In this document: piece by piece, positions 1-57,950 of the stretch
Layout of the letters: each line of letters starts with the position of its first letter
How positions within the stretch are numbered: position 1 is the first letter of the stretch
Source: a virus
Strand: one strand, 5' to 3'
Length of the DNA stretch: 57,950 bases
Virus record (IMG/VR): IMGVR_UViG_3300005471_000004
Location: 1-57,950 of that record
Notes under the pieces: generated by a model
The model's input: only the letters and a program-made list of their open reading frames with translations
The model's database searches: none
Told to the model about the DNA's origin: nothing
Program-made: the position numbers and the translations under genes

Positions 1-120
1 CACCCTCCTGGAGGGCGTGGCCGATCACTGGGCTGCGCACACCGACCCCGACGTGGAGCCGCTGCCGGACCGGCGACTGCTCCTCGGCGGTGATCCGGCG
101 CTGGCTGCCTGGGACTGCGA
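1..120. repeat. Terminal repeat of the assembly, left copy
   Basis: Bases 1-120 are identical to 57831-57950. An open gene runs across the junction without a break, so this is most simply the overlap of a circular assembly (unit about 57,830 bp). A true short direct terminal repeat cannot be excluded from sequence alone. Confidence 0.9.
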
Positions 121-502
121 GCAGCTCACTGTGGGGATGCAGGGCGTCGGCAACGGCCAGTCCGACGACACGTCGGCGACCGCGCCGCAGCTGGGTGCGG
201 GCACGAGCGTGTTCAACACCCGGCACGTGATCTTCGAGGTGACGCTGTTGCGCTGCGTCGCCGTGGTCGATGACGACGGCACGCCGCCGCCCGTGGCCGT
301 CCTGTCCGCCGAGGGCGAGCGGGCATTCCGGGACGCGGGCATGCTGTCGCAGGCCTTGACCGAGATCGCTTCGCGCGTGCGGCAGAAGCTGCTGGAGCCG
401 GGCGGGATCGCGCGCGTGGGGCAGATTCTGCCCATCGGCCCCGACGGAGGGTTCGGCGGCCATGTGGGTCTGTTCCAGGTGACCTCTGCGGGGCTGGCAT
501 GA
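1..502 (+). CDS. Tail terminator-like / tail completion protein (3' part; start at 57793)
   Basis: This is the 3' part of a 179-residue protein whose ATG lies at 57793, across the window junction. The frame is continuous over the repeat, so the gene is intact in the circular genome. It has an alpha/beta-looking sequence with a central WDCEQLTV stretch, a form common in neck or tail terminator proteins encoded between the connector and tape-measure genes of actinophages. It follows the 57158 gene by a one-base TGATG overlap and overlaps the gp10-like gene at 499 by ATGA. A role in capping the tail tube is inferred from position and general look, not from a diagnostic motif. Confidence 0.6.
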   Translation, partial: TLLEGVADHWAAHTDPDVEPLPDRRLLLGGDPALAAWDCEQLTVGMQGVGNGQSDDTSATAPQLGAGTSVFNTRHVIFEVTLLRCVAVVDDDGTPPPVAVLSAEGERAFRDAGMLSQALTEIASRVRQKLLEPGGIARVGQILPIGPDGGFGGHVGLFQVTSAGLA

Positions 503-924
503 ACGTGACCATCGCCAACAGGCCAGCCCGGATCGACTTCGACCCGGGCCAGCCCCGGGCGTTCATCATCACTGACAACGACCTGAGCCGGAATCTGGAC
601 CTGCGGGCCAGCCGCGTGCAGATGGGTATGCGCTTCCGGGTGCGGGTGCGCACCGGGAAACTGCTCTCCTCGATCCGCAAGAATCGCGGCAGGGACGCAT
701 CGACGCAGTACGTCGACGTCTTGGCCGGTGGCAAGCAGGCGAGTTACGTCATGATCGAAGAAGAGGGCTCGCGCCCGCACATCATCGAGGCGCGGCGCCG
801 TAAGTTCCTGCGAATCCCGGTCGGCGGTGGCGCGCGCGTCATCTTCCGGGTCCGTGTGCACCACCCGGGCACCACCGGCTCGCACTTCATGACCAGGTCG
901 CTGCCGCTGGCGGCGGCCGACTGA
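499..924 (+). CDS. HK97 gp10-like neck / tail completion protein
   Basis: A 141-residue protein starting at ATG 499 inside the stop of the preceding gene. The sequence has the gp10 pattern: basic residues, a TGKLLSSI segment near residue 53, a YVMIEEEGSRPH stretch, and a C-terminal HHPGTTGSHFM segment. HK97 gp10-family proteins act at the head-tail junction or in tail completion. Its place between the terminator-like gene and the tail assembly chaperone fits. No major tail protein gene lies between this gene and the chaperone, where one is usually found. Confidence 0.65.
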   Translation: MNVTIANRPARIDFDPGQPRAFIITDNDLSRNLDLRASRVQMGMRFRVRVRTGKLLSSIRKNRGRDASTQYVDVLAGGKQASYVMIEEEGSRPHIIEARRRKFLRIPVGGGARVIFRVRVHHPGTTGSHFMTRSLPLAAAD

Positions 925-954
925 TCGACCCCATCCACTGAAAGAGGCACCACG

Positions 955-1461
955 ATGAAGCATTTCGGAGCGAAGAAGGGCGACGCGCCCTTGCGCAGCG
1001 TGCCGTTCACGTTCGGCGTCCTGCGCGGAGACGACATCGACGTCTACAACTTCACGGCCCTGCTGGGCAAGGTGGACGCCGGTGGCCTGATCACCGCACT
1101 GCGGGCGGCCGAGTCTGACGACGGTGGCAAGGCGGCGAGCGCGTACTACCGGACCATCTCGCGCGTGATCGACAACCGTGACGGAATCCCGTACGGCTGG
1201 AAGCCCGAGGTGCTGGAGAAGGCGCCCGGCGACGAGCGGCCCGACGTCTTCCGGGTGCCGTATGGCCCCCACAAGGGCGAGCTGATGCCGATGGAGCGGG
1301 CGGCCGAGTACGTCAAGTCCGAGGTGCACTCGTCGCGCCGCCGGTGGCTGTACCTGATGGAAGAGGACGAGGACGCCATCGTCGACTTCGATGACCTGAA
1401 CAAGATCTTCGAGTGGATCATCGCGGAGGCCTCGGGGAAAGCATCGGCCGTGTCCTCCTGA
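955..1461 (+). CDS. Tail assembly chaperone, short form (gpG-like)
   Basis: A 168-residue acidic protein with an AAAGAGG ribosome binding site ahead of ATG 955. It sits directly upstream of the tape measure gene, and a second frame (-1) opens inside its 3' end and continues to 1733. This is the classical arrangement of the lambda G/GT-type chaperone pair, in which a minority of ribosomes shift and add a second domain. The short product would coat the tape measure protein during tail assembly and is not expected in the virion. Assignment rests on position and overlap because sequence conservation in this family is poor. Confidence 0.7.
   Translation: MKHFGAKKGDAPLRSVPFTFGVLRGDDIDVYNFTALLGKVDAGGLITALRAAESDDGGKAASAYYRTISRVIDNRDGIPYGWKPEVLEKAPGDERPDVFRVPYGPHKGELMPMERAAEYVKSEVHSSRRRWLYLMEEDEDAIVDFDDLNKIFEWIIAEASGKASAVSS
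1434..1441 (+). other. Candidate -1 ribosomal frameshift site (GGGGAAAG)
   Basis: The run GGGGAAAG lies 18 bases before the stop of the 955 gene and inside its overlap with the -1 frame. In the zero frame it reads TCG GGG AAA GCA. A slip of one base back re-pairs GGG perfectly and leads into GAA AGC ATC. The A-site re-pairing is imperfect, so this is a good but not ideal slippery site. Confidence 0.5.
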
Positions 1462-1733
1462 CCTATGGGTGGACACGGGACCCCGTGGTGGGCCCGTACG
1501 TGCGGGGCAAGCTCGCACTTGCGGGCATCGGGTTGCGCACGCCGCTGGCCGACTGGCTTGATGCGGTGTACGCGGCATACCTCGACAGTCCCGGTGACGA
1601 GGTCCTGAAGAAGGCGCATCAGCAGACCGTCCTCAATGCCGCGCGGTTGCGCCCCGACCGGGACACGTGGGGGCTCGATCCCGAGCACCGCGCGTTGGGT
1701 CAAGGACTGCTCGGCCAGACGCCGAGACGATAG
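1437..1733 (+). CDS. Tail assembly chaperone extension (gpT-like, made by -1 frameshift)
   Basis: This open frame has no ribosome binding site of its own and overlaps the 3' end of the 955 gene in the -1 frame. It ends with TAG at 1733, just ahead of the tape measure gene. Fused through the slip near 1434-1440 it gives a chaperone of about 259 residues. The extension includes RDPVVGPYVRGKLAL and a basic C-terminus. In known systems this part binds the tape measure protein. The alternative, an independent start at ATG 1413, is less likely because no Shine-Dalgarno sequence precedes it. Confidence 0.6.
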   Translation, partial: ESIGRVLLTYGWTRDPVVGPYVRGKLALAGIGLRTPLADWLDAVYAAYLDSPGDEVLKKAHQQTVLNAARLRPDRDTWGLDPEHRALGQGLLGQTPRR

Positions 1734-1746
1734 GAAGGGGCGGACG

Positions 1747-4623
1747 TTGGCGAAGATCATCGCTACGGCTGGCGTCCGCCTCAAGATCGAGGGCGCCGGA
1801 CTGGCGGCCAACATCCGCCTGGTGCTCCAGTCGGCGATCAGCGAAGCGTCCAAGGGGCTCGGCAAGGACTCCACCAAGGGCATCGAGGACGACGCCGACC
1901 GGACGAGCAAGCGGGTCAAGGACCTGTTCAAGGCCTCGTTCCAGTCAGTGAAGGGCTTGGCCGCGAGCCTGGGCAATGCGGTGCTGTCCGGCTCCAGGCT
2001 GCTGCTGATGGGCGCGGCGGCCGGTGGCGCTCTCACGGCCGTGTCCAGTTTGAGCGCTGGCCTGATCGCGCTCGTGGGAGCCGCCGCCCAAGCCGGTGCC
2101 GCAGTAGGCATCCTGCCTGCTGCGCTGGCCGCCGTGAAGGCGGTTACTTTCACGGTTCAGCTTGGCCTCAAGGGCATGAGCGAGGCGTTCAAGGCGATCG
2201 CCGAGGGCGACGGGGCCGCGTTCAACGAGGCCCTGAAGCGCCTGAGCCCGAGTGCCCGCGACTTCGCGCGCTCGGTGAACAGCCTCAAGCCCGAGTTCGA
2301 CAAGCTCCAGCTTGGCGTCCAGGAACGCCTGTTCGCTGGCCTGGGCGAGCAGGTGAAGCTGCTGGGCAAGCAGTACCTGCCCGTGGCGCGCAGCCTGTTC
2401 CAGGGGCTCGCCACCTCGATCAACGCGACCGCCAAGGAAGTCTTCGCGTTCATCCAGACCAAGGACGCGTTCCGGGACGTGGCCACCACGACCGGCAACA
2501 TCAAGTCGGGGTTCGAGGCTGCGCGTACCGCCGCTGTGCCGTTCACGCAGGCCATCCTGGCGATCGTCGCCGCTGGCTCGACGCAGCTCCCCCGGCTCGG
2601 CGAGGCGGTCGGCCAGGTCGGCTCCCGGTTCGCCCAGTTCATCAGCGGACTCGCCGCGTCCGGGCGCCTGGAGGAGATCTTCTCGCGCGCCCTGGACGTC
2701 GGCTCGCAGCTCGGCCGGATCCTCGGCAACCTCGGCACCGCGATCGGCGCCGTGTTCTCCGCTGGGCAGGCGCAGGGCGCCGGGCTGCTCAACAGCCTGG
2801 AGCGCATCTCCAGCGCCCTCGTGGACCTCCTCAAGAGCACGGAGGGGCAGGAGGCGCTGGCGTCGTTCTTCGAGGGCATCGGCGCGCTGACGACCAACGT
2901 CCTGCCGATCATCTCGCAGCTCGCCCTGGCGATCGGTGGCGGACTCGCGCCGATCGTGAAGAACCTCGCCGACGGCATCGGGCCCGGCCTGCTCGCGCTG
3001 TTCTCCCAACTCAACGGCGCCCTCACGAACGCCAACCCGGGGATCACCGCGCTGGGCCAGGCGTTCGGCAAGGTGCTGGGCGCCATGGCACCCCTGCTGC
3101 CCGCGATCGGCACGCTCGTGGGCCAGCTGGCCGGGCTGTTCGCCCAGGCGCTGACGGCCATCCTGCCGACCCTGACGAGCTTCATCGAGAAGATCACCTC
3201 TTCCCCCGGCGCGTTCGCTGGGTTCGCCGCCGCAGCGGGCGGCATCGCCCTGGTGTTCTCGCACCTCGCGCCGATCTTCAGCGCGCTGGCTCCCTTCGTG
3301 GACGACCTCCTCACGAAGTTCGGTGGCGTGCGAGGCGCGCTCACCGCGCTCACCGGACCGGTCGGTATCGCCGTCGCGCTCTTCCTCGCCCTGCTGACCG
3401 GCTCGGAGGACTTCCGCAACGCTATCGGCGGCCTGCTCAAGACCGTCGGCCAGCTCGTCGGCCAGCTGCTCGCGGCACTGATGCCCGCCATCTCCGCGAT
3501 CCTGGACGCCGTCGGCCCGCTGATCGCGCAGCTGGGAACCGCGCTGGCACCTGTGATCAACGCGGTGGCGCAGATTTTGAGCGCGGTTCTTACTCCGGTC
3601 ATTGCCGCGCTGGTGCCTATTGTCAACGCCCTCATTCCAGTTTTCAATCAGGTCGTTCAGGTCGTTTCGCTGGTCATCTCCATTCTGATGCCGCTTATCG
3701 ACATTCTGCTGAATATCCTGATGCCCACCATTCAGGCCCTGCTGCCGGTGGTGACGACGGTGTTCGGCGCGATCGCCGAGGTGATCAAGGCTGCCCTTCA
3801 GATCATCTCCGGCGTGATCGACGTCGTGATCGGCGTGATCACCGGTGACTGGGATCGCGCCTGGTCGGGCATCGTCAACATCGTCTCCGGCGCCTGGAAC
3901 TTGATCAAGAGCGTGATCTCCGGTGCGCTCTCGATCATCGGGTCCGTGTTCTCCGGCGCCTGGAATGCGCTGGTCGCGATCGTCACCGGCGCCTGGGCTG
4001 GAATCCGACAGATCGTCTCCACGTCGATCGGGACCATCGTCGATTTCGTGAGCGGTCTGGGTGGGCGCATCCTGGGCGCGCTCGGTAACTTCGGCTCGCT
4101 ACTCTACAACGCCGGTCGCGATTTGCTGAGCGGACTGCTGAACGGTATCACCTCCATGGTCGGAAACCTGATCGCCAAGGCCAAGGAAATCGGTGGGAAC
4201 ATTCTCGGCGGCGTGAAGAGCGCCTTGGGGATCAGCTCCCCGTCCAAGGAGATGGCCAAGCTCGGCGTGTTCGCCGGAGAGGGTCTCGTGATCGGCCTCG
4301 CGTCGATGACCGCGCAGATTGCCGCAGCAGCCGAAGCGGCCGGGCAGACGCTGCTGGCCGCCACCAGTACCGGCGTGAGCACGACGCTCAACCTGAGCAG
4401 CGGCACCGCGCCCGCTCCCAGCTCCAGCCCGGCGCCAGTCGTATTCCAGCAGACGAACATCCAGCAGCCTGGCGTCGACGCCAAGCAGTTCGCCGACTAC
4501 ACGAGCCGCAACCAGGCGTACTCGCTGTCCTCGGCCGGGTCGCTGCGCTCAGTGCAACTCGGGCCGGTGCAGCAGGGCATGCAGTCCAATGACAGGTTCG
4601 TTGGCGTCGGAGGTGGGTTGTGA
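1747..4623 (+). CDS. Tail tape measure protein
   Basis: The 958-residue product is the longest tail protein and has long stretches of Ala, Gly, Leu, Ile and Val with repeated hydrophobic helices, typical of tape measure proteins. I choose TTG 1747 because GGAAGGGG lies just upstream and the chaperone frame stops at 1733. Upstream in-frame starts would run deep into the chaperone gene. At about 1.5 angstrom per residue the tail would be roughly 140 nm, as in a siphovirus. The C-terminus carries a LGISSPSKEMAKLG motif seen in many tape measure proteins. Bases near 3560-3740 have noticeably more A and T than the rest of the gene. Confidence 0.92.
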   Translation: MAKIIATAGVRLKIEGAGLAANIRLVLQSAISEASKGLGKDSTKGIEDDADRTSKRVKDLFKASFQSVKGLAASLGNAVLSGSRLLLMGAAAGGALTAVSSLSAGLIALVGAAAQAGAAVGILPAALAAVKAVTFTVQLGLKGMSEAFKAIAEGDGAAFNEALKRLSPSARDFARSVNSLKPEFDKLQLGVQERLFAGLGEQVKLLGKQYLPVARSLFQGLATSINATAKEVFAFIQTKDAFRDVATTTGNIKSGFEAARTAAVPFTQAILAIVAAGSTQLPRLGEAVGQVGSRFAQFISGLAASGRLEEIFSRALDVGSQLGRILGNLGTAIGAVFSAGQAQGAGLLNSLERISSALVDLLKSTEGQEALASFFEGIGALTTNVLPIISQLALAIGGGLAPIVKNLADGIGPGLLALFSQLNGALTNANPGITALGQAFGKVLGAMAPLLPAIGTLVGQLAGLFAQALTAILPTLTSFIEKITSSPGAFAGFAAAAGGIALVFSHLAPIFSALAPFVDDLLTKFGGVRGALTALTGPVGIAVALFLALLTGSEDFRNAIGGLLKTVGQLVGQLLAALMPAISAILDAVGPLIAQLGTALAPVINAVAQILSAVLTPVIAALVPIVNALIPVFNQVVQVVSLVISILMPLIDILLNILMPTIQALLPVVTTVFGAIAEVIKAALQIISGVIDVVIGVITGDWDRAWSGIVNIVSGAWNLIKSVISGALSIIGSVFSGAWNALVAIVTGAWAGIRQIVSTSIGTIVDFVSGLGGRILGALGNFGSLLYNAGRDLLSGLLNGITSMVGNLIAKAKEIGGNILGGVKSALGISSPSKEMAKLGVFAGEGLVIGLASMTAQIAAAAEAAGQTLLAATSTGVSTTLNLSSGTAPAPSSSPAPVVFQQTNIQQPGVDAKQFADYTSRNQAYSLSSAGSLRSVQLGPVQQGMQSNDRFVGVGGGL

Positions 4624-5561
4624 CGGTAGCGAACCCGTGGGCGGTCATCCCGGTCACAGGGCTGGAGCAGCGGTGCCGCATGGGGCCGCTGCTGACCGAG
4701 TCGCCCGGCATCGACTTCTGGTGGAACACCCAGCTGCCCAACGGCACGCACACGATCGCGGACGCCCTCGACTGGGGCACCACCGAGTACATCACGCCAA
4801 TCGACCAGGTCGGGGGGCGCGATGGCGGCGTGCTCGGACCTCCGTCGATCGCACCCAAGGTGCTGGAGATCAACGGCATGCTGTCGGCGCCGACCCCGCA
4901 GGCGCTGGCCGAGGCGATCGAGCAGGCGCGCTATGTCCTGGGACCGCAGACGCAGAGCGGCCCGCGCGGCCCCGTGGTGTGGGAACAGCACGACTACCGC
5001 ACAGGCGTACGGCTTGGACTCGTCACCCGGCCGGTCGGGAAAGCCGAACCAGTGATCGCAACAGGTCACGTGCCTGGTGGTTACGTGGCGACGATGCGGT
5101 TCAACCTGGTCGCAGCCAATCCGCCGTGGAAGTTCCGTGCCGGGGCGGTAGAGAGCGCGAGTGCTCCCCTGCTGAACCCGGCGCTGCTGGGCGGCCGAAC
5201 CTACGACAAGACGTACAGCTGGAACTACGGCGCCTCCAGCAGCCCCGGTGGTGAGCTGGTCGCGCTCAACACGGGCAACCTGGAGGCCTCGCCGACGTTC
5301 ATCGTGCGCGGTCCCGCGCTGAACCCGATCATCACCAACGCCACCACCGGGCAGTCCTTCCAGGTGCTGGCCACGCTCACCGCGTCCGACACGGTGACGA
5401 TCGACGCCCGTTCCGGCACGATCACGCCCGGAACGGTCCGGATCTCCGGTGCGCCGTTCAACCTGGCCCCCGGCTCGAACACCATTCGCTGGCGTTCCGC
5501 CGATGACGCCTACGACCCTGCCGCCCTGCTCACCGTGCAGTGGCGTTCCACCTACGCCTGA
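4620..5561 (+). CDS. Distal tail (Dit-like) minor tail protein
   Basis: A 313-residue protein starting at GTG 4620, overlapping the tape measure stop by GTGA, with GGAGG just ahead. It follows the tape measure gene directly, where siphoviruses encode the distal tail protein that joins the tube to the baseplate. The N-terminal half has the PGIDFWW...GVLGPPSIAPKVLEINGML pattern of Dit-like hub proteins. The C-terminal half (from about residue 200) is beta-rich and resembles a galectin-like or carbohydrate-binding fold. The assignment rests on order plus general pattern. Confidence 0.7.
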   Translation: MTVANPWAVIPVTGLEQRCRMGPLLTESPGIDFWWNTQLPNGTHTIADALDWGTTEYITPIDQVGGRDGGVLGPPSIAPKVLEINGMLSAPTPQALAEAIEQARYVLGPQTQSGPRGPVVWEQHDYRTGVRLGLVTRPVGKAEPVIATGHVPGGYVATMRFNLVAANPPWKFRAGAVESASAPLLNPALLGGRTYDKTYSWNYGASSSPGGELVALNTGNLEASPTFIVRGPALNPIITNATTGQSFQVLATLTASDTVTIDARSGTITPGTVRISGAPFNLAPGSNTIRWRSADDAYDPAALLTVQWRSTYA

Positions 5562-5571
5562 GGAGTAGCCG

Positions 5572-6816
5572 ATGACCGTGCTCACCCCGCCCGGCTACAC
5601 CCAGGGCGGCACCTACACAGCGAAGCTCGACCGCGTCTACCTGGCCACGCTGGGCAAGATCCCCAACCTGGCCGCCACGTACAGCGCGCGCCAGGGCTTC
5701 TTCGGCGGCCGCGTGCCGGTGTACGCCAACCCGTCCGGCATGAACATCACCATGGGCGCGTGCGGCGCGGTCGTCGCCAACACGTTCGCGTCGGCCTCTG
5801 GTGACTACCTGGTGGCCAACGACGCCTCCGTGCAGGTCACCCTGGCCGCGTCGAGCCCAACCCTGAACCGGTACGACATCATCGGCTTCCAGGTGAAAGA
5901 CAACCTGTTCGACTCCTCCGGGCTCAACACGGCGGTGCCCGCCGTGATCCAGGGGTCGAACAGTGCTGGCACCCCGTCGGACCCGACGTTGCCCGCTTCC
6001 TTCATCCCGGTAGTGCGCGCGGTCGTCAACGCCACGAACACCTCCCCGGCCGCTCTGCAGTCCATGATCCGCAAGACGTCCAGTGACGGCGGCCTGCTTC
6101 GCGTCGCCAGTGTCACCGAGCGCGCCGAGATCACCGCGCACGACGGCATGCAGATCTACCGGGAAGACCGGGACTGGGTCGAGATCCACGACGGCACCGC
6201 GTGGCGCGTGCAGGGGACGGCGGTGTGCTCGTCGGTTGCCGACCGCAACTCGGCGATCACCAACCCGTACTCCGGGCAGCTCGCGGTCACCACCGACTCC
6301 GACACGCTCTGGCAGTACGACGGCGCGACCAGCGCCTGGGCCTGCATCGCGGCGCGAGGCGTGGTCGCGCGCGGCAACAGGACGACCACCAGCAACCCGT
6401 CGAGCGCGGACGAGGACGACGTGCCGGTGCTGCGCGTCTCCAACGTGCTGCTGCGCGCCGGACGGCTCTATGAGATCTGGACGTGCCCGCTGGGCCTCGA
6501 CTCCTCGTCGAACAACGACGAGATCGGCGCCCGGATCCGGTACACCACGAACGCCACCGACGCCACCGACACATCCACGATCTTGCCGGGTAGCAACATC
6601 CAGACCAGGCAGACCGACACCAACGTCGCCGAGCACAAGGTCATCCAGGCGATCCTGCCGGGAGCTGACGTGACGGCGTCCTTCCTGCTGTGCGTGCGCA
6701 GGATCGCGGGCGTCGGTGGCGCGCAGATCTTCGTGGACGCCACCAAGGGAGACGCGATCGACCTGGTGATCGAGGACATCGGAAGCGACCCGGGCGACAC
6801 CGGCTCTGACCTGTAG
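5572..6816 (+). CDS. Minor tail protein
   Basis: A 414-residue protein with AGGAG before ATG 5572. It has many Ser, Thr and Asn residues and predicted beta structure. Residues near 90-110 (YDIIGFQVKDNLFD) resemble a domain common in actinophage minor tail proteins. The central part (DDGMQIYREDRDWVEIHDGTAW region) resembles trimeric fibre or spike modules. It lies in the tail operon, ten bases after the Dit-like gene. A role at the tail tip or in receptor contact is inferred from position. Confidence 0.65.
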   Translation: MTVLTPPGYTQGGTYTAKLDRVYLATLGKIPNLAATYSARQGFFGGRVPVYANPSGMNITMGACGAVVANTFASASGDYLVANDASVQVTLAASSPTLNRYDIIGFQVKDNLFDSSGLNTAVPAVIQGSNSAGTPSDPTLPASFIPVVRAVVNATNTSPAALQSMIRKTSSDGGLLRVASVTERAEITAHDGMQIYREDRDWVEIHDGTAWRVQGTAVCSSVADRNSAITNPYSGQLAVTTDSDTLWQYDGATSAWACIAARGVVARGNRTTTSNPSSADEDDVPVLRVSNVLLRAGRLYEIWTCPLGLDSSSNNDEIGARIRYTTNATDATDTSTILPGSNIQTRQTDTNVAEHKVIQAILPGADVTASFLLCVRRIAGVGGAQIFVDATKGDAIDLVIEDIGSDPGDTGSDL

Positions 6817-6865
6817 TGGTACCGGTACACTTTGAGGGTGTCATGAGCCTGCGATGGAGGTCCGC

Positions 6866-7966
6866 ATGAGCTTCGCGAGTATCAACGGCCAGTCTGTCCC
6901 GATCCTGTCGACCGGCGCGGACTGGTCGGAGAAACAGCTCGCCGGGACGACGCTGCGAGCGGAGACGCACGCCACGCCGTTCGGCCGGGTGTCGATCGAC
7001 TTCACGTTGCGGTATGCCGACTTCAAGGGCCAGCAACACGCGCCGCTCACCGAGGAGGAGCACGCCTCGCAGCGCGCAGCGGGCATCCGCAGCTGGCTGA
7101 TCTTCCAGAAGACCACGCGGGACCCGGATGGCGGGCGCGCGCGCGGAGAGGCGTTCGGGCGCGAGGCGCTGGCCTACGCCGAGAAGATCGACTACAAGGG
7201 CGAGCTGATCGCCTTCACGGCCGACGCCCCGGCGGGAAGCTACGACATCCCGACGGCCATGGAGTTCTTCAGGGGAGCGCAGTCCGTGGTCAACGCGGCA
7301 GGCTTCCTGTGCTGCGTCTACGGCTTCTGGGACGTCGTCTACGCGGCGATGGACCGGGGCGTAGGTGACGTGTACTGGCTGTGCGGCGACATCCGCAGGT
7401 GGCGTCCGGGCATCCACCTCTACCAGTTCAACAACGGCCGGATCTACCCGGATTTCGGGCAGGTCGAGGCCGATCTGTGCATCCAGTTCGAGAAGATCGG
7501 CTCGCCGATCAAGAAGGAAGAGGCCATGGATTCACTGCTCGTACGCACCCACGATGACCCCACCGTCTTTCGCGTCACCTGGGGCGCCGATGGCTGCTGG
7601 AAGAGCCAGGTAGGCGACGAGTACAACCTCCTCGTCGCCTCTGGCGTGCAGGTGCACGTTCACAACCAGGTGGACGTCGACCGCATCCCGACCCGGTCGG
7701 AGGCGGCGCGCGCCATGTGGGACTACTACGTGCCCACCGGCCGCAAGAACGACCGGGGAGAGGACGAGTACCTCCAGGCGTTCGAGGTCCTGCGTGATAT
7801 CAACGTGGCCGTCGCGGGCGCCGTGGCCGACGTGGACGAGGAGGCCCTCGCCGCCGCACTGAAGGCGCAGGGCGTCCAACTCGGTGGCGCCACCCCGGCT
7901 CAGGTCAAGGCTGCTGTCGCCGAGGTCCTGCGCTCCGTTCCGGCTCAGGATGACGCGCAGGCATGA
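6866..7966 (+). CDS. DUF1906-like (glycoside-hydrolase-like) protein, candidate endolysin or tail-associated lysin
   Basis: I place the start at ATG 6866 because GGAGG (6856-6860) lies at correct spacing; ATG 6854 would overlap that site. Residues about 40-210 follow the DUF1906 / Rv2525c-like barrel pattern: a FGRVSIDFTLRY strand, LTEEEHASQRAAGI, an A-F-T-A-D strand near 117-120, a VYGFWDVVYA strand, and HLYQFNNG followed by DLCIQ. The family is linked to peptidoglycan cleavage and is used in actinophage lysins. Residues about 215-366 form a separate C-terminal part of unknown role. The gene sits among minor tail genes, so a virion-associated lysin is as possible as a cytoplasmic endolysin. 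Confidence 0.55.
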   Translation: MSFASINGQSVPILSTGADWSEKQLAGTTLRAETHATPFGRVSIDFTLRYADFKGQQHAPLTEEEHASQRAAGIRSWLIFQKTTRDPDGGRARGEAFGREALAYAEKIDYKGELIAFTADAPAGSYDIPTAMEFFRGAQSVVNAAGFLCCVYGFWDVVYAAMDRGVGDVYWLCGDIRRWRPGIHLYQFNNGRIYPDFGQVEADLCIQFEKIGSPIKKEEAMDSLLVRTHDDPTVFRVTWGADGCWKSQVGDEYNLLVASGVQVHVHNQVDVDRIPTRSEAARAMWDYYVPTGRKNDRGEDEYLQAFEVLRDINVAVAGAVADVDEEALAAALKAQGVQLGGATPAQVKAAVAEVLRSVPAQDDAQA

Positions 7967-9234
7967 GCTACCCGGTTGACCCGTCGATCACCGGCCAGCA
8001 GCGGGAAGTCCGCTACAGCTACTGGCCGGTGAACTTCGCAATGGGCAACCTGACGGTCATCAGCAACGTTCCACTCCCGTTGTCGGGGGTGGCGTACTCC
8101 AAGGCGATGCGCGAGGTCGGCGAGCTGCGAGCGACGTTGCAGCTCGCCGACGACAGCGTGCGTTCGCTCTATCCCTGGGACAAGATCATCCCCCGTAAGA
8201 CGGCCATCGTCGTGGTGCGGGAGCAGCAGGACCCGGTGAGCGGCCAGTGGATCGCGCAGGCCATGGACTCGTACACCGTGTACGTGGCTCCCAGCGACCC
8301 GGAGACGGGCCGTCAGAGCATCGTCGCCCACTCCACCCCCGAGGCACAGTGGGCGCGGCGCCTGATCACCAAGGGCATGAGCTGGGTCGCGCAGGACCAG
8401 ACGGTCATCGCCGCCGACCTGTGCGACCCCGCCAAGTTTTCCCTGATCCCGCTCGGCGCCAATCCGTGGCCCGGGTACGTGACGGTGGATCCGCCGACGG
8501 TCATGACCGGCGTGCTGCGCAATCACAGCTACGACGAGGGCCAGGAGACCAACCTCCTGGAGGCGCACCAGGCACGCTCCCAGCTGGCCACCAACTCCTA
8601 CGAGTGGACCACCGGCCTGCGCATCCTGAGCGGCGCGAGCGCGGTCAGCGCGCAGTCGTTCCGTCCCGTGTACGTGATGGGCTACCCGCAACTTGGACGG
8701 CGCAGGTCGTCGAACTTCCCCATGCCCACCCTGACCTACGACACCGGCGGCACCGGCAACGTGACCACGCTAAGGGTGAACCGCGACGGCACAGCGGTAC
8801 CCAACATCGTGTGGGGGCGTGGAGACGGCTATGAGGACTTGCAGGTCAAGGCGCAGATCTCGAACATCGACCAGTATGGGAAAGCGGAGTGGGAGTACGG
8901 CTACCTCCAGTCGGAGGAGCGCTTCTCGAACCCGGACGTGAGCAACGTGAACACGCTGGCCGACCACATGTACAAACTGATGTGGGACCGGCTCGGCTCA
9001 GAGCGCTACCTCGCGTCGGTCAGGGTGCGTGGAGACCTGCCGCCCTACTTCGGTAGCTACGTCGTGGGAGATGACATCCTGCTGCGCACGAATGACCGGA
9101 CCTGGCCGCCGGACTGGTATGTCGACGGGTGGATGTACCTGCCCGGCCGGATCTACGGCTGGACGGCGGCACCCCCGCAGGGCGACCAGCACGAGGCGAT
9201 CGACCTTCTCGTGGGCGGAGGGCTGCCGGTATGA
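7963..9234 (+). CDS. Minor tail protein, hub / tail-tip like
   Basis: A 423-residue protein overlapping the lysin-like gene by ATGA. The sequence fits the Siphovirus hub-type protein often found after Dit in actinophages. It has an N-terminal segment with LPLSGVAYSKAMREVGEL, a middle part with the QTVIAADL-type segment, and a C-terminal part with VGDDILL near the end. Such proteins lie at the base of the tail fibre and process contacts with the cell wall. No enzymatic motif is visible. Confidence 0.65.
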   Translation: MSYPVDPSITGQQREVRYSYWPVNFAMGNLTVISNVPLPLSGVAYSKAMREVGELRATLQLADDSVRSLYPWDKIIPRKTAIVVVREQQDPVSGQWIAQAMDSYTVYVAPSDPETGRQSIVAHSTPEAQWARRLITKGMSWVAQDQTVIAADLCDPAKFSLIPLGANPWPGYVTVDPPTVMTGVLRNHSYDEGQETNLLEAHQARSQLATNSYEWTTGLRILSGASAVSAQSFRPVYVMGYPQLGRRRSSNFPMPTLTYDTGGTGNVTTLRVNRDGTAVPNIVWGRGDGYEDLQVKAQISNIDQYGKAEWEYGYLQSEERFSNPDVSNVNTLADHMYKLMWDRLGSERYLASVRVRGDLPPYFGSYVVGDDILLRTNDRTWPPDWYVDGWMYLPGRIYGWTAAPPQGDQHEAIDLLVGGGLPV

Positions 9235-10019
9235 GTTCCCCGTTCAACCCGTACGCGCCGCGTGACCAGAGCGCCGTCGAGGTCATCGCGTACGTGCGCC
9301 GCGCGATCGACGAGATGACGCGCTCGAACCCGATTCAGAGCGCCGTGGTCTCCTCCGGCTTGATCAAGTGGATCGGCAACTACACCAACAGCGGGAACCC
9401 GGACAAGGTCAACTTCCTCTGGATCGGCGAGTTCCTCCCCGGCGATCCGGACATGGGCGGCCGACCTCAGCGAGGCTTCTCGCTCGTGCGCGACGACTCG
9501 CGCGGCGGCGTGTCGGCCATCGCCATGTACGACCCGACGCCGGACGCGGCCAACTCTGGCCTCCGACAGGTCCTGATCGTCACCTCGGGCGACACCAAGC
9601 GCATGTTCGAGGAGTCGCGCGACGGCGGCCAGCGCTACCCCGAGGAATCCCAGTGGATGGGGCCGATCGGCGACTCGGCGCAGATCTGGCCCGGCACGCC
9701 GAACGCGGGTTTCTCGACGCTGTGGGAGGGCCGCGCGAACATCGTCGGCAACAAGCTCAGGTACCGGATGTTCGCCTACAACGACCCTGGCGTGTCCAGC
9801 GAGAGCCGCATGCGCGTGTCCCTGGACAGCGGCGATGTCAGCGGCACGACGCACACGCTCGGAGTGGGCGCGCAGACCGTGTTTGACTCCGAGGTGGACG
9901 TGTCGGCAGGCCGGGGGACGACGGTCAGCTTTCGCTGGGAGGCGCGCTGCACGGCGGGCGGCGGCGGCGCGAACAAGGCGCGCGCGTCCGTGGTCTCGGC
10001 GCGCTGCTACACGCCGTAG
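9231..10019 (+). CDS. Minor tail protein
   Basis: A 262-residue protein starting at ATG 9231, overlapping the hub-like gene by ATGA. The N-terminal quarter includes SSPFNPYAPRDQSAVEVIAYVRRAIDEM, an amphipathic stretch. The rest is beta-rich with a GWARCTAGGGGANKAR-like C-terminal strand pattern and looks like a receptor-facing or carbohydrate-binding module. It is the last clear tail gene before the membrane and lysis group. Function is inferred from location. Confidence 0.55.
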   Translation: MSSPFNPYAPRDQSAVEVIAYVRRAIDEMTRSNPIQSAVVSSGLIKWIGNYTNSGNPDKVNFLWIGEFLPGDPDMGGRPQRGFSLVRDDSRGGVSAIAMYDPTPDAANSGLRQVLIVTSGDTKRMFEESRDGGQRYPEESQWMGPIGDSAQIWPGTPNAGFSTLWEGRANIVGNKLRYRMFAYNDPGVSSESRMRVSLDSGDVSGTTHTLGVGAQTVFDSEVDVSAGRGTTVSFRWEARCTAGGGGANKARASVVSARCYTP

Positions 10020-10096
10020 ACGGCGCAACTGTCGGGCGATCTACATGTCACACTCCCATGATAGGAGCCACCCCCGGACCACATGGGAGAACAACG

Positions 10097-10528
10097 ATGC
10101 GTGACCTACTGCCCGACCTGACGGGGCGCTCCGACTGGGTGGTGATCGTCGTGGTCGCCCTGCTCGTCGCGGGCGCCATCGGCCTGAAGTGGGTCGCCCG
10201 GAATTCCCGCGAGGTCGACGCGCAGGACGATGAGGACGGCGACAGACCGCCGACCGACGTGGAGCGTGCCGGGCTGCCAGCGTCGGACGGGCACACCGCG
10301 CTCGTGCTGACCAAGGCCCTGGATCTCCTCGCCGCCGAAGCGGTCGAGTCGCAGGGTGCCCGCGCGGAAGTGGACCAGCTGCGCGAGAGGTTGCAGGCCT
10401 GCCAGGCTGAGCATGACCGTGTTGCGCAGAACTTCGTGAAAGCCCAGGCTGACCTCGAACAGTGCAACCAGACGTGCAGGAAGCTGGCCATGCGGGCACT
10501 GGAGCTGGGAGGGGACTCTGGTGAGTGA
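10097..10528 (+). CDS. Single-pass membrane protein with coiled coil
   Basis: A 143-residue protein. I choose ATG 10097 because GGGAGAACA lies just upstream. One hydrophobic segment near residues 12-32 (WVVIVVVALLVAGAIGLKW) is followed by an acidic linker, a Glu/Gln/Leu-rich helix and a C-terminal part with several Cys residues. It overlaps the next gene by eight bases and stands between tail and holin-like genes. A lysis accessory role (spanin-like or holin partner) is possible, but nothing in the sequence proves it. Confidence 0.6.
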   Translation: MRDLLPDLTGRSDWVVIVVVALLVAGAIGLKWVARNSREVDAQDDEDGDRPPTDVERAGLPASDGHTALVLTKALDLLAAEAVESQGARAEVDQLRERLQACQAEHDRVAQNFVKAQADLEQCNQTCRKLAMRALELGGDSGE

Positions 10529-11306
10529 CGAGACGGAGCGACTCGACGCGATCGAGACCGCGCACACGGAGGGCGTGGCGGCGGCGAACGCACTCGGCGA
10601 GGGCTTGAGTCACAAGGCTGACCGGCGCGACGTCTGGAAGGTGGCGGCGGTCGTCGCGTGCCTGGGCGCCGCCGTGTCCATCGGCGTCAGCCTGGTCGCT
10701 GCCTATCAGGTGGTCGGCTGGCAGGCTGAGCGGACCGCAGAGCTTGCGAAGACCGCTACCGAGCAGGAGCGCACCCGCCAGGCGATCGAGGCCCTGGAGA
10801 AGGCGAATAAGGACCTCCAGGCGCGCGGGCAACAGCCGGTCGTGCCACCGGCCGGTCTCCAGTCGGAGGAGACCCTCGTCGCGGCCGCGTCCGCGCGCGT
10901 GCTGGCCAACCTCCCACCGGCGCCGATGCCGACGGGCGAGCAGGTGGGGAACGCGGTCGCGAGCTACATGATCACGAACCCGGTCAGCGTGTCGCCGTCG
11001 CTGGTCGCCCAGCAGGTATCCGCCTACTACGCGGCCAACCCACCGGCACCCGGTCGGCAAGGTGAGCCGGGCGCGTCCGGAACCCCAGGCACCCCGGGCG
11101 AGAAGGGCGAGCAGGGAATCCCCGGCGAGCCGGGGCACACCCCGACCGCCGACGAGATCATGGCCGTGTTCAACGAGGCGGCCGCACAGAACCCCGACCT
11201 GTTGTGCGCGGGCAAGGGGAAGTTCACCGAGGTGCGCGGATTCGTGAAGGTGCCGCCCGACCTCGTTCCGCAGGAGCGGGCCTTCTGGGTCTGCCTGCCG
11301 CAATAG
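10521..11306 (+). CDS. Membrane protein with collagen-like Gly-X-Y segment
   Basis: A 261-residue protein starting at GTG 10521. An N-terminal charged helix is followed by one transmembrane segment (about residues 41-66), then a coiled-coil-like Glu/Ala region, a proline-rich linker and a collagen-like run of about nine Gly-X-Y triplets (residues about 175-202). The C-terminus holds two Cys residues. Collagen-like repeats are frequent in phage fibres, but the transmembrane helix and the neighbouring holin-like gene favour a membrane-anchored trimer in the infected cell. Confidence 0.65.
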   Translation: MSDETERLDAIETAHTEGVAAANALGEGLSHKADRRDVWKVAAVVACLGAAVSIGVSLVAAYQVVGWQAERTAELAKTATEQERTRQAIEALEKANKDLQARGQQPVVPPAGLQSEETLVAAASARVLANLPPAPMPTGEQVGNAVASYMITNPVSVSPSLVAQQVSAYYAANPPAPGRQGEPGASGTPGTPGEKGEQGIPGEPGHTPTADEIMAVFNEAAAQNPDLLCAGKGKFTEVRGFVKVPPDLVPQERAFWVCLPQ

Positions 11307-11319
11307 AAAGGATCATCCC

Positions 11320-11649
11320 ATGACCGAACCTGTGCCGAACGTCCGCGACATCGGCGTTTCGATCATCAGGACCGTCGTCCCGAGTTTGTGGGGCGCTGGC
11401 CTCACCTGGCTGGCCACGCAGATCCCCGCGCTGGCGCCGGTGCTCAACGAGTCCGGCATGACCGGACTGGGCGCCGTGCTGGCCGCCACGCTCATCGGCA
11501 TCTGGTACGCGCTCTTCCGCTCGATCGAGTCGAAGCTCCCCGCGTGGCTCACCGTGCTGGTGCTCGGCTCGAACAGGCCGCCGATCTACGACCCGGCCGA
11601 CCTGAAGCCGAGGGGCCTGCGCCTGCCGGTCGACGGCGACCGCCTGTAG
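11320..11649 (+). CDS. Holin-like membrane protein
   Basis: A 109-residue protein with AAAGGA ahead of ATG 11320. It has two hydrophobic segments (about residues 19-36 and 48-68) and a charged C-terminal tail, the size and layout of class II holins. It is the last gene of the rightward structural and lysis operon and is followed at once by a strong hairpin. Holins form membrane lesions that release or activate the endolysin. The identification rests on topology and position. Confidence 0.6.
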   Translation: MTEPVPNVRDIGVSIIRTVVPSLWGAGLTWLATQIPALAPVLNESGMTGLGAVLAATLIGIWYALFRSIESKLPAWLTVLVLGSNRPPIYDPADLKPRGLRLPVDGDRL

Positions 11650-11656
11650 CTGGGTG

Positions 11657-11694
11657 CCGCCGCCGGGAGGGTTGCCTGCACCTCCCGGCGGCGG
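11657..11694. terminator. Bidirectional hairpin between convergent operons
   Basis: A perfect 14-bp inverted repeat (11657-11670 with 11681-11694, arms CCGCCGCCGGGAGG) has a 10-base loop. It lies between the stop of the holin-like gene and the stop of the leftward gene at 11698. There is no clear T run. Position between convergent units makes termination in both directions likely. Confidence 0.8.
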
Positions 11695-11697
11695 TGG

Positions 11698-11961
11698 TCA
11701 CGACTCGTAGGTTGCGGTGATGGTGATCTGGATGTTCTCGCAGGAGCCGAGCAGCCACTCCAGGTAGGCCATGCGCTCACGGTCGGCCTTCTCCAGGTTG
11801 TCGAGGCCTTCCTGGATCTTCATGATCTCCCAGGCCCCCATCTGGAAGGTCTTGACGGTCTTCACCTCGTGCCACTCGCCCTCGATGAACTCGCGGGTGA
11901 TTTCCTCGCTGTTGGGCGAGCGCTTCACGATGTTCTGGACGCGGTCCTCACGGAATGCCAT
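11698..11961 (-). CDS. Hypothetical protein, last gene of the leftward early region
   Basis: An 87-residue charged protein. The start at 11961 is fixed by the conserved leader and the AGGGAG site directly upstream; longer in-frame starts would lie inside the promoter element. No domain is recognised. It is transcribed on its own from the promoter at 12004-12033, separate from the operon behind it. Confidence 0.75.
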   Translation of the reverse strand: MAFREDRVQNIVKRSPNSEEITREFIEGEWHEVKTVKTFQMGAWEIMKIQEGLDNLEKADRERMAYLEWLLGSCENIQITITATYES

Positions 11962-12003
11962 TTCGGTTCTCCCTCTCGGTTGTCCCTCTGTGCTGGTAAA
12001 ACC

Positions 12004-12033
12004 ATCATGCCCCACGAATGACGGGGGTGTCAA
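12004..12033 (-). promoter_or_regulatory. Composite promoter, leftward, for the 11698-11961 gene
   Basis: On the minus strand a TTGACA box (12028-12033), an 18-bp spacer with CCCC...TGGGG arms and a CATGAT -10 box are followed by the conserved leader GGGACAACCGAGAGGGAGAACC before the start codon. Confidence 0.85.
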
Positions 12034-12049
12034 ATCGTGGGGCATGACG

Positions 12050-12292
12050 TCACTCGAACAGAGCAACCTGGTTCGGGTCCGGCGGCCGTGACTTGGACTT
12101 TCGCCGCAGGGTGGGGCTCTCGATCTTCATCAGCCGCCACTCCAGCTCTTCGTGAGCCAGCATCATCCTGTCGTGGTCCGGCGTGCCGGTCTGAGCGTGA
12201 TACGAGCCGTACCGTTCGTCATGCTCCCGCATCTCCCGCAGCTTCAGCAGGAGGTCACCGGCGAGCGCGCCCAGTGCCTGGCGCTTGTTCAT
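12050..12292 (-). CDS. Hypothetical protein
   Basis: An 80-residue charged, mostly helical protein (EHDERYGSYH, EELEWRLMK). GGGGAGG precedes ATG 12292. The C-terminal PDPNQVALFE end resembles a short beta-clamp or SSB-type tail only superficially. It is the last gene of the leftward operon that begins near 15245-15784. No function is assigned. Confidence 0.7.
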   Translation of the reverse strand: MNKRQALGALAGDLLLKLREMREHDERYGSYHAQTGTPDHDRMMLAHEELEWRLMKIESPTLRRKSKSRPPDPNQVALFE

Positions 12293-12306
12293 GCGGACCT
12301 CCCCGG

Positions 12307-12396
12307 CTACATCTTGACCGGCTTGGGCGGGTCAGGCTTGGGCGGCGGCTTGGGCAGGACGTTGCCCTCCGGGTCCCAGGGGTGTCCTTCTCCCAT
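12307..12396 (-). CDS. Small proline- and lysine-rich protein (29 aa)
   Basis: A short frame with GGAGG at good spacing ahead of ATG 12396, filling the gap between the neighbouring genes exactly. The product ends in a PKPPPKPDPPKPVKM-type tail. It is too short for domain assignment. The tight fit in the operon is the main support. Confidence 0.5.
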   Translation of the reverse strand: MGEGHPWDPEGNVLPKPPPKPDPPKPVKM

Positions 12397-12398
12397 GG

Positions 12399-12914
12399 TC
12401 AGCCTCCGATCTGGTCGAGTGGCGTGGACATCAGCACGATCTGGCGAGCCCTCTCGATGGGGACGTTGAGCAGCTGGGCGACGGCCTGCGCCTTGTCCTC
12501 GTCCGGGATGGGGCGCCCGGTCGACTCGGCCTCGTTGCGGGGGTCGATCTCGCCCGTCCACTTCTCGCACGGGAACGGCGTACCGCACGAGCCGCACAGC
12601 TCCCGACCCTCAAGGTTGACGAGGAAGTGGTGCACGCCGTCCTGACCCATGTTCGCGATGCGGAGCGACTGCTCGTTGCGCACCGTCGCGACCTGCTCGG
12701 CGGTGGCGTCCTCGATCTCGGCGACCGCCGCCATCATCTCGGCGTCGGGCGGCGTGTAGGCCTCGGCCGCGAGGTGGTTCGGCACATCCTCCAGCAGGCT
12801 GGAGTCCACCGGGATCTGCACGCTTCCTCCGCGCACGTCCCGCTCCATTCGGTTGAACTCCTCCGCGATCAGCTCGTAGTCCGGGATTTCCTGCACCGGA
12901 TCGTTCTCGTTCAC
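12399..12914 (-). CDS. Hypothetical acidic protein with CxxC
   Basis: A 171-residue acidic protein with one CGSCGTPFPC motif near residues 107-116 that could bind a metal. The start at ATG 12914 overlaps the stop of the upstream gene by four bases. The C-terminal part (AVAQLLNVPIERARQIVL) looks like a helical DNA- or protein-binding tail. It shares the operon with the 12911 gene and may work with it. Function unknown. Confidence 0.75.
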   Translation of the reverse strand: MNENDPVQEIPDYELIAEEFNRMERDVRGGSVQIPVDSSLLEDVPNHLAAEAYTPPDAEMMAAVAEIEDATAEQVATVRNEQSLRIANMGQDGVHHFLVNLEGRELCGSCGTPFPCEKWTGEIDPRNEAESTGRPIPDEDKAQAVAQLLNVPIERARQIVLMSTPLDQIGG

Positions 12915-13642
12915 TTCGCTACCTTCCTCTCCACCTTGACGCCCTTGAGCTTCACGGTCTTCACGATCGCGCTGTTCACGGTCGCCGCGAGCTGGTCGTC
13001 TCCAGCGCGCGCGATCATGTCAGCGTAGGCCCGCACCTTGGTGACCTGCGGCTCGAACTTGCCACACCGCAGCAACTCGTACGCGGTGGCGATGGCGTAC
13101 TCCGCGAGCACCTCGGCGAGGTCCTCGGGCGGAATCTCGCTGTCCCCGTTGACGACGTTTTCCACCTGCGTGTCGATCCGGTGCATTCCGCCGGTGAGCG
13201 GCGAATACCCAGGGTCGCGGGCGTCGAAGGCGCACTTCGCGGCGGCCGCGATCAGGGCGTGCAGGTCGATGCTGTAGTTGTTCGCCGTGTCGGCGGCAAC
13301 CCGCAGGTCCCCCTCTGTGTCCGGCACGTTCATCGACTCGCGCGGTGCCACCTCGCGCCCGCCCAGGGCCAGCTCGAACTCCTCCTTCTGGTAGGAGTTG
13401 ATCGCCGTGCGGCCTGCCTTGAACGCCCGCTCGAACTCGCCCAGCATTTCGGCCGCGCCCGCCAGGCGACGCTGCACCTCGTAGGTGTCCTCCGGCCTGG
13501 TGACCTCGCCGCGTGCCCGCACGAGCTGGTCGTAGCCGCCGTCGATCGCCTCCAGAACCTGCCGCTTCAGGTCCTGAGCGGTGGGCAGTTTGCCGAAGAT
13601 CGCGGGCAACGGCTCCAGCTCGGCGCGATCCTGGATCACCAC
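12911..13642 (-). CDS. Hypothetical protein
   Basis: A 243-residue, mostly helical protein starting at GTG 13642 within the end of the upstream gene. It shows two helical halves joined by a Pro/Asp-rich linker (about residues 95-110), then SIDLHALIAAAAKCAFDARD. It has no catalytic motif that I recognise. Co-transcription with small early proteins suggests a role in early takeover or DNA metabolism. That is inference. Confidence 0.75.
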   Translation of the reverse strand: MVIQDRAELEPLPAIFGKLPTAQDLKRQVLEAIDGGYDQLVRARGEVTRPEDTYEVQRRLAGAAEMLGEFERAFKAGRTAINSYQKEEFELALGGREVAPRESMNVPDTEGDLRVAADTANNYSIDLHALIAAAAKCAFDARDPGYSPLTGGMHRIDTQVENVVNGDSEIPPEDLAEVLAEYAIATAYELLRCGKFEPQVTKVRAYADMIARAGDDQLAATVNSAIVKTVKLKGVKVERKVAK

Positions 13643-13821
13643 TCGCCCCTCCTGTGCGCGTCACGGAGCGCCTCGTGGATCGGCGCCAGTGCCGTCTCCC
13701 AGTATGGAGGGCTGTTGTCGTCCTCCAGGTAGTCGTACAGCTCCATGGCCTGCTGTGGATTCAGGCTGATGGTCACGTCCTTGGTGCCCATCAGCTCCAC
13801 CTGCGCGCGCTCCTCGGTCAC
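13636..13821 (-). CDS. Hypothetical small protein
   Basis: A 61-residue protein starting at GTG 13821, overlapping the genes on both sides by a few bases. The sequence (TISLNPQQAMELYDYLED) resembles a short beta-strand plus helix module found in small phage proteins. No function is assigned. Confidence 0.7.
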   Translation of the reverse strand: MTEERAQVELMGTKDVTISLNPQQAMELYDYLEDDNSPPYWETALAPIHEALRDAHRRGEW

Positions 13822-14258
13822 TGGACGTACACCCCCGGTGTGGCCAAGCCGCCCGCGTGGCCAAGCATCTGGCCAACCTGCATATTCACGCCGGACACCG
13901 GCGCATTCTGCTGGGCGATGACGCTGGCAGCGCCACGCTTGGTTCCCAGACGTGGCCCGTCCTCGGGGGAGTCGATCTCGAACACGTGAAAGGCGGCCCG
14001 TCCGTGTCGGCGGGGCGAGCCGAGGTAGCTCAGCGCACCAGCGTTGTGCGGGACGCGGGCACCGGGGGTGAGCACGATGAAGCGTCGCTCCTCGTCCTTC
14101 AGGAAGTCCGGGTCGCAGATGACCGTGAGGTGGAGGATCTCGTCCTGGTCGTAAGCCACCGTCAGGATCTGGGCGCGCTTGGGCAAGGTCAGGCGGTTGT
14201 CTCCGATGTCGAGCTGGAGCTCTCGAATCGAGCAGTTGAACGGGCGGATCCTCTTCAC
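13818..14258 (-). CDS. Hypothetical protein (DUF7352-like pattern)
   Basis: A 146-residue protein with GAGGAG ahead of GTG 14258. The first 95 residues carry an alternating beta pattern with AQILTVAYDQDEILHLTVIC and a C-terminal strand FHVFEI, a pattern I associate with a small actinophage domain of unknown function. The last 40 residues are low-complexity Gly/Ala/Val. Not enzymatic by any visible motif. Confidence 0.7.
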   Translation of the reverse strand: MKRIRPFNCSIRELQLDIGDNRLTLPKRAQILTVAYDQDEILHLTVICDPDFLKDEERRFIVLTPGARVPHNAGALSYLGSPRRHGRAAFHVFEIDSPEDGPRLGTKRGAASVIAQQNAPVSGVNMQVGQMLGHAGGLATPGVYVQ

Positions 14259-14536
14259 TGCTGGCTCCTCATTTCGTAGCTGAACAGGTCGAGCAGGGTC
14301 GCCGCGTCGTGGTAGTGCCCGAGTCCGGCCGAGCTGTCAGCGAACTCGTGCAGCACGTCGGCCGCGTCGGCGAAGGCGGCGGCGCGCGCGGCAGGCTCGG
14401 CGGCATGCCACGCGGCCACGACGAGCTGTTGAGCGGCGCGCGGATCGAGCAGGACCCCGCCGACGAGCTGGACGGCGCGCAGAGCCTCGACCATGCCTGA
14501 CACCTCGTCCAGCACGATCATGCTGTCGCCGCTCAT
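14255..14536 (-). CDS. Hypothetical helical protein
   Basis: A 93-residue protein rich in Ala and Leu, with AGGAG ahead of ATG 14536. Most of it is predicted helix. It overlaps both neighbours by four bases. No recognisable domain. Confidence 0.7.
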   Translation of the reverse strand: MSGDSMIVLDEVSGMVEALRAVQLVGGVLLDPRAAQQLVVAAWHAAEPAARAAAFADAADVLHEFADSSAGLGHYHDAATLLDLFSYEMRSQQ

Positions 14537-14784
14537 CTCGGTGGCTCCTGGCTCTCCACCGTGTGTGCGAGCTTGTCGAGCAGCGGTGCGGGCAAGGGGC
14601 CTGCTGCTCGCGCGATCTCGGCCAGCTCCCGCAGGATCGACGAGCAGGCGGCGACGGCGTACCGGCGGTCAACGGTGGTGGGCGGAAGGTCTCGACGCTG
14701 CCCGTTGACGACGCCCTGGGTGCGGTACTTGGTGCCACGAACGGCGACCGCCGCGCGCTGCGCCAAAAAGCCTGCCAGGTTCAT
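14533..14784 (-). CDS. Hypothetical small basic protein
   Basis: An 83-residue basic protein with overlapping starts and stops on both sides. The first half is Arg/Gln-rich, the second half helical. No family recognised. It belongs to the leftward operon that begins near 15784. Confidence 0.65.
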   Translation of the reverse strand: MNLAGFLAQRAAVAVRGTKYRTQGVVNGQRRDLPPTTVDRRYAVAACSSILRELAEIARAAGPLPAPLLDKLAHTVESQEPPR

Positions 14785-15245
14785 GCCGACACGCTCGCCT
14801 GCGCGTCGCGGTGCTCGACCAGGGCGTCCCGGTAGCCGCGCGCCCCGGCGGTGGATTCGCCATGCCGTTCGACTCGGCCGATCAGGTCCTCCGCGTCGCG
14901 GATCAGGGCGTCCAGCGAGTAGTCCTCAAGAAGCTCGCTGATCCCGTCCAGGGTGGCCTCGTGCACCGCCTGGTAGGTCATCTCCTCAATGGCAACGCGA
15001 GAGCGCTGGCGGGCCAGCTGGACGGCCTTGAGTCCTTCCTCGTTGAGCTGGAACAGCGAGGTTGGTACACCGCTACCGGTGCGAGAGCTGCCCTTGCCCA
15101 GGTGGTCACCCCATCCCCGGCTGAAGAACAGGCGGCCGACCGTGTACGGGACCAGGTACCGGCCGTCGGCGGGCGCGCTCTCCAGAACCTTCCTGCTGGT
15201 CGGGGGCAGCGCGTCGACCGGGTCAAGACCCTGCTTGCGTGTCAT
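14781..15245 (-). CDS. Hypothetical protein
   Basis: A 154-residue protein. The N-terminal half (residues about 12-60) has a winged-helix-like look, with YLVPYTVGRLFF and SLFQLNEEGLKAVQLA. The C-terminal half is helical and acidic. Its ATG overlaps the stop of the 15245 gene by one base. A DNA-binding role is possible but not demonstrated. Confidence 0.65.
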   Translation of the reverse strand: MTRKQGLDPVDALPPTSRKVLESAPADGRYLVPYTVGRLFFSRGWGDHLGKGSSRTGSGVPTSLFQLNEEGLKAVQLARQRSRVAIEEMTYQAVHEATLDGISELLEDYSLDALIRDAEDLIGRVERHGESTAGARGYRDALVEHRDAQASVSA

Positions 15246-15784
15246 CAGGGACCCGTCCTCTCAATGGTGATCGCGTAACTCGGGTCGACGTCCTCGACCT
15301 GGTCGATGGAGTACAGGGCGCACGCGTCGCACGTGGACCAGGCGTTCTCCTCGGTCCGGCCGGACTCGGCGGTTACCGTGGCGTAGATGTTGCAGCTGAT
15401 GTCGCCCTCGTGGCAGTAGCAGCAGGTTTCGCCCTGATTGTCGACGCGGTCGACGGCGGAGAACTTGATCGAGTACTCGCGCAGGATGACGTTTTCGGCG
15501 TCTGCGCGGCCTTTGCGCTGGTGCTCCTGCGCGTTGAGCAGCGCGGACTGTGGGTGCAGCTCGTAGCCGTCCTCGCGCTCAATGAGCGACAGCCCGAACC
15601 GCTTGACGGCGCCGCCTTTGACGGCGTCGCTGTGCCAGTACGCGCGGACGTGGGCGCTGGGGACCAGGCCGGTGTGAATCTCGTAGACGTGTTCGATGCA
15701 CACCCAGCGGCCACGTGGACCGTAGCCGTCAGTGAGGCGCAGCTTCATTCCGGGCTTGACCTCGTTGTGCTGCACTCGCTTCAT
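15245..15784 (-). CDS. Hypothetical protein with Cys motifs
   Basis: A 179-residue protein. Start 15784 is fixed by the conserved leader and CGGAG site; the longer frame would run into the promoter. It has two Cys groups: GETCCYCHEGDISC near residues 129-142 and STCDACALY near 160-168, compatible with one zinc site. It is the first gene of the leftward operon ending at 12050. Function unknown. Confidence 0.75.
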   Translation of the reverse strand: MKRVQHNEVKPGMKLRLTDGYGPRGRWVCIEHVYEIHTGLVPSAHVRAYWHSDAVKGGAVKRFGLSLIEREDGYELHPQSALLNAQEHQRKGRADAENVILREYSIKFSAVDRVDNQGETCCYCHEGDISCNIYATVTAESGRTEENAWSTCDACALYSIDQVEDVDPSYAITIERTGP

Positions 15785-15820
15785 CGGGTTCTCCGTTCTC
15801 GTTGTTCCCGTTGTGAAGCC

Positions 15821-15850
15821 ATCATGCCCCCTGGAGAGTGGGGGTGTCAA
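15821..15850 (-). promoter_or_regulatory. Composite promoter, leftward, for the 15784-12050 operon
   Basis: On the minus strand a TTGACA box (15845-15850), an 18-bp spacer and a CATGAT -10 box are followed by a diverged leader (GGGAACAACGAGAACGGAG) before ATG 15784. Confidence 0.85.
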
Positions 15851-15853
15851 GCT

Positions 15854-15896
15854 GACTCCCACAATACCCGACATGAACGGGGGTATTGTGGGAGTC
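15854..15896. terminator. 16-bp perfect inverted repeat between SSB gene and leftward promoter
   Basis: Arms 15854-15869 and 15881-15896 pair perfectly over 16 bp around an 11-base loop. It lies just after the SSB stop (15905) for leftward transcription and just ahead of the next leftward promoter. It probably ends the SSB operon and insulates the next unit. It has no T tract, so an operator role is also possible. Confidence 0.7.
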
Positions 15897-15904
15897 GTCG
15901 CAGG

Positions 15905-16405
15905 TCAGAACGGCGGTTCGTCGGGCCAGGTCTGCTGTTGCGTGGACTGCCTGGGCGGCTCGGCGGTGGCCCAAGGGTCAGGGGCGGACGGGGTCGACTG
16001 CTGCTGACGGCCGCCGTACCCGCCACCGCCTCCATCGCCACGGGTCACCTTGTTGATCTTCGCGGTGGCGTAGCGCAGCGACGGGCCGATCTCGTCTACC
16101 TCCAGCTCGACAACCGTGCGCTTCTCGCCCTCCTTCGTCTCGAACGAGCGCTGACGCAGCCGTCCCGTCACGAGCACGCGGGACCCTCGCGCGAGCGACT
16201 CGGCCACGTTCTCGGCGACCTGACGCCACACGTTGCACCTCAGGAACAGCGCCTCGCCGTCCTTCCATTCGCCGGACTGGCGGTCAAAGGCGCGGGGCGT
16301 GGAGGCGACCGTGAAGGACGTCACCGCCGCGCCGGACTGGGTGAAGCGGAGTTCGGGGTCAGCGACCAGATTTCCGACCACGGTCAGTACCGTTTCGCCT
16401 GACAT
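15905..16405 (-). CDS. ssb: Single-stranded DNA-binding protein
   Basis: A 166-residue protein with the SSB OB-fold pattern: an N-terminal [18 protein letters not shown], a [12 protein letters not shown] segment, [20 protein letters not shown], a Gly/Gln/Pro-rich linker and the acidic C-terminal end DEPPF. The tip is what bacterial SSBs use to recruit replication and repair partners, so it should bind host replication proteins as well as phage ssDNA. It is the last gene of the leftward operon with ERF and HNH genes. Its ATG overlaps the stop of the 16405 gene. Confidence 0.95.
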
Positions 16406-16809
16406 CAGGCATTACCTGCTTTCATCTTGTCAGTGTGAGCCTTGAGCCTGTAGGCCCAGGCCAGCGCTTCTTCCGAGGTCTCCGCGTCGGCCATGCGGGC
16501 ACGCAACCATGACTCGTGCTCGGTGTCGTCATGGTCGTACATCTCTTGAGGGAAGCGGTCGAACTCGTCCGCCTCGTCCACGCAGTCCCAGTCGCCCTCG
16601 TGCAGCTTCCTGGCGATCTGCCGGACGTACGGGCGCAGGACGTCGTCCAGCCTGGCGCGCGTCTGGGGGTTTTTCAGGACCTCGTCGAAGTCGGCTTCAT
16701 CGCCCGCTGCACCGGCGTTGTAGCCGATCGCCCACACGGCGGCGGCCAGATGGTCCGCCGCCCGCAGGGCGGTGTCCATGATCTCGGTACCGCCACACCA
16801 CCCCATCAC
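16405..16809 (-). CDS. Hypothetical acidic protein
   Basis: A 134-residue acidic helical protein. The start is either GTG 16809 or ATG 16806. Both overlap the stop of the upstream gene. It has Asp/Glu-rich helices ([19 protein letters not shown]) and no Cys cluster or catalytic motif. Placement directly ahead of ssb suggests co-expression with replication functions. Confidence 0.7.
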
Positions 16810-17258
16810 TTCACCGCCTTCAGGGTCTCGCTGCGCACGGTGGCCGAACCCAGCAGGGGCACGATCATGCGCAGGGTGTTGACGCCTACCCCGAGTGAGC
16901 GCAGCGCCGTGGTGCCGATCATCTCGTCAGCCACGGCGTCCAGCACGGCCCGCAGACCGGCCAGCTCGGCGGCGCGCGCGGGGACCTCGCTGGCACGCTT
17001 AGGCCGGTAGTACGCCTTGCCGGTGTAGCCGGACCGGTCGCGGGGGATGTCCTCTTCAGTGACCGGCTGACCCCTGCGCAGCTTCGCGCGGATGGCAGCG
17101 GTCGCCTTCATCCACTTCTCCTCGTGCAGCGACAGCCACTCCTTGCGGTGCTCGTCGTCGGCCGCCGCGTTGCGCGCGTGGATGTCGACGATGGCCGCGT
17201 GCTCCATCCTGATCGCCTTGTCGATCGCCTCGATCAGTGCGGACCGGTTGAACTGCAT
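16806..17258 (-). CDS. Hypothetical protein
   Basis: A 150-residue protein. I use ATG 17258 because GAGAGGAGC lies just upstream; the longer frame would read through the HNH gene. The N-terminal 60 residues are a long charged helix, followed by a basic hinge (RAKLRRGQPVTEEDI) and a helical C-terminus. Unknown function. Confidence 0.7.
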   Translation of the reverse strand: MQFNRSALIEAIDKAIRMEHAAIVDIHARNAAADDEHRKEWLSLHEEKWMKATAAIRAKLRRGQPVTEEDIPRDRSGYTGKAYYRPKRASEVPARAAELAGLRAVLDAVADEMIGTTALRSLGVGVNTLRMIVPLLGSATVRSETLKAVK

Positions 17259-17575
17259 CTCGTGCTCCTCTCGTTGATCTTCGCGTTCTTCGCCTGCTGG
17301 CCCATCGCGCCGCCCTGCTTGTTGCCGCAGGGCCAGCACGACGGCCGGATGTTCTCGCGCCGGTAGGTGCCGCCCTGCCATCCCGGGATGATGCGGTCCA
17401 CGTTGACGGTCTTGACCGTGAGCACCGTTGGGCAGTGCGAACAGGTGCAGGTGATGCCGTCGCCGAACGTGTTGATCAGGTATTCGCGCCGCCTGCGCCG
17501 GTCGGCCGCGCTACCTCGGCTGTTCGTGTTGGTCGCCCGCCGGGTCCACTTCCCGTCGGGGGTCTTCCTCGGCAT
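17234..17575 (-). CDS. HNH endonuclease
   Basis: A 113-residue protein with the HNH/zinc pattern: CSHC at about residues 45-48, VDRIIPGWQGGTYRRENIRP at about 58-77, then CWPCGNKQGG. The paired CxxC motifs bracket the catalytic segment as in phage HNH proteins. The usual His of the first motif appears as Asp-Arg-Ile (VDRI), a common variant. A GGAG site precedes ATG 17575. HNH proteins often aid DNA packaging or act as homing nucleases; this one is far from the terminase genes. Confidence 0.85.
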   Translation of the reverse strand: MPRKTPDGKWTRRATNTNSRGSAADRRRRREYLINTFGDGITCTCSHCPTVLTVKTVNVDRIIPGWQGGTYRRENIRPSCWPCGNKQGGAMGQQAKNAKINERSTRCSSTGPH

Positions 17576-17825
17576 CTACTACTCCTCGGTAGGTGTCGCG
17601 TGAATAGTGCGCGGTCCCGTAGTGCCAGCCGTTCGTGTGACCGCAGGGGTAGGGCGACTTCCCGCCCTCCGGGTGACGCTTCTTCGCGGCCCGGCGGGCG
17701 GCCTTGCGGGAAGCCCATGCGGTCTTGTCGTGGATGTAGCAGTGCCCGAGCCAGTCGGGGCCGTCCTTGCCCAGTGGTCTCTGCCGCCCGGACGTGTATC
17801 CGGAGAGGTGGTACTTCCTGGCCAA
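17511..17825 (-). CDS. Hypothetical basic protein with conserved small-phage pattern
   Basis: A 104-residue basic protein starting at TTG 17825 with AGGAGG six bases upstream. It overlaps the HNH gene by 65 bases. The pattern LGHCYIHDKTAWASRKAARRAAKKRH followed by YPCGHTNGWHYGTAH suggests a small zinc-binding or nucleic-acid-binding protein. Similar small proteins are common in actinophages, but their function is unknown. Confidence 0.7.
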   Translation of the reverse strand: MARKYHLSGYTSGRQRPLGKDGPDWLGHCYIHDKTAWASRKAARRAAKKRHPEGGKSPYPCGHTNGWHYGTAHYSRDTYRGVVDAEEDPRREVDPAGDQHEQPR

Positions 17826-17835
17826 CCCGCACCTC

Positions 17836-18588
17836 CTAGTACGGTCTGCCCCCGTTTGAGCCCCCGGCCTGGAAGGTCGCCTGCACGCTGCGCAGCACCG
17901 ATTGATAGCCGGACAGCGTCGACCGCAGGTTGTGCATCGCGGCCTTGGCGGCCCGGTGCACCATGTCGGTCCGGTCCTTGGCGTCGGCCAGCTCGGCGCA
18001 CTCGACCTCGGCGACGTTGCGACGCAGCTCCATCGGACCGGTCGCCTTCGTGAAGGCCAGGGCGTAGGCGCGGCTGTAGGCGCGGTCCGCCTCGCTGGCC
18101 TGCTCCAGCGCCCATCGCTCGAACGCCTGGCCCTCCTCCAGCCGCTGGACGCAGTCGAGCATCAGCCGTTCCACCTGGTCCGGCCGGTAGTCCTCCGCCG
18201 GGCCGATCAGGGCCAGCGTGCGGGCGATCGGGTCGGCGGCCGCCACCGTGACGGCCGCCGGGCCGTGTGCGTCCACGCGTTCCGGCGACAGCGCCACGGT
18301 TGGCGCGGCCAGCTCCGGCGCGGGGAAGTACTGGCCGCACCCGCAGACGACCACCGTGACGCCCTCGTGCAGGGTGGTGTTCGCGTACGGCTCCAGGTCG
18401 CAGTCACCATGCTTGCTGCGCTCCAGTGCCGCGTGCACGGCGTCGGCGAGCTGGTCCGCGAGCATGGCCGCGAGCATGGCCGCATCCATCTCGGCATTGA
18501 ACGCGGCTGACTCGGCGTCCGCCTCGGGGTCCACGCCAGGCATGTAGGTCTGCGCGAGGTCCGCTGCGTGGTCCGCGTCGTGGCCCAT
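17836..18588 (-). CDS. Hypothetical protein of the recombination operon
   Basis: A 250-residue protein whose ATG overlaps the stop of the ERF gene (ATGA). The N-terminal 60 residues are an Ala/Asp/Met-rich helix. A CGCGQYFPAP motif follows near residue 82. The C-terminal half is a long helix ending in LRSTLSGYQSVLRSVQATF. Tight coupling to the ERF gene suggests a partner role in recombination or early DNA metabolism. Confidence 0.7.
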   Translation of the reverse strand: MGHDADHAADLAQTYMPGVDPEADAESAAFNAEMDAAMLAAMLADQLADAVHAALERSKHGDCDLEPYANTTLHEGVTVVVCGCGQYFPAPELAAPTVALSPERVDAHGPAAVTVAAADPIARTLALIGPAEDYRPDQVERLMLDCVQRLEEGQAFERWALEQASEADRAYSRAYALAFTKATGPMELRRNVAEVECAELADAKDRTDMVHRAAKAAMHNLRSTLSGYQSVLRSVQATFQAGGSNGGRPY

Positions 18589-20093
18589 CAGACACCTACC
18601 TGCGCGTTCACGGTGGCGGCGTACTGGTTCAGGGTGGTCTGCCGACCGTCCGCGTGCTGGATCACGGTCTCACCGATCCCGGCCGTGGTGATGGCCCGGA
18701 GGATCTTGTCCAGGCGGGGACGCTGCTCCTCCTTTGCGAACCCGGCCAGCGCGATCAGCGCGTTCTGTGCCGCCGTGGCCTTCTCCTCCGGCGAGCGGTC
18801 ATCGACCGGCGGGGCAGACGCGGTCTCGCTGTTCCCGACCTCCTCGGGCGCGGTGTGCCGCCGAGAATCCACGTGCTGCTCGTGTCCGGCCTGCTGTGTC
18901 TGGCGAGCCGGGGTGGCGTTCTCCCACGATTCGCCCGCGTCGCCACGGCCGTACGTGGTGCCGCCCTCGGTGCCGTCCCGGCCGTCGGACTCGGGCAGGC
19001 CGTTGACCGGGATCATCAGCGCCTGGAGCAGCGCGTACTTCAGGCGCATGCTGTCGGCCTTGCTGGTCGACTTGTCGCCGTTGTCGCGCGCCTCGCCGTC
19101 CATCTCGACGGCGGCCATCTCGGAGCCGTCGACCAGCGACACGAAGACGTAGCGCTGCGTCACCCACACGTGCGTCCAGTTCTGGCGATAGCCGTCCTTG
19201 CTGACGACCTCGTATCGCTCGATCCGGCGGTCGACGATCTCGCGCGGCTGGAACATCACACCGACCTCGCGCAGCGCGCGGCCGACCGCGTCCATCGCCG
19301 CGTCGATCGAGCGGAACTGGTAGCCGCCCATCTTCTTGTCTGCGGTCTTGTCCTTGCCCAGCTCGGTGACGAGCTTCATCAGCTGGTGCACCTGGCCGTA
19401 GATCGCGGGCACCCCGGACATCGGTGCGGCACCCAGGACCAGGCCGTCACGCGCGGTCGCCATCACGTCCGCCATGCGCTCGATGGCGCCGAACGACGGC
19501 GAATCCAGGTATTTGCCGAGCTGCTCCACGCGCTCCGCCACGGCGTTGATCCGCCGGTGGGCCTCGTTGACCTGGCCATGCACGCTGCTGACGTCCTCGG
19601 TGCTGGCCGGGGCGACACCGGCCTCGTCGAACAGGCGCACCTTGTCGGACAGTTCGCCTACCACGCTGACGAGGTCGGCGATGCTGGGCATCTGCTCGCG
19701 CAGTTCCTCGATCGCCTTGGTGGCAGCCTTGTTGTGCTGGTCGACGATCGTGGACATCCGCGCGAAGCTCTCGGCGGTCTTCTTCTCCAGCGCCTTGAGT
19801 ACGCCGCCCGGGTCGGGGTCGAGCGCGACGACGCCGTCCAGCTTGCTGACGCCCTCCAGCTTCGCGGTCAGCTCGCCCAGCTGCTTGTTGACGAAGTCGA
19901 CGAACTCGCTGAACTCACCGTCCAGCTCCTTCACGCGGGGGTCGATCATCGACGCGTCGTTGATGGGGATGCCCTCGCGCAGCCGGTCGCGGATCTCGGT
20001 CAGCTCGGTGCGCAGCTGTGCGGTGCCCTCCAGGGCCTCCTCGGCCGGTTCCTTGGCGGTCGGCTTGCGGACGGCGGGCTCTGCGTTGGTCAT
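18588..20093 (-). CDS. ERF-family single-strand annealing protein with long N-terminal coiled coil
   Basis: A 501-residue protein with AAAGGA ahead of ATG 20093. ERF-family features occupy about residues 235-370: a GGYQFRSIDAAMDAVGRALRE segment, a basic strand ending in NWTHVWVTQRYVFVSL, and GDKSTSKADSMRLKYALLQAL. These proteins anneal complementary ssDNA during phage recombination. Residues 20-230 form a long predicted coiled coil not typical of the family, and residues 370-501 hold a low-complexity linker and a small helical tail. Co-expression with SSB supports the role. Confidence 0.85.
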   Translation of the reverse strand: MTNAEPAVRKPTAKEPAEEALEGTAQLRTELTEIRDRLREGIPINDASMIDPRVKELDGEFSEFVDFVNKQLGELTAKLEGVSKLDGVVALDPDPGGVLKALEKKTAESFARMSTIVDQHNKAATKAIEELREQMPSIADLVSVVGELSDKVRLFDEAGVAPASTEDVSSVHGQVNEAHRRINAVAERVEQLGKYLDSPSFGAIERMADVMATARDGLVLGAAPMSGVPAIYGQVHQLMKLVTELGKDKTADKKMGGYQFRSIDAAMDAVGRALREVGVMFQPREIVDRRIERYEVVSKDGYRQNWTHVWVTQRYVFVSLVDGSEMAAVEMDGEARDNGDKSTSKADSMRLKYALLQALMIPVNGLPESDGRDGTEGGTTYGRGDAGESWENATPARQTQQAGHEQHVDSRRHTAPEEVGNSETASAPPVDDRSPEEKATAAQNALIALAGFAKEEQRPRLDKILRAITTAGIGETVIQHADGRQTTLNQYAATVNAQVGV

Positions 20094-20127
20094 GGGAGTC
20101 CTTTCCGGTTTGGCGTGGATGGATGGG

Positions 20128-20526
20128 TCAGGCCTGCTCGGCGGCGGCCTTCTCGTCGGCGAGCCACGGAAGCTCGCCGGTCTCAGTGAACCGCTTGAGC
20201 GCCTCTTCGACCACCTGTGTCACCCGGTAGCCGTGCGCGGTGATCTTGCGCTTCTGGCGCTCGTAGGCACCGGAGGCGACGTCGAACCGGAACGGCTCGC
20301 GCTTGGGCTTCTGCCCGGCGGGCGAGCGGACGATGCGCGCCTCGAAGCGGACGCCGTCGCCACGCTCGTAGCGCATGATCGCCTCGCGGCCGATGTCCGA
20401 CAGGCTGGTGCGCTTGACGCCGTACTTCTCGCGCTCGTACTTCTGGAGCGCCTTCATGCGCTTCATCGCCGCGTCGTAGATCGGCTTCTTGATCGAGAGA
20501 TCGACTTGGTGCCGGTCAACTGCCAT
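20128..20526 (-). CDS. Candidate DNA-binding protein (ribbon-helix-helix-like)
   Basis: A 132-residue basic protein with AGGAGG ahead of ATG 20526; the longer frame would cross the promoter. The N-terminus (DLSIKKPIYDAAMKRMKAL) and a second region (FRFDVASGAYERQKRKITAHGYRVTQVVEEALKRF) each have a short strand followed by two helices, the layout of ribbon-helix-helix proteins. It is the first gene of the leftward early operon. It could regulate the phage's repeated promoters; that is inference. Confidence 0.55.
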   Translation of the reverse strand: MAVDRHQVDLSIKKPIYDAAMKRMKALQKYEREKYGVKRTSLSDIGREAIMRYERGDGVRFEARIVRSPAGQKPKREPFRFDVASGAYERQKRKITAHGYRVTQVVEEALKRFTETGELPWLADEKAAAEQA

Positions 20527-20551
20527 GCGGGGTACCTCCTTACGTTTGATG

Positions 20552-20580
20552 ATAGTACCCCGTACAGTCAGGGGGCACAA
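20552..20580 (-). promoter_or_regulatory. Composite-type promoter, leftward, for the 20526-15905 operon
   Basis: A minus-strand TTGTGC box (20575-20580), a 17-bp spacer with CCCC...GGGG arms and a TACTAT -10 box. It has the same layout as the other composite promoters but lacks the conserved leader; a plain AGGAGG site serves the first gene. Confidence 0.8.
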
Positions 20581-20629
20581 CGGCCACCATAGCCGTAGGA
20601 CGACCGGATGAACAACCTCGGAGGAACCG

Positions 20630-21013
20630 ATGGCACCACGGATTGACTGGGGTTCGATACGGGAGCTGCTCTGGAAGCGTTGCGGCGGCCTGTGCGAGGC
20701 CAGTGGCGTGCCGCTCGACCCGGACACGTTCGACGTCCACCACCGGCGGAACAAGGGGATGGGCGGCACCTCGCGGCCCGACCGCGACGCGGTGTGGAAC
20801 CTGCTCGCCCTCGACCCGCTCGTCCACAACGGCGGCCCGCAATCGGTGCACGGCCGCCGGAAGTGGGCGGAGGATCGAGGGTTCCTGGTTCCCAAGAACG
20901 TGAACCGGGTTCAGCTCTGGCCCGTCAAGCTGCATGATCGCACGTGGGTTCTGCTCCGTCCGGACGGGGAGTATCACCAGTTCCCCGTCCGGACGGAGGG
21001 AGTCAGGCCTTGA
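20630..21013 (+). CDS. HNH endonuclease-like protein
   Basis: A 127-residue protein with CGGAGGAA ahead of ATG 20630. The segment FDVHHRRNKGMGG near residues 34-46 is the HH motif of HNH nucleases, followed by a WNLLALDPLVHNGGPQSVHG stretch with the conserved Asn and His. One CGGLC motif precedes it. The C-terminus is beta-rich. It is transcribed away from the 20526 operon and converges with the 21245 gene. Confidence 0.8.
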   Translation: MAPRIDWGSIRELLWKRCGGLCEASGVPLDPDTFDVHHRRNKGMGGTSRPDRDAVWNLLALDPLVHNGGPQSVHGRRKWAEDRGFLVPKNVNRVQLWPVKLHDRTWVLLRPDGEYHQFPVRTEGVRP

Positions 21014-21245
21014 AGACCAGCTCGCCGATCCGCACGCCCTGGTGATCCAGAACCGGCACGTTCACGCCGGGCATTCCGAGCTTGGCGAACACGTCCTGTC
21101 GAGCCTGGATCGCCGCCCGCTCCTCACGGGAGAACTTCACCGACTGAGCGATGAGCATGCTCTTCGCGATCACGGTGGGCAGTTCCGGGAGGGTCTTCAG
21201 TGAGGCGACGAGGGCCAGCTCTTCGGCGGTGATCGTGTTCGACAT
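21003..21245 (-). CDS. Hypothetical small protein
   Basis: An 80-residue helical protein. ATG 21245 follows the conserved leader. Its stop overlaps the stop region of the HNH gene by 11 bases on the opposite strand. The sequence AAIQARQDVFAKLG resembles a helix-loop segment. Unknown role; transcribed alone from the promoter at 21286-21315. Confidence 0.75.
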   Translation of the reverse strand: MSNTITAEELALVASLKTLPELPTVIAKSMLIAQSVKFSREERAAIQARQDVFAKLGMPGVNVPVLDHQGVRIGELVFKA

Positions 21246-21285
21246 TTCGGTTCTCCCTGTCGGTCGTTCCTGGCCTGATGAGAGA

Positions 21286-21315
21286 ACTGTATCCCACGTG
21301 CGGTGGGGGTGTCAA
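21286..21315 (-). promoter_or_regulatory. Composite promoter, leftward, for the 21245 gene
   Basis: A minus-strand TTGACA box (21310-21315), an 18-bp spacer containing CCCAC...GTGGG and a TACAGT -10 box (21286-21291) are followed by the leader GGAACGACCGACAGGGAGAA. Confidence 0.9.
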
Positions 21316-21325
21316 GTGGTACCGA

Positions 21326-21544
21326 CTAGCGCGACAGCAGCGGCTGACCGGCCGCCACGTCCGAAAACTGGGACACGAACAGAAGTTCGATCAGGTCGGT
21401 GCACCCGGCGCAGTCGGGGTTGATCAGCGGCACGCCGTGTTCGCAGGTGGTGCAGGTGTCACAGCACTCCTTACCCCACTTGTTGATAGTGGACGCGGGG
21501 TTGGCGTCGGCGATCTTGCGGAGGCAGTTGTGACAGCGCTTCAT
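21326..21544 (-). CDS. Small cysteine-rich (zinc-binding-like) protein
   Basis: A 72-residue protein starting at ATG 21544 after the conserved leader. It has seven Cys residues in CHNC, ECCDTCTTC and CAGC motifs plus a His, compatible with two zinc sites. No enzymatic motif. It is transcribed alone and probably regulates or binds a host protein. That is inference. Confidence 0.75.
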   Translation of the reverse strand: MKRCHNCLRKIADANPASTINKWGKECCDTCTTCEHGVPLINPDCAGCTDLIELLFVSQFSDVAAGQPLLSR

Positions 21545-21583
21545 CTTAGGTTCTCCCTGTCGGTCGTTCCTGCTGATAGGACT

Positions 21584-21613
21584 ATCATGCCCCATGAGTG
21601 GTGGGGGTGTCAA
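21584..21613 (-). promoter_or_regulatory. Composite promoter, leftward, for the 21544 gene
   Basis: A minus-strand TTGACA box (21608-21613), an 18-bp spacer with palindromic arms and a CATGAT -10 box precede the conserved leader and ATG 21544. Confidence 0.88.
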
Positions 21614-21626
21614 GTGGACAAAAGTC

Positions 21627-21658
21627 AGGCCCCGCCAGAGGGTGATCCGGCGGGGCCT
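21627..21658. terminator. 10-bp hairpin
   Basis: A perfect inverted repeat (AGGCCCCGCC, 21627-21636 with 21649-21658) with a 12-base loop sits between the leftward promoter and the replication genes. A terminator for rightward transcription from 20630 or an insulator is likely. Confidence 0.55.
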
Positions 21659-21795
21659 GCATCTAGTGGTTCGCGATCGCGATCCGGCACGGTTCTTGAT
21701 CTTCAACCACACTGGCGCTCGTATCGGACGGGCGCCGAGATCGAGGGTAGCAGCCGCCCAACACCGTGGTAGCGTTCATGTCCTGAACAGCGAAC

Positions 21796-21828
21796 GGCCC
21801 CCGCGACGCCTGGCAGCGTCCGAGGGCC
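21796..21828 (+). other. Leader hairpin ahead of the replication operon
   Basis: A stem formed by GGCCC...GGGCC and GACGC...GCGTC (21796-21809 with 21816-21828) lies just ahead of the strong GGAGGGG site and the TTG leader ORF. It may be a terminator or attenuator controlling entry into the replication genes. Confidence 0.45.
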
Positions 21829-21856
21829 ATGACCCCTGATCGAGGAGGGGATTTAT

Positions 21857-21922
21857 TTGCGCACCACCGTACCGCGTGAAGCGCCCGCAGTCGAGTCGAC
21901 CTCCTGCGCGGTGAACGCGTGA
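21857..21922 (+). CDS. 21-aa leader peptide coupled to the replication gene
   Basis: A short frame starts with TTG 21857 after GAGGAGGGG at good spacing and ends with TGA 21920-21922, overlapping GTG 21919 of the next gene in a GTGA stop/start. The 21919 gene itself has no Shine-Dalgarno sequence, so translation of this mini-gene probably delivers ribosomes to it. Confidence 0.55.
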   Translation: MRTTVPREAPAVESTSCAVNA

Positions 21923-22833
21923 CCACCGTCCGCCGAGTGAATCGCCCTGCCGACAGGTTCACGATGGTCAGCAACGAGTTCGTGCGCGACGGACGCCTGT
22001 CTTTCCATGCGCGCGGTGTGGGCCTCTGGCTGCTCTCGCACACCGCTGGCTGGGAGTGCACCACCGAGCGCATCGCAATTGAGGCTGGCGTGGGCCGTGA
22101 CCAGATCCGCCGCGCCTTGCGCGAGCTGGAGGCTGCGAGCTACCTCCGGCGTACCCGTGAGCGGCTGGAGGGCGGCAAGCTGGGCCCAATGGTCTACGAG
22201 GTCCAATGCGTGCCGTTTGAGAATGAAAGCGCTGGTGAGGACCAGCGACTGGATTCCCAGGCGCTGGTTGGCCAGGCGCTGGCTGACAACCAGCATAAGA
22301 AGACCCATTCCAAGAAGACCACCGAAGAAGATCAACCCTCCGGGGGGAGCGACGCTGACGCGCCGTCCGCTCCGGGGCCGGACCCATCCCCGGAGGAAGA
22401 CATGCCTCGAACCGTCGCACCCGATCAGCCGGGCCTGTTCGATGCGCCCGTGGTCGAAAAGCCAAGGGCGCCGAGGAAGGAGCCGAAGCTCCCCGAGGGC
22501 GCGGCCGCTGTCGTGGCTGGGTTCGTCGAGAGCTACGAGCAGAGCCACGGCGGGACGCGCCCCTTGCGGTCGGACATCGGCCGGGTGGCGGCGGCTGCCA
22601 AGTTGATCTTGCGCAACGGCGAGGCCACACTGGAGCACCTCGTCTCGTGCGCCCGCAAGATGGGGCACGGGCCGTACGCGAACCTGTACCAAGAGCTGAA
22701 GTTCTCCCGGCCGTCGACACACGGCGCCGTGCCGCGCGCGGTGCTGCACGGTGATCCGCGCTGGGACGACGTGCACACCTCGATCCACCTGGACGAGGCC
22801 ACGCTGAACGCGCCGGTCGAGGCCTGGGCATGA
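21919..22833 (+). CDS. Helix-turn-helix replication protein (DnaD/replication-initiator-like)
   Basis: A 304-residue protein. Residues about 12-90 form a winged helix: FTMVSNEFVRDGRLSFHARGVGLWLLSH and then TTERIAIEAGVGRDQIRRALRELEAASYLRR, the classical recognition-helix pattern. A low-complexity linker (100-200) leads to a C-terminal helical domain (210-290). It is followed by a DnaC-like loader gene, as in lambda O/P-type or DnaD/DnaI-type replication pairs. It probably binds the phage origin, which may lie within the linker or nearby. Translation is coupled to a leader peptide. Confidence 0.75.
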   Translation: MTTVRRVNRPADRFTMVSNEFVRDGRLSFHARGVGLWLLSHTAGWECTTERIAIEAGVGRDQIRRALRELEAASYLRRTRERLEGGKLGPMVYEVQCVPFENESAGEDQRLDSQALVGQALADNQHKKTHSKKTTEEDQPSGGSDADAPSAPGPDPSPEEDMPRTVAPDQPGLFDAPVVEKPRAPRKEPKLPEGAAAVVAGFVESYEQSHGGTRPLRSDIGRVAAAAKLILRNGEATLEHLVSCARKMGHGPYANLYQELKFSRPSTHGAVPRAVLHGDPRWDDVHTSIHLDEATLNAPVEAWA

Positions 22834-23660
22834 GCGGGCTTGTGTCCCCCACTGATGGTGGGTACGGTTGGCCCATGGACGCATCACGTCGGCTGGACAG
22901 CGCTACCGAGCGCCGCGCCCAGATCGACCGCGCACGGGAGCAGAAGCCCAAGCGGACCCCCGAGGAGTCGAGGCGGCACCGGGGGGCCGTGCTGGACGCT
23001 GCCCTTGGGCTGGCGCGCAGGCACGCCGTCGATCTGGACAAGATCCGGCCCGCCACGGACGAGGAGATCGAGGCGGCCGAGATCGAGGCCATGCAGGAGA
23101 TCCTGGCCAGGCAGGCGGAGATCCGCCTGCGGGCCATCCCCGCGATCTACCGCGAGGCCACCAACGATGGAAGCCCCGAGCACCGGGCGGCCGGTGAGTG
23201 GCTGACCGCGTACCGCCGGGGTGTCCGGCGCAACCTGGTCATCCTCGGCTCCCCCGGAACCGGTAAGACCTACCTGGCGGCGGCCCTCGCGCGAGCGCTG
23301 CTGGTCAAGGACGTCGTGCCGGTCACGTTCACGACGAGCCAGCAGCTGGTCCAGTCCCTGCGCCCGTCCTCGGAGGACGGCGACGACCTCGGGATGATCC
23401 AGTACAAGCTTTCGCCGGTGCTCGTGCTGGACGACCTCGGCGCCGAGAAGGTGACCGAGTTCGTGATTGAGCAGCTGACCGCGCTGGCCAACGAGCGCAC
23501 CCAGCAGGCGCGGCCGACGATCATCACGTCCAACCTGGAGCCTGCCCAGATCAAGGCCGTCTACCAGGAACGGCGCCTGATCGAGCGCCTGTTCGGCAAC
23601 TGCGACCTGATCAAGCTGACGGGCAAGTCCCGCCGGGACGTCCTGCCCGCGTTCGAGTAA
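22830..23660 (+). CDS. DnaC/IstB-like AAA+ helicase loader
   Basis: A 276-residue protein from ATG 22830 (ATGA overlap), or 261 residues from ATG 22875, the start favoured by the internal promoter. Walker A GSPGTGKT is at residues 140-147 of the long form. A Walker B VLVLDDLGAEK follows about 50 residues later, then a sensor-like TIITSN and an arginine-rich RLIERLFGNC segment, all as in DnaC/DnaI-type loaders. It should load the host replicative helicase at the phage origin, working with the upstream HTH protein. Confidence 0.9.
   Translation: MSGLVSPTDGGYGWPMDASRRLDSATERRAQIDRAREQKPKRTPEESRRHRGAVLDAALGLARRHAVDLDKIRPATDEEIEAAEIEAMQEILARQAEIRLRAIPAIYREATNDGSPEHRAAGEWLTAYRRGVRRNLVILGSPGTGKTYLAAALARALLVKDVVPVTFTTSQQLVQSLRPSSEDGDDLGMIQYKLSPVLVLDDLGAEKVTEFVIEQLTALANERTQQARPTIITSNLEPAQIKAVYQERRLIERLFGNCDLIKLTGKSRRDVLPAFE
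22840..22868 (+). promoter_or_regulatory. Composite-type promoter giving a leaderless message for the DnaC-like gene
   Basis: A TTGTGT box (22840-22845), a 17-bp spacer with CCCAC...GTGGG arms and a TACGGT box (22863-22868) end only six bases before ATG 22875. A transcript starting there would be leaderless. The element lies inside the 5' end of the longer reading frame starting at 22830. Confidence 0.7.
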
Positions 23661-23668
23661 CCCGAGAC

Positions 23669-23711
23669 CGGCCCGGCCCCTCCCGACTTCCCTGCGGGAC
23701 GGACCGGGCCG
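23669..23711 (+). terminator. Hairpin after the helicase loader gene
   Basis: An imperfect stem pairs CGGCCCGG (23669-23676) with CCGGGCCG (23704-23711), with an inner TCCCG/CGGGA stem. It lies between the loader stop and the next ribosome binding site. No T tract. Confidence 0.55.
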
Positions 23712-23731
23712 CACACCTGGAGGAGGAGCGC

Positions 23732-23869
23732 GTGAGCGCCGAAGTGATCACCATCCCGCGAGAGCTGTACGAGGAGCTGAAGCGCGAGGCCAAGATCCTG
23801 CACGCGCTCCAGGCCGCAGGCGTCAACAACTGGGAGGGCTACGACGTCGCGATGGAGTCGCTCTCGTGA
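23732..23869 (+). CDS. Small hypothetical protein (45 aa)
   Basis: A 45-residue protein with GGAGGAG ahead of GTG 23732; the stop overlaps the next start (GTGA). The sequence (VITIPRELYEELKREAKIL) starts like a ribbon-helix-helix strand and helix, so it may be a small DNA-binding protein. Length leaves this uncertain. Confidence 0.6.
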   Translation: MSAEVITIPRELYEELKREAKILHALQAAGVNNWEGYDVAMESLS

Positions 23870-24222
23870 GCGCGCTCGGTGCGTGGCGGTACCTGCGGCT
23901 GGCCTGGTCGGCTGCGACCTACCGTGACCGCGCTGCCCTTCTGGTCTGCCTGATGTTTTCGGGGCTGGCAGTGGCCAGCCTGCTGCACAGCTCAGGCATG
24001 GACGCGCTCAACAAGGTGATCTGGCTTGGGGCGTTCGCGATCATCGCCTGGGGACAGCTGGGCTCGATCGTCGACCGGGCGATCCAGGAGGCGATCACCG
24101 CCGAGTTCCTCAGCCGCGCTCGCGGAGGGATGCCTCCGCTGTCACCGGTTGTGACGGAGTTCGCGGGCATGGAGCACGTGTACGTCGCGGGCCACGGCTG
24201 GAGGAAGCGTGTGCACGACTGA
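23866..24222 (+). CDS. Membrane protein, hypothetical
   Basis: A 118-residue protein with two hydrophobic segments near residues 24-42 and 50-66, followed by a soluble C-terminal tail of about 50 residues. It overlaps the 45-aa gene by GTGA. No family recognised; the topology would place the tail on one side of the membrane. Confidence 0.7.
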   Translation: MSALGAWRYLRLAWSAATYRDRAALLVCLMFSGLAVASLLHSSGMDALNKVIWLGAFAIIAWGQLGSIVDRAIQEAITAEFLSRARGGMPPLSPVVTEFAGMEHVYVAGHGWRKRVHD

Positions 24223-24238
24223 TCACCTAGCGTGATGT

Positions 24239-24268
24239 TTGGCACCCCTGATATCTGCGGGTTACGCT
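24239..24268 (+). promoter_or_regulatory. Composite-type promoter upstream of the terminase operon
   Basis: A TTGGCA box (24239-24244), an 18-bp spacer with CCCC...CGGG arms and a TACGCT box (24263-24268) precede the terminase small subunit gene. The conserved leader is absent; a strong GGAGGGG site serves the gene instead. A small palindrome ATCAC-N5-GTGAT (24222-24236) lies just upstream of the -35 box. Confidence 0.7.
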
Positions 24269-24302
24269 GTTGATCAGCTACCACAGATGGAGGGGTGCCG
24301 CC

Positions 24303-24920
24303 ATGTCGGACACGCAAGACGGCGAGAAGCTCAAGCGCGGCGGCAAGATCAAGAGCGACAGGCCGACGTGTGGCGCTGAGACGCGCACGCCGGACAAGCA
24401 CGAGTGCAGGATCTACCTTCAGCCTGGGCAGCTGCGCTGCAAGTGGCACGGTGGAGCCTCGCCGCAGGCCAGGCGCAAGGCCGCCGAACGTGTGATCGAG
24501 GAGCAGGTCAAGCACGCCATCGAGGGCATGGACATCAAGCCCGTGGACAATCCGCTCACCGCGCTGTCGATGCTGGCGGGCGAGATCCTCGCGTGGAAGG
24601 ACCTGATGGCCACGCACGTGGCCACGCTGAAGGACAACCTCCGGTACGCGGGCGAGCACGCCGAGCAGATCCGAGGAGAGGTCACGCTCTACGAGAAGAG
24701 CCTCGACCGGGCGGTGACGGTGCTGGGCCAGATCGCCCGGCTCAAGATCGACGAGCGCCTGGCCGCGATCAACGAGGCACACGTCAACCAGATGAGCCGG
24801 ATCCTGGAGGGCTGCCTCGACGAGCTGGGCCTGTCCTATGAGCAGAAGCGGGCCGCGTTCGCCACGATGAGCCGTCTCGCGCGCAAGGCCTCCATGGCGG
24901 GACTCCCGGCCGCAGGATGA
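24303..24920 (+). CDS. Terminase small subunit (probable)
   Basis: A 205-residue protein starting at ATG 24303 after GGAGGGG. The N-terminus has CGAETRTPDKHECR and CKWHGGASPQARRKAAER, a Cys/His motif seen in actinophage terminase small subunits or their partners, followed by a long helical region with LTALSMLAGEILAWKDLM, and an oligomerising C-terminus. It overlaps the large subunit gene by ATGA, the usual TerS-TerL order. It should recognise the packaging site. Confidence 0.8.
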   Translation: MSDTQDGEKLKRGGKIKSDRPTCGAETRTPDKHECRIYLQPGQLRCKWHGGASPQARRKAAERVIEEQVKHAIEGMDIKPVDNPLTALSMLAGEILAWKDLMATHVATLKDNLRYAGEHAEQIRGEVTLYEKSLDRAVTVLGQIARLKIDERLAAINEAHVNQMSRILEGCLDELGLSYEQKRAAFATMSRLARKASMAGLPAAG

Positions 24921-26446
24921 CCGCGACGCTCTTCGCTGGTCTCGCCGACCACCTCGACGCCCGGGCGAACCCGCCCGAGGCGCTGGCGATGGACGCCTGG
25001 TTCCGCTCGGATTGTGGCCATTCCCGGGGCTGTGCGTCCTGCGAGGGCCGCGCCGTCGCGCCGGAGGGTCGCTGTCCCAAGTGCGGGCGCTGCGCCTCCT
25101 GTGCGGCATGCAGGCCCGAGCAGCGGACCCCGCCGGGCAAGTGGCGCGTGTGGCTGATGCTGGGTGGCCGAGGGTCCGGCAAGACGCGACCCGGCGCCGA
25201 AGACCACTGCGCCTACGTCGCGCAGCATCCGTTCGTCCGGGCGAACCTGCTCGCGCCCACGTTCTCCGACGCGCGCGATACCTGCGTCGAAGGCGAGTCG
25301 GGCATTCAGGCGACCCTGGAGCGCTACGGCTGGACGGACGGCGTCGAGTACACGTGGAACCGCTCGATCGGCGAGATCAAGTATCTCAACGGCGCCAAGT
25401 GCAAGCTGTTCAGCGCCGAGAAGCCCGGCCGTCTGCGCGGTCCGCAACACCACCGTATGTGGGTGGACGAGCTGGCCCAGGTGCTACTCGGCGCGGTCGA
25501 TGCCTGGGACATGATGAAGTTCGGCCTGCGTCTCGGCCGCAACCCGCAGGTCGTCGCGACCACCACGCCACTGCCGATGAAGGTCATCAAGGACCTGGTC
25601 GCGGACTCCAAGACGCACGTGACCCGCATGCGCATGGCCGACAACCTGGCCAACCTCGCGCCCGAGGCGGTCGAGGACCTGGTCACGAAGTACGGCGGCA
25701 CCGCGCTGGGACAACAGGAGCTGGACGGCGAGATCCTCGAAGAGCTGCCCGGCGCGTTGTTCAAGCAGGCCTGGATCAACGACGCGCGGCTGCCCGACGG
25801 ACTGCCTGACTGGTACGTGACGCCGTCCGGCCTGGAGGCGCCCTTCCACATCATCCGATCGGTGGTCGCCGTCGACCCTGCGGTGGGCGATGACGACGGC
25901 AACGACGAGACCGGGATCGTGGTCGTCGGCCTGGGCAACGACGGCCACTTCTACGTGCTCCGGGACGCCTCGCTGCGCGACGACCCGGACGTGTGCGTCA
26001 AGACGATCCTGTCCATGTACGACGAGTACGGGTGCAACGAGATCGTCGTCGAGACCAACAACGGCGGGAAGTGGATCCCGGGGTTCCTGCGCAAGCAGGA
26101 GGAGCTGGACGGCCGGACGCTGCGCCCCGCGAACGTGGTCATGATCAACGCCAAGCAGGGCAAGGTGGTCCGCGCTGAGACACCCAGCGCCCTGTGTGCG
26201 CAAGGGCGGGTGCACCACGTCGGCCCGCATGAGGACTTCCAGAAGCTGGAAGACCAGCTGGTCACCTGGCTGCGCCAGACCAAGAAGTCCCCCGACCGCC
26301 TCGACGCCTTCTGTTACGGCATCCTGCATCTGTCCAAGTCGGGCGGCCCCAACGAGATGTACTCCACCAAGCAGCACGTCCCCCGGTACAGCACGCCGAG
26401 CACCAACCGCCACGCGCTGTCGAGCGCCAACAACCTCAGGAGGTGA
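24917..26446 (+). CDS. Terminase large subunit with cysteine-rich N-terminal extension
   Basis: A 509-residue protein. Walker A GGRGSGKT is at residues 83-90, a Walker B-like MWVDELAQV follows, and the nuclease half has VVAVDPAVGDDDGNDETG and a C-terminal FCYGILHL segment. It cuts concatemeric DNA and pumps it into proheads. Residues 33-65 contain eight Cys (33, 39, 42, 53, 56, 59, 62, 65) and a His, an extension ahead of the ATPase start that looks like two zinc-binding knuckles and is not typical of the family. The gene lies about 16 kb from the portal gene. Confidence 0.93.
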   Translation: MTATLFAGLADHLDARANPPEALAMDAWFRSDCGHSRGCASCEGRAVAPEGRCPKCGRCASCAACRPEQRTPPGKWRVWLMLGGRGSGKTRPGAEDHCAYVAQHPFVRANLLAPTFSDARDTCVEGESGIQATLERYGWTDGVEYTWNRSIGEIKYLNGAKCKLFSAEKPGRLRGPQHHRMWVDELAQVLLGAVDAWDMMKFGLRLGRNPQVVATTTPLPMKVIKDLVADSKTHVTRMRMADNLANLAPEAVEDLVTKYGGTALGQQELDGEILEELPGALFKQAWINDARLPDGLPDWYVTPSGLEAPFHIIRSVVAVDPAVGDDDGNDETGIVVVGLGNDGHFYVLRDASLRDDPDVCVKTILSMYDEYGCNEIVVETNNGGKWIPGFLRKQEELDGRTLRPANVVMINAKQGKVVRAETPSALCAQGRVHHVGPHEDFQKLEDQLVTWLRQTKKSPDRLDAFCYGILHLSKSGGPNEMYSTKQHVPRYSTPSTNRHALSSANNLRR

Positions 26447-26450
26447 CCTC

Positions 26451-26912
26451 GTGTCCAGCAGCATCACGCCGAGCGCTCTCCCGCCCCCCGGCGGCGCGCA
26501 CATCCCGACCGCGATCATGATGTTGGTCGAGCCGCTGGCGTCCGGCGGCTACCGGCTCTCGACCCCGCACGCGCGCGGATGGGCGGCCCGCGTCCGCACA
26601 CCGATCGAGCTGGCCCAGGGCGTGCACAAGGCCGTCACGGAAACCCAGGTGGCGGCCTACGCGCGGGCGCACGGCAAGGTGTACGACCTCGACGGCCTCA
26701 CCGGACAGGTCGCCGGTGATCCGCTGGCCGGTCAGCCGGTGTCGCGCGAGCAGCGTCGCCGTCGCGGCCGCCGGTCGCACTCGCCCGCCGACTGGAGCAT
26801 GACCGACAACGGGTCATGGAAGTCCCCGAATGGCCGCGTGTACGGGCCGTCCACACAGGTGGTTCAGCGCGTGCTGGCCGGTCGCGTGAGGATGGGCCTC
26901 GCCACTGGTTGA
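26451..26912 (+). CDS. Hypothetical protein
   Basis: A 153-residue protein with AGGAGG ahead of GTG 26451, directly after the large terminase. The middle part (AQGVHKAVTETQVAAYARAHGKVYDLD) and the basic stretch RRRRGRRSH suggest nucleic acid contact. The last 30 residues (SWKSPNGRVYGPSTQVV) resemble a small repeat seen in WXG-like segments of phage proteins. Function unknown. Confidence 0.7.
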   Translation: MSSSITPSALPPPGGAHIPTAIMMLVEPLASGGYRLSTPHARGWAARVRTPIELAQGVHKAVTETQVAAYARAHGKVYDLDGLTGQVAGDPLAGQPVSREQRRRRGRRSHSPADWSMTDNGSWKSPNGRVYGPSTQVVQRVLAGRVRMGLATG

Positions 26913-26937
26913 CACCCCCATCCCGGTGGGGTATGTT
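26909..26937 (+). promoter_or_regulatory. Composite promoter for the 26971 gene pair
   Basis: TTGACA (26909-26914), a 17-bp spacer with CCCCA...TGGGG and TATGTT, then the conserved leader at 26946-26970. Confidence 0.88.
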
Positions 26938-26970
26938 CTCCTTCAGGAACGACCACGAGGGAGAACCGAA

Positions 26971-27498
26971 ATGCAAAACGGAACCCATCAGCTGGAGAGC
27001 GCCGACCTGGACGTCATGCTGACATTCCCCCAGGGGAACGTCGGCAACGTGGCGGCCCAGCTCACCGTCAAGTGCCGCAAGAGCAACTTGACGGTCGCGC
27101 GGATCAGCATGACCGCGAACGACCTCGCCGACTTCCTGGCCGGTCGCACCGCAGGCGGCACCGAGGGGGAGAGCCAGCTACTCAACGCGCGCGGCCGGAC
27201 CCACCTCAACTCGGAACGCGTCCTGGTGAGCGTCAGCCTGCCGCACGCTGTCGACGTGTTCGACGATCCCGCTGACGGGCGCCATCTGACCACGTGGGCA
27301 GAGGGCGCGATGCGTGCCTACGGCGCGCACGACTTCCGGATCACGAACCGCAAGGAGGGCTACCTGATCAGCCTGGCCTACTTCGTGCCGGTCGTGGACG
27401 ACGGCGCGAGGATGTACGCGCAGTTGATTCAGGAGAAGCTGGCGGCGTTGGCCAAGTCCTACGGCGACCTCGCGATCGAAAAGAAGTCGAAGCGATGA
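26971..27498 (+). CDS. Hypothetical protein
   Basis: A 175-residue protein whose ATG follows the conserved leader. The alternating beta pattern and acidic N-terminus show no motif I recognise. It is followed by a coupled gene at 27495. Confidence 0.75.
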   Translation: MQNGTHQLESADLDVMLTFPQGNVGNVAAQLTVKCRKSNLTVARISMTANDLADFLAGRTAGGTEGESQLLNARGRTHLNSERVLVSVSLPHAVDVFDDPADGRHLTTWAEGAMRAYGAHDFRITNRKEGYLISLAYFVPVVDDGARMYAQLIQEKLAALAKSYGDLAIEKKSKR

Positions 27499-27761
27499 CC
27501 CCGGGCGCGTGGCTGCGCAGCCACGGATTCAAGCGGCACGACGAGCAGCCGGTGGGCGCCACCGACTACGTGTGCTGGGTGGGGATTTTCTGCCTGCGTG
27601 TGCGCGTGCCACTGGAGCGCTGCCAGACGCGGCCCGCACTGTGGGTCGGCTTCAGTGTCGGCGGCCCGGTGGTGGAGCGACAGTCCCACGTGCCGTATCG
27701 CGACGCGTGGAGCCTGGTCGAGGACGCGCAGATTCTGCGCCGCGTGTTCGCCGGGCACTGA
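27495..27761 (+). CDS. Hypothetical protein
   Basis: An 88-residue protein overlapping its neighbour by ATGA. It has one Cys pair (VCWVGIFC) and an aromatic-rich beta pattern. Nothing further recognised. Confidence 0.7.
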   Translation: MTPGAWLRSHGFKRHDEQPVGATDYVCWVGIFCLRVRVPLERCQTRPALWVGFSVGGPVVERQSHVPYRDAWSLVEDAQILRRVFAGH

Positions 27762-27766
27762 CCAGC

Positions 27767-27796
27767 TTGACACCCCGGCTCGTCATGGGGTAGAAA
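27767..27796 (+). promoter_or_regulatory. Composite promoter for the tRNA-like cluster
   Basis: TTGACA (27767-27772), an 18-bp spacer with CCCC...GGGG and a TAGAAA -10 box. The conserved translational leader is missing, as expected for a promoter that drives RNA genes. Confidence 0.75.
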
Positions 27797-27853
27797 AGAG
27801 CTACCTCCCGCAGTGCCTACCGTGGCGGTGAGGGATTAACGAACGGTGGGAGT

Positions 27854-27970
27854 GTGCTGGTCGCTTGGCGGCCAGGGCCGCCGCCTCGTCCGTGCTCTGG
27901 TTGCCTGAGGGCACACCTGCTGCGGAGCACGGCCGAGGCGGAAGCGCAGGTTCAAATCCTGCCCAGCACG
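27854..27970 (+). tRNA. tRNA-like RNA A with very long anticodon-side hairpin
   Basis: Acceptor arms GTGCTGG (27854-27860) and CCAGCAC (27963-27969) pair perfectly, and a canonical T arm (GCAGG-TTCAAAT-CCTGC) precedes the 3' arm. Between them the anticodon arm is replaced by a long helix: 27881-27888 pairs with 27934-27941 and 27890-27897 with 27925-27932. The total of about 116 bases is too long for a standard tRNA. It may be an intron-like insertion, a degenerate tRNA, or a tRNA mimic. Confidence 0.4.
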
Positions 27971-28057
27971 CGGGTCACGGTGACCGGTTCCCGCCGGGTG
28001 ACGTGATGCAACCGGAGTCCAGACGCCGAGATGGGAACGGCGCGAGGTGAGCCGGAC

Positions 28058-28127
28058 GGACTGTAGTTCAGCGGTATGAACACCGACCTCAAGTCGGAGC
28101 CGGTGGGTTCGACTCCCCCCCAGTCCA
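28058..28127 (+). tRNA. tRNA-like RNA B with shortened anticodon loop
   Basis: GGACTG and CAGTCC form the acceptor stem, with TA-GTTC-AGCGGTAT-GAAC as a standard D arm and a TTCGACT T loop. The anticodon hairpin pairs five bases (28083-28087 with 28093-28097) around a loop of only five bases, CTCAA. Read as a 7-base loop the anticodon would be TCA with C at position 33. The T stem also has a mismatch. A functional tRNA is uncertain. Confidence 0.45.
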
Positions 28128-28128
28128 C

Positions 28129-28205
28129 GGGCCTGTAGTTCAACGGTGAGAACACCGCACTACCGGCGGAGGTTGCGAGGGAGCCCCCGGCCCTCGTCAG
28201 GTCCA
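28129..28205 (+). tRNA. tRNA-like RNA C without a normal T loop
   Basis: Acceptor GGGCCTG pairs with CAGGTCC (one G-T wobble), and the D arm TA-GTTC-AACGGTGA-GAAC is standard. The anticodon stem has four pairs around ACTACCG. The T arm is replaced by a 6-bp stem with a 9-base loop lacking the TTCRA core. It begins one base after RNA B. It looks like a degraded or modified tRNA. Confidence 0.4.
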
Positions 28206-28363
28206 CCAACTTCACAGCGCCCGAAAGGGTAAGGGGCAACGGCGGGTGGCGCGGCCTACGTGGTCACGCCCGCACGGTTGCCGAGGGTGAGCGCTCGCCC
28301 TCACGGGATGGTGATCCGATAGCACCCGTCCAAAATGCAGAGGGGCGAGCCCGGCAACGGGCA

Positions 28364-28434
28364 CCATGTGTAGCTCAGAAGGCCAGAGCACCAGGGAGAC
28401 CTGGAGGTCGGGGGTTCAACTCCCCTCACGTGGG
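28364..28434 (+). tRNA. tRNA-like RNA D with tetraloop in the anticodon arm
   Basis: Acceptor CCATGTG pairs with CACGTGG (one wobble). The D arm TA-GCTC-N9-GAGC and T arm GGGGG-TTCAACT-CCCCT are canonical. The anticodon arm, however, folds as CCAGG-GAGA-CCTGG, a stem with a GNRA-type tetraloop instead of a 7-base anticodon loop, so no anticodon can be read. Confidence 0.5.
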
Positions 28435-28660
28435 CGGGGTGGATGATCCACGCCGAGGCGGACGTGCAGGCCTGCCGACAGCGGTTCCCGGTCATCAGGG
28501 TCGGCTGCATACCGGCCACACCTCCCAACTCCACAGAGGGCGCCCGTCCATCGGCGCCGATACAAGTTGGTGGAGCCGCACGAAAGCGCGTAAGCCGGTC
28601 GCGACCGCAGTGCAAGTAGGCAGGCGGGTGAGTCGTCGCCACCCGAAAACGAGACGAGGA

Positions 28661-28756
28661 CTGGAGCGGTAGCCGCCTGATGGTGTGGCGGCACCTGTGC
28701 AGGGATTCGGGCGTGATTGCACTTGCGGCCGATGCGGTTCGACTCCGCCCCTCCAG
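28661..28756 (+). tRNA. tRNA-like RNA E with enlarged anticodon loop
   Basis: CTGGAG pairs with CTCCAG at the ends, and GCGG-TTCGACT-CCGC forms a T arm. A GCCGCC...GGCGGC stem with a GG-containing loop takes the D-arm place. The central stem GTGCA/TGCAC closes a 16-base loop. Its length of 96 bases and loop size are outside the normal range for tRNA. Confidence 0.35.
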
Positions 28757-28919
28757 GCGATCGACTGGCTGGCCATGCTGCGTAACCCAGTCCGCACCGC
28801 GCAGGGCGGACGGTGGCCAGGGAATCCCAGAACACCCCGTCGGGTCCAGTCTCCGGCGGATCGCACCCGATGGGGCCAGTTGCGAGCTGGCCTCATCGGC
28901 ATTTCGAGGGGATGTGTTC

Positions 28920-29198
28920 GTGGAGTTGTGGGACGCCATTGTGCGGGGGTTCGAGCCGTGGAGCTGGGGGCTGTCCATCATGGGCATCACCACGCAGTTC
29001 CTGGCGGGCCGTGCGCCGCGCTGGGCTTGGATCCTGGGGTTCTGGTCTCAGGTCCCGTGGTGCGTGTACGCGGTGACGACGGAGCAGTGGGGCTTCCTGC
29101 CCTCGTCGATCTCGTACGCGGCGGTGTACGCCTTCCACTGGCGTACCGTCCGGCGTGAGCGGGCGGCGATGCGGGAGCCGGTCCCCGTCGCCGCTTGA
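28920..29198 (+). CDS. Three-segment membrane protein
   Basis: A 92-residue protein. GTG 28920 is chosen because GAGGGG lies nine bases upstream; the longer frame would read through the RNA cluster. Three hydrophobic segments (about residues 14-31, 35-54, 58-75) and a charged C-terminus. Similar small membrane proteins are common in actinophages; the role is unknown. Confidence 0.7.
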   Translation: MELWDAIVRGFEPWSWGLSIMGITTQFLAGRAPRWAWILGFWSQVPWCVYAVTTEQWGFLPSSISYAAVYAFHWRTVRRERAAMREPVPVAA

Positions 29199-29224
29199 CA
29201 CCCCCATCCGCGATGGGGCAAGCT
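29195..29224 (+). promoter_or_regulatory. Composite promoter for the 29259 gene pair
   Basis: TTGACA (29195-29200), an 18-bp spacer with CCCCAT...ATGGGG and a weak CAAGCT -10 box, then the conserved leader at 29236-29258. The -35 box overlaps the stop of the membrane protein gene. Confidence 0.82.
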
Positions 29225-29258
29225 GTATCAGAACAGGAACAACCGCGAGGGAGAACCG

Positions 29259-29447
29259 ATGAAGAAGGTCAACAACCAGAGCCAGCGGGGCCAGCTATGC
29301 CTCACGCAGTACGAGGACGGCGACGGCGTGCTCTACAACGCGGACGGCGACTCGCTGTACCTGGACGCAACCGAACTCGCTGACGCGGGATGGCTGGCCA
29401 TCGCCGCCCATGTCACAGCCGGGCGACTCAAGCAAGCACGCTCATGA
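29259..29447 (+). CDS. Small acidic hypothetical protein
   Basis: A 62-residue protein directly after the conserved leader. The sequence has a YEDGDGVLYNADGDSLYLDA stretch of short beta strands and a helical end. No family recognised. Confidence 0.75.
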   Translation: MKKVNNQSQRGQLCLTQYEDGDGVLYNADGDSLYLDATELADAGWLAIAAHVTAGRLKQARS

Positions 29448-29860
29448 ATGTCATCGCCTGGCTCATGCATCTGGTCCTGCTGGTGTGGTGCTGGCCCCTG
29501 ATTCGCTTCTGGTGGAGCGGAGACGCCTCACTGGGATGGCAGGGCGGCGAGACCTACGGGAAACGTCCTGTGCCGCATGGGCGACGTCGCTGGGCGGTCG
29601 TGGCCAGCCTGCTGCTCCCCATCATCTCGTGGTGCTGGCTCGTGCCGATGCGGGTCAGTCACGGCTGGCGCGTCGCCAACCTGAAGAGCATCCGCCTACG
29701 GCACCAGCAGATCGCCGAACGCAACCGCGACATCGCCTTCTGGCGGGAGCAGGCGGCGACCGGCGACCTCCTCGCTGCCACTGTGGCGGTGGAGCTGCTG
29801 GACATGTGGGGAGTTCCCCCCGGCCGAGCGCCGACACCGTGCCCCGGCGCTGGAGGTTGA
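29444..29860 (+). CDS. Membrane protein, hypothetical
   Basis: A 138-residue protein overlapping its neighbour by ATGA. Two tryptophan-rich hydrophobic segments lie near residues 4-24 and 49-67, followed by a basic, Arg-rich helix and a Pro-rich tail. Possible membrane-bound effector; nothing more specific is supported. Confidence 0.7.
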   Translation: MNVIAWLMHLVLLVWCWPLIRFWWSGDASLGWQGGETYGKRPVPHGRRRWAVVASLLLPIISWCWLVPMRVSHGWRVANLKSIRLRHQQIAERNRDIAFWREQAATGDLLAATVAVELLDMWGVPPGRAPTPCPGAGG

Positions 29861-29971
29861 CGAGTCGACGTGGCAGCTGTACGCCGCGAGGCCTAGAGCG
29901 CTTCCCGGCGCGCATCCGTACTCGGGTCGCTGTCCATGCCGCAACTGCGGGCGCGTGCGCCGGTCTTCCCT

Positions 29972-30000
29972 TTGACACCCCAATCCGGTTGGGGTACAGT
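29972..30000 (+). promoter_or_regulatory. Composite promoter for the 30036 operon
   Basis: TTGACA (29972-29977), a 17-bp spacer with CCCCAA...TTGGGG and TACAGT, then the conserved leader at 30013-30035. The preceding 110 bases (29861-29971) hold no supported gene. Confidence 0.9.
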
Positions 30001-30035
30001 CCACATCAGACAGGAACAACCGAGAGGTAGAACCG

Positions 30036-30452
30036 ATGAGTGCCGAAACCGAACCGCGCAAGCGACCAGTCTCCAGCTTCAGCAGCGCGGACCACGTCCG
30101 GCTGACAATCCCCGTTCCGAAAGACGGCGAGGTGATCGAGTTCACCTACGAGGCGCGCAACCTCCGAATCTTGATCGAGAAGATGGAGCCGGAAACGCAG
30201 GAACAGCTGCGCGCCCGCTACGTCATCGTCGCCCCGGTCGGCAACGACTCGCGGACACACGCCTGTCGCCTGGGGTCCGGAGGGATCTCGCCCAAGAAGA
30301 TGGGCGTCACCATCTGCCGGGAAGGCCACAAGGACCCGATTCCGTCCGGCAACCGAATCCAGGGCCTCCAGCTGGAGCACGTCACGTGCGAGACCTGCGT
30401 GAAGAAGCTTGCCAGCGAGGGCGTCCAGCTGAACAACGAGGAGAAGCGATGA
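30036..30452 (+). CDS. Hypothetical protein with CxxC
   Basis: A 138-residue protein starting after the conserved leader. A C-terminal CETCVKKL motif and an upstream ACRLG...ICREGH could form a metal site. It heads a small operon that reaches 31165. Confidence 0.75.
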   Translation: MSAETEPRKRPVSSFSSADHVRLTIPVPKDGEVIEFTYEARNLRILIEKMEPETQEQLRARYVIVAPVGNDSRTHACRLGSGGISPKKMGVTICREGHKDPIPSGNRIQGLQLEHVTCETCVKKLASEGVQLNNEEKR

Positions 30453-30835
30453 CCGGGAAGCTGGAGGCCGTGGACTTCTACAGCGGCCACAAGGACACCC
30501 TGAAGTACCTGGGCACCATCTGGGTTGCCGACGGGAGCCCGGACGGACTCCAGGCCCGTCAGCGCTTCACCGACGAGGCGACTCCCGAGGAAGAGCTGTA
30601 CGTGGAGGCCGACTACCTGGCCGCCGTCGAACAGCTCAAGGAGTCGAACGCGGCGGCCGACGGCTGGCCGCACGCTCACCGCAACTCGATCAAGACGCCC
30701 TGGTCGTACCGCTTCCAGACCGGCGCCGTGCAGGTCTACCAGGGCGGCTACCTGGTCCAGACGTTCTACTGCAACGGCTCCCGCGAGCCCTACCAGTACT
30801 TTCCGAACATGCTGGCCGAGGGGGTCGCGCGATGA
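30449..30835 (+). CDS. Hypothetical protein
   Basis: A 128-residue protein, ATGA overlap with the 30036 gene. It is acidic and aromatic-rich, with a C-terminal half (YRFQTGAVQVYQGGYLVQTFY) of beta strands. No family recognised. Confidence 0.72.
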   Translation: MTGKLEAVDFYSGHKDTLKYLGTIWVADGSPDGLQARQRFTDEATPEEELYVEADYLAAVEQLKESNAAADGWPHAHRNSIKTPWSYRFQTGAVQVYQGGYLVQTFYCNGSREPYQYFPNMLAEGVAR

Positions 30836-31026
30836 ACCGCACCGGCGCGGCGGCCGTGTTCTTCGCGGGGCTGATCATGCTGGTCTTTGCCGCAGGGGAT
30901 CAGGAGAACGGCCTCACTCTGTGGGGGTTCTGGATCGTCGGCGGCTTCCTGGCCGTCCTCGGCGGACTTGGCCTGGTGGCGCCTGCGAAGGCCGAGCAGA
31001 AGGCGGGCGGCGATGACCCGGAGTGA
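30832..31026 (+). CDS. Small membrane protein
   Basis: A 64-residue protein with two hydrophobic segments (about residues 5-21 and 31-49) and an acidic tail. It overlaps both neighbours. Topology suggests a small integral membrane protein of unknown role. Confidence 0.72.
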   Translation: MNRTGAAAVFFAGLIMLVFAAGDQENGLTLWGFWIVGGFLAVLGGLGLVAPAKAEQKAGGDDPE

Positions 31027-31165
31027 CTCGTGGAAGTGCTCGTGTGGCGTGACGGTGCGGCAGGCTGAGCCGCAGGGCGGCGAGGACCCCGAACAGGATG
31101 GCGATCTCGTCGAGCTGGACGGCGTCGTGCACAGCTGTGACGCCGAGGACGACGAGGACTTCTAG
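31013..31165 (+). CDS. Small Cys-containing acidic protein (50 aa)
   Basis: A 50-residue protein from ATG 31013 within the end of the membrane protein gene. WKCSCGVTVRQ and SCDAEDDED give a CxC...C pattern with a very acidic C-terminus. Probably the last gene of its operon. Confidence 0.6.
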   Translation: MTRSDSWKCSCGVTVRQAEPQGGEDPEQDGDLVELDGVVHSCDAEDDEDF

Positions 31166-31173
31166 CACTCGAT

Positions 31174-31211
31174 TTGACACCCCCACCGTACTTGGGTACA
31201 GTGGGGGTGTC
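31174..31211 (+). promoter_or_regulatory. Composite promoter with palindrome spanning -35 to +1
   Basis: TTGACA (31174-31179), a 17-bp spacer and TACAGT (31197-31202). GACACCCCCAC (31176-31186) pairs with GTGGGGGTGTC (31201-31211), so the inverted repeat covers the whole promoter. The leader follows at 31218-31244. Confidence 0.88.
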
Positions 31212-31244
31212 TTCGCAGGAACGACCACATACGGGAGAACCAAA

Positions 31245-31397
31245 ATGCAGCCCTTCGAAGTGGCCTTCTTGGCCGTCATCGCGTTCGCCGTGCTGGGGGT
31301 CGCCGCGCTCGCGAACGGGTCCAAACTGGCGGCTCTGTTCTTCGCCCTGCTGACGGTCCTCGCGTGGGGCGCGTACATCAGCATGATGCCCGCCTGA
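31245..31397 (+). CDS. Small membrane protein (50 aa)
   Basis: A 50-residue, very hydrophobic protein starting after the conserved leader, with two adjacent membrane segments. Its stop overlaps the next start (TGATG). Function unknown. Confidence 0.7.
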   Translation: MQPFEVAFLAVIAFAVLGVAALANGSKLAALFFALLTVLAWGAYISMMPA

Positions 31398-32008
31398 TGA
31401 GCACGGCGCCGATCGTCCTGACCATCGCGGGCGTCGCGACACTGCTGGCGCTGGCGGCCCTGCTCGCACTGCGCAAGATCGAGAACGAGCGGAACGACCG
31501 AGAGGAAGAACCCGAAATGAAGATCAGCAGGAAATTCCTGGCCATGATGAACCGGCTGCCCCTTCAGGGCCAGCGGCTCGCCTGGGTGGACTTCAATCGC
31601 GGTGGCTACACACAGGACGAGGAGGCGGACGGGCGCGTCATCCTGGACCCGCCCCTGGAAGAGGCCAACGTGATCACCTCGCTGGTCGACATCGACGCCA
31701 TGACCGGCCGTCGCATCGTCGGCGCCGAGAAGACCACCGGCCGAAGTGACATCACCCTGCACCGGGTCGTGGTCGACGTGGACCACCCGGTCACCGTCGT
31801 CGAGTCCAGCACCGCCGGGCACAGCCACCTGTACGTGGACCTGATGCTGCCCTGGGAGGACCTGGTGAAGCTGCTGGAGGTCATGGCCGACATCGGCCTG
31901 GTCGAGCCGGGCTACGTCAGTGCCAGCAAGGCGCGCGGGTACACCGCACTCCGTCTGCCCTGGGTGTCCAAGAGCGAGCTGAGCGACGAAGAGGTGATGG
32001 GCGCGTGA
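31397..32008 (+). CDS. Hypothetical protein with two possible starts (membrane-anchored and soluble forms)
   Basis: From ATG 31397 the product has 203 residues, with a membrane segment at about 5-24 and a charged linker. A second in-frame ATG at 31517 is preceded by a near-perfect copy of the phage's conserved leader (GGAACGACCGAGAGGAAGAACC), here translated as part of the linker. The shorter form of 163 residues would be soluble. The common part (from MKISRKFL) has a beta-rich middle and no known motif. It may be two fused genes or one gene with two products. Confidence 0.7.
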   Translation: MSTAPIVLTIAGVATLLALAALLALRKIENERNDREEEPEMKISRKFLAMMNRLPLQGQRLAWVDFNRGGYTQDEEADGRVILDPPLEEANVITSLVDIDAMTGRRIVGAEKTTGRSDITLHRVVVDVDHPVTVVESSTAGHSHLYVDLMLPWEDLVKLLEVMADIGLVEPGYVSASKARGYTALRLPWVSKSELSDEEVMGA

Positions 32009-32175
32009 GCAACGAACTTGATCTTCGCCTGACTGAAGAGGAGTGCGTGGCCCTGATGACGATGGCGACGCGCGAGCGGCCACTCGGCCTCGACTGGCTG
32101 ATCGACGGAACGCGGCTCAACGACCGGTGCGAGTGGGGCATCGCGGAACTCAAGAAGATCAGGGGTGTGGCGTGA
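32005..32175 (+). CDS. Small hypothetical protein (56 aa)
   Basis: GTG 32005 overlaps the previous stop and TGA 32173 overlaps the next start, both as GTGA. The acidic product (MSNELDLRLTEEECVALMTMA) is helical and has one Cys pair. Its position in a chain of 4-base overlaps is strong support for translation. Confidence 0.65.
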   Translation: MSNELDLRLTEEECVALMTMATRERPLGLDWLIDGTRLNDRCEWGIAELKKIRGVA

Positions 32176-32546
32176 GCGACGAACTGCGTGCGGCCGCCCA
32201 GCGCGTCACCGGCTACGTCCGGGCGTGGCAGCTGCTGAGCAACACGGACAAGGAGCGGCTCGGCGAGGTGTCGATCATGATCAACGGCTGGCAGGACCCG
32301 GCCGGACCGCAGACGTTCGAACTGCTGGCCGCAGACCTGGAGGCGCTCGCCCTGCACGCGATCGGCGGCACCCCGAGCGAGCACGGCGCAGGGCGAGCCG
32401 CCGCCGACGATCAGGACGTCATGCCGCTCCGGTGCGCCAAGCGTGTGCCGGATCCGGCGGGGTTCTTCGCGTCGCTGGAGTGCGGCTTCAAGCTGTCCCC
32501 GGAGACCGGCGCGTGCCCCAGGAAGCCAGAGGAGCACCTCGGATGA
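32172..32546 (+). CDS. Hypothetical protein
   Basis: A 124-residue protein starting at GTG 32172. The first 75 residues are helical; the C-terminal part has CAKRVPDPAGFFASLECGF and a final Cys. No recognised family. Confidence 0.7.
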   Translation: MSDELRAAAQRVTGYVRAWQLLSNTDKERLGEVSIMINGWQDPAGPQTFELLAADLEALALHAIGGTPSEHGAGRAAADDQDVMPLRCAKRVPDPAGFFASLECGFKLSPETGACPRKPEEHLG

Positions 32547-32770
32547 GCCGGTCAACCTACGTGTACGTGGTCGAGAAGGTCGAGGACGACTACAGCGAGA
32601 TCAAGGCCGGGTTCACGGTGAAGCACGAGCTGGTCACCTGGTTGCGGCGGCGCGGCGAGCGGGAAGGGAACGACCTGCACACCCTGTACGTCACCCGCGT
32701 GCGGGATGGCGGCGACGACAGCGGGACGCCGGACGTCACCAGCGCGATCGAGCTTCTGGAGGACTTGTGA
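32543..32770 (+). CDS. Hypothetical small protein
   Basis: A 75-residue charged protein with ATGA/GTGA overlaps on both sides. The STYVYVVEKVEDDYSEIKAGF start and LHTLYVTRVRDGG suggest a compact alpha/beta fold. Unknown function. Confidence 0.7.
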   Translation: MSRSTYVYVVEKVEDDYSEIKAGFTVKHELVTWLRRRGEREGNDLHTLYVTRVRDGGDDSGTPDVTSAIELLEDL

Positions 32771-33141
32771 ACGGGTACGGCGAGACCTTCGAGGAGAAGC
32801 CACCACCGGGCGAGTATCTGACCTGCCCGCTGGTCGACTGTAAGTGGAAGCTGGCTCAGCCGTCGCCGGTCCGCCTGGTGCGGATGGGGTCTGAGCTGGT
32901 TCGCCAGGTGGGCTACGCGGTGTCGATCAACGACGCGGTCCGGGAGTTCGTGGCGGGGATGTCCGCGCAGCAGGAGGAGCTGATCAAGGCCCACCTGAAG
33001 ACGCACGCGCTGATGGACTTCTACCGCACACGGATGCAGATCCTGAGCGACGCGCACGCCGAGGCGGACAAGATCATGAGGCTGGCCGAGATGACCTTCC
33101 TGAGCCAGGCCACGCAAGAGCAGACGAAAGGCGGTGGGTGA
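32767..33141 (+). CDS. Hypothetical protein with N-terminal Cys pair and long helix
   Basis: A 124-residue protein from GTG 32767. YLTCPLVDCKW near residues 18-28 may hold a metal, and most of the remainder is a long charged helix that could form a coiled coil. No family name is supported. Confidence 0.7.
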   Translation: MNGYGETFEEKPPPGEYLTCPLVDCKWKLAQPSPVRLVRMGSELVRQVGYAVSINDAVREFVAGMSAQQEELIKAHLKTHALMDFYRTRMQILSDAHAEADKIMRLAEMTFLSQATQEQTKGGG

Positions 33142-33578
33142 TCATGGGGAGGGCACTGGAGGGCATCCTCGCCTACGGGTTCGACCTGGGCGGTGCCGAC
33201 TCGAAGTGGAGCATCACAGGTGTGCAGGAATACGAGGAGTGGCGCCCGAGCTGGGCGACCCCCGAGCAGCTGGAGGAGATCGAGGCGGGCACGCTCGACT
33301 ACAGCTCGGCGATCAGTGACCGCCTGGAGGACGTAGATCTGGATCTTGAGGTCGTCGAATACGGCATGCTGGAGTACGAGGAGTCCACGGGGCTCATGCT
33401 CACCACATTCTCGTCCACCTCGGAGGGTGGCAGCACCAGCGCCCTGACCCTCCAGGATCTCCTCGACCGGCGCGAGATCGAACGCTGGGATGAGGCGTTC
33501 ATCAAGGCGCTGGAGGTCCTGGACATCCGCCCCTGGCAGCCCCACCCGATGTGGCTGCTCACTCAGAGATACGGGTGA
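33138..33578 (+). CDS. Hypothetical acidic protein
   Basis: A 146-residue acidic protein; the start is GTG 33138 or ATG 33144. It contains many Glu, Ser and Thr residues and a C-terminal helix (DRREIERWDEAFIKALEVLD). Overlaps its downstream neighbour by TGATG. Confidence 0.7.
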   Translation: MIMGRALEGILAYGFDLGGADSKWSITGVQEYEEWRPSWATPEQLEEIEAGTLDYSSAISDRLEDVDLDLEVVEYGMLEYEESTGLMLTTFSSTSEGGSTSALTLQDLLDRREIERWDEAFIKALEVLDIRPWQPHPMWLLTQRYG

Positions 33579-33979
33579 TGATCATGTTCAAGCGCAAGGG
33601 GCCATCCGCCCGAATGATGGAGGCCCTCCAGGCGGCCATGCCCGCGATGGTCGCAGCCGTCGAGACGTTTCAGCCGATCCTCCGCGCGGGCATCGACGAA
33701 CTCGGCGAGGCATCCCGCAAGGCGGCCGAGGCACTGCGGGCGTTGAGGCCTCAGCGGGTCCCTCCGGCCCGGAAGCCGTGCACTTGGTGTGGGGACCTGC
33801 GCAAGCGCCCGGCCACCCACACGGTGAAGTGGCGAGAGCCGGTCGTGTGGTGGGACGAGTTCGACAACACCCCGACCTACTGGCCCGCCGGTCGGACGAT
33901 GCGCATGTGCGAGTTCCACGCCGAGATCGCCGAGCGCTACAAGGGCGTACGCGCGTACCGGTTCAGGAGGCTGACGTGA
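33578..33979 (+). CDS. Hypothetical protein with CxxC
   Basis: A 133-residue protein. The N-terminal half is helical and Met/Ala-rich; the C-terminal half has PCTWCGDLRKRPATH and a final MCEFH, compatible with a CCCH metal site. Function unknown. Confidence 0.7.
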   Translation: MIMFKRKGPSARMMEALQAAMPAMVAAVETFQPILRAGIDELGEASRKAAEALRALRPQRVPPARKPCTWCGDLRKRPATHTVKWREPVVWWDEFDNTPTYWPAGRTMRMCEFHAEIAERYKGVRAYRFRRLT

Positions 33980-34263
33980 AGCCCTACGAGGGCAGCAACA
34001 GGACCAGGCCCGTGGAGTTCTTCCGCCCGCCGTACGACCCCAACGGCGGCGGCACCTCGTACGTGGTGCCGACCGGCATGCGCCCGCTCCGGCGCGACCC
34101 GTGCGGGTGCCTGCACGACCACCTCGGCAACGCGCTGCTGGTGTGCGCAGGGCACGTCCGTGACGTCGAGGGCGTCGAGGGATGCTTCCGGCTACGCGGG
34201 ACGGACGGCGAACTCCGGCTCGTGCCCGTGGAGCCGCTACCCCAGAGGCGGGCAGGATCGTGA
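33976..34263 (+). CDS. Hypothetical protein
   Basis: A 95-residue protein from GTG 33976 (GTGA overlap). RRDPCGCLHDHLG near residues 38-50 and CAGHV suggest a small metal-binding module. No family recognised. Confidence 0.7.
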   Translation: MKPYEGSNRTRPVEFFRPPYDPNGGGTSYVVPTGMRPLRRDPCGCLHDHLGNALLVCAGHVRDVEGVEGCFRLRGTDGELRLVPVEPLPQRRAGS

Positions 34264-34460
34264 CCGTCGACCCGAACTGGCTCCCTGTTCCCGGCACCGT
34301 GGTGGCGGTGGCCGGTCTCGTGCTCATGGCGGTCCCGCTCTGTATCCGCAGGCCGTGGTCACTGGGTGTCTCGACGTTCGCGAGTGGCCTGATCGTCGGC
34401 GGCGTAGGCGCCATGATCATCGGGGTCGTACTCGCCGTCCAGATCGGCGGGCTGACGTGA
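34260..34460 (+). CDS. Small two-segment membrane protein
   Basis: A 66-residue protein with hydrophobic segments at about 12-28 and 40-62. GTGA overlaps at both ends. Unknown role. Confidence 0.72.
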   Translation: MTVDPNWLPVPGTVVAVAGLVLMAVPLCIRRPWSLGVSTFASGLIVGGVGAMIIGVVLAVQIGGLT

Positions 34461-34735
34461 GCGACCTGCGCGCCACCATCGAGGCCACCATCACCGACCA
34501 GGTGCAGGACCTTCTGCACTACGACCGCAAGGAAGACGAGGACCTCCCGCGAGGAGCGATCGAGCAAGCCATCGCCGACGGCGTGATCACCGTCGACCAC
34601 ATGATCGACGTGTACAGCCGCGAACTGCGCCGGGTGCTCAAGCAACTCGTGGTCGCGCCGACGACACCCCCACTACCCCAAGAAGCCGGGAGCGAGAGGC
34701 CGGACCCCAAGGACGGCCGGGAGAGGTGGTACTGA
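34457..34735 (+). CDS. Hypothetical acidic protein
   Basis: A 92-residue protein from GTG 34457. Helical and acidic in the first 65 residues, then a Pro/Glu-rich tail. Followed by a TGATG overlap with the 34735 gene. Confidence 0.68.
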   Translation: MSDLRATIEATITDQVQDLLHYDRKEDEDLPRGAIEQAIADGVITVDHMIDVYSRELRRVLKQLVVAPTTPPLPQEAGSERPDPKDGRERWY

Positions 34736-34827
34736 TGCCCGTGACCGTGTGCGGCGAATGCCTGGGCAAGGACGGCGAGCACTCGCCAGACTGCTCGAAG
34801 CACCCTGGCTCGGTGTCGGGGAATTGA
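34735..34827 (+). CDS. Micro-protein with CxxC...C-H (30 aa)
   Basis: A 30-residue product with CGECLGKDGEHSPDCSKH, a possible zinc knuckle. It starts one base inside the preceding stop. The overlap supports expression; the short length keeps confidence moderate. Confidence 0.55.
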   Translation: MPVTVCGECLGKDGEHSPDCSKHPGSVSGN

Positions 34828-34828
34828 G

Positions 34829-34948
34829 GTGCGGCGAGCTGCGTTGGCGCTGTTCTGGGTGTGCGTGGCGGTGCTGGCGACGGCGGGCGCGATGAGCCTG
34901 GGTGTGATGGTGCTGGAGTGGCTCGCTCGCCTGGTAGTACGTTACTGA
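34829..34948 (+). CDS. Micro membrane protein (39 aa)
   Basis: A 39-residue, single-span hydrophobic product from GTG 34829, with GGGGAA upstream. Such small membrane proteins are common among phage early genes. Function unknown. Confidence 0.5.
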   Translation: MRRAALALFWVCVAVLATAGAMSLGVMVLEWLARLVVRY

Positions 34949-34968
34949 ATCAATCCAGAGGGGCGGGC

Positions 34969-35124
34969 GTGGCAGGTCGAACCAAAGGCGAGCCTGAGAA
35001 GAACTCGCACGAGAGCCTGAACGATGACCGATACCGGAAGTCGCTGGAGCACCCGGACATCACGGACTACCGCACGGTGGCCGAGGTGCTGGCCGACAAG
35101 GATGCGGAGGGGGGAAGCAAGTGA
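34969..35124 (+). CDS. Small hydrophilic hypothetical protein (51 aa)
   Basis: A 51-residue, charged protein from GTG 34969 with AGAGGGG ahead. Its stop overlaps the next GTG. Confidence 0.6.
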   Translation: MAGRTKGEPEKNSHESLNDDRYRKSLEHPDITDYRTVAEVLADKDAEGGSK

Positions 35125-35198
35125 CTGAGCTGGCAGGCGAATGCGAGGAGTGCGGTGGTGTGGGTACCCACACGTCCTGGTGTTCGCGGAGGAAGTAG
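35121..35198 (+). CDS. Micro-protein with CxxC (25 aa)
   Basis: A 25-residue product, CEECGGVGTHTSWC, with three Cys and one His, starting in a GTGA overlap. It closes the long operon that began at 31245. Possibly a zinc knuckle; the short length makes it tentative. Confidence 0.45.
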   Translation: MTELAGECEECGGVGTHTSWCSRRK

Positions 35199-35214
35199 TC
35201 CGTTCGAGTGACGT

Positions 35215-35257
35215 CATGCCCCATGAGTTGACACCCCCACCACTCATGGGGCATGAT
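35215..35257 (+). promoter_or_regulatory. Composite promoter inside a 14-bp perfect palindrome
   Basis: TTGACA (35228-35233), an 18-bp spacer and CATGAT (35252-35257). Outer arms 35215-35228 and 35242-35255 (CATGCCCCATGAGT) pair perfectly, with most of the -35 box in the loop. The conserved leader is at 35271-35294. Confidence 0.9.
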
Positions 35258-35294
35258 AGTCCTATCAGCAGGAACGACCGACAGGGAGAACCTA

Positions 35295-35795
35295 ATGAAC
35301 ACCTCGACCACCGTCACCGTCGGAAGCGGCCGCTCCATCCACTGGGGCTCGGAGTACGGCACCATCTGCGGCGCAGCTCACCGCAGCGGCCGCTTCACCG
35401 CCCCCAAGACGGTCGAGGGCGCCGAGGTCACCTGCAAGCGCTGCGCCAAGATCGTGGCCGCCAAGGTCGAAGAGGCGCACGCCGAGGCCGTGCGGATCGA
35501 CGAGACCCGCACGATCTACCGCGCCCGCAACAGCGTGCAGAGCGAGTCGGTGACGCCGGTGAGCGTCGAGGCTGCGCACGCCGAGGCGCTGGAGGTCGCC
35601 GAGATCCACGCGTTCGAGAAGGCCATGTACATCGAGCTGGTGAGCGAGGGCTCCTCGCCCGAGGACGCCCGCGAGATGGCCTACAGCTGCCGGGACGTCG
35701 ACAGCGCCTGGAGCGAGCCGACGGCGCGCACGGCCCGGTATGACGAGCTGCTGCGCAAGCACGCGGGCACGGTGCCGTTCCTGGTCGGCCGCTGA
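35295..35795 (+). CDS. Hypothetical protein with VTCKRC motif
   Basis: A 166-residue protein starting after the leader. The N-terminus has a Cys (TICGAAH) followed by VTCKRCAKIVAAKVEEAHAEA, a probable zinc site, then a long charged helix. The 36464 protein shares this N-terminal pattern, so the two are likely paralogues. Confidence 0.75.
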   Translation: MNTSTTVTVGSGRSIHWGSEYGTICGAAHRSGRFTAPKTVEGAEVTCKRCAKIVAAKVEEAHAEAVRIDETRTIYRARNSVQSESVTPVSVEAAHAEALEVAEIHAFEKAMYIELVSEGSSPEDAREMAYSCRDVDSAWSEPTARTARYDELLRKHAGTVPFLVGR

Positions 35796-35810
35796 GCTTC
35801 ACTCGAACGG

Positions 35811-35854
35811 AGCACCCCCACCGCTTGACCCATGAGCGATGGGGGTGCTAAGCT
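35811..35854 (+). promoter_or_regulatory. Composite promoter with near-perfect 15-bp palindrome
   Basis: TTGACC (35825-35830), an 18-bp spacer and TAAGCT (35849-35854). Arms 35811-35825 and 35835-35849 pair with one mismatch. The leader follows at 35874-35896. Confidence 0.82.
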
Positions 35855-35896
35855 GTGTCTACAACACCACAGAGGGACAACCGAAAGGGAGAACCG

Positions 35897-36091
35897 ATGC
35901 AAGAGTTCCCGATCATGTCGATGCGGCCAGGCGACCCGGTCACCGTCACCGAAGAGGGCGCGACCCACCAGGGCACCGTCAAGTGGTACGACAGCTACGA
36001 GGGATGGCGCGTCTGCGTCAAGCTGGAGGACGGGAGCGAGCGAGTGTTCCCGGACGGCCCGAACCGCTGGGCCAAGTACTGGAGGGACTGA
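35897..36091 (+). CDS. Small SH3-like hypothetical protein
   Basis: A 64-residue protein after the leader. PGDPVTVTEEGATHQGTVKWYDSYEGWRVCVKLEDGSERVF has the repeating strand pattern of a small SH3-like barrel, which often binds nucleic acid or peptides. Tentative. Confidence 0.65.
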   Translation: MQEFPIMSMRPGDPVTVTEEGATHQGTVKWYDSYEGWRVCVKLEDGSERVFPDGPNRWAKYWRD

Positions 36092-36097
36092 CCGGAC

Positions 36098-36124
36098 GGT
36101 CCCCCGCCACCACGGCGGGGGACC
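36098..36124 (+). terminator. 11-bp hairpin between 36091 and 36145 genes
   Basis: A perfect inverted repeat GGTCCCCCGCC (36098-36108 with 36114-36124) with a 5-base loop. It lies just ahead of a GGAGGGGAGG site, so it may end or reduce transcription into the next gene. Confidence 0.7.
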
Positions 36125-36144
36125 TCCTCGGAGGGGAGGACGGC

Positions 36145-36399
36145 ATGCGCGCCTACGTGGAGCCAGCGCCGTGGATCGACCGCCCGCACCGACCTAAGAC
36201 CGAGTGGCTGATCGAGCTGTTCGTGGAGTGGGTGGAGGCCCAGCACGAGCCGTTCACGCTCAACGAGGCGTGGCGTGGCGCGCACGTCTTCTACCCGACG
36301 GCGCAGCAGACGCTGCTGTCCCTGCGCCGTGCTGGCCTGGTGGTGTGCGTGAACCCTGGCCGCATGCCGCCCCGGTACATCCGTTACGACAGGGCTTGA
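36145..36399 (+). CDS. Hypothetical winged-helix-like protein
   Basis: An 84-residue protein with GGAGGGGAGG ahead of ATG 36145. The sequence TEWLIELFVEWVEAQ...FTLNEAWRGAHVFYPTAQQTLLSLRRAGLVV has the spacing of a winged helix with a recognition helix and wing. DNA binding is plausible. Confidence 0.6.
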   Translation: MRAYVEPAPWIDRPHRPKTEWLIELFVEWVEAQHEPFTLNEAWRGAHVFYPTAQQTLLSLRRAGLVVCVNPGRMPPRYIRYDRA

Positions 36400-36425
36400 C
36401 ACCCCCACCGCACCTGGGCTACAGT
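36396..36425 (+). promoter_or_regulatory. Composite promoter for the 36464 operon
   Basis: TTGACA (36396-36401), an 18-bp spacer with CCCA...TGGG and TACAGT, then the leader at 36439-36463. The box overlaps the stop of the 36145 gene. Confidence 0.9.
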
Positions 36426-36463
36426 AGTCCCATCAGCAGGGACAACCGAGAGGGAGAACCGAA

Positions 36464-37315
36464 ATGATCAAGGGAATCCGGATCAACAAGAGCACCGTCG
36501 TCCACCGCTACTGGGTCGCCAGCGACCGCACCGACTGTGGCGCCGGTGGCATGGGTGACGCGAGCGTCAACGGCGGCACGGTCACCAGCGACGCCGTCAC
36601 CTGCAAGCGCTGCCTGAAGGCGCTCGCCGCCCAGGCCGAGCGCGACCACGCGGAGGCCCTGGAGCTGGACGCGCAGCTGGAGCAGGCGGCGGCCGAGGCG
36701 GCGCAGCTGCTGGCCGAGACCGCCGCGCAGGCCGACAGTGCGATCGAGCTGGCCCGCGACGCTGACGCTCACTGGTTCCTCGGCGACGACGGCCTCTGGA
36801 GGGGAGCGGACCGCGTGCTGTTGCACTGCGACGTGACGGTGAGCAAGCGGCACCCCTCGCACGAGGGTCCGTGCTTCGACTCGGTGGCCAGCACGTGGCG
36901 CGTGGAGCCGGTGGAGCCGAAGTGCTCCCGGCGCCAGGGTCGAGCGGAGCGCCGGTCACTGCGGGCGAAGCTGCGCCGCACGGCCCCCCAGACGCGCGCT
37001 GTCGCCCGCGCGCGCCGCGCCCAGCGTGGTGACGCCCGCGCGACCGCCAAGACGCTCCTCGTGGCCACCGGGGTGCCGCAGGACGTAGCCCAGCGCTACG
37101 CCCCCGCGTTCTCCCGTGGCGTCGAGGCGCCGACCGTGCCGACCCGCGTGCGGACGGGCGAGCACCGCTCCAAGCGCGTCGAGGTGAAGCGCTACGCGTG
37201 GTGCCAGTTCGTCAACCGGTTGCACACCTTCACTCCGATGGCGCGTGCAGGCAGCTCGCGCTACCGCGAGGCCGTGGCAGCGTTCCACGCGGCACGTGAG
37301 CGCGTGCCCGCATGA
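36464..37315 (+). CDS. Hypothetical protein with VTCKRC motif and basic C-terminus
   Basis: A 283-residue protein. Residues 20-65 have CGAGG...VTCKRCLKALAAQAERDHAEA, matching the 35295 protein. An Ala/Glu-rich helix follows, then a small domain with two Cys (HCDVTVSKRHPSHEGPC), and from residue about 150 a strongly basic Arg/Ala-rich region that probably binds nucleic acid. The conserved N-terminal pattern points to gene duplication. Confidence 0.75.
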   Translation: MIKGIRINKSTVVHRYWVASDRTDCGAGGMGDASVNGGTVTSDAVTCKRCLKALAAQAERDHAEALELDAQLEQAAAEAAQLLAETAAQADSAIELARDADAHWFLGDDGLWRGADRVLLHCDVTVSKRHPSHEGPCFDSVASTWRVEPVEPKCSRRQGRAERRSLRAKLRRTAPQTRAVARARRAQRGDARATAKTLLVATGVPQDVAQRYAPAFSRGVEAPTVPTRVRTGEHRSKRVEVKRYAWCQFVNRLHTFTPMARAGSSRYREAVAAFHAARERVPA

Positions 37316-37587
37316 GGCGCCTGTTCGCGGTGGCGGCCGTCGCGCTCGTGGCGGCCTGCTCCACCCTCGACCACGGCACGGTGACCGAGAAGAAGTGGTT
37401 CGACGAGTACGTGACGCTCATGCCCGTGTGGACGTCGTGCGGGAACAACTGTTCGACGCTGACCACGGTGGAGATCTACACGCCCGCGTGCTGGCAGCTG
37501 TTCCTGCGGGACGGCGAGGAGACGGGGGCGCCGTGCGTTGAGCCGAACGAGTGGATGCGCTACCAGGTCGGAGGGCAGTACCCGTGA
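37312..37587 (+). CDS. Predicted lipoprotein
   Basis: A 91-residue protein overlapping its neighbour by ATGA. The N-terminus MRRLFAVAAVALVAAC is a classical lipoprotein signal with the lipobox VAAC. The mature part has three more Cys (TSCGNNCS, PAC) and beta pattern. A surface or membrane-attached lipoprotein in an infected cell may block superinfection; that is inference. Confidence 0.75.
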   Translation: MRRLFAVAAVALVAACSTLDHGTVTEKKWFDEYVTLMPVWTSCGNNCSTLTTVEIYTPACWQLFLRDGEETGAPCVEPNEWMRYQVGGQYP

Positions 37588-37802
37588 GGCGGACCAAGAC
37601 CTTCGGTGACGTGAAGGTGGGCCACGTGATCACGTACGGCTCAGCGCGCCTGCTGATCACGTGCGTGGTGAAGCTGCCCGAGTCGGACCACGGCCAGCGT
37701 GTCGAGGTGAGCGGCCAGACGATCAGCGCAACTCACCAGGTGGGCAAGACGTTCAGGGCTGGGGCACTGCGTGAGGTCGTCATTCACAACTGGCACAGCT
37801 GA
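37584..37802 (+). CDS. Hypothetical small protein
   Basis: A 72-residue protein from GTG 37584, overlapping the lipoprotein gene by GTGA. A beta-rich pattern (FGDVKVGHVITYGSARLLITCVVKL). No family recognised. Confidence 0.68.
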   Translation: MRRTKTFGDVKVGHVITYGSARLLITCVVKLPESDHGQRVEVSGQTISATHQVGKTFRAGALREVVIHNWHS

Positions 37803-37806
37803 CCAC

Positions 37807-37836
37807 TTGACACCCCCACCGCACGTGGGCTACAGT
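37807..37836 (+). promoter_or_regulatory. Composite promoter for the 37878 gene
   Basis: TTGACA (37807-37812), an 18-bp spacer with CCCAC...GTGGG and TACAGT, then the leader at 37852-37877. Confidence 0.92.
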
Positions 37837-37877
37837 TCTCCTATCAGGCCAGGAACGACCGACAGGGAGAACCGACC

Positions 37878-38240
37878 ATGGACCACGCGAAGCTGATCGA
37901 GGCGGCCATCAAGAACGAGACCTGGGCCCGCGACACCGCAGCCCCGGAAGACCGTCACTTCTGGGATGGCTGGACCCCCGAGGCCGTCCGGGCTGGTTAC
38001 CTCCGCGCATCGGTGATCACCAGCGCGCCGGGGCAGGGCCACACGGTGATCGTGACCCGCGTGCTGATGGTCTGCTCTGACGGTGGCGAGGGTCTCGCCA
38101 CCGTGCCGGACACGGAGGCCGTGGAGCGCGTCAACGCGCGAGTCATCCACCGTGCCGGGGGTCTGGAGGCCTACGCACGCAAGGTCGCCGCGTCCGCCTA
38201 CGGCGCAGGCATCCCCGTGAAGGTCAGGCACTACGCGTAG
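37878..38240 (+). CDS. Hypothetical protein
   Basis: A 120-residue protein after the conserved leader. DHAKLIEAAIKNETWARDTAAPE begins a helical N-terminus; the rest alternates strands and helices. No known domain. Single gene unit. Confidence 0.75.
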   Translation: MDHAKLIEAAIKNETWARDTAAPEDRHFWDGWTPEAVRAGYLRASVITSAPGQGHTVIVTRVLMVCSDGGEGLATVPDTEAVERVNARVIHRAGGLEAYARKVAASAYGAGIPVKVRHYA

Positions 38241-38256
38241 GCCGTTCGAGTGAGAC

Positions 38257-38300
38257 ACGGGCGGTGGGTTTGACACCCCCACCGCCCGTGGGTTAGAGTA
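38257..38300 (+). promoter_or_regulatory. Composite promoter inside a 13-bp perfect palindrome
   Basis: TTGACA (38271-38276), an 18-bp spacer and TAGAGT. Outer arms 38257-38269 and 38279-38291 (CACGGGCGGTGGG) pair perfectly around the -35 box. The leader is at 38314-38338. Confidence 0.9.
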
Positions 38301-38338
38301 CTTACATCAGCAGGAACCACCGCGAGGGAGAACCTAAG

Positions 38339-38659
38339 ATGATCGCCAACATCGCCGCCGCCGCCGCCGTCCTCCGCGCCAACGCCGCCCTCCTCGGCCG
38401 CCACGGCTACACCGTCGCCACCCTGATCGCGACCCTGGTGACCGTGGCCAACCGCGCCGAGTACAACGGCGCCGACTACGCGATTCGCTCCCTGGCTGGC
38501 CGCATCGCTGGCGTGGCCGAGGGTGTCGACGCGGCCAACGGCATCACCGTCAAGGGTTCCGCTCGCACCGGCCTGAGCGTGGTCGTCCCCGTTGGTGCTG
38601 ACACCGCCGAGGCGAACGCGCTGCACCGCGTGGTGACTGACCTGCTGGCCGCCGCCTGA
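38339..38659 (+). CDS. Hypothetical Ala-rich protein
   Basis: A 106-residue protein after the leader, dominated by Ala and Val (IANIAAAAAVLRANAALLGRHGYTVATL). Mostly helical. It is a single-gene unit between two palindromic promoters. Unknown function. Confidence 0.72.
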   Translation: MIANIAAAAAVLRANAALLGRHGYTVATLIATLVTVANRAEYNGADYAIRSLAGRIAGVAEGVDAANGITVKGSARTGLSVVVPVGADTAEANALHRVVTDLLAAA

Positions 38660-38665
38660 TTGACG

Positions 38666-38711
38666 CCACAGATGGTGGGACTTGACACCCCCACCATCTG
38701 TGGGCTACAGT
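38666..38711 (+). promoter_or_regulatory. Composite promoter inside a 14-bp perfect palindrome
   Basis: TTGACA (38682-38687), an 18-bp spacer and TACAGT. Outer arms 38666-38679 and 38690-38703 (CCACAGATGGTGGG) pair perfectly. The leader is at 38724-38747. Confidence 0.92.
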
Positions 38712-38747
38712 AGCCCTATCAGCGGAACAACCGAGAGGGAGAACCAC

Positions 38748-38957
38748 ATGAACGCCAAGCCGATCGCAGAGTTCACGAAGATCGCCTACCAGGGCAGCAT
38801 CACCGAGTACCACGGGGCGCAGCTCTGGCTGGAGTACTGCGGGTGCGCCGGTTGCGGTCCGGACTGGGCGAACGGCTCCCCTCGCTACAACCTGTTCGAC
38901 GACTTCGGCCGCGAACGCCTGCACCACGTGCGCGACGCGTCGGTTCGGGTGGCCTAA
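38748..38957 (+). CDS. Small Cys-containing protein
   Basis: A 69-residue protein after the leader with YCGCAGCGPDW, a CxCxxC motif near residue 31-36. Probably binds a metal. Single gene followed by two small genes. Confidence 0.7.
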   Translation: MNAKPIAEFTKIAYQGSITEYHGAQLWLEYCGCAGCGPDWANGSPRYNLFDDFGRERLHHVRDASVRVA

Positions 38958-39014
38958 CCGGACGTCCCAGCGGCCAGGGGAGTTGGCCGCACCGAGCACA
39001 CGAGAGAGGCTGAG

Positions 39015-39158
39015 ATGGGCAAGCACAGCGCCAAGGACCCGAACGGGTCGAGCACGTGGACGTGTGACGGCGACGGGAATCCGGTCAACACGAAGGGAGA
39101 GCTTCCCGCCGACGCGGACCGGGTCCGCCCGTACGCGGGCGGGGACAGCGAGAACTGA
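39015..39158 (+). CDS. Small hydrophilic protein (47 aa)
   Basis: A 47-residue, polar protein with GAGAGG ahead of ATG 39015; the stop overlaps the next start. It has one Cys and Gly/Asp/Asn-rich segments. Function unknown. Confidence 0.6.
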   Translation: MGKHSAKDPNGSSTWTCDGDGNPVNTKGELPADADRVRPYAGGDSEN

Positions 39159-39463
39159 TGGCGACGTGCCGAGCCTGCGGAGGATCGGGCGAGATCGTCG
39201 AACAGGGCAGAATCAAGGTGTGCCGCGCGTGCGGCGGATCGGGACAGAGAGGCAACATCATGAACAGAGTCGGAGTGTGGATCGGGGCCGCAGCGCTCGC
39301 GCTCGTGCTGGCCGGGTGCGACGTCACCCCGGGAGGCAAGTGCAGTGCGGAGGGCAGCAAGGCCACCAACAGGAACGGCGTCTCGTACACCTGCGCCAAG
39401 CTGCTGCCCAAGGGCACCCTTGTGTGGCAGCAGGACGCGCCGCTCACGCCGGACCGCCCGTGA
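39158..39463 (+). CDS. DnaJ-type zinc repeat fused to a lipoprotein signal
   Basis: A 101-residue frame. The first 34 residues hold two CRACGGSG repeats, the zinc-binding pattern of DnaJ. In the same frame, from ATG 39260 (residue 35), the sequence MNRVGVWIGAAALALVLAGC is a standard lipoprotein signal with its own GAGAGG site. Either two products are made from nested starts, or a cytoplasmic zinc segment precedes a membrane anchor. The nested-start reading is more likely. Confidence 0.65.
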   Translation: MATCRACGGSGEIVEQGRIKVCRACGGSGQRGNIMNRVGVWIGAAALALVLAGCDVTPGGKCSAEGSKATNRNGVSYTCAKLLPKGTLVWQQDAPLTPDRP

Positions 39464-39552
39464 ACATCCAGGAGAAGAAGGACGAGGACCTGACGGACGA
39501 GGAGCTGCTCAAGCGTCTGGACGAGGTGCTGCGCAAGAAGGAGGGGCGATGA
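39460..39552 (+). CDS. Micro acidic helical protein (30 aa)
   Basis: A 30-residue product from GTG 39460 in a GTGA overlap, mostly Glu, Asp, Lys and Leu: one amphipathic helix. The overlaps at both ends support expression. Confidence 0.5.
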   Translation: MNIQEKKDEDLTDEELLKRLDEVLRKKEGR

Positions 39553-39704
39553 GCGGCGAGCGGACGACTGAGCGCAACGACGCGCACGTGCGTGAGGACC
39601 TCGTGGACCCGGGGCCGGTGCCCGACGTGCGGCCCTTGCGGGCACAGCAGAAGGCGATGCGGGCAGCGCTCGCGAAGTCCAAGCCTGGCCCGATGAGAAA
39701 GTAG
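39549..39704 (+). CDS. Small charged protein (51 aa)
   Basis: A 51-residue product from ATG 39549 (ATGA overlap), Arg- and Glu-rich, no motif. It ends just ahead of the next composite promoter. Confidence 0.6.
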   Translation: MSGERTTERNDAHVREDLVDPGPVPDVRPLRAQQKAMRAALAKSKPGPMRK

Positions 39705-39714
39705 CGGACAAGGG

Positions 39715-39744
39715 TTGCGTACCCCCATGCGATGGGGGTACGCT
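39715..39744 (+). promoter_or_regulatory. Composite promoter with perfect palindrome filling the spacer
   Basis: TTGCGT (39715-39720) and TACGCT (39739-39744) with an 18-bp spacer. GCGTACCCCCAT (39717-39728) pairs perfectly with 39732-39743 around a three-base centre. The leader is at 39758-39782. Confidence 0.88.
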
Positions 39745-39782
39745 CCTTTTATCGAGAGGGACAACCGAAAGGGAGAACCGAG

Positions 39783-40325
39783 ATGGCAAGCGACAGCAGG
39801 AAGAAGCCGGGGCGAGGGTTCGCCTCCACCTCCCGGGGCGCGGCAGTCAGCCGACTTCTGAAGAAGATCGAGGGAATCAGCACCGTCGGCACCGCAGAAC
39901 GCGGCCTGCACGGCGTGCGCGTCCACCAGGCCCCCTACGCCAGCTACGTCACGGTGCGCGTCTTCCTCGACGACGATGCAGAAGCCGCCAAGTGGTCAGC
40001 CGACCTTGAGGCCAAGCTGATCGACGCCGGTTACGTGCTCGACTCTCGTGTCGGCCCGTGTGCGTTCGCGGTCACACGGGACATCTGGAAGTTCGACGAC
40101 GAGATCGCCGCGAAGATCTACACCGGCGGCCCGGCCATGGAATCGGACGTGGGCATGCTGGCCGCCCACGACTACACCGTGATGCACCTCCGGGCCATCG
40201 GTTGGGTGCAGGAGGGCACGCGCCTGCTGACCGAGAAGGGCCAGGCCGTCCGGGCACGTCTCGTCGTCCAGGCCAAGGCCAAGGTTCACGCTGAGGCCCG
40301 GCGCCTGCGCCAGCGGGGCTGGTAG
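39783..40325 (+). CDS. Hypothetical protein
   Basis: A 180-residue protein after the leader. The N-terminus is basic and Ser/Lys-rich; the middle carries an alpha/beta pattern (HQAPYASYVTVRVFLDDDAEAAKWSADL), and the C-terminus is a long basic helix. No known family. It is followed by a strong hairpin. Confidence 0.75.
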   Translation: MASDSRKKPGRGFASTSRGAAVSRLLKKIEGISTVGTAERGLHGVRVHQAPYASYVTVRVFLDDDAEAAKWSADLEAKLIDAGYVLDSRVGPCAFAVTRDIWKFDDEIAAKIYTGGPAMESDVGMLAAHDYTVMHLRAIGWVQEGTRLLTEKGQAVRARLVVQAKAKVHAEARRLRQRGW

Positions 40326-40337
40326 CGAGAGAAGTCA

Positions 40338-40370
40338 GCAGGTCGGGCCTCACATCGGGGCCCGACCTGC
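40338..40370 (+). terminator. 12-bp hairpin after the 39783 gene
   Basis: A perfect inverted repeat GCAGGTCGGGCC (40338-40349 with 40359-40370) with a 9-base loop, 12 bases after the stop codon. Likely terminator or attenuator before the 40393 gene. Confidence 0.75.
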
Positions 40371-40392
40371 CCAACACGAAAGGATCAAGATC

Positions 40393-40740
40393 ATGGATCC
40401 ACAGCCCGACCAGGCCCGGCTCGACAGGCTCCCCAAGTGGGCGGCCGAGGAGATCGTTCGCCTGCGCAACAAGATCGACGGCCTGAACCGCGTCATCTCG
40501 GCGGGCCCTGCCGACTCGAACGCGTTCCTCAACCCCTACCGCGACTTCCCCACCCCGCTGGGCAAGGACCCGACGATCCAGTTCAGGGACGGTGAGGACC
40601 CGCTGAACGGCTTCACGGTCCAGTTCAAGAACGGGGAGATCCTCGTCCAGGGCATGGCGCCCGCGTACGACGACTACCTGGGGGTCTTCCCGATGTCCGG
40701 CAACTACGTGGCGATCAAGCACGTGAAGAAGGGAGATTGA
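40393..40740 (+). CDS. Hypothetical protein
   Basis: A 115-residue protein with AAAGGA ahead of ATG 40393. The N-terminal 30 residues form a helix; the rest has strands with Pro/Gly turns. It has no recognised domain. It lies behind a hairpin without its own composite promoter. Confidence 0.7.
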   Translation: MDPQPDQARLDRLPKWAAEEIVRLRNKIDGLNRVISAGPADSNAFLNPYRDFPTPLGKDPTIQFRDGEDPLNGFTVQFKNGEILVQGMAPAYDDYLGVFPMSGNYVAIKHVKKGD

Positions 40741-40742
40741 TC

Positions 40743-40874
40743 ATGGGTGCGTCCGTCACCTGGCACTGCGCCTGCTCTGGCTGCACGTGCATCACCATCG
40801 TCTGGGGCTCAGGCGCGATCTGCGGGGCCTGCGCCAGCTCGGCGAGCTGCACCGCCGCGAGGCAGGGGAAGTGA
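40743..40874 (+). CDS. Small Cys-rich protein (43 aa)
   Basis: A 43-residue product with seven Cys (WHCACSGCTC, ICGACASSASC), starting two bases after the preceding stop and ending in a GTGA overlap. Probably binds zinc; no family known. Confidence 0.6.
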   Translation: MGASVTWHCACSGCTCITIVWGSGAICGACASSASCTAARQGK

Positions 40875-41194
40875 CCCCCAGGGACCACATGGCGTCCGCC
40901 GTCACGTGGCAACCCGACTGGGAGCATGGGGCCAGTTTCCACGGGAACTGGCCCGGCTGCGTCGAGGCGGAGAGGCGCCAGGAGCGCTACACCGGCGGGC
41001 AGCCATGCCCGCACAGGTGTGGGAGCATCGTCAGGTACCGGTTCGGCAGGCCACGGGAAGAGTCGGTCAACCGGCACACGCAGGACCCGCTGGCCTGCCG
41101 CAAGCACCCGCATCACAGGAAGGCTCGCCGACGTGTTCGAACCCGAGCGGCGCGTGCGTCGGCGCAAGTGCCGCCGTCCGCGCTTCGTGTCTGA
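40871..41194 (+). CDS. Hypothetical basic protein
   Basis: A 107-residue, His- and Arg-rich protein from GTG 40871. PCPHRCG near residues 46-52 and CRKHPHH at about 75-81 could form a metal site. Its 3' end overlaps the 41133 gene by 62 bases. Confidence 0.6.
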   Translation: MTPRDHMASAVTWQPDWEHGASFHGNWPGCVEAERRQERYTGGQPCPHRCGSIVRYRFGRPREESVNRHTQDPLACRKHPHHRKARRRVRTRAARASAQVPPSALRV

Positions 41195-41342
41195 GGCGGC
41201 CGCGCTGCGCTACGCCCGCGTGGTGCTGAGGGAGGAGCGCACGGCGTACCTGTGCTCCGCTCATGAGCCGCCGGTGCACCACCTGCACCCCAAGGCCGTC
41301 GACAGGGTGCTTGACACCCCTATCGCACCTGGGCTACAGTAG
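41133..41342 (+). CDS. Hypothetical basic protein overlapping the next promoter
   Basis: A 69-residue, Arg-rich protein from GTG 41133 with AGGAAGG at good spacing. KCRRPRF followed by YLCSAHE gives a C...C-H pattern. The last ten codons lie inside the composite promoter at 41311-41340, so the two functions share DNA. Confidence 0.55.
   Translation: MFEPERRVRRRKCRRPRFVSEAAALRYARVVLREERTAYLCSAHEPPVHHLHPKAVDRVLDTPIAPGLQ
41311..41340 (+). promoter_or_regulatory. Composite promoter for the 41381 gene
   Basis: TTGACA (41311-41316), an 18-bp spacer and TACAGT (41335-41340), then the leader at 41355-41380. Confidence 0.9.
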
Positions 41343-41380
41343 TCCCATCAGGCCGGGAACGACCGCGAGGGAGAACCGAG

Positions 41381-41608
41381 ATGGCGAAGCGAGAGCCCAA
41401 GATCGCACACCGCGTCGACGTGCTGGACAACGAGGCGCACGAAGGCCCGGTCAAGTACCGCTGGGAGTGCACGTGCAGGCGCAACGGTAGCTGGACCACG
41501 AGGACCCTGGCCGAGAAGAACGGCCGCCGCCACGAAACCAAGGGCAACGCGGACCGCCTGCCCAAGAGCGACCTCGCCCCGCTGCGCAGTTTGCTCAAGC
41601 TCGGCTGA
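41381..41608 (+). CDS. Hypothetical small basic protein
   Basis: A 75-residue protein after the leader. KYRWECTCRRNGSW is a CxC motif near the centre, in a basic background. It is the last gene of the small-gene region and is followed by a strong terminator. Confidence 0.73.
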   Translation: MAKREPKIAHRVDVLDNEAHEGPVKYRWECTCRRNGSWTTRTLAEKNGRRHETKGNADRLPKSDLAPLRSLLKLG

Positions 41609-41616
41609 TCGCGAGA

Positions 41617-41658
41617 GCGAAAGCACCCCGCACCCACCATGGGTCGGGGTGCTTTCGC
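41617..41658 (+). terminator. Strong terminator between early and structural regions
   Basis: A 14-bp perfect stem (41617-41630 with 41645-41658, arms GCGAAAGCACCCCG) with an inner ACCC/GGGT pairing gives a very stable hairpin. It separates the small-gene region from the structural operon. Confidence 0.85.
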
Positions 41659-41672
41659 GTTACCATGCACGC

Positions 41673-42197
41673 ATGGTCAAGAACAAGCCGAACCCAGTGA
41701 CGCCCGCCTGGGAGGCCGTCACCAAGGCGGACAGCGCCTCCAAGATCCTCGACGACACCCGTCACGCGATGGTGGAGCTGAGCGACAACGTCAGCGTCAC
41801 GGCGGGCAACGTGCCAACGCCGGTCCCTTCCGGCGTCACCGGGGCGTGGTTCCCCGCGCTCGTGGTGCTCCCCGGCCAGCGCCACCAGCTGCCCAGCAAG
41901 GTGCGGGTCTACGCCACGCCAGAAGGCCTGTACGTCTACGACAGGGTGCCGCAGGATCAGGCGCAGACCCAGCGGGCCGACCCGCTGTGGTACGCGCCGA
42001 TCACGTATTCCGAGACACCTCGGCCGCCCGCGAACTACTCTGCGAGCGCAGCGAACGGGTTCGGGATCGTCACCACCAAGGGCACGGTGATGATCACGGT
42101 ACCCAAGGGCTGCCCGGTCTGTGGCGTGCGGGATATGGCGGTGTGGCAGCCGGTATGGGCGCACACCCTGGTTTCAGTGGAGTGGAAGGAAGCGTGA
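41673..42197 (+). CDS. Hypothetical protein, first gene of the structural operon; possible leaderless start
   Basis: A 174-residue protein. ATG 41673 has no Shine-Dalgarno sequence and lies six bases after a TACCAT -10-like box (41661-41666), the same distance as at the leaderless DnaC-like start. A C-terminal GCPVCGVRDMAVW motif may bind a metal. The middle is beta-rich. It overlaps the 42197 gene by one base. No family recognised. Confidence 0.65.
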   Translation: MVKNKPNPVTPAWEAVTKADSASKILDDTRHAMVELSDNVSVTAGNVPTPVPSGVTGAWFPALVVLPGQRHQLPSKVRVYATPEGLYVYDRVPQDQAQTQRADPLWYAPITYSETPRPPANYSASAANGFGIVTTKGTVMITVPKGCPVCGVRDMAVWQPVWAHTLVSVEWKEA

Positions 42198-42499
42198 TGG
42201 ACGGGATCCGGCTCGCCGTGCAGGCTGCTGCCGCGTACCGCATTACGCGCCTGCTCCAGGAGGACCAGCTCCCGCCGTTGCCCGCGCTGCGTCGGCGCAT
42301 GAACAGTGCCGTCGCCCAGGGTGCCGGACCGGTCGCCGGGGAGTTGATCTACATGGCCAACTGCCCATGGTGCCTCGGCTTCTGGGTGTCCGTGGCCGTC
42401 CTGCTCGCCGATGCCCTCGCGCCGCGTCTGTGGCGCCCCCTCGCTACCGCCCTGGCCCTCAGTGCGCTCGTGGGCGTCGCGCGCACCAAGCTTGACTAG
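42197..42499 (+). CDS. DUF1360-like membrane protein
   Basis: A 100-residue protein with the DUF1360 pattern: AYRITRLLQEDQLPPLP near the N-terminus and NCPWCLGFWVSVAVLLAD at about residues 55-72, with hydrophobic segments around the CPWC motif and at the C-terminus. Members are small membrane proteins often encoded next to phage portal genes; the role is unknown. Confidence 0.7.
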   Translation: MDGIRLAVQAAAAYRITRLLQEDQLPPLPALRRRMNSAVAQGAGPVAGELIYMANCPWCLGFWVSVAVLLADALAPRLWRPLATALALSALVGVARTKLD

Positions 42500-42508
42500 G
42501 AGGTGCCC

Positions 42509-45280
42509 GTGACGGGCAATTCGACGCTCAGCGACCGCGCTACGGCGCGCGCGGCCGACGCGATCAGGGCGATGGACTACATCCGTCGTGGCCGTGGCAG
42601 GCCCACCGCCCTGAGTGCCGCCGGTCTGCGCATCCGGCCCGACGAGTCGCGGGCCACCCTGCGCGCGATCGCCACGCTCAAGCAGCCATGGCAGCGCCTC
42701 GCGTGGAACTACCGGGACATGATCGGCGAACTCCGGTTCGCCCTCCAGTACCGTGCGCGCGCCATCTCCCGCATGCGCTTCTACATCGCCGAGATCCAGC
42801 CCGGCACCGACGACGAGCCAGTGGCCGTCGAGCTGCGCAACAGCGACGACCCCGAGGTGGCCAAGCGCGTCACGCTGCCCGAGGACCTCTGTGCGGCCGC
42901 AGAGGCCGAGCTGGCCCGTCTGCCGCTCGATACCGGCATGTCGTTCCTGGGGATCTGGTCGGAGAACTTCGACGTCGCGGGCGAATGCTGGCTGTACGGC
43001 TACGTTGACGAAAACAACATCGAGCATTGGGCGATCAAGTCCGCGCTTGAGGTCGAGGTCAGCCCGGACGGATCGAACGTGTTCATGGTCGACGCCACGG
43101 CGCCCGGCCAGCGACGCAAGCTCGACCTTTCCGAGGAGGGCCGCGAGGAGCTCTACCGTCTGTGGGTTCCGCACCCGGTCAATGGCACCCTGTCGGACTC
43201 CGCGCTGCGCGCCACCCTCGACACGCTGGAGGACATCGTCGCCACCGGCCGCGAGATGCGCGCAGCCTCGCGGTCCCGGTTCAGCGCCAACGGCGTGTGG
43301 ATGCTCCCGTTCGGCATGTTCTTGCCTACCGGCACCAAGGCCGAGGTGAACCCCACCGATCCGGAGTCGAACCCGTTCGCCGCCGAGCTGACCGGCGCCA
43401 TCCTCGCGCCCATCTCGAACGACGGCGATGCGGGCGCGATGGCACCGATCATCCTCACCGGCACTAAGGAGGACATCGCCGCCGCCAAGGATGGGTTCAT
43501 GCGGTTCGACCGCGAGGACTCACCGACCTTGATCAACAGGCTCCAGGCGGCCCTCACCCGCATGGGCAACAGCCTCGACATCCCGCCCGAGGTGATCTCC
43601 GGCATGGCCGAGGTCAACCACTGGACGGCGTGGCAGATCGACTCCAGCACCGCGCGGCACCACATCGAACCGTCGGCCCGCGTCATGGCCGACGCGATCA
43701 CCTCGTCGTTCATCCGCGCCGCCCTGCTCAAGAGCGGGTTCGCGCCCGCCGACGTGAACCGCGTGCGCGTGTGGTTCAGCCTCGGCACCCTGACTGAGAA
43801 CCCCAACCGCCGACAGGACGCCCTGGACGCGCACGACCGTGGCGCCATCGGGCCCAAGAGCTTGCGTGACGCGCTCGGATTCGGCGAGGAGGACGCGCCG
43901 AGCCAGCCCGAGCTGCTGGCGATGATGGCCATGAAGAACGGCATTGACACGGTGTGGGCGGCTCAGGTGCTGGCGTGGTACGCGGAGCAGCAGGAGGGCA
44001 GCCCGCTGGACGGCCTCCCTCTTCCGCCGTCGGCGGCTGCCGACTCTGGATCCCCGGCGCTACCGTCAGCACCGGCGCCCGGTCCGCGCGACCAGGGGCA
44101 GCCGACTGGCGGGACACCGCGCACGGCTCCCCCGGCGATCGCCGCCTCGGCCGCGTCGACCGTCTACACAGGACCATCCGGAACGGTCGGCCTGAGCGTC
44201 CAAAGTGGACCGCCGAAGGTCGACTATCGTTTGGCGCTGGCCGACTTCTCCGACCTGCTCGCCGCAGAGCGCCGCGTCCGTGACGTCCTGATCGCCGAAT
44301 GTGACGTCGCCATGGCCCGCACGATTGCCAGGGCAGGGTCCCGGTTGCGCTCCAAGATCAGCAGGGACCGTGAGATGAGCCTGGCCGTCCGCGACATCCC
44401 CTCCGGCCAGCTATGCGCGCACATCGGCCGGACAGAGGCGCTGGCCCTGGCCGACCTGCCCTTCCTGCTGAACGAGGCCTTCGGCGACTTCTACGACACC
44501 TACGTGGGCATCGTGACCGGTGGCGTGAGCGTGATCCTCGACAAGCTGGCCAAGGTCCTGCGCCTGTCCAAGTCCGACGGGCAGGCCATGCGCGACCGAC
44601 TGCGCACCTCGATGACGCAGCGCGTCGACAGCGGATGGGACTTCCTGGCCAGTGCCCTGCGCGCCCGCGCGGAACGACTCATGTTCGGCGCCGACCAGGG
44701 TGACGAGCCGGGCGAGAAGTTCGACAGCCTGGTGCAGCCGTCCCTGGTGCGGGCGAGCCTGTCGATCGTGGGCGGCCTGCCTGAGACGGCCACCGGCGTG
44801 GACGAGCGCGGGCGTGCACTCGGGCCGGACCCGCTCGGCGGCCTGGCCAACGGCGAGACCGTGCGCGCCGAGGTCGAGCAGCTCGGCGGTGTCGAGGTCG
44901 GCTACACCTGGGTATACGGGATCACGCTCAGGCCGGACCGGTTCGAGCCTCACTGGGATCTGGAGGCCGAGCGCTTCCAGGGCTGGACGGACCCGAAACT
45001 GGCGACGGCGGGGACGCGGTTCACGTTCGTCGGTACGCACTTCCACCCCGGCGACCATGAGGGCTGCATGTGCGACTACGTGCCCGCCTGGGCGCTGCCC
45101 GCGTACGCGGCGCAGGTGGACGAGCGCCTGCGCGTCCCCACCGAGAGCATGGCCACTCTGATCGTGCTGGCAGAGGGCGACGACCGGGCGGGCCGCACTG
45201 GCACGACCGCCCAGTATGAGCGTCAGCGCTGGCAGGAGATCCAGAACCTGCAAGCCCGATTCATCGGAGGTTCCGAGTGA
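42509..45280 (+). CDS. Portal protein with C-terminal MuF-like region
   Basis: A 923-residue protein; GTG 42509 is chosen because AGGAGG (42498-42503) would overlap the alternative GTG 42503. Residues about 50-480 have the portal pattern of HK97-like phages (WQRLAWNYRDMIGELRFALQYRARAISRM near the start, MGNSLDIPPEVISGMAEVNHWTAWQID in the middle). A Pro/Ala-rich linker (about 485-570) leads to a second domain that ends with a TFVGTHFHPGDHEGCMCDYVP segment near residue 845-860, the Cys motif of MuF-type head morphogenesis proteins. The two functions are thus fused. Confidence 0.88.
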   Translation: MTGNSTLSDRATARAADAIRAMDYIRRGRGRPTALSAAGLRIRPDESRATLRAIATLKQPWQRLAWNYRDMIGELRFALQYRARAISRMRFYIAEIQPGTDDEPVAVELRNSDDPEVAKRVTLPEDLCAAAEAELARLPLDTGMSFLGIWSENFDVAGECWLYGYVDENNIEHWAIKSALEVEVSPDGSNVFMVDATAPGQRRKLDLSEEGREELYRLWVPHPVNGTLSDSALRATLDTLEDIVATGREMRAASRSRFSANGVWMLPFGMFLPTGTKAEVNPTDPESNPFAAELTGAILAPISNDGDAGAMAPIILTGTKEDIAAAKDGFMRFDREDSPTLINRLQAALTRMGNSLDIPPEVISGMAEVNHWTAWQIDSSTARHHIEPSARVMADAITSSFIRAALLKSGFAPADVNRVRVWFSLGTLTENPNRRQDALDAHDRGAIGPKSLRDALGFGEEDAPSQPELLAMMAMKNGIDTVWAAQVLAWYAEQQEGSPLDGLPLPPSAAADSGSPALPSAPAPGPRDQGQPTGGTPRTAPPAIAASAASTVYTGPSGTVGLSVQSGPPKVDYRLALADFSDLLAAERRVRDVLIAECDVAMARTIARAGSRLRSKISRDREMSLAVRDIPSGQLCAHIGRTEALALADLPFLLNEAFGDFYDTYVGIVTGGVSVILDKLAKVLRLSKSDGQAMRDRLRTSMTQRVDSGWDFLASALRARAERLMFGADQGDEPGEKFDSLVQPSLVRASLSIVGGLPETATGVDERGRALGPDPLGGLANGETVRAEVEQLGGVEVGYTWVYGITLRPDRFEPHWDLEAERFQGWTDPKLATAGTRFTFVGTHFHPGDHEGCMCDYVPAWALPAYAAQVDERLRVPTESMATLIVLAEGDDRAGRTGTTAQYERQRWQEIQNLQARFIGGSE

Positions 45281-45549
45281 ACGTCAGCGACCACGTGCAC
45301 TACGTCAGCCACGGCACGCCTGTACGCGCCGATGGCACCCAGGCCTACTCGTCGGTGTGCCGCGCGGCCGTCATCACCGAGGTGGGAGATGCCAACTTCG
45401 GCGAGCACTCACGCGAGGTCGGCTTGTGCGTGCTCAATCCGACCGGGATGTTCTTCCGCGACATCGACAGCGGCGGCAACCCGCACGACCCGACCGGCCG
45501 AGCGCCGGGCAGCTGGCACACCATCGAGGAGTGCGGTGGTGGACGATGA
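45277..45549 (+). CDS. Hypothetical protein
   Basis: A 90-residue protein from GTG 45277, overlapping portal and the next gene by four bases each. HVHYVSHGTPVRADGTQAYSSVCRAAVITEV resembles a short beta-barrel found in small actinophage proteins next to the portal. Not a known virion part. Confidence 0.68.
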   Translation: MNVSDHVHYVSHGTPVRADGTQAYSSVCRAAVITEVGDANFGEHSREVGLCVLNPTGMFFRDIDSGGNPHDPTGRAPGSWHTIEECGGGR

Positions 45550-45746
45550 CGGCCAGCGCCCTGCCTCCTGCCCCGGCTGGCGGCGGTGGCGTTGGGGGCC
45601 ACGCAGACGCGCGAGCGCGCGCCGTGCGAGAAGCGGCCCTGAACGCGGCTATCAGGCACGCTCAAGGCTATGAGATGAACGTCGGCACCTTCTGGTACAA
45701 CGTGCGCACGTTTGAGCGCTACATCAGCACGGGGGAGTGCCAGTGA
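45546..45746 (+). CDS. Small hypothetical protein
   Basis: A 66-residue protein from ATG 45546. Ala/Gly-rich N-terminus, then a helix and an aromatic-rich end (NVGTFWYNVRTFERY). ATGA and GTGA overlaps support translation. Confidence 0.65.
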   Translation: MTASALPPAPAGGGGVGGHADARARAVREAALNAAIRHAQGYEMNVGTFWYNVRTFERYISTGECQ

Positions 45747-45892
45747 GCGATCGCCGACCGACGGGATCCGAGATTCGGTGCCCCGAGCGGGCGCCGAGGT
45801 GGTCGGATGTTCCGCCCATCGAATGGCCGCCAACCCCGGCCGTGCATTCACAGAAGCAAACAGACATCCGAGGACTGGAGGGGCCGCGATGA
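45743..45892 (+). CDS. Small hypothetical protein (49 aa)
   Basis: A 49-residue product from GTG 45743, overlapping the previous stop (GTGA) and the protease start (ATGA at 45889). Pro/Arg-rich, no motif. It supports choosing ATG 45889 for the protease rather than the longer upstream start. Confidence 0.5.
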   Translation: MSDRRPTGSEIRCPERAPRWSDVPPIEWPPTPAVHSQKQTDIRGLEGPR

Positions 45893-48282
45893 GCGCACCC
45901 GTTATCGAGCAGGACGCAGCGCCGGTCGCCGACGTCCCCGAGAACGCCACCGCGATCAGCCTCCCGGTCATGGCCGTCGAGGGCCTGGAGACGGCCGACG
46001 GGCGCTTCCTCGCGCCCGGCGGCATCTCCCACCGCACGCTGCCGGTCACCCTGTACGCGCAGATCCAGACACCCAACGGCGGCCAGGGGCACGACAACTC
46101 CGTGATCGCCGGTGCCGTGACCGACATGGTCCGGCGTCCCGGACCTGAGGTGATCTCGAAGGCCACCGGCGAGCCGTTCCCCGAGGGCACGTTCGTGTGG
46201 TCCGGACTCGGCTGGATCTACAACAACGTGCGGTTCACCCAGGACGGGCCGACCGTGCTCGACATGGTGCGCGACCGCGCCCTGTCCGGGAACAGCGTCG
46301 ACCTGTCCGACATCATCGCCGAGCACGAGTACGAGCCGGGCACCGAGGACGACCCGAACGCGCAGCCGGTCCGGCTCACCATGCACCAGGGTGTCATCGG
46401 CGCGACCACGCTCGTGGGCCTGCCCGCGTTCCCCGACGCATACGTTGAGATCGACGGACAACGCATGACGCCCGCCGACGGCCAGGCGATCACAGCGGCC
46501 GCGATCTCGTGGCGCTCCGTGGAGCTGGGCGACGAGTGCGCCGCGTGCCGCACCGGCAACCCGCTGCCGCGCGAACAGTTCGTCGCCGACGGCGAGGCGC
46601 CGACCGTTCACCGTGGCGGCATGATCGCACTCGTTCCGGCTCAGGCCGACCAGCTCGCCGTCGAGGGCGGGGACCCGGTCGAGGAGCTGCACCTCACGCT
46701 CGCCTACCTGGGTGACGACGTCAGCGGATGGAGCGAGGACCAGAGGCAGGCTGTGCACAACCTCGCGCAGTCGATGTCCGATGTGGGCGGCCCGATCGAG
46801 GCGCGCGTGTTCGCGCACGCGCACTTCAACCCCGACGGCGGCCCGGACGGCGACCGCGACCCGTGCGCCGTCTACCTCATCGGCGACGGCGCCTCGCTCG
46901 CGGCAGATCGCGAACTCCTGCTGGAGCGCCTCCGCGAAAACCTGGGCGAGGCGTCCATGCCCGAGCAGCACGCGCCGTTCGTCCCGCACGTGACCGCCGG
47001 TTTCGGCGTGGACGTCGCCGACCTGTCCTTCACCGGCCCGGTGACGTTCGACCGCGTCCGGGTGGCACTCGGCGGGGACGTCACCGACTACCCGTTGGGT
47101 GGCGGTGAGGCGATGGTGGCGGCTGCACTTCCCGTGCTGCCGTCGGCCGCGTTCGACGTGCCCGAGCCGGACGCCTACCAGGCCCCGAGGATCAGCGAGC
47201 CGGACGAGAACGGATACCGCTGGTACTCGGGCCACATCGCCCGCTGGGACGCTTGCCACATCGGATTCCAGGGCAAGTGCGTCACGCCGCCGCGCTCCCG
47301 CTCGAAGTACGCGAACTTCCACCTCGGGCTCGCCCGCACCGAGCTGGGCGACATCCTCGCGGGCGTGATCACGTTCAACCGGCCCGACCAGCTGCGAGGC
47401 GGCCACGCGGACATCCGCCTGAGCGCGGCCGACACCGTGGCGCACTACGACAACACGGCCACGGTCGGCGCCGACGTGGTCGTGCACGACGGAAAGTTCG
47501 GCCCTTGGGCATGTGGCGTGGTGCGCGCCGACCTGTCGAGCGAGGACCTGCACCGGTTCCGCATGTCCATGCCGTCCGGCGACTGGAGGCGCGTGGCGGG
47601 TGGCCTGGACCTCGTCGGTGTGCTGCACGTCAACACGCCCGGCTTCTCCGGCCCGCGCACTCTCGTGGCCTCCGGCGAGCCGCTCGCGCTCGTCGCCGGT
47701 GCTCAGCCCTACCCGGGATACGAGGGCTCCGTCGGCCCGTTCGAAGACGACTACGCGCGCCCCCACGTGTACGCGCGAGACGTGATGAGCGGGGCTGGCA
47801 ACTGCATGTGCGGTGCCGACCCGGACAACGCGCTGCACGTTGAGTACGCGCCCGGGGTGCCGAACCCGCACGCCGGTCCGGTCGAGGAGGCGGCCGAGGA
47901 AGAGGGTGACCTGTACGAGCCGGACGACCTCGGTGCGTACGCCACCAACCTGGCCGCACTGCGCGAGTCAGTCGGCTTCACGGCCGACGTGGTTCAGTTC
48001 GCCGCCGAAGTGGATCTTCTGCTGGTGCTGCACGGCGCCGAGCTGGCCAACTGGGTGCAGAAGGCGGGCGGCCTGCCGAAGTACATCAAGCGCATCGCCA
48101 AGCACTTGCAGGAGAAGGGCATGGACGAGTCGCGCGCCATCGCCACGGCGGTGAACGCGGCCAAGAAGATGTGCTCGACCGGCGACACGAACTTCCCTGG
48201 ATCGCAGCAGGTCAACGCAGGCTCTCGCGCCGAGGCGTGTGCAGCGGTGGCCGAGTGGGAAGCCAAGAAGGCCAAGGCCTGA
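45889..48282 (+). CDS. Capsid maturation protease / scaffold polyprotein with embedded 2H-phosphoesterase-like domain
   Basis: A 797-residue protein; GGAGGGG precedes ATG 45889. Residues about 20-210 have the actinophage prohead protease pattern with SGNSVDLSDI and GVIGATTLVGLPAFPDAYVEI. Residues about 240-420 carry two HxT motifs, H268-L-T270 in HLTLAYLGD and H367-V-T369 in PFVPHVTAGFG, as in the 2H phosphoesterase (LigT-like) superfamily. Residues about 445-620 match the second conserved block (SGHIARWDACHIGF, ADTVAHYDNTATVGADV, MPSGDWRRVAGGLDLVGVLHVNTPGF). A helical Lys-rich tail follows. The HxT domain is an unusual insertion. Confidence 0.85.
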   Translation: MSAPVIEQDAAPVADVPENATAISLPVMAVEGLETADGRFLAPGGISHRTLPVTLYAQIQTPNGGQGHDNSVIAGAVTDMVRRPGPEVISKATGEPFPEGTFVWSGLGWIYNNVRFTQDGPTVLDMVRDRALSGNSVDLSDIIAEHEYEPGTEDDPNAQPVRLTMHQGVIGATTLVGLPAFPDAYVEIDGQRMTPADGQAITAAAISWRSVELGDECAACRTGNPLPREQFVADGEAPTVHRGGMIALVPAQADQLAVEGGDPVEELHLTLAYLGDDVSGWSEDQRQAVHNLAQSMSDVGGPIEARVFAHAHFNPDGGPDGDRDPCAVYLIGDGASLAADRELLLERLRENLGEASMPEQHAPFVPHVTAGFGVDVADLSFTGPVTFDRVRVALGGDVTDYPLGGGEAMVAAALPVLPSAAFDVPEPDAYQAPRISEPDENGYRWYSGHIARWDACHIGFQGKCVTPPRSRSKYANFHLGLARTELGDILAGVITFNRPDQLRGGHADIRLSAADTVAHYDNTATVGADVVVHDGKFGPWACGVVRADLSSEDLHRFRMSMPSGDWRRVAGGLDLVGVLHVNTPGFSGPRTLVASGEPLALVAGAQPYPGYEGSVGPFEDDYARPHVYARDVMSGAGNCMCGADPDNALHVEYAPGVPNPHAGPVEEAAEEEGDLYEPDDLGAYATNLAALRESVGFTADVVQFAAEVDLLLVLHGAELANWVQKAGGLPKYIKRIAKHLQEKGMDESRAIATAVNAAKKMCSTGDTNFPGSQQVNAGSRAEACAAVAEWEAKKAKA

Positions 48283-48290
48283 GCGCCACA

Positions 48291-48333
48291 CTTGACACCC
48301 CCGTCAGTCGTGGGGCATGATGGGGGTGTCAAG
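48291..48333 (+). promoter_or_regulatory. Composite promoter with palindrome spanning the whole element, inside the head operon
   Basis: TTGACA (48292-48297), an 18-bp spacer and CATGAT (48316-48321). CTTGACACCCCC (48291-48302) pairs perfectly with 48322-48333. The leader is at 48337-48363. Confidence 0.9.
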
Positions 48334-48363
48334 GCCGGGAACGACCGCAAGGGAGAACCTCAG

Positions 48364-48723
48364 ATGCGCAAGATCAGTCAGAGCGAGATCACCATCCTGA
48401 ACCGCGAGATCGACGAGCAGCCGCTGGAGATGGCCTACATCGCCCGGGTGCGACAGGATGTGCGCGTAACGGCACGATGGACCACTGAGCGCAAGCTGGA
48501 GTCGAGCGAGCACTTCCGGCTGGCCTGCCTGGCGATGGCTACCCTCGGGCAGCCGGACGAGATCAACCCGCACTTCAACTCTCGCCAGGAAAGGGTGACG
48601 GTCGGGCCGTACCTCTCACACGCGGTGACCTACGTCCTGCACGATGTGGAGCACACGGAGACGGATCGTCAGCTGGTTCTTCAGCACGCCATGCTGATCA
48701 ACGTCGCGCGGCGCATGAGCTGA
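48364..48723 (+). CDS. Hypothetical protein of the inserted block
   Basis: A 119-residue protein after the leader. Helical and acidic, with HFRLACLAMATLGQP and a C-terminal helix. No family recognised. It has its own promoter and terminator between protease and capsid genes, so it is not expected to be a virion part. Confidence 0.73.
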   Translation: MRKISQSEITILNREIDEQPLEMAYIARVRQDVRVTARWTTERKLESSEHFRLACLAMATLGQPDEINPHFNSRQERVTVGPYLSHAVTYVLHDVEHTETDRQLVLQHAMLINVARRMS

Positions 48724-48736
48724 CCCACCGCACAGA

Positions 48737-48782
48737 AGCGCCTCCCGACATCGTCCTGAAACGGCCGTTACCGGGAGGCGCT
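48737..48782. terminator. Hairpin between the 48364 gene and the leftward 48827 gene
   Basis: AGCGCCTCCCG (48737-48747) pairs with 48772-48782, with a 24-base loop. A second small hairpin (CTGGG...CCCAG) follows at about 48785-48805. It lies between convergent genes and likely stops both. Confidence 0.7.
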
Positions 48783-48826
48783 GTACTGGGAGCCGCTAGC
48801 GCCCAGCGTGATGCATGGCGTGAAGC

Positions 48827-49255
48827 CTACTCGTCCTTGCCGAACGCCGCGTCACGGCCACGTCGCAGAGCGCTGATCATCTTGTTGCAGCCCTTGCGGT
48901 CGATCGTGACGGCCAGGAGATCCAGCGGGGCGCCGAACGCGTAGGAGAGCTTCTCGCCGTGCTCTTGGATCAGGTGCTCAACGAGATAGTCGTCAGACTC
49001 GGCGTCGACACCGCCCGCGTAATCCCACTCGCGGATGGTGTCCAGCAATTCGGGAAGGCCGCGCCGGATCTCCTCGATCGAGCAGGCCATGCGGGCGGGC
49101 GTGCCGGGACGTTCGACGATGACCATCACGTGGCCCTCGTCATTGCCGTGACCGGGGCCAGTGTTGCTCGGCGAGGATGGGGGTCCCCATGCGACCTGCG
49201 CGTTGTTCAGGTGGTCGGGGTCGCCGTCGAGGGAGTAGATCCGCTCATGAGGCAT
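48827..49255 (-). CDS. Hypothetical protein, only leftward gene in the structural region
   Basis: A 142-residue acidic protein. ATG 49255 is preceded by CGGAGC and a diverged piece of the conserved leader (GAACAGAACGGAGCACC). A C-terminal helix ends in basic residues. Leftward orientation inside a rightward structural operon marks it as inserted accessory DNA. Function unknown. Confidence 0.72.
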   Translation of the reverse strand: MPHERIYSLDGDPDHLNNAQVAWGPPSSPSNTGPGHGNDEGHVMVIVERPGTPARMACSIEEIRRGLPELLDTIREWDYAGGVDAESDDYLVEHLIQEHGEKLSYAFGAPLDLLAVTIDRKGCNKMISALRRGRDAAFGKDE

Positions 49256-49332
49256 GGTGGTGCTCCGTTCTGTTCGCCCGTATCGGGAGCCCGTAGCGGG
49301 CCACCTGCGACGATAGCAGGAGAATCCGACGC

Positions 49333-49362
49333 TTGACACCCCCACCATTGAGGGGCTACAGT
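49333..49362 (+). promoter_or_regulatory. Composite promoter for the 49402-50963 gene group
   Basis: TTGACA (49333-49338), an 18-bp spacer with CCCC...GGGG and TACAGT (49357-49362), then the leader at 49376-49401. It diverges from the 49255 gene. Confidence 0.92.
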
Positions 49363-49401
49363 TCTCTCATCAGCAGGAACGACCGACAGGGAGAACCTAA
49401 G

Positions 49402-49572
49402 ATGCGCTACGCGATCCCCGCACCGCCCGCGAACGACCCGATTGCTAGCGAGTGGGCTCTCGCGCAGGACGCGCTGCGCTGGAGGGAAGCCGAGTGCGGC
49501 ATTCCGGCCAACGCGCCTATCGACCGCGAGGACATGGAAGACCTGGTCAACGCCTACCTGGCGATGGGATGA
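49402..49572 (+). CDS. Small hypothetical protein (56 aa)
   Basis: A 56-residue acidic helical protein starting directly after the leader. Pro-rich N-terminus (IPAPPANDP). No motif. Confidence 0.7.
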   Translation: MRYAIPAPPANDPIASEWALAQDALRWREAECGIPANAPIDREDMEDLVNAYLAMG

Positions 49573-49587
49573 CGGGAGGAGAACGGG

Positions 49588-49887
49588 ATGCAGGTGCCTG
49601 AGGCGGACGTGAGGGTCTGCCAGAAGTGTCACGGGATGGTGGTCCCGGCTGTCACCGCTCGCATGAGCAAGGGGCAGCCGGTCACCATCCTGGTCGAGGT
49701 CGAGGAGGACCTCACGAACGAGCACCCGAGTGACCAGTGGGCGCTGTCGAAGGTCGGCGAGAAGTACTACGCCGGTCAGGTCAAGACCCGCAACCAGCGT
49801 GCTGGCATGCTGGAGCGGGGAATCCGCTTTCACTTGCTGCACGACAAGCAGTGCGCGAAGAACGTCGCGCACAACCGAGCCCGTTAG
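49588..49887 (+). CDS. Hypothetical zinc-finger-like protein
   Basis: A 99-residue protein with GGAGGAGAA ahead of ATG 49588. VCQKCHGMVVPA near the N-terminus and LLHDKQCAKNVAH near the C-terminus give a CxxCH...H...C pattern that could form one zinc site. Unknown function. Confidence 0.7.
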   Translation: MQVPEADVRVCQKCHGMVVPAVTARMSKGQPVTILVEVEEDLTNEHPSDQWALSKVGEKYYAGQVKTRNQRAGMLERGIRFHLLHDKQCAKNVAHNRAR

Positions 49888-49897
49888 GAGTCAAATC

Positions 49898-50380
49898 GTG
49901 AAGAAGTCCCTGCCCCTGCTCGCGGGGGCGATCATCGTTCCACTGCTCGCGGCCACCGTCGCCGCGTTCGCCGCCGCCAGCGATGAGCCCGGCGCCGACC
50001 TGAAGACCGCGCCGGTGGTCTCCTCGTCCACGTCCGCGACGGCGCCGCTGGAGGCGCCCGTCCAGCTGGCCACGCCGCCGACGAGTGCCACTCAGGCCGC
50101 GTCGACCCCCGCTGCCCAGGCGCCCGCCGTGGTGCTCGCCGACGACCCTGAGACGTCGACCACGACACCGCAGCCGCCGACCCAGACCACGCCGGTGCCG
50201 CCGAACGAATGGCCGACACCGGAACCGACCACCCCGCCGGTCGCGTCCCCGGTCGCCCCTCCCGGTCCAGTCGACATGACCGTCTCTTGGGACGGCCTGA
50301 AGTGCGCGCGGTCGGAGGCGTGGAGTGTGGAGACCACCAGTGGCACCAAGATGATGTGCCCTGGCTCCGCGAACCCGTAG
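49898..50380 (+). CDS. Secreted or membrane-anchored Thr/Pro-rich protein
   Basis: A 160-residue protein from GTG 49898 with TAGGAG upstream. The N-terminus MKKSLPLLAGAIIVPLLAATVAAFAAAS is a signal or anchor segment. About 95 residues of low-complexity Ala/Thr/Pro/Ser follow, then a short globular end with two Cys (LKCARSE and MMCPGS). This is the layout of a cell-wall-spanning stalk with a small outer head. A surface role such as superinfection exclusion is an inference. Confidence 0.65.
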   Translation: MKKSLPLLAGAIIVPLLAATVAAFAAASDEPGADLKTAPVVSSSTSATAPLEAPVQLATPPTSATQAASTPAAQAPAVVLADDPETSTTTPQPPTQTTPVPPNEWPTPEPTTPPVASPVAPPGPVDMTVSWDGLKCARSEAWSVETTSGTKMMCPGSANP

Positions 50381-50402
50381 AAACGAAACCAGAGAGGTCC
50401 GC

Positions 50403-50963
50403 ATGTCTGACTACGTACGACCAACCAACCCGTTCCCCGTGAGCGAGGCGGCGGCCGAGATGACACACGGCCTGATCAACGCCGCCGTCGAGACGTTCGC
50501 AATCATGGCCGTCCCCATCCATGACGAGGTCGAGCACCGCCTCATCCTGGCCGCCTCCTACGAGTGGGCGAAGAGGATCACCTCGCTGGGCAATGAGGAC
50601 GCCTGCCACGCGTACGTGTGGGAGCTGTCCACGTGGATCGAGCGGATGTCCCAGCAGGGGATCCCGTTCCCCCCGTTCGACATCACCACCACCTGCGGCG
50701 ACGACGAATGCACCGTCGACCACAGCGAGCAGATTCGCCTGGTGAACACGCTCTTCGCCTCCGGCGTCACCGGACAGCATCAGGACGCGGTGAAGGCGTA
50801 CACCGCGTACACGCGCAAGGTCGACCCTGACCAGTGGTCCGTCGCCCGTGCGCAGTACGCGGCCATGCTCGCCGTGCACGTCTCGGAGCGGGTGTGCGAC
50901 TTCCGCACGCAGACCGTGGACGTGATGCCCTCCCTCGAAGACCTCCCGGACGAGCAGGTCTGA
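50403..50963 (+). CDS. Hypothetical protein
   Basis: A 186-residue protein with AGAGAGG ahead of ATG 50403. Helical, acidic, with a TTCGDDECTVDH segment near residue 96-107 that could bind a metal. It is the last gene ahead of the strongest terminator in the window and just upstream of the capsid gene. No virion role is evident. Confidence 0.7.
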   Translation: MSDYVRPTNPFPVSEAAAEMTHGLINAAVETFAIMAVPIHDEVEHRLILAASYEWAKRITSLGNEDACHAYVWELSTWIERMSQQGIPFPPFDITTTCGDDECTVDHSEQIRLVNTLFASGVTGQHQDAVKAYTAYTRKVDPDQWSVARAQYAAMLAVHVSERVCDFRTQTVDVMPSLEDLPDEQV

Positions 50964-50993
50964 TAGCCTCCGTCAAGGAGATGCGGACCTCCT

Positions 50994-51029
50994 GATCCCC
51001 CGTACCCACGTGGTGCGGGGGATCTTTTT
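50994..51029 (+). terminator. Rho-independent terminator ahead of the major capsid gene
   Basis: GATCCCCCGTACC (50994-51006) pairs with GGTGCGGGGGATC (51012-51024; one G-T pair), a 5-base loop, followed by TTTTT (51025-51029). It is the only classical hairpin-plus-T-run in the window. Confidence 0.92.
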
Positions 51030-51030
51030 G

Positions 51031-51061
51031 TGCGCAACTCGCGGGCGTCATGCGCAACTCG
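51031..51061 (+). repeat. Two 11-bp direct repeats 20 bp apart upstream of the capsid gene
   Basis: TGCGCAACTCG occurs at 51031-51041 and 51051-51061, exactly 20 bp apart (about two helical turns). They lie just downstream of the terminator, where a late promoter for the capsid gene would be expected; TACGCT at about 51067 could be its -10 box. Confidence 0.7.
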
Positions 51062-51103
51062 GCGCCTACGCTTCGCGACGTTGGGGACGACCCCGCACGG
51101 AGC

Positions 51104-51138
51104 GGCCTAGCTGATCTCCGAGCGGTCCGGCCTAGCTG
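51104..51138 (+). repeat. Two 10-bp direct repeats in the capsid leader
   Basis: GGCCTAGCTG occurs at 51104-51113 and 51129-51138 in the untranslated leader of the capsid gene. A binding site for RNA or DNA control is possible; chance is not excluded. Confidence 0.5.
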
Positions 51139-51187
51139 GAGTGGACAAGCCCCGTGCAAGCCGTCCAACACGAAACGGAGAAACCTC

Positions 51188-52912
51188 GTGTACGAGGAGA
51201 TTCTGAATCGGCTGGCGGAGGCAACGGACCAGGAACTGGCTGACGCTCTCTCGGAGATCGCAGGCCAGGCCGCAGCGTTCACGGGCCCCGCCACCGCCAC
51301 GACCGCACCGCAGGTGAAGGCCCTCGCGGATGCCGCCTCCGCCATCCGTGGACAGATCGACGAGCGCGCCCGCGTCAACGCGGAGTACGCCGCCAATCTG
51401 TCGATGATCGGCGAGCTGGCCGCGCAGCCCGAGCCGCCCGCACAGCCGGAGCAGCCCGAGGTGGAGATCCCCGAGCAGCCCGCAGCGCCCGCCACGCTGG
51501 CCACCGAAGAGCCCCCGGCCGTCGAGCCGGAGGACGAGAAGCCCGAAGGGGGCGACACCGTGACCGCTTCCGCTCGCCGCCCTCTTGGTGGGGCAGGCCT
51601 GACCACTCGTCGCAACCGGGACGAGTTCCAGTCGCTGGAGATCAACGCGAACGTGACCGGCCAGAACGGCCTCACGCTCGACAGGGACCCCGAGGTTGCC
51701 CGCGAGCAGATCGCCACGGCGTTCGCCAACCAGGCGTCCATCCACAACCCGTACGCGAAGACGACCCTCGTCAACGTCAAGTGGTCGGATGGCTACAAGG
51801 CCGCCGGTCGCTTCGTCTCCCGCAAGGACAGCGGCTACACCGTCAATCGGGTGATGTCCCGCGTCGAGGACGAAGTGCGCTCCCGGTCCGCCGAGGAGAA
51901 CGCGCTCACCGCCGCCGGTATCTGCGGCCCGGTGACCCCGCTCTACGACATCCCGGTGATCGGCGACACCGACCGCCCGGTGCGCGATGCTCTCGCGCCG
52001 ATCGGTGCGGACCGTGGCGGCATCACCTACCGCCCGGCGATCGACGGCGTGGCCCAGACCGGCGGCATCGGCAACTGGACTCCGGCGATGGACGAGACCA
52101 CGCCGCTGCCCACCAAGTCGTGCCTTGAGGTCGACTGCCCGGACCCGGTCACGGCGACCGTCGAGGCGGTCTACCACTGCCTCACCTTCTCGAACATGTC
52201 CACGCAGTTCGACCCCGAGCTGATGGACGCGGTCATCCAGGCCGGTGACGTGGCGTTCGCGCGGTTCGCGGAAAACAAGCTGCTGACCCAGCTGACCAAC
52301 GCGTCCAAGCCGCTGTACACGCCTCGCGTGATCGGTGCGGCCCGCGACTTCTTCGTGTCGCTGGACAAGTTCATCGCCTACTACCGTTCGGTGCACCGCC
52401 TGAGCGACAACGCGCCGCTGCGCCAGATCCTGCCGCTGTGGCTGAAGGACATCCTGCGCATGGATGTCGCGCGCCAGATGGTCGGCGACGGCCTCGACAC
52501 GCTGGCCGTGGCCGACGAGATGATCATGGACTGGTTCCGTCGTCGCAACGTGAATCCGACGTTCCACCTCGACGGCATCGACCCCGCCGACATCACGCAG
52601 CCGACCCCGGACATCGTGGTCCCGGCGCAGGCCTACACCACGGCCGCCGCTGGCACCGAGGTGCCGAACTACATCGGCACCGTGTCAACTCTGATCTTCC
52701 GCGAGGGTGACTGGAAGTACCTCGACGGTGGCGAGCTGAACATGGGCCTGGTCCGTGACAGCGCGCTCAACGCCGTCAACCGCTTCCAGACGTTCCGCGA
52801 GGAGTTCGCGGCCCCCGCCCACCGTGGCATCGAGTCCGTGCACCTCGTGTTCCAGCTCCGCGTGACCGGCCAGAGCGCCGCCACGAAGGACCTGGACGCG
52901 ATCATCAACTGA
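51188..52912 (+). CDS. Major capsid protein (HK97-like)
   Basis: A 574-residue protein from GTG 51188 with ACGGAG upstream; the longer frame from 51050 would cross the leader repeats. The first 130 residues are helical and Ala/Glu/Pro-rich, as in a built-in scaffold (delta domain). The rest is HK97-fold-like: NPYAKTTLVNVKWSDGYKAAGR, a long SVDE-type helix, PLYDIPVIGDTDRPVRDALAPIGADRGGITYRPAI, VYHCLTFSNMSTQFDPELMDAVIQAGD and a C-terminal FREEFAAPAHRGIESV. It forms the prohead shell and is cut by the upstream protease. Confidence 0.92.
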   Translation: MYEEILNRLAEATDQELADALSEIAGQAAAFTGPATATTAPQVKALADAASAIRGQIDERARVNAEYAANLSMIGELAAQPEPPAQPEQPEVEIPEQPAAPATLATEEPPAVEPEDEKPEGGDTVTASARRPLGGAGLTTRRNRDEFQSLEINANVTGQNGLTLDRDPEVAREQIATAFANQASIHNPYAKTTLVNVKWSDGYKAAGRFVSRKDSGYTVNRVMSRVEDEVRSRSAEENALTAAGICGPVTPLYDIPVIGDTDRPVRDALAPIGADRGGITYRPAIDGVAQTGGIGNWTPAMDETTPLPTKSCLEVDCPDPVTATVEAVYHCLTFSNMSTQFDPELMDAVIQAGDVAFARFAENKLLTQLTNASKPLYTPRVIGAARDFFVSLDKFIAYYRSVHRLSDNAPLRQILPLWLKDILRMDVARQMVGDGLDTLAVADEMIMDWFRRRNVNPTFHLDGIDPADITQPTPDIVVPAQAYTTAAAGTEVPNYIGTVSTLIFREGDWKYLDGGELNMGLVRDSALNAVNRFQTFREEFAAPAHRGIESVHLVFQLRVTGQSAATKDLDAIIN

Positions 52913-52923
52913 CCTGACCAGCT

Positions 52924-52963
52924 CCAGGCCGCGCCGGTTCGCCCGACGCCCGGCGCGGCCTGG
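52924..52963 (+). terminator. 14-bp hairpin after the capsid gene
   Basis: A perfect inverted repeat CCAGGCCGCGCCGG (52924-52937 with 52950-52963) with a 12-base loop follows the capsid stop. It probably trims or attenuates transcription, giving more capsid message than downstream message. Confidence 0.75.
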
Positions 52964-52986
52964 CTCCACGAATGGAGGTGGGGTGA

Positions 52987-54147
52987 ATGTTGTTCGCCCC
53001 GATTCAGCCGGTCCAGGCAGCACCGTCCCGGTCCAGCCTGGCGGCATGGGCTCTCACGCCCGCCAGTGGCGATGACCGCTGGACTCAGGGCATGGCGTGG
53101 CGCCCCGAGCGCTGCACGTCGGTGCGCTCGTTCAACGCCTGCGCGAGCGGAGACATCTCCGAGGTGCAGACGGTCACGATCACCGGTGACCCAACGGGCG
53201 GCACGTTCACCCTCACGTACTCGGGCCAGACGACCGCAGGCATCGCGTACAACGCGGTGGCGGCGGCCGTTCAGACCGCGCTGGAGAACCTGAGCAACCT
53301 GGTCCCGGGCGATGTGACCGTGACCGGCGGCCCTGGTCCCGCGACGCCGTACGTGGTCACGTTCCGCGCTGGCATGGGCAACGTGACGCAGATGACCGCG
53401 TCCGCCGCTGGCCTGACTGGGGGCACCGCCCCGGCGGTGGCCGTTGCCACCACCACGACCGGCTACAACCTGTTCGGCACGGCCTACGGCGTCGGCCCGT
53501 CCGGCACCGTCTACTACTCGCCGCCCGTGCTACGGGTCGAGGACTCGTGCCCGGCGCTCAACAGCGACATGACCGAGGACGAGGCGCGCGTTCGCCGCCA
53601 GGCGGAGGCCGTCACCTCGTGGACGATCGCCCGCGAGTTGTGGACCGGCGAGCACAGCGACCTGAACCCGTACGACACGCCCGAGGCGAGCGGGCAGGTC
53701 AACGCCCGCCTGACTGCCGGGCTCGGTGTGCAGGCGGTGGCGGGCAAGCATGAGCCACTGCATGCGCTGGGCGCGCTGGAGCAGGCCGCACGCGGTCAGC
53801 TCGGCTCGCTCGGCATGGACGTGTGGATTCACATGCCCATCACCCTGGTGCCGCTGATGCTCGACTCGATCGTGCAGAACGGCACTGGCCTGTTCACCAA
53901 GACCGGCGCCCGCGTCATCGCCGATGCCGGATACCCCGGCACCGACCCGAACGACGCCGTGCAGGCCGACGCGCTGTGGATGTACGCGACGGGACCGGTC
54001 GAGGTGCGCACCTCGCGCATCACGGTCAACTCGTTCGTCGACCAGCGGCACAACCAGATCCACACGACTGCGGACCGGTTTTACGCGGCCACCTTCGATC
54101 CGTGCGTCCTGCACGGCGTGGCCGTGGATCTCCCGGCCACCACCTGA
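52987..54147 (+). CDS. Structural protein with inserted Ig-like domain
   Basis: A 386-residue protein with GGAGG ahead of ATG 52987. Residues about 60-159 are a beta-rich VQTVTITG...TPAVAV-type domain, inserted between an N-terminal segment (MAWRPERCTSVRSFNACASG) and the main body (EDSCPALNSDMTEDEARVRRQAEAVTSWTIARELW). The same domain recurs in the next gene. Actinophages often encode a protein of this body type just after the major capsid protein. A virion or capsid-decorating role is inferred. Confidence 0.65.
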   Translation: MLFAPIQPVQAAPSRSSLAAWALTPASGDDRWTQGMAWRPERCTSVRSFNACASGDISEVQTVTITGDPTGGTFTLTYSGQTTAGIAYNAVAAAVQTALENLSNLVPGDVTVTGGPGPATPYVVTFRAGMGNVTQMTASAAGLTGGTAPAVAVATTTTGYNLFGTAYGVGPSGTVYYSPPVLRVEDSCPALNSDMTEDEARVRRQAEAVTSWTIARELWTGEHSDLNPYDTPEASGQVNARLTAGLGVQAVAGKHEPLHALGALEQAARGQLGSLGMDVWIHMPITLVPLMLDSIVQNGTGLFTKTGARVIADAGYPGTDPNDAVQADALWMYATGPVEVRTSRITVNSFVDQRHNQIHTTADRFYAATFDPCVLHGVAVDLPATT

Positions 54148-54161
54148 GCGAGGAGGTAGAA

Positions 54162-55145
54162 ATGCCCGGATGGGACGGAAGCGGGAGCCTCTTCGCTCTC
54201 GGCATGCGACTGACCAAGCTGGACTCCACCGGCGCCCCGCTGGTCGGTACCACGACCTGCTACACGACCGAGGCGCTGACCACGGTCGGCCTCGGCCTGA
54301 CCTACGAGGACGGCGCGCAGATCACCCAGCGCAACGGCGCCGGGAACCTGTGCATGTCGTACAAGGCGCCCGACACACTCACCAACGGCGTGGTCGACGC
54401 GCTCACGGTGTGCCAGCCGGATCCGAACGTGTTCCAGTTCGCGATCGGCGGTGACACGATCAACCGTGCCGCCGTCGGCGAGGTGCAGACCGTGACGATC
54501 ACCGGCACCCCGACCGGCGGCACGTTCACGCTGACCTACAACGGCCAGACCACGGCAGGCATCGCGTACAACGCGGCCGCCGCCGCCGTGCAGTCGGCCC
54601 TGGAGGCGCTGAGCAACCTGGCGCCGGGCGACGTGACCGTTGGCGGCGGCCCCGGTCCCGGCACGCCGTGGACGGTCGCGTTCGCCTCCAGCCTGGGCAA
54701 CGTGACGCAGATGACCGCGTCCGGCACCGGCCTGACCGGCGGTGTCACCCCGGCGGTCGCCGTCACCACGACCACACCCGGGGTGTCCGCTCTGGCGCTC
54801 GGCTTCAAGGCGCCCGAGCTGGGAATCACGCCGAACCCGTACGGCATCGGGCTGGAGTTCTGGACCCGGGACATCCTCGATGGCGCGTCGAACCCGGATC
54901 TGCCCTACATCCACTGGACGGTTCCCCGCGCGACGCTGCGTCTCGCGGACAACTTCGTACTGAACGCGGAGAACGCGCTCCAGCCGGTCTTCCAGGGGAC
55001 GAGCGCGCAGAACTCGAACTGGGGGGCTGGCCCCGAGGACGACTGGCCCGTGAGCGTCGCTGGTGCGGCTGACCGCGTGTGGCAGTTCGTCCGCGTGGCG
55101 AGCATCCCCGACCTGTCGCGCGGCTACGTCACGGTGGCCGCCTAA
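54162..55145 (+). CDS. Probable major tail protein or related structural protein with Ig-like insert
   Basis: A 327-residue protein with AGGAGG ahead of ATG 54162. The body starts with MPGWDGSGSLFALGMRLTKLDSTGAPLVG and is interrupted at residues 108-207 by a beta domain 79% identical (79 of 100 aligned residues by eye) to that of the previous protein. The body has a tail-tube-like beta pattern and GPEDDWPVSV near the end. As no other gene fits the major tail protein, this is the best candidate, though it lies earlier than usual. Confidence 0.5.
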   Translation: MPGWDGSGSLFALGMRLTKLDSTGAPLVGTTTCYTTEALTTVGLGLTYEDGAQITQRNGAGNLCMSYKAPDTLTNGVVDALTVCQPDPNVFQFAIGGDTINRAAVGEVQTVTITGTPTGGTFTLTYNGQTTAGIAYNAAAAAVQSALEALSNLAPGDVTVGGGPGPGTPWTVAFASSLGNVTQMTASGTGLTGGVTPAVAVTTTTPGVSALALGFKAPELGITPNPYGIGLEFWTRDILDGASNPDLPYIHWTVPRATLRLADNFVLNAENALQPVFQGTSAQNSNWGAGPEDDWPVSVAGAADRVWQFVRVASIPDLSRGYVTVAA

Positions 55146-55181
55146 GACCGCTGCGAGGGTCTCCCTCAAGGTGGATGGGTA

Positions 55182-55211
55182 GGAGGTCAGTCGGCGCCCC
55201 GGCTGGCCTCC
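55182..55211 (+). terminator. Hairpin before the 55234 gene
   Basis: GGAGGTCAGTCGG (55182-55194) pairs with 55199-55211 with two G-T pairs and a 4-base loop. It sits in an 88-base gap and may attenuate or process the message. Confidence 0.55.
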
Positions 55212-55233
55212 GCTCACAGAAAAGGATCTTCAC

Positions 55234-55566
55234 GTGGCACAGAGCAACGCGAGCAAGGCGGTTGCCCAGGACGCGATCGGCGCCGTGGCGACCTGGTTCA
55301 GTCTGCACACCGGAGACCCCGGCACCACCGGCGCCAACGAGGCGGCCGGAACCGGCGCGTCGCGCGGGCAGACCGTGTGGGCAGCGTCGAGCGGCGGCAC
55401 CAAGGTGGGCTCCCAGGCGACCGTCGGCGCGGCTGCGCAGTCCTACACCCACTGGGGCCTCTGGACCGCGCCGACCGGTGGCACGTTCCACATGGGTGGC
55501 GCGCTCCCGGCGCCAGAGGCCTACGGCGCGGCTGGCCAGTACCTGTTGACTCCGACCATGGTGTGA
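55234..55566 (+). CDS. Small structural protein of the capsid-connector region
   Basis: A 110-residue protein from GTG 55234 with AAAGGA upstream. WFSLHTGDPGTTGANEAAGTGASRG followed by YTHWGLWTAPTGGTFHMGGAL is a recurrent actinophage pattern found between capsid and connector genes. Function is unknown, probably structural. Confidence 0.65.
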   Translation: MAQSNASKAVAQDAIGAVATWFSLHTGDPGTTGANEAAGTGASRGQTVWAASSGGTKVGSQATVGAAAQSYTHWGLWTAPTGGTFHMGGALPAPEAYGAAGQYLLTPTMV

Positions 55567-55577
55567 GGTGACCGGAC

Positions 55578-57161
55578 GTGACCGACTACAGCCTGTCGGG
55601 AGCGTTCGGCGCCGGGCCTGGTGCATCGGCGTCGGACCCCGGCAATCAGTACACCCTCGGCCTGTCGTGGCACACCACGGCGGGCGCTCCCCTCTGGCTC
55701 AAGGGCTACGAGTTCTGGCGGGCTGACGGCGCCGTCACGGGGCCGGTGAGCGCGGAGACGTGGGACCAGGCCGGGGTCGCCGTTCCTGGCAGCGTGGCGA
55801 CGTACACGCTGTCTGGCACAGGCGTCTACCAAACCGTTCTTCTGTCCACCCCTGTGCCCATCTCTGTAGGCGTGCTGGCCTCGTACCGCACCGGCCACCA
55901 CCTCCCGAACGGCGCCTACGCGTTCACCTCGAACTACTGGTCGAGCGGTGCCGGATCCGCTGGCATCACCGCCGGTCGCCTCGTGGCGCCGAGCCAGGCA
56001 CTCGCCCCCGACGGTGAGCAGGGCGTCCTGATCGGCGGCACCTCGCGCTCGTTCCCCGCGAATGGCTCTGGTGCCGCCGCGAACTTCTGGATCACGCCGA
56101 TCCTCACCGACGTGGACCCGACCGAGGTCGCGAGCGGCTCGGTGGATCTTCCCGTGCCCGTCGGCATGTCCGTGACCGGTGGCAAGGTCGCCTCCGGTGC
56201 CGTATCCGCACCCGTTCCCGTCGCTGGCTCACTGGCAGGGACGAAGGTCGGAGCAGGCGCGGCGAATGTCCCTGTCCCGGTGGGTGCGAGCGTCGCGGGC
56301 TCCCACCAAGGACAAGGCGCCGTCGTGGCATCCACCAGCATCAGCATGAACGTGTCGGGGCAGAACCCCGCGTCGTCGCCGTTCAGCGCCGTCCTGTGCG
56401 CAGCTTGGGCGACGGAGGCCGACATCCCTGAGGCCATTCGCGCCGAGCTGGCCCTCACTGGCTCGCAGTGGGCGCACGTGCTCATGATCTCCTCGGAGAT
56501 CCTCTGGATGCTGTCGGGCCGACGCTGGTACGGAGTGGGCTGCCTGGAGGAGGCCTACCTGCGCTCGACGCCACCACGGCCAGGTACCGGCTCATGGCCG
56601 TACCACGAGTCGTGGGGAGACTGCGGATGCTGGCTCCAGGCGCAGTGGATCAACGGCTACCCGATCGCGGCCTACCTCGGGGTGTGGAACCACGTGGAGG
56701 GCGTGTACGCGGTGAAGCTGCCGCGTGACACCGTCATCGAGGTCACCTCTGTGACGATCAACGGCGACCCGTTCACGAGTTACGGCCTGACCCGGTCAGG
56801 CTGGTTGGAGCGCCTCGACGGGAAGAGCTGGGATCTGTGTTCCGGCACGACGGTGGTCAGCTACCGGCACGGCGAGCCGCCGCCACTGGGAGGCGTGCAG
56901 GCAGCGGTGACGCTGGGTATTGAGCTGGCCCGCGACTTCTACGGGATCGGCAAGTGCAGGTTGCCCAAGAGGCTGACGAGCGTGACCCGGCAGGGCGTGA
57001 CCGTCGACATCGCGGACAGCCTCGACATCCTGAAGGAGGGCGGCACCGGCCTGACGTCGGTGGATTTGTGGCTGCGCGCGGTCAACCCTGATGCCCGCCC
57101 CCAAAGGGCGGGGGTATGGTCGCCTGACGTACCTCGACTGATGCCCAGGAGGCCTCTGTGA
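55578..57161 (+). CDS. DUF4082-like domain fused to a head-tail adaptor domain
   Basis: A 527-residue protein from GTG 55578. The N-terminal 150 residues match the DUF4082 pattern (YTLGLSWHTTAGAPLWLKGYEFWRADGAV...ETWDQAGVAVPG...YQTVLLSTPVPISVGVLASYRTGHH). A linker of Gly/Val/Ser repeats with repeated VPVPVG-type units follows (about 180-260). The C-terminal part (from about 270) has EAIRAELALTGSQWAHVLMISSEILWMLSGRRWYG, the head-tail connector (adaptor) pattern. A surface-exposed, carbohydrate-binding-like domain joined to a connector is unusual. Confidence 0.7.
   Translation: MTDYSLSGAFGAGPGASASDPGNQYTLGLSWHTTAGAPLWLKGYEFWRADGAVTGPVSAETWDQAGVAVPGSVATYTLSGTGVYQTVLLSTPVPISVGVLASYRTGHHLPNGAYAFTSNYWSSGAGSAGITAGRLVAPSQALAPDGEQGVLIGGTSRSFPANGSGAAANFWITPILTDVDPTEVASGSVDLPVPVGMSVTGGKVASGAVSAPVPVAGSLAGTKVGAGAANVPVPVGASVAGSHQGQGAVVASTSISMNVSGQNPASSPFSAVLCAAWATEADIPEAIRAELALTGSQWAHVLMISSEILWMLSGRRWYGVGCLEEAYLRSTPPRPGTGSWPYHESWGDCGCWLQAQWINGYPIAAYLGVWNHVEGVYAVKLPRDTVIEVTSVTINGDPFTSYGLTRSGWLERLDGKSWDLCSGTTVVSYRHGEPPPLGGVQAAVTLGIELARDFYGIGKCRLPKRLTSVTRQGVTVDIADSLDILKEGGTGLTSVDLWLRAVNPDARPQRAGVWSPDVPRLMPRRPL
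57094..57112 (+). other. Hairpin with a -10-like box in the 3' end of the adaptor gene
   Basis: CCCGCCC (57094-57100) pairs with GGGCGGG (57106-57112) and is followed by TATGGT (57115-57120). It resembles the spacer and -10 part of the composite promoters, but no -35 box is visible. Confidence 0.35.
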
Positions 57162-57793
57162 CCGCGACCCATATCGACCCGTTCGCCCCCGGCGACTCCC
57201 CGCAGCACCCGGCCAACTGGGTTGACGAGGGCAGTCAGCGAGTCGCCGACGCGCTGGCCAACCTCTACCAGTGGCGCCGTGACCACTTCGCGATGGCCGT
57301 CGAGGCGGACGTCGACATCGACGCGGACGAGCTGGAGCGGCGCCACGTCCGGCACGCCGAATACCTCGAATTGTTCGGCTCCCCCGACGAGAAGAACCCC
57401 GGCGCCGAGTTCATCTCGCTGCCCGCCTTGCTGCGCCGCGCCGAATACACCGAGCTGGACGACGAAGAGATCGACGAGTGGAAGGAACTGTTCGAGCAGC
57501 ACGCCACCGACGACGAGCGCGACCCCGTGTGGGTCGAAGGCGCGTTGCCGGACCTGGCTGAGCTGCGCGCGCGTGCAGACGCCGAGGAGGCCAAGCAGGT
57601 CAAGCAGGCCGCAACCGAGCACGCCGCCGTCGAGGAGCTTCCCCCGGCGCCCAAGGGCAACGCCCTCAAAGAGGAGTGGGTGGAGTACGCGCTCGCCGTG
57701 TCCAAGGCGCGCGGCGGTGACCTGACCTTCGAGCAGGCCGACGCGCAGACCGTCGCGGAACTCAAGGCCGCGTACAAGCCGAAGACCGACTGA
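57158..57793 (+). CDS. Hypothetical connector-region protein
   Basis: A 211-residue acidic, helical protein from GTG 57158 with AGGAGG upstream. ADELERRHVRHAEYLELFGSPDEKNPGAEF and a Lys/Ala/Glu-rich tail suggest a helical bundle. It lies between the adaptor and the tail terminator-like gene. Head-closure or assembly role inferred from position. Confidence 0.6.
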   Translation: MTATHIDPFAPGDSPQHPANWVDEGSQRVADALANLYQWRRDHFAMAVEADVDIDADELERRHVRHAEYLELFGSPDEKNPGAEFISLPALLRRAEYTELDDEEIDEWKELFEQHATDDERDPVWVEGALPDLAELRARADAEEAKQVKQAATEHAAVEELPPAPKGNALKEEWVEYALAVSKARGGDLTFEQADAQTVAELKAAYKPKTD

Positions 57794-57950
57794 TGATCGG
57801 CAACCGCCTGAAGATCCTGGAGATCGGCCGCACCCTCCTGGAGGGCGTGGCCGATCACTGGGCTGCGCACACCGACCCCGACGTGGAGCCGCTGCCGGAC
57901 CGGCGACTGCTCCTCGGCGGTGATCCGGCGCTGGCTGCCTGGGACTGCGA
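57793..57950 (+). CDS. Tail terminator-like protein, 5' part (continues at base 1)
   Basis: ATG 57793 overlaps the preceding stop by one base (TGATG). The first 13 codons plus the repeated 120 bases encode the start of the protein whose remainder is at 1-502. The frame is unbroken across the junction: base 57831 corresponds to base 1. Confidence 0.75.
   Translation, partial: MIGNRLKILEIGRTLLEGVADHWAAHTDPDVEPLPDRRLLLGGDPALAAWDC
57831..57950. repeat. Terminal repeat of the assembly, right copy
   Basis: Identical to bases 1-120. See the left copy for interpretation. Confidence 0.9.

Follow-up and report, generated by a model that had tools for sequence, protein, structure and literature searches.

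Several promoters in the phage genome analysed here are associated with inverted repeats whose arms differ in sequence from copy to copy and pair within each copy, which raises the question of whether these repeats act on DNA, as operators, or in RNA, as hairpins of the gene upstream. The window, meaning the whole stretch of DNA that was analysed, is a virus record from IMG/VR with a length of 57,950 bases, and represents an uncultivated, actinobacterial phage family. Its recognisable products are a terminase, an SSB, an Erf-like annealing protein, a DnaC-like loader and a head protein. A portal-like protein can be aligned over half of its length, at ~30% identity, with portals of actinobacterial phages, among them phages of Microbacterium and Gordonia. 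A nucleotide search with the 30-50 kb region of the window returned no match in a collection of known phages, and an Rfam search of the window returned two tRNA matches only. Relatives were taken from IMG/VR records, 20 of which gave promoters under the promoter rule used; the window and these 20 records together provide a set of 182 promoters.

About 20 promoter copies in the window have TTGACACCCCCACC or a close form in common. Their spacer ends in GGGG, TACAGT is an example of their -10 box, and GGGAGAACC closes the leader ahead of the start codon. The promoters of the relatives have the same layout, many with TTGACACCCA and GGAACAACC...GGAAGGACC. Eight matches to a SigA-type promoter (TTGACA, spacing of 16-19 nt, TANNNT-like -10 box) were found against 0.8 expected, and we infer that these are working sigma70/SigA-type promoters. 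The CCCC..GGGG dyad present in the spacer of nearly all of them pairs equally well across copies and within them and is thus a fixed element; it may be the site of an operator additional to the hairpin. Bacterial genomes scanned for the promoter-plus-leader pattern gave 28 scattered single matches and no genome with several, and no prophage or host was assigned. A loose viral scan for the promoter alone gave, among the matches listed, mostly one per contig.

The seven repeats listed in the original prediction are all present at positions within 1 nt, including the single mismatch noted at 35811. They had been treated as one set, but fall into three geometries, and the list lacked a further hairpin on the minus strand (12005-12047). 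In the commonest geometry the 5' arm lies upstream of the -35 box and the 3' arm lies in the spacer, often extending into the -10 box (35214, 35811, 38256, 38666 and 12005). Both arms lie within the promoter at 39717, and the downstream arm covers the -10 and start region at 31176 and 48291. Only the upstream-arm geometry, which accounts for five of the eight window copies, places the -35 box in the loop. The hairpins and their promoters are as follows.

35214..35256, plus strand: shared hairpin, TCATGCCCCATGAGT / ACTCATGGGGCATGA, 15 bp perfect, loop 13, fold z-score -5.7; -35 box TTGACA (35228-35233) at the loop, -10 box CATGAT (35252-35257), the 3' arm being the spacer and most of the -10 box
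35811..35849, plus strand: shared hairpin, AGCACCCCCACCGCT / AGCGATGGGGGTGCT, 15 bp with one mismatch, loop 9, fold z-score -4.1; -35 box TTGACC (35825-35830), -10 box TAAGCT (35849-35854)
38256..38290, plus strand: shared hairpin, CACGGGCGGTGGG / CCCACCGCCCGTG, 13 bp, loop 9; -35 box TTGACA (38270-38275) in the loop, -10 box TAGAGT (38294-38299)
38666..38703, plus strand: shared hairpin, CCACAGATGGTGGG / CCCACCATCTGTGG, 14 bp, loop 10, fold z-score -5.6; -35 box (38682-38687) in the loop, -10 box TACAGT (38706-38711)
12005..12047, minus strand: shared hairpin, TCATGCCCCACGA / TCGTGGGGCATGA, 13 bp, loop 17, fold z-score -7.5; -35 box at 12033-12028
39717..39743, plus strand: hairpin inside the promoter, GCGTACCCCCAT / ATGGGGGTACGC, 12 bp, loop 3, followed by TCCTTTTATC; -35 box TTGCGT (39715-39720), -10 box TACGCT (39739-39744)
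31176..31211, plus strand: downstream-shifted hairpin, GACACCCCCAC / GTGGGGGTGTC, 11 bp perfect or 16 bp with one mismatch, fold z-score -5.0; -35 box in the 5' arm, 3' arm extending beyond the -10 box
48291..48333, plus strand: downstream-shifted hairpin, CTTGACACCCCCGTCA / TGATGGGGGTGTCAAG, 12 bp perfect or 16 bp with one mismatch, fold z-score -4.0
36396..36425, plus strand: hairpin-free promoter, with the upstream gene's TGA stop codon inside TTGACA, fold z-score +0.6

Perfect inverted repeats of 11-15 bp occur at 7 of the 17 motif-defined promoters of the window, a group to which the mismatched 35811 repeat does not belong. The largest perfect stems at these 17 are distributed bimodally (15, 14, 13, 13, 12, 12 and 11 bp, versus 7 bp or less), and in shuffled controls the mean number of promoters with a stem of at least 11 bp was 0.005, versus 7 observed. 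RNA folding z-scores range from -3.2 to -7.5 for eight hairpins, compared with +0.6 and -0.4 for two hairpin-free promoters.

The few copies of a single genome cannot prove copy-specific pairing; the upstream flanks were exchanged among all 182 promoters. The authentic combinations of upstream flank and promoter spacer contain 23 perfect stems of at least 12 bp, whereas exchanged flanks gave a mean of 0.21 and a maximum of 2. The arms thus differ between copies and pair within each copy, as had been proposed from the window alone. When covariation was followed into related phages, compensatory changes were found in orthologues: G008:10411 and G014:12214, with neighbouring proteins 83% (upstream) and 75% (downstream) identical, show compensatory change at 8 of 18 pairs, and 9 pairs are left when the arms are crossed. 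In twenty copies placed in register, 51 cells are changed on both sides versus 13.5 in shuffles; both this set and the orthologue pair were selected for pairing, which inflates the percentages, a bias that does not affect the flank swap. In relative G001, the two altered stem positions of hairpin 38256 are the two outer pairs, which are now U.G and G.U wobbles. An excess of G.T over A.C, which would be a signal of action at the RNA level, is in the right direction and weak (18 versus 12.3 expected, with A.C not depleted; 4 to 1 internally), and was given no weight as proof.

The presence of a hairpin follows the distance between the -35 box and the stop codon of the co-directional upstream gene, with genes called by a home-made caller that is blind to hairpins. 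Where this gap is 13-33 nt, 29 of 30 promoters have an upstream-arm hairpin; the number falls to 1 of 44 for gaps of 12 nt or less and to 4 of 47 for gaps of 34-300 nt, a class in which a separate hairpin of at least 8 bp is present at 19 further promoters. The association with gap class is strong (Fisher p = 2e-22), with the caveat that the presence of an arm itself contributes to the length of the gap. The promoter at 35228 was scored with a gap of 103 nt; a small reading frame that ends at 35199 had probably been overlooked, and the actual gap is 28 nt. Among 24 promoters called divergent, one had a hairpin and proved to be co-directional with a missed gene, so that the hairpin is restricted to co-directional neighbours (0 of 23 confirmed divergent promoters). 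At 20 promoters the stop codon TGA lies within TTGACA, leaving no upstream space for an arm. Intergenic gaps tend to contain nothing, one arm or a complete hairpin, and at 35 of the 182 promoters (~19%) the DNA appears to be shared with the end hairpin of the upstream gene.

Similar hairpins are found where genes end without a promoter. The genomes contain 254 perfect hairpins of at least 11 bp versus 28 mirror-repeat controls, and 142 of the 165 that are intergenic lie near a stop codon. Gene-end intergenic hairpins have a mean stem of 13.4 bp and promoter hairpins one of 13.9 bp, and the standalone hairpins sit as close to stop codons as the shared ones. Those of the window are listed here.

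15854..15896, minus strand: standalone hairpin, 16 bp, past the ssb stop codon and ahead of the promoter at 15850 (minus strand)
21626..21659, minus strand: standalone hairpin with a T-rich stretch after it, directly upstream of the promoter at 21613 (minus strand)
40338..40370, plus strand: standalone gene-end hairpin, GCAGGTCGGGCC / GGCCCGACCTGC, 12 nt past the stop codon, no promoter
11657-11694, 20954-20998, 36098-36124, 41617-41658 and 52924-52963: further standalone gene-end hairpins without a promoter

The two arrangements replace each other at the same gene end. Downstream of ssb, a standalone hairpin precedes the promoter in the window and in relatives G002 and G004, while a shared hairpin occupies this place in G008, G014 and G023; in G025 the ssb gene overlaps the -35 box. 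The gene end at 48291 has the downstream-shifted hairpin in the window and one of the upstream type in relative L149. The occurrence of either arrangement at one gene end argues for a single function. The promoter at 21613 matches that at 35228 in promoter and leader, but is without the upstream arm.

The palindrome is best read as the 3'-end hairpin of the upstream mRNA, and quite probably as an intrinsic terminator of the actinobacterial type, long, rich in GC and poor in U, for which the next promoter would supply the 3' arm. The spacing rule, the exclusion from divergent promoters and the equivalence with standalone hairpins make a terminator of the upstream gene, as originally proposed, the most likely function; the accompanying suggestion that the -35 box lies in its loop is borne out for the upstream-arm copies alone. 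The 13-33 nt gap past the stop codon would provide the 5' arm, and the promoter of the next gene the 3' arm (its spacer, often with the -10 box), leaving the -35 box in the loop. As duplex DNA the segment would be an ordinary sigma70/SigA-type promoter; transcribed from upstream, its RNA would fold, so that the upstream transcript would be ended (or protected) and read-through into the next gene limited. Since the spacer sequence drifts freely, the 5' arm would have to track it, giving rise to the covariation. Polymerase would be expected to terminate at the hairpins, and insulation is their presumed purpose. It is not a universal one, as most promoters that overlap the upstream gene or lie within 12 nt of it have no hairpin, and the idea that each unit is insulated in this way does not hold.

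One feature expected of a terminator is present in the sense of the transcript, namely GC-rich hairpins of the upstream type starting a few nucleotides after co-directional stop codons. Past the stem of shared hairpins, U residues average 3.3 in the first 8 nt and 3.9 in the first 10 nt, and at least 3 U in 8 nt are found in 23 of 33, although the start region is also T-rich in hairpin-free promoters (2.35 of 8). Standalone hairpins are U-poorer (1.7 of 8). Streptomyces terminators mapped by Term-seq are reported to surpass all others in hairpin length and stability, to show hairpin covariation and to have only 3-4 U among the 10 nt that follow (PMC12207403), and many structured 3' ends in Streptomyces are reported to be without U-tracts (PMC8269248). 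The value of 3.9 falls within this range, and on this ground the hairpins are read as putative terminators. They resemble the weak-U-tract intrinsic terminators of actinobacteria, the I-shaped type among them, in having very stable, long GC hairpins that covary; they differ in that the 3' arm is the promoter of the next gene, an arrangement not described in the sections consulted of PMC12207403 and PMC8269248. The modest U-tracts, and loops of up to 17 nt, which is long for a terminator, count against the terminator reading.

The main rival, which we regard as unlikely, is a hairpin that stabilises or processes the end of the upstream mRNA without terminating transcription, as an exonuclease barrier, an end point for Rho trimming or an RNase III site. 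Its anatomy would be identical, and the U-poor hairpins of Streptomyces may themselves be Rho-trimmed or processed ends (PMC8269248). The greater richness in U past the stem of shared hairpins than of standalone ones speaks against it, and shielding the downstream promoter from read-through would be the simplest reason for placing the hairpin on a promoter.

Much less probable is a dyad acting in DNA, either an operator for a dimeric repressor whose specificity changes or a cruciform by which the promoter is gated. The fixed spacer dyad is in its favour, as are the repeats of cluster K mycobacteriophages, which have been interpreted as binding sites. These SAS/ESAS elements combine multi-copy SigA-like promoters, an inverted repeat and a conserved leader before small phage genes (PMC3203893, PMC11373665) and, sharing all three features including the leader at the start codon, are the nearest described thing. 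Exchanging arms between copies, however, destroys pairing in the hairpins described here (13.2 to 6.5) and not in the ESAS of Pixie and Anaya (11.4 to 10.9), which separates the two. The arms of ESAS flank the -10 box, whereas those found here mostly place the -35 box in the loop, and the leaders differ (GGGATAGGAGCCC for SAS in cluster K, GGGAGAACC or GGGAAGGACC-like here). An identity with ESAS was rejected, with neither a consensus arm sequence common to the copies nor the SAS GGGATAGGAGCCC found. The authors of the 2011 study of these elements noted that departures from the ESAS consensus did not support RNA pairing. Hairpins of the same geometry were absent from the stretches examined of phiC31, VWB, R4, Pixie and Anaya. 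A fixed phage operator of the phiC31 CIR or L5 stoperator type was likewise rejected for the long arms, as the flank and arm swaps reveal no single conserved sequence across copies. A DNA-level dyad is also at odds with the dependence of the hairpin on the orientation of the upstream gene and the distance to its stop codon, and with similar hairpins at promoter-less gene ends. Selection on pairing rather than on a fixed operator, as first suggested, is therefore upheld by the flank swaps, the orthologue covariation, the spacing rule and the contrast with ESAS.

Template switching at a quasi-palindrome can in a single event generate a long, perfect repeat, whatever its sequence, and imitate covariation, so that such repeats could arise by mutation without selection. 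We give this little credence as the sole origin, and rejected it as such: no dependence on upstream orientation or on a 13-33 nt gap would be expected, orthologues keep their pairing through compensatory changes, and the intergenic repeats cluster past stop codons. Chance or low-complexity pairing between tracts rich in C and tracts rich in G, in DNA of 68% G+C, to which the CCCC and GGGG cores would always contribute some pairs, is refuted by flank swaps that retain these cores (0.21 versus 23) and by shuffles (0.005 versus 7), and its likelihood is negligible.

The terminator reading has a precedent in Escherichia coli, where the terminator of the upstream frd operon interlocks with the promoter region of the downstream ampC gene. 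That case is a single site with the terminator after the promoter, whereas the element described here is repeated and has the -35 box in its loop. In the open-access literature no natural overlapping terminator-promoter element was found, only an engineered yeast part. The feature is real, family-wide and apparently selected, and appears to be a terminator and a promoter fused in one element, a new variation on known parts. Whether it is a composite part in the full sense, with the promoter also forming the second half of the terminator of the preceding gene and with a ~40 bp segment that ends one transcript, starts the next and possibly couples both, is in our judgement evenly balanced.

If so, genes that each have a promoter and a terminator of their own could be packed at gaps of ~20 nt and shuffled as cassettes, and coupling would be possible in that the same DNA is used by polymerases arriving from upstream and by those that initiate at the promoter. 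Promoters and terminators are usually handled as separate parts, and search programs for one ignore a shared element. The arrangement would account for covarying palindromes that could otherwise be mistaken for operators, and would offer GC-rich genomes a compact natural way of arranging insulated genes in tandem, at locations predicted by a simple spacing rule.

The spacer between the -35 and -10 boxes of almost every promoter copy carries a fixed CCCC..GGGG dyad (for example, window 36400–36420), for which pairing across copies equals pairing within copies. This dyad, possibly an operator, is less strong in promoter copies with a hairpin. In 20 of the 182 predicted sigma70/SigA-type promoters from the window and related records, the upstream gene ends in a TGA stop codon that falls exactly within the -35 box TTGACA:

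Window promoters 26909, 29195 and 36396, TGA within TTGACA
17 promoters of relatives, TGA within TTGACA

Between stop codon and promoter, a 10-mer, GTTCGAGTGA, frequently as TAGTCCGTTCGAGTGA, occurs repeatedly, distant relatives included:

Window 35202 and 38244, 10-mer
Window 12059 (-), 10-mer
Window 35808 (-), 10-mer, the sole inverted occurrence
Relatives G009 4015 (-), G010 56362, G011 32140 (-), G024 21273 and G001 31, 10-mer

The adjacent promoter is in most cases one whose DNA appears to form one arm of the 3'-end hairpin of the upstream gene, and the 10-mer may be a 3'-UTR or binding element.

A conserved leader, AGGAACRACC...GGGAGAACC, analogous to the start-associated sequence (SAS) of cluster K mycobacteriophages, directly precedes start codons at these places:

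Window 29249, 31233, 35284, 36452, 38326 and others, leader

Two tRNA-like matches lie at window 28364–28435, where the anticodon was unreadable by ARAGORN, and 28058–28127.

The window promoters 21613 (-) and 35228 share more than 60 nt of identity across promoter and leader, and their flanks are unlike: 35228 has an upstream hairpin arm 5' of the -35 box, and at 21613 (-) a T-rich stretch comes after a hairpin that stands alone; identical promoter and leader within differing flanks suggest movement of a cassette. Relative G001 lacks the promoter and the start of the gene at window 38748, and the preceding promoter is near-identical between the two. The difference across window 38660–38760 points to a module gain or loss.
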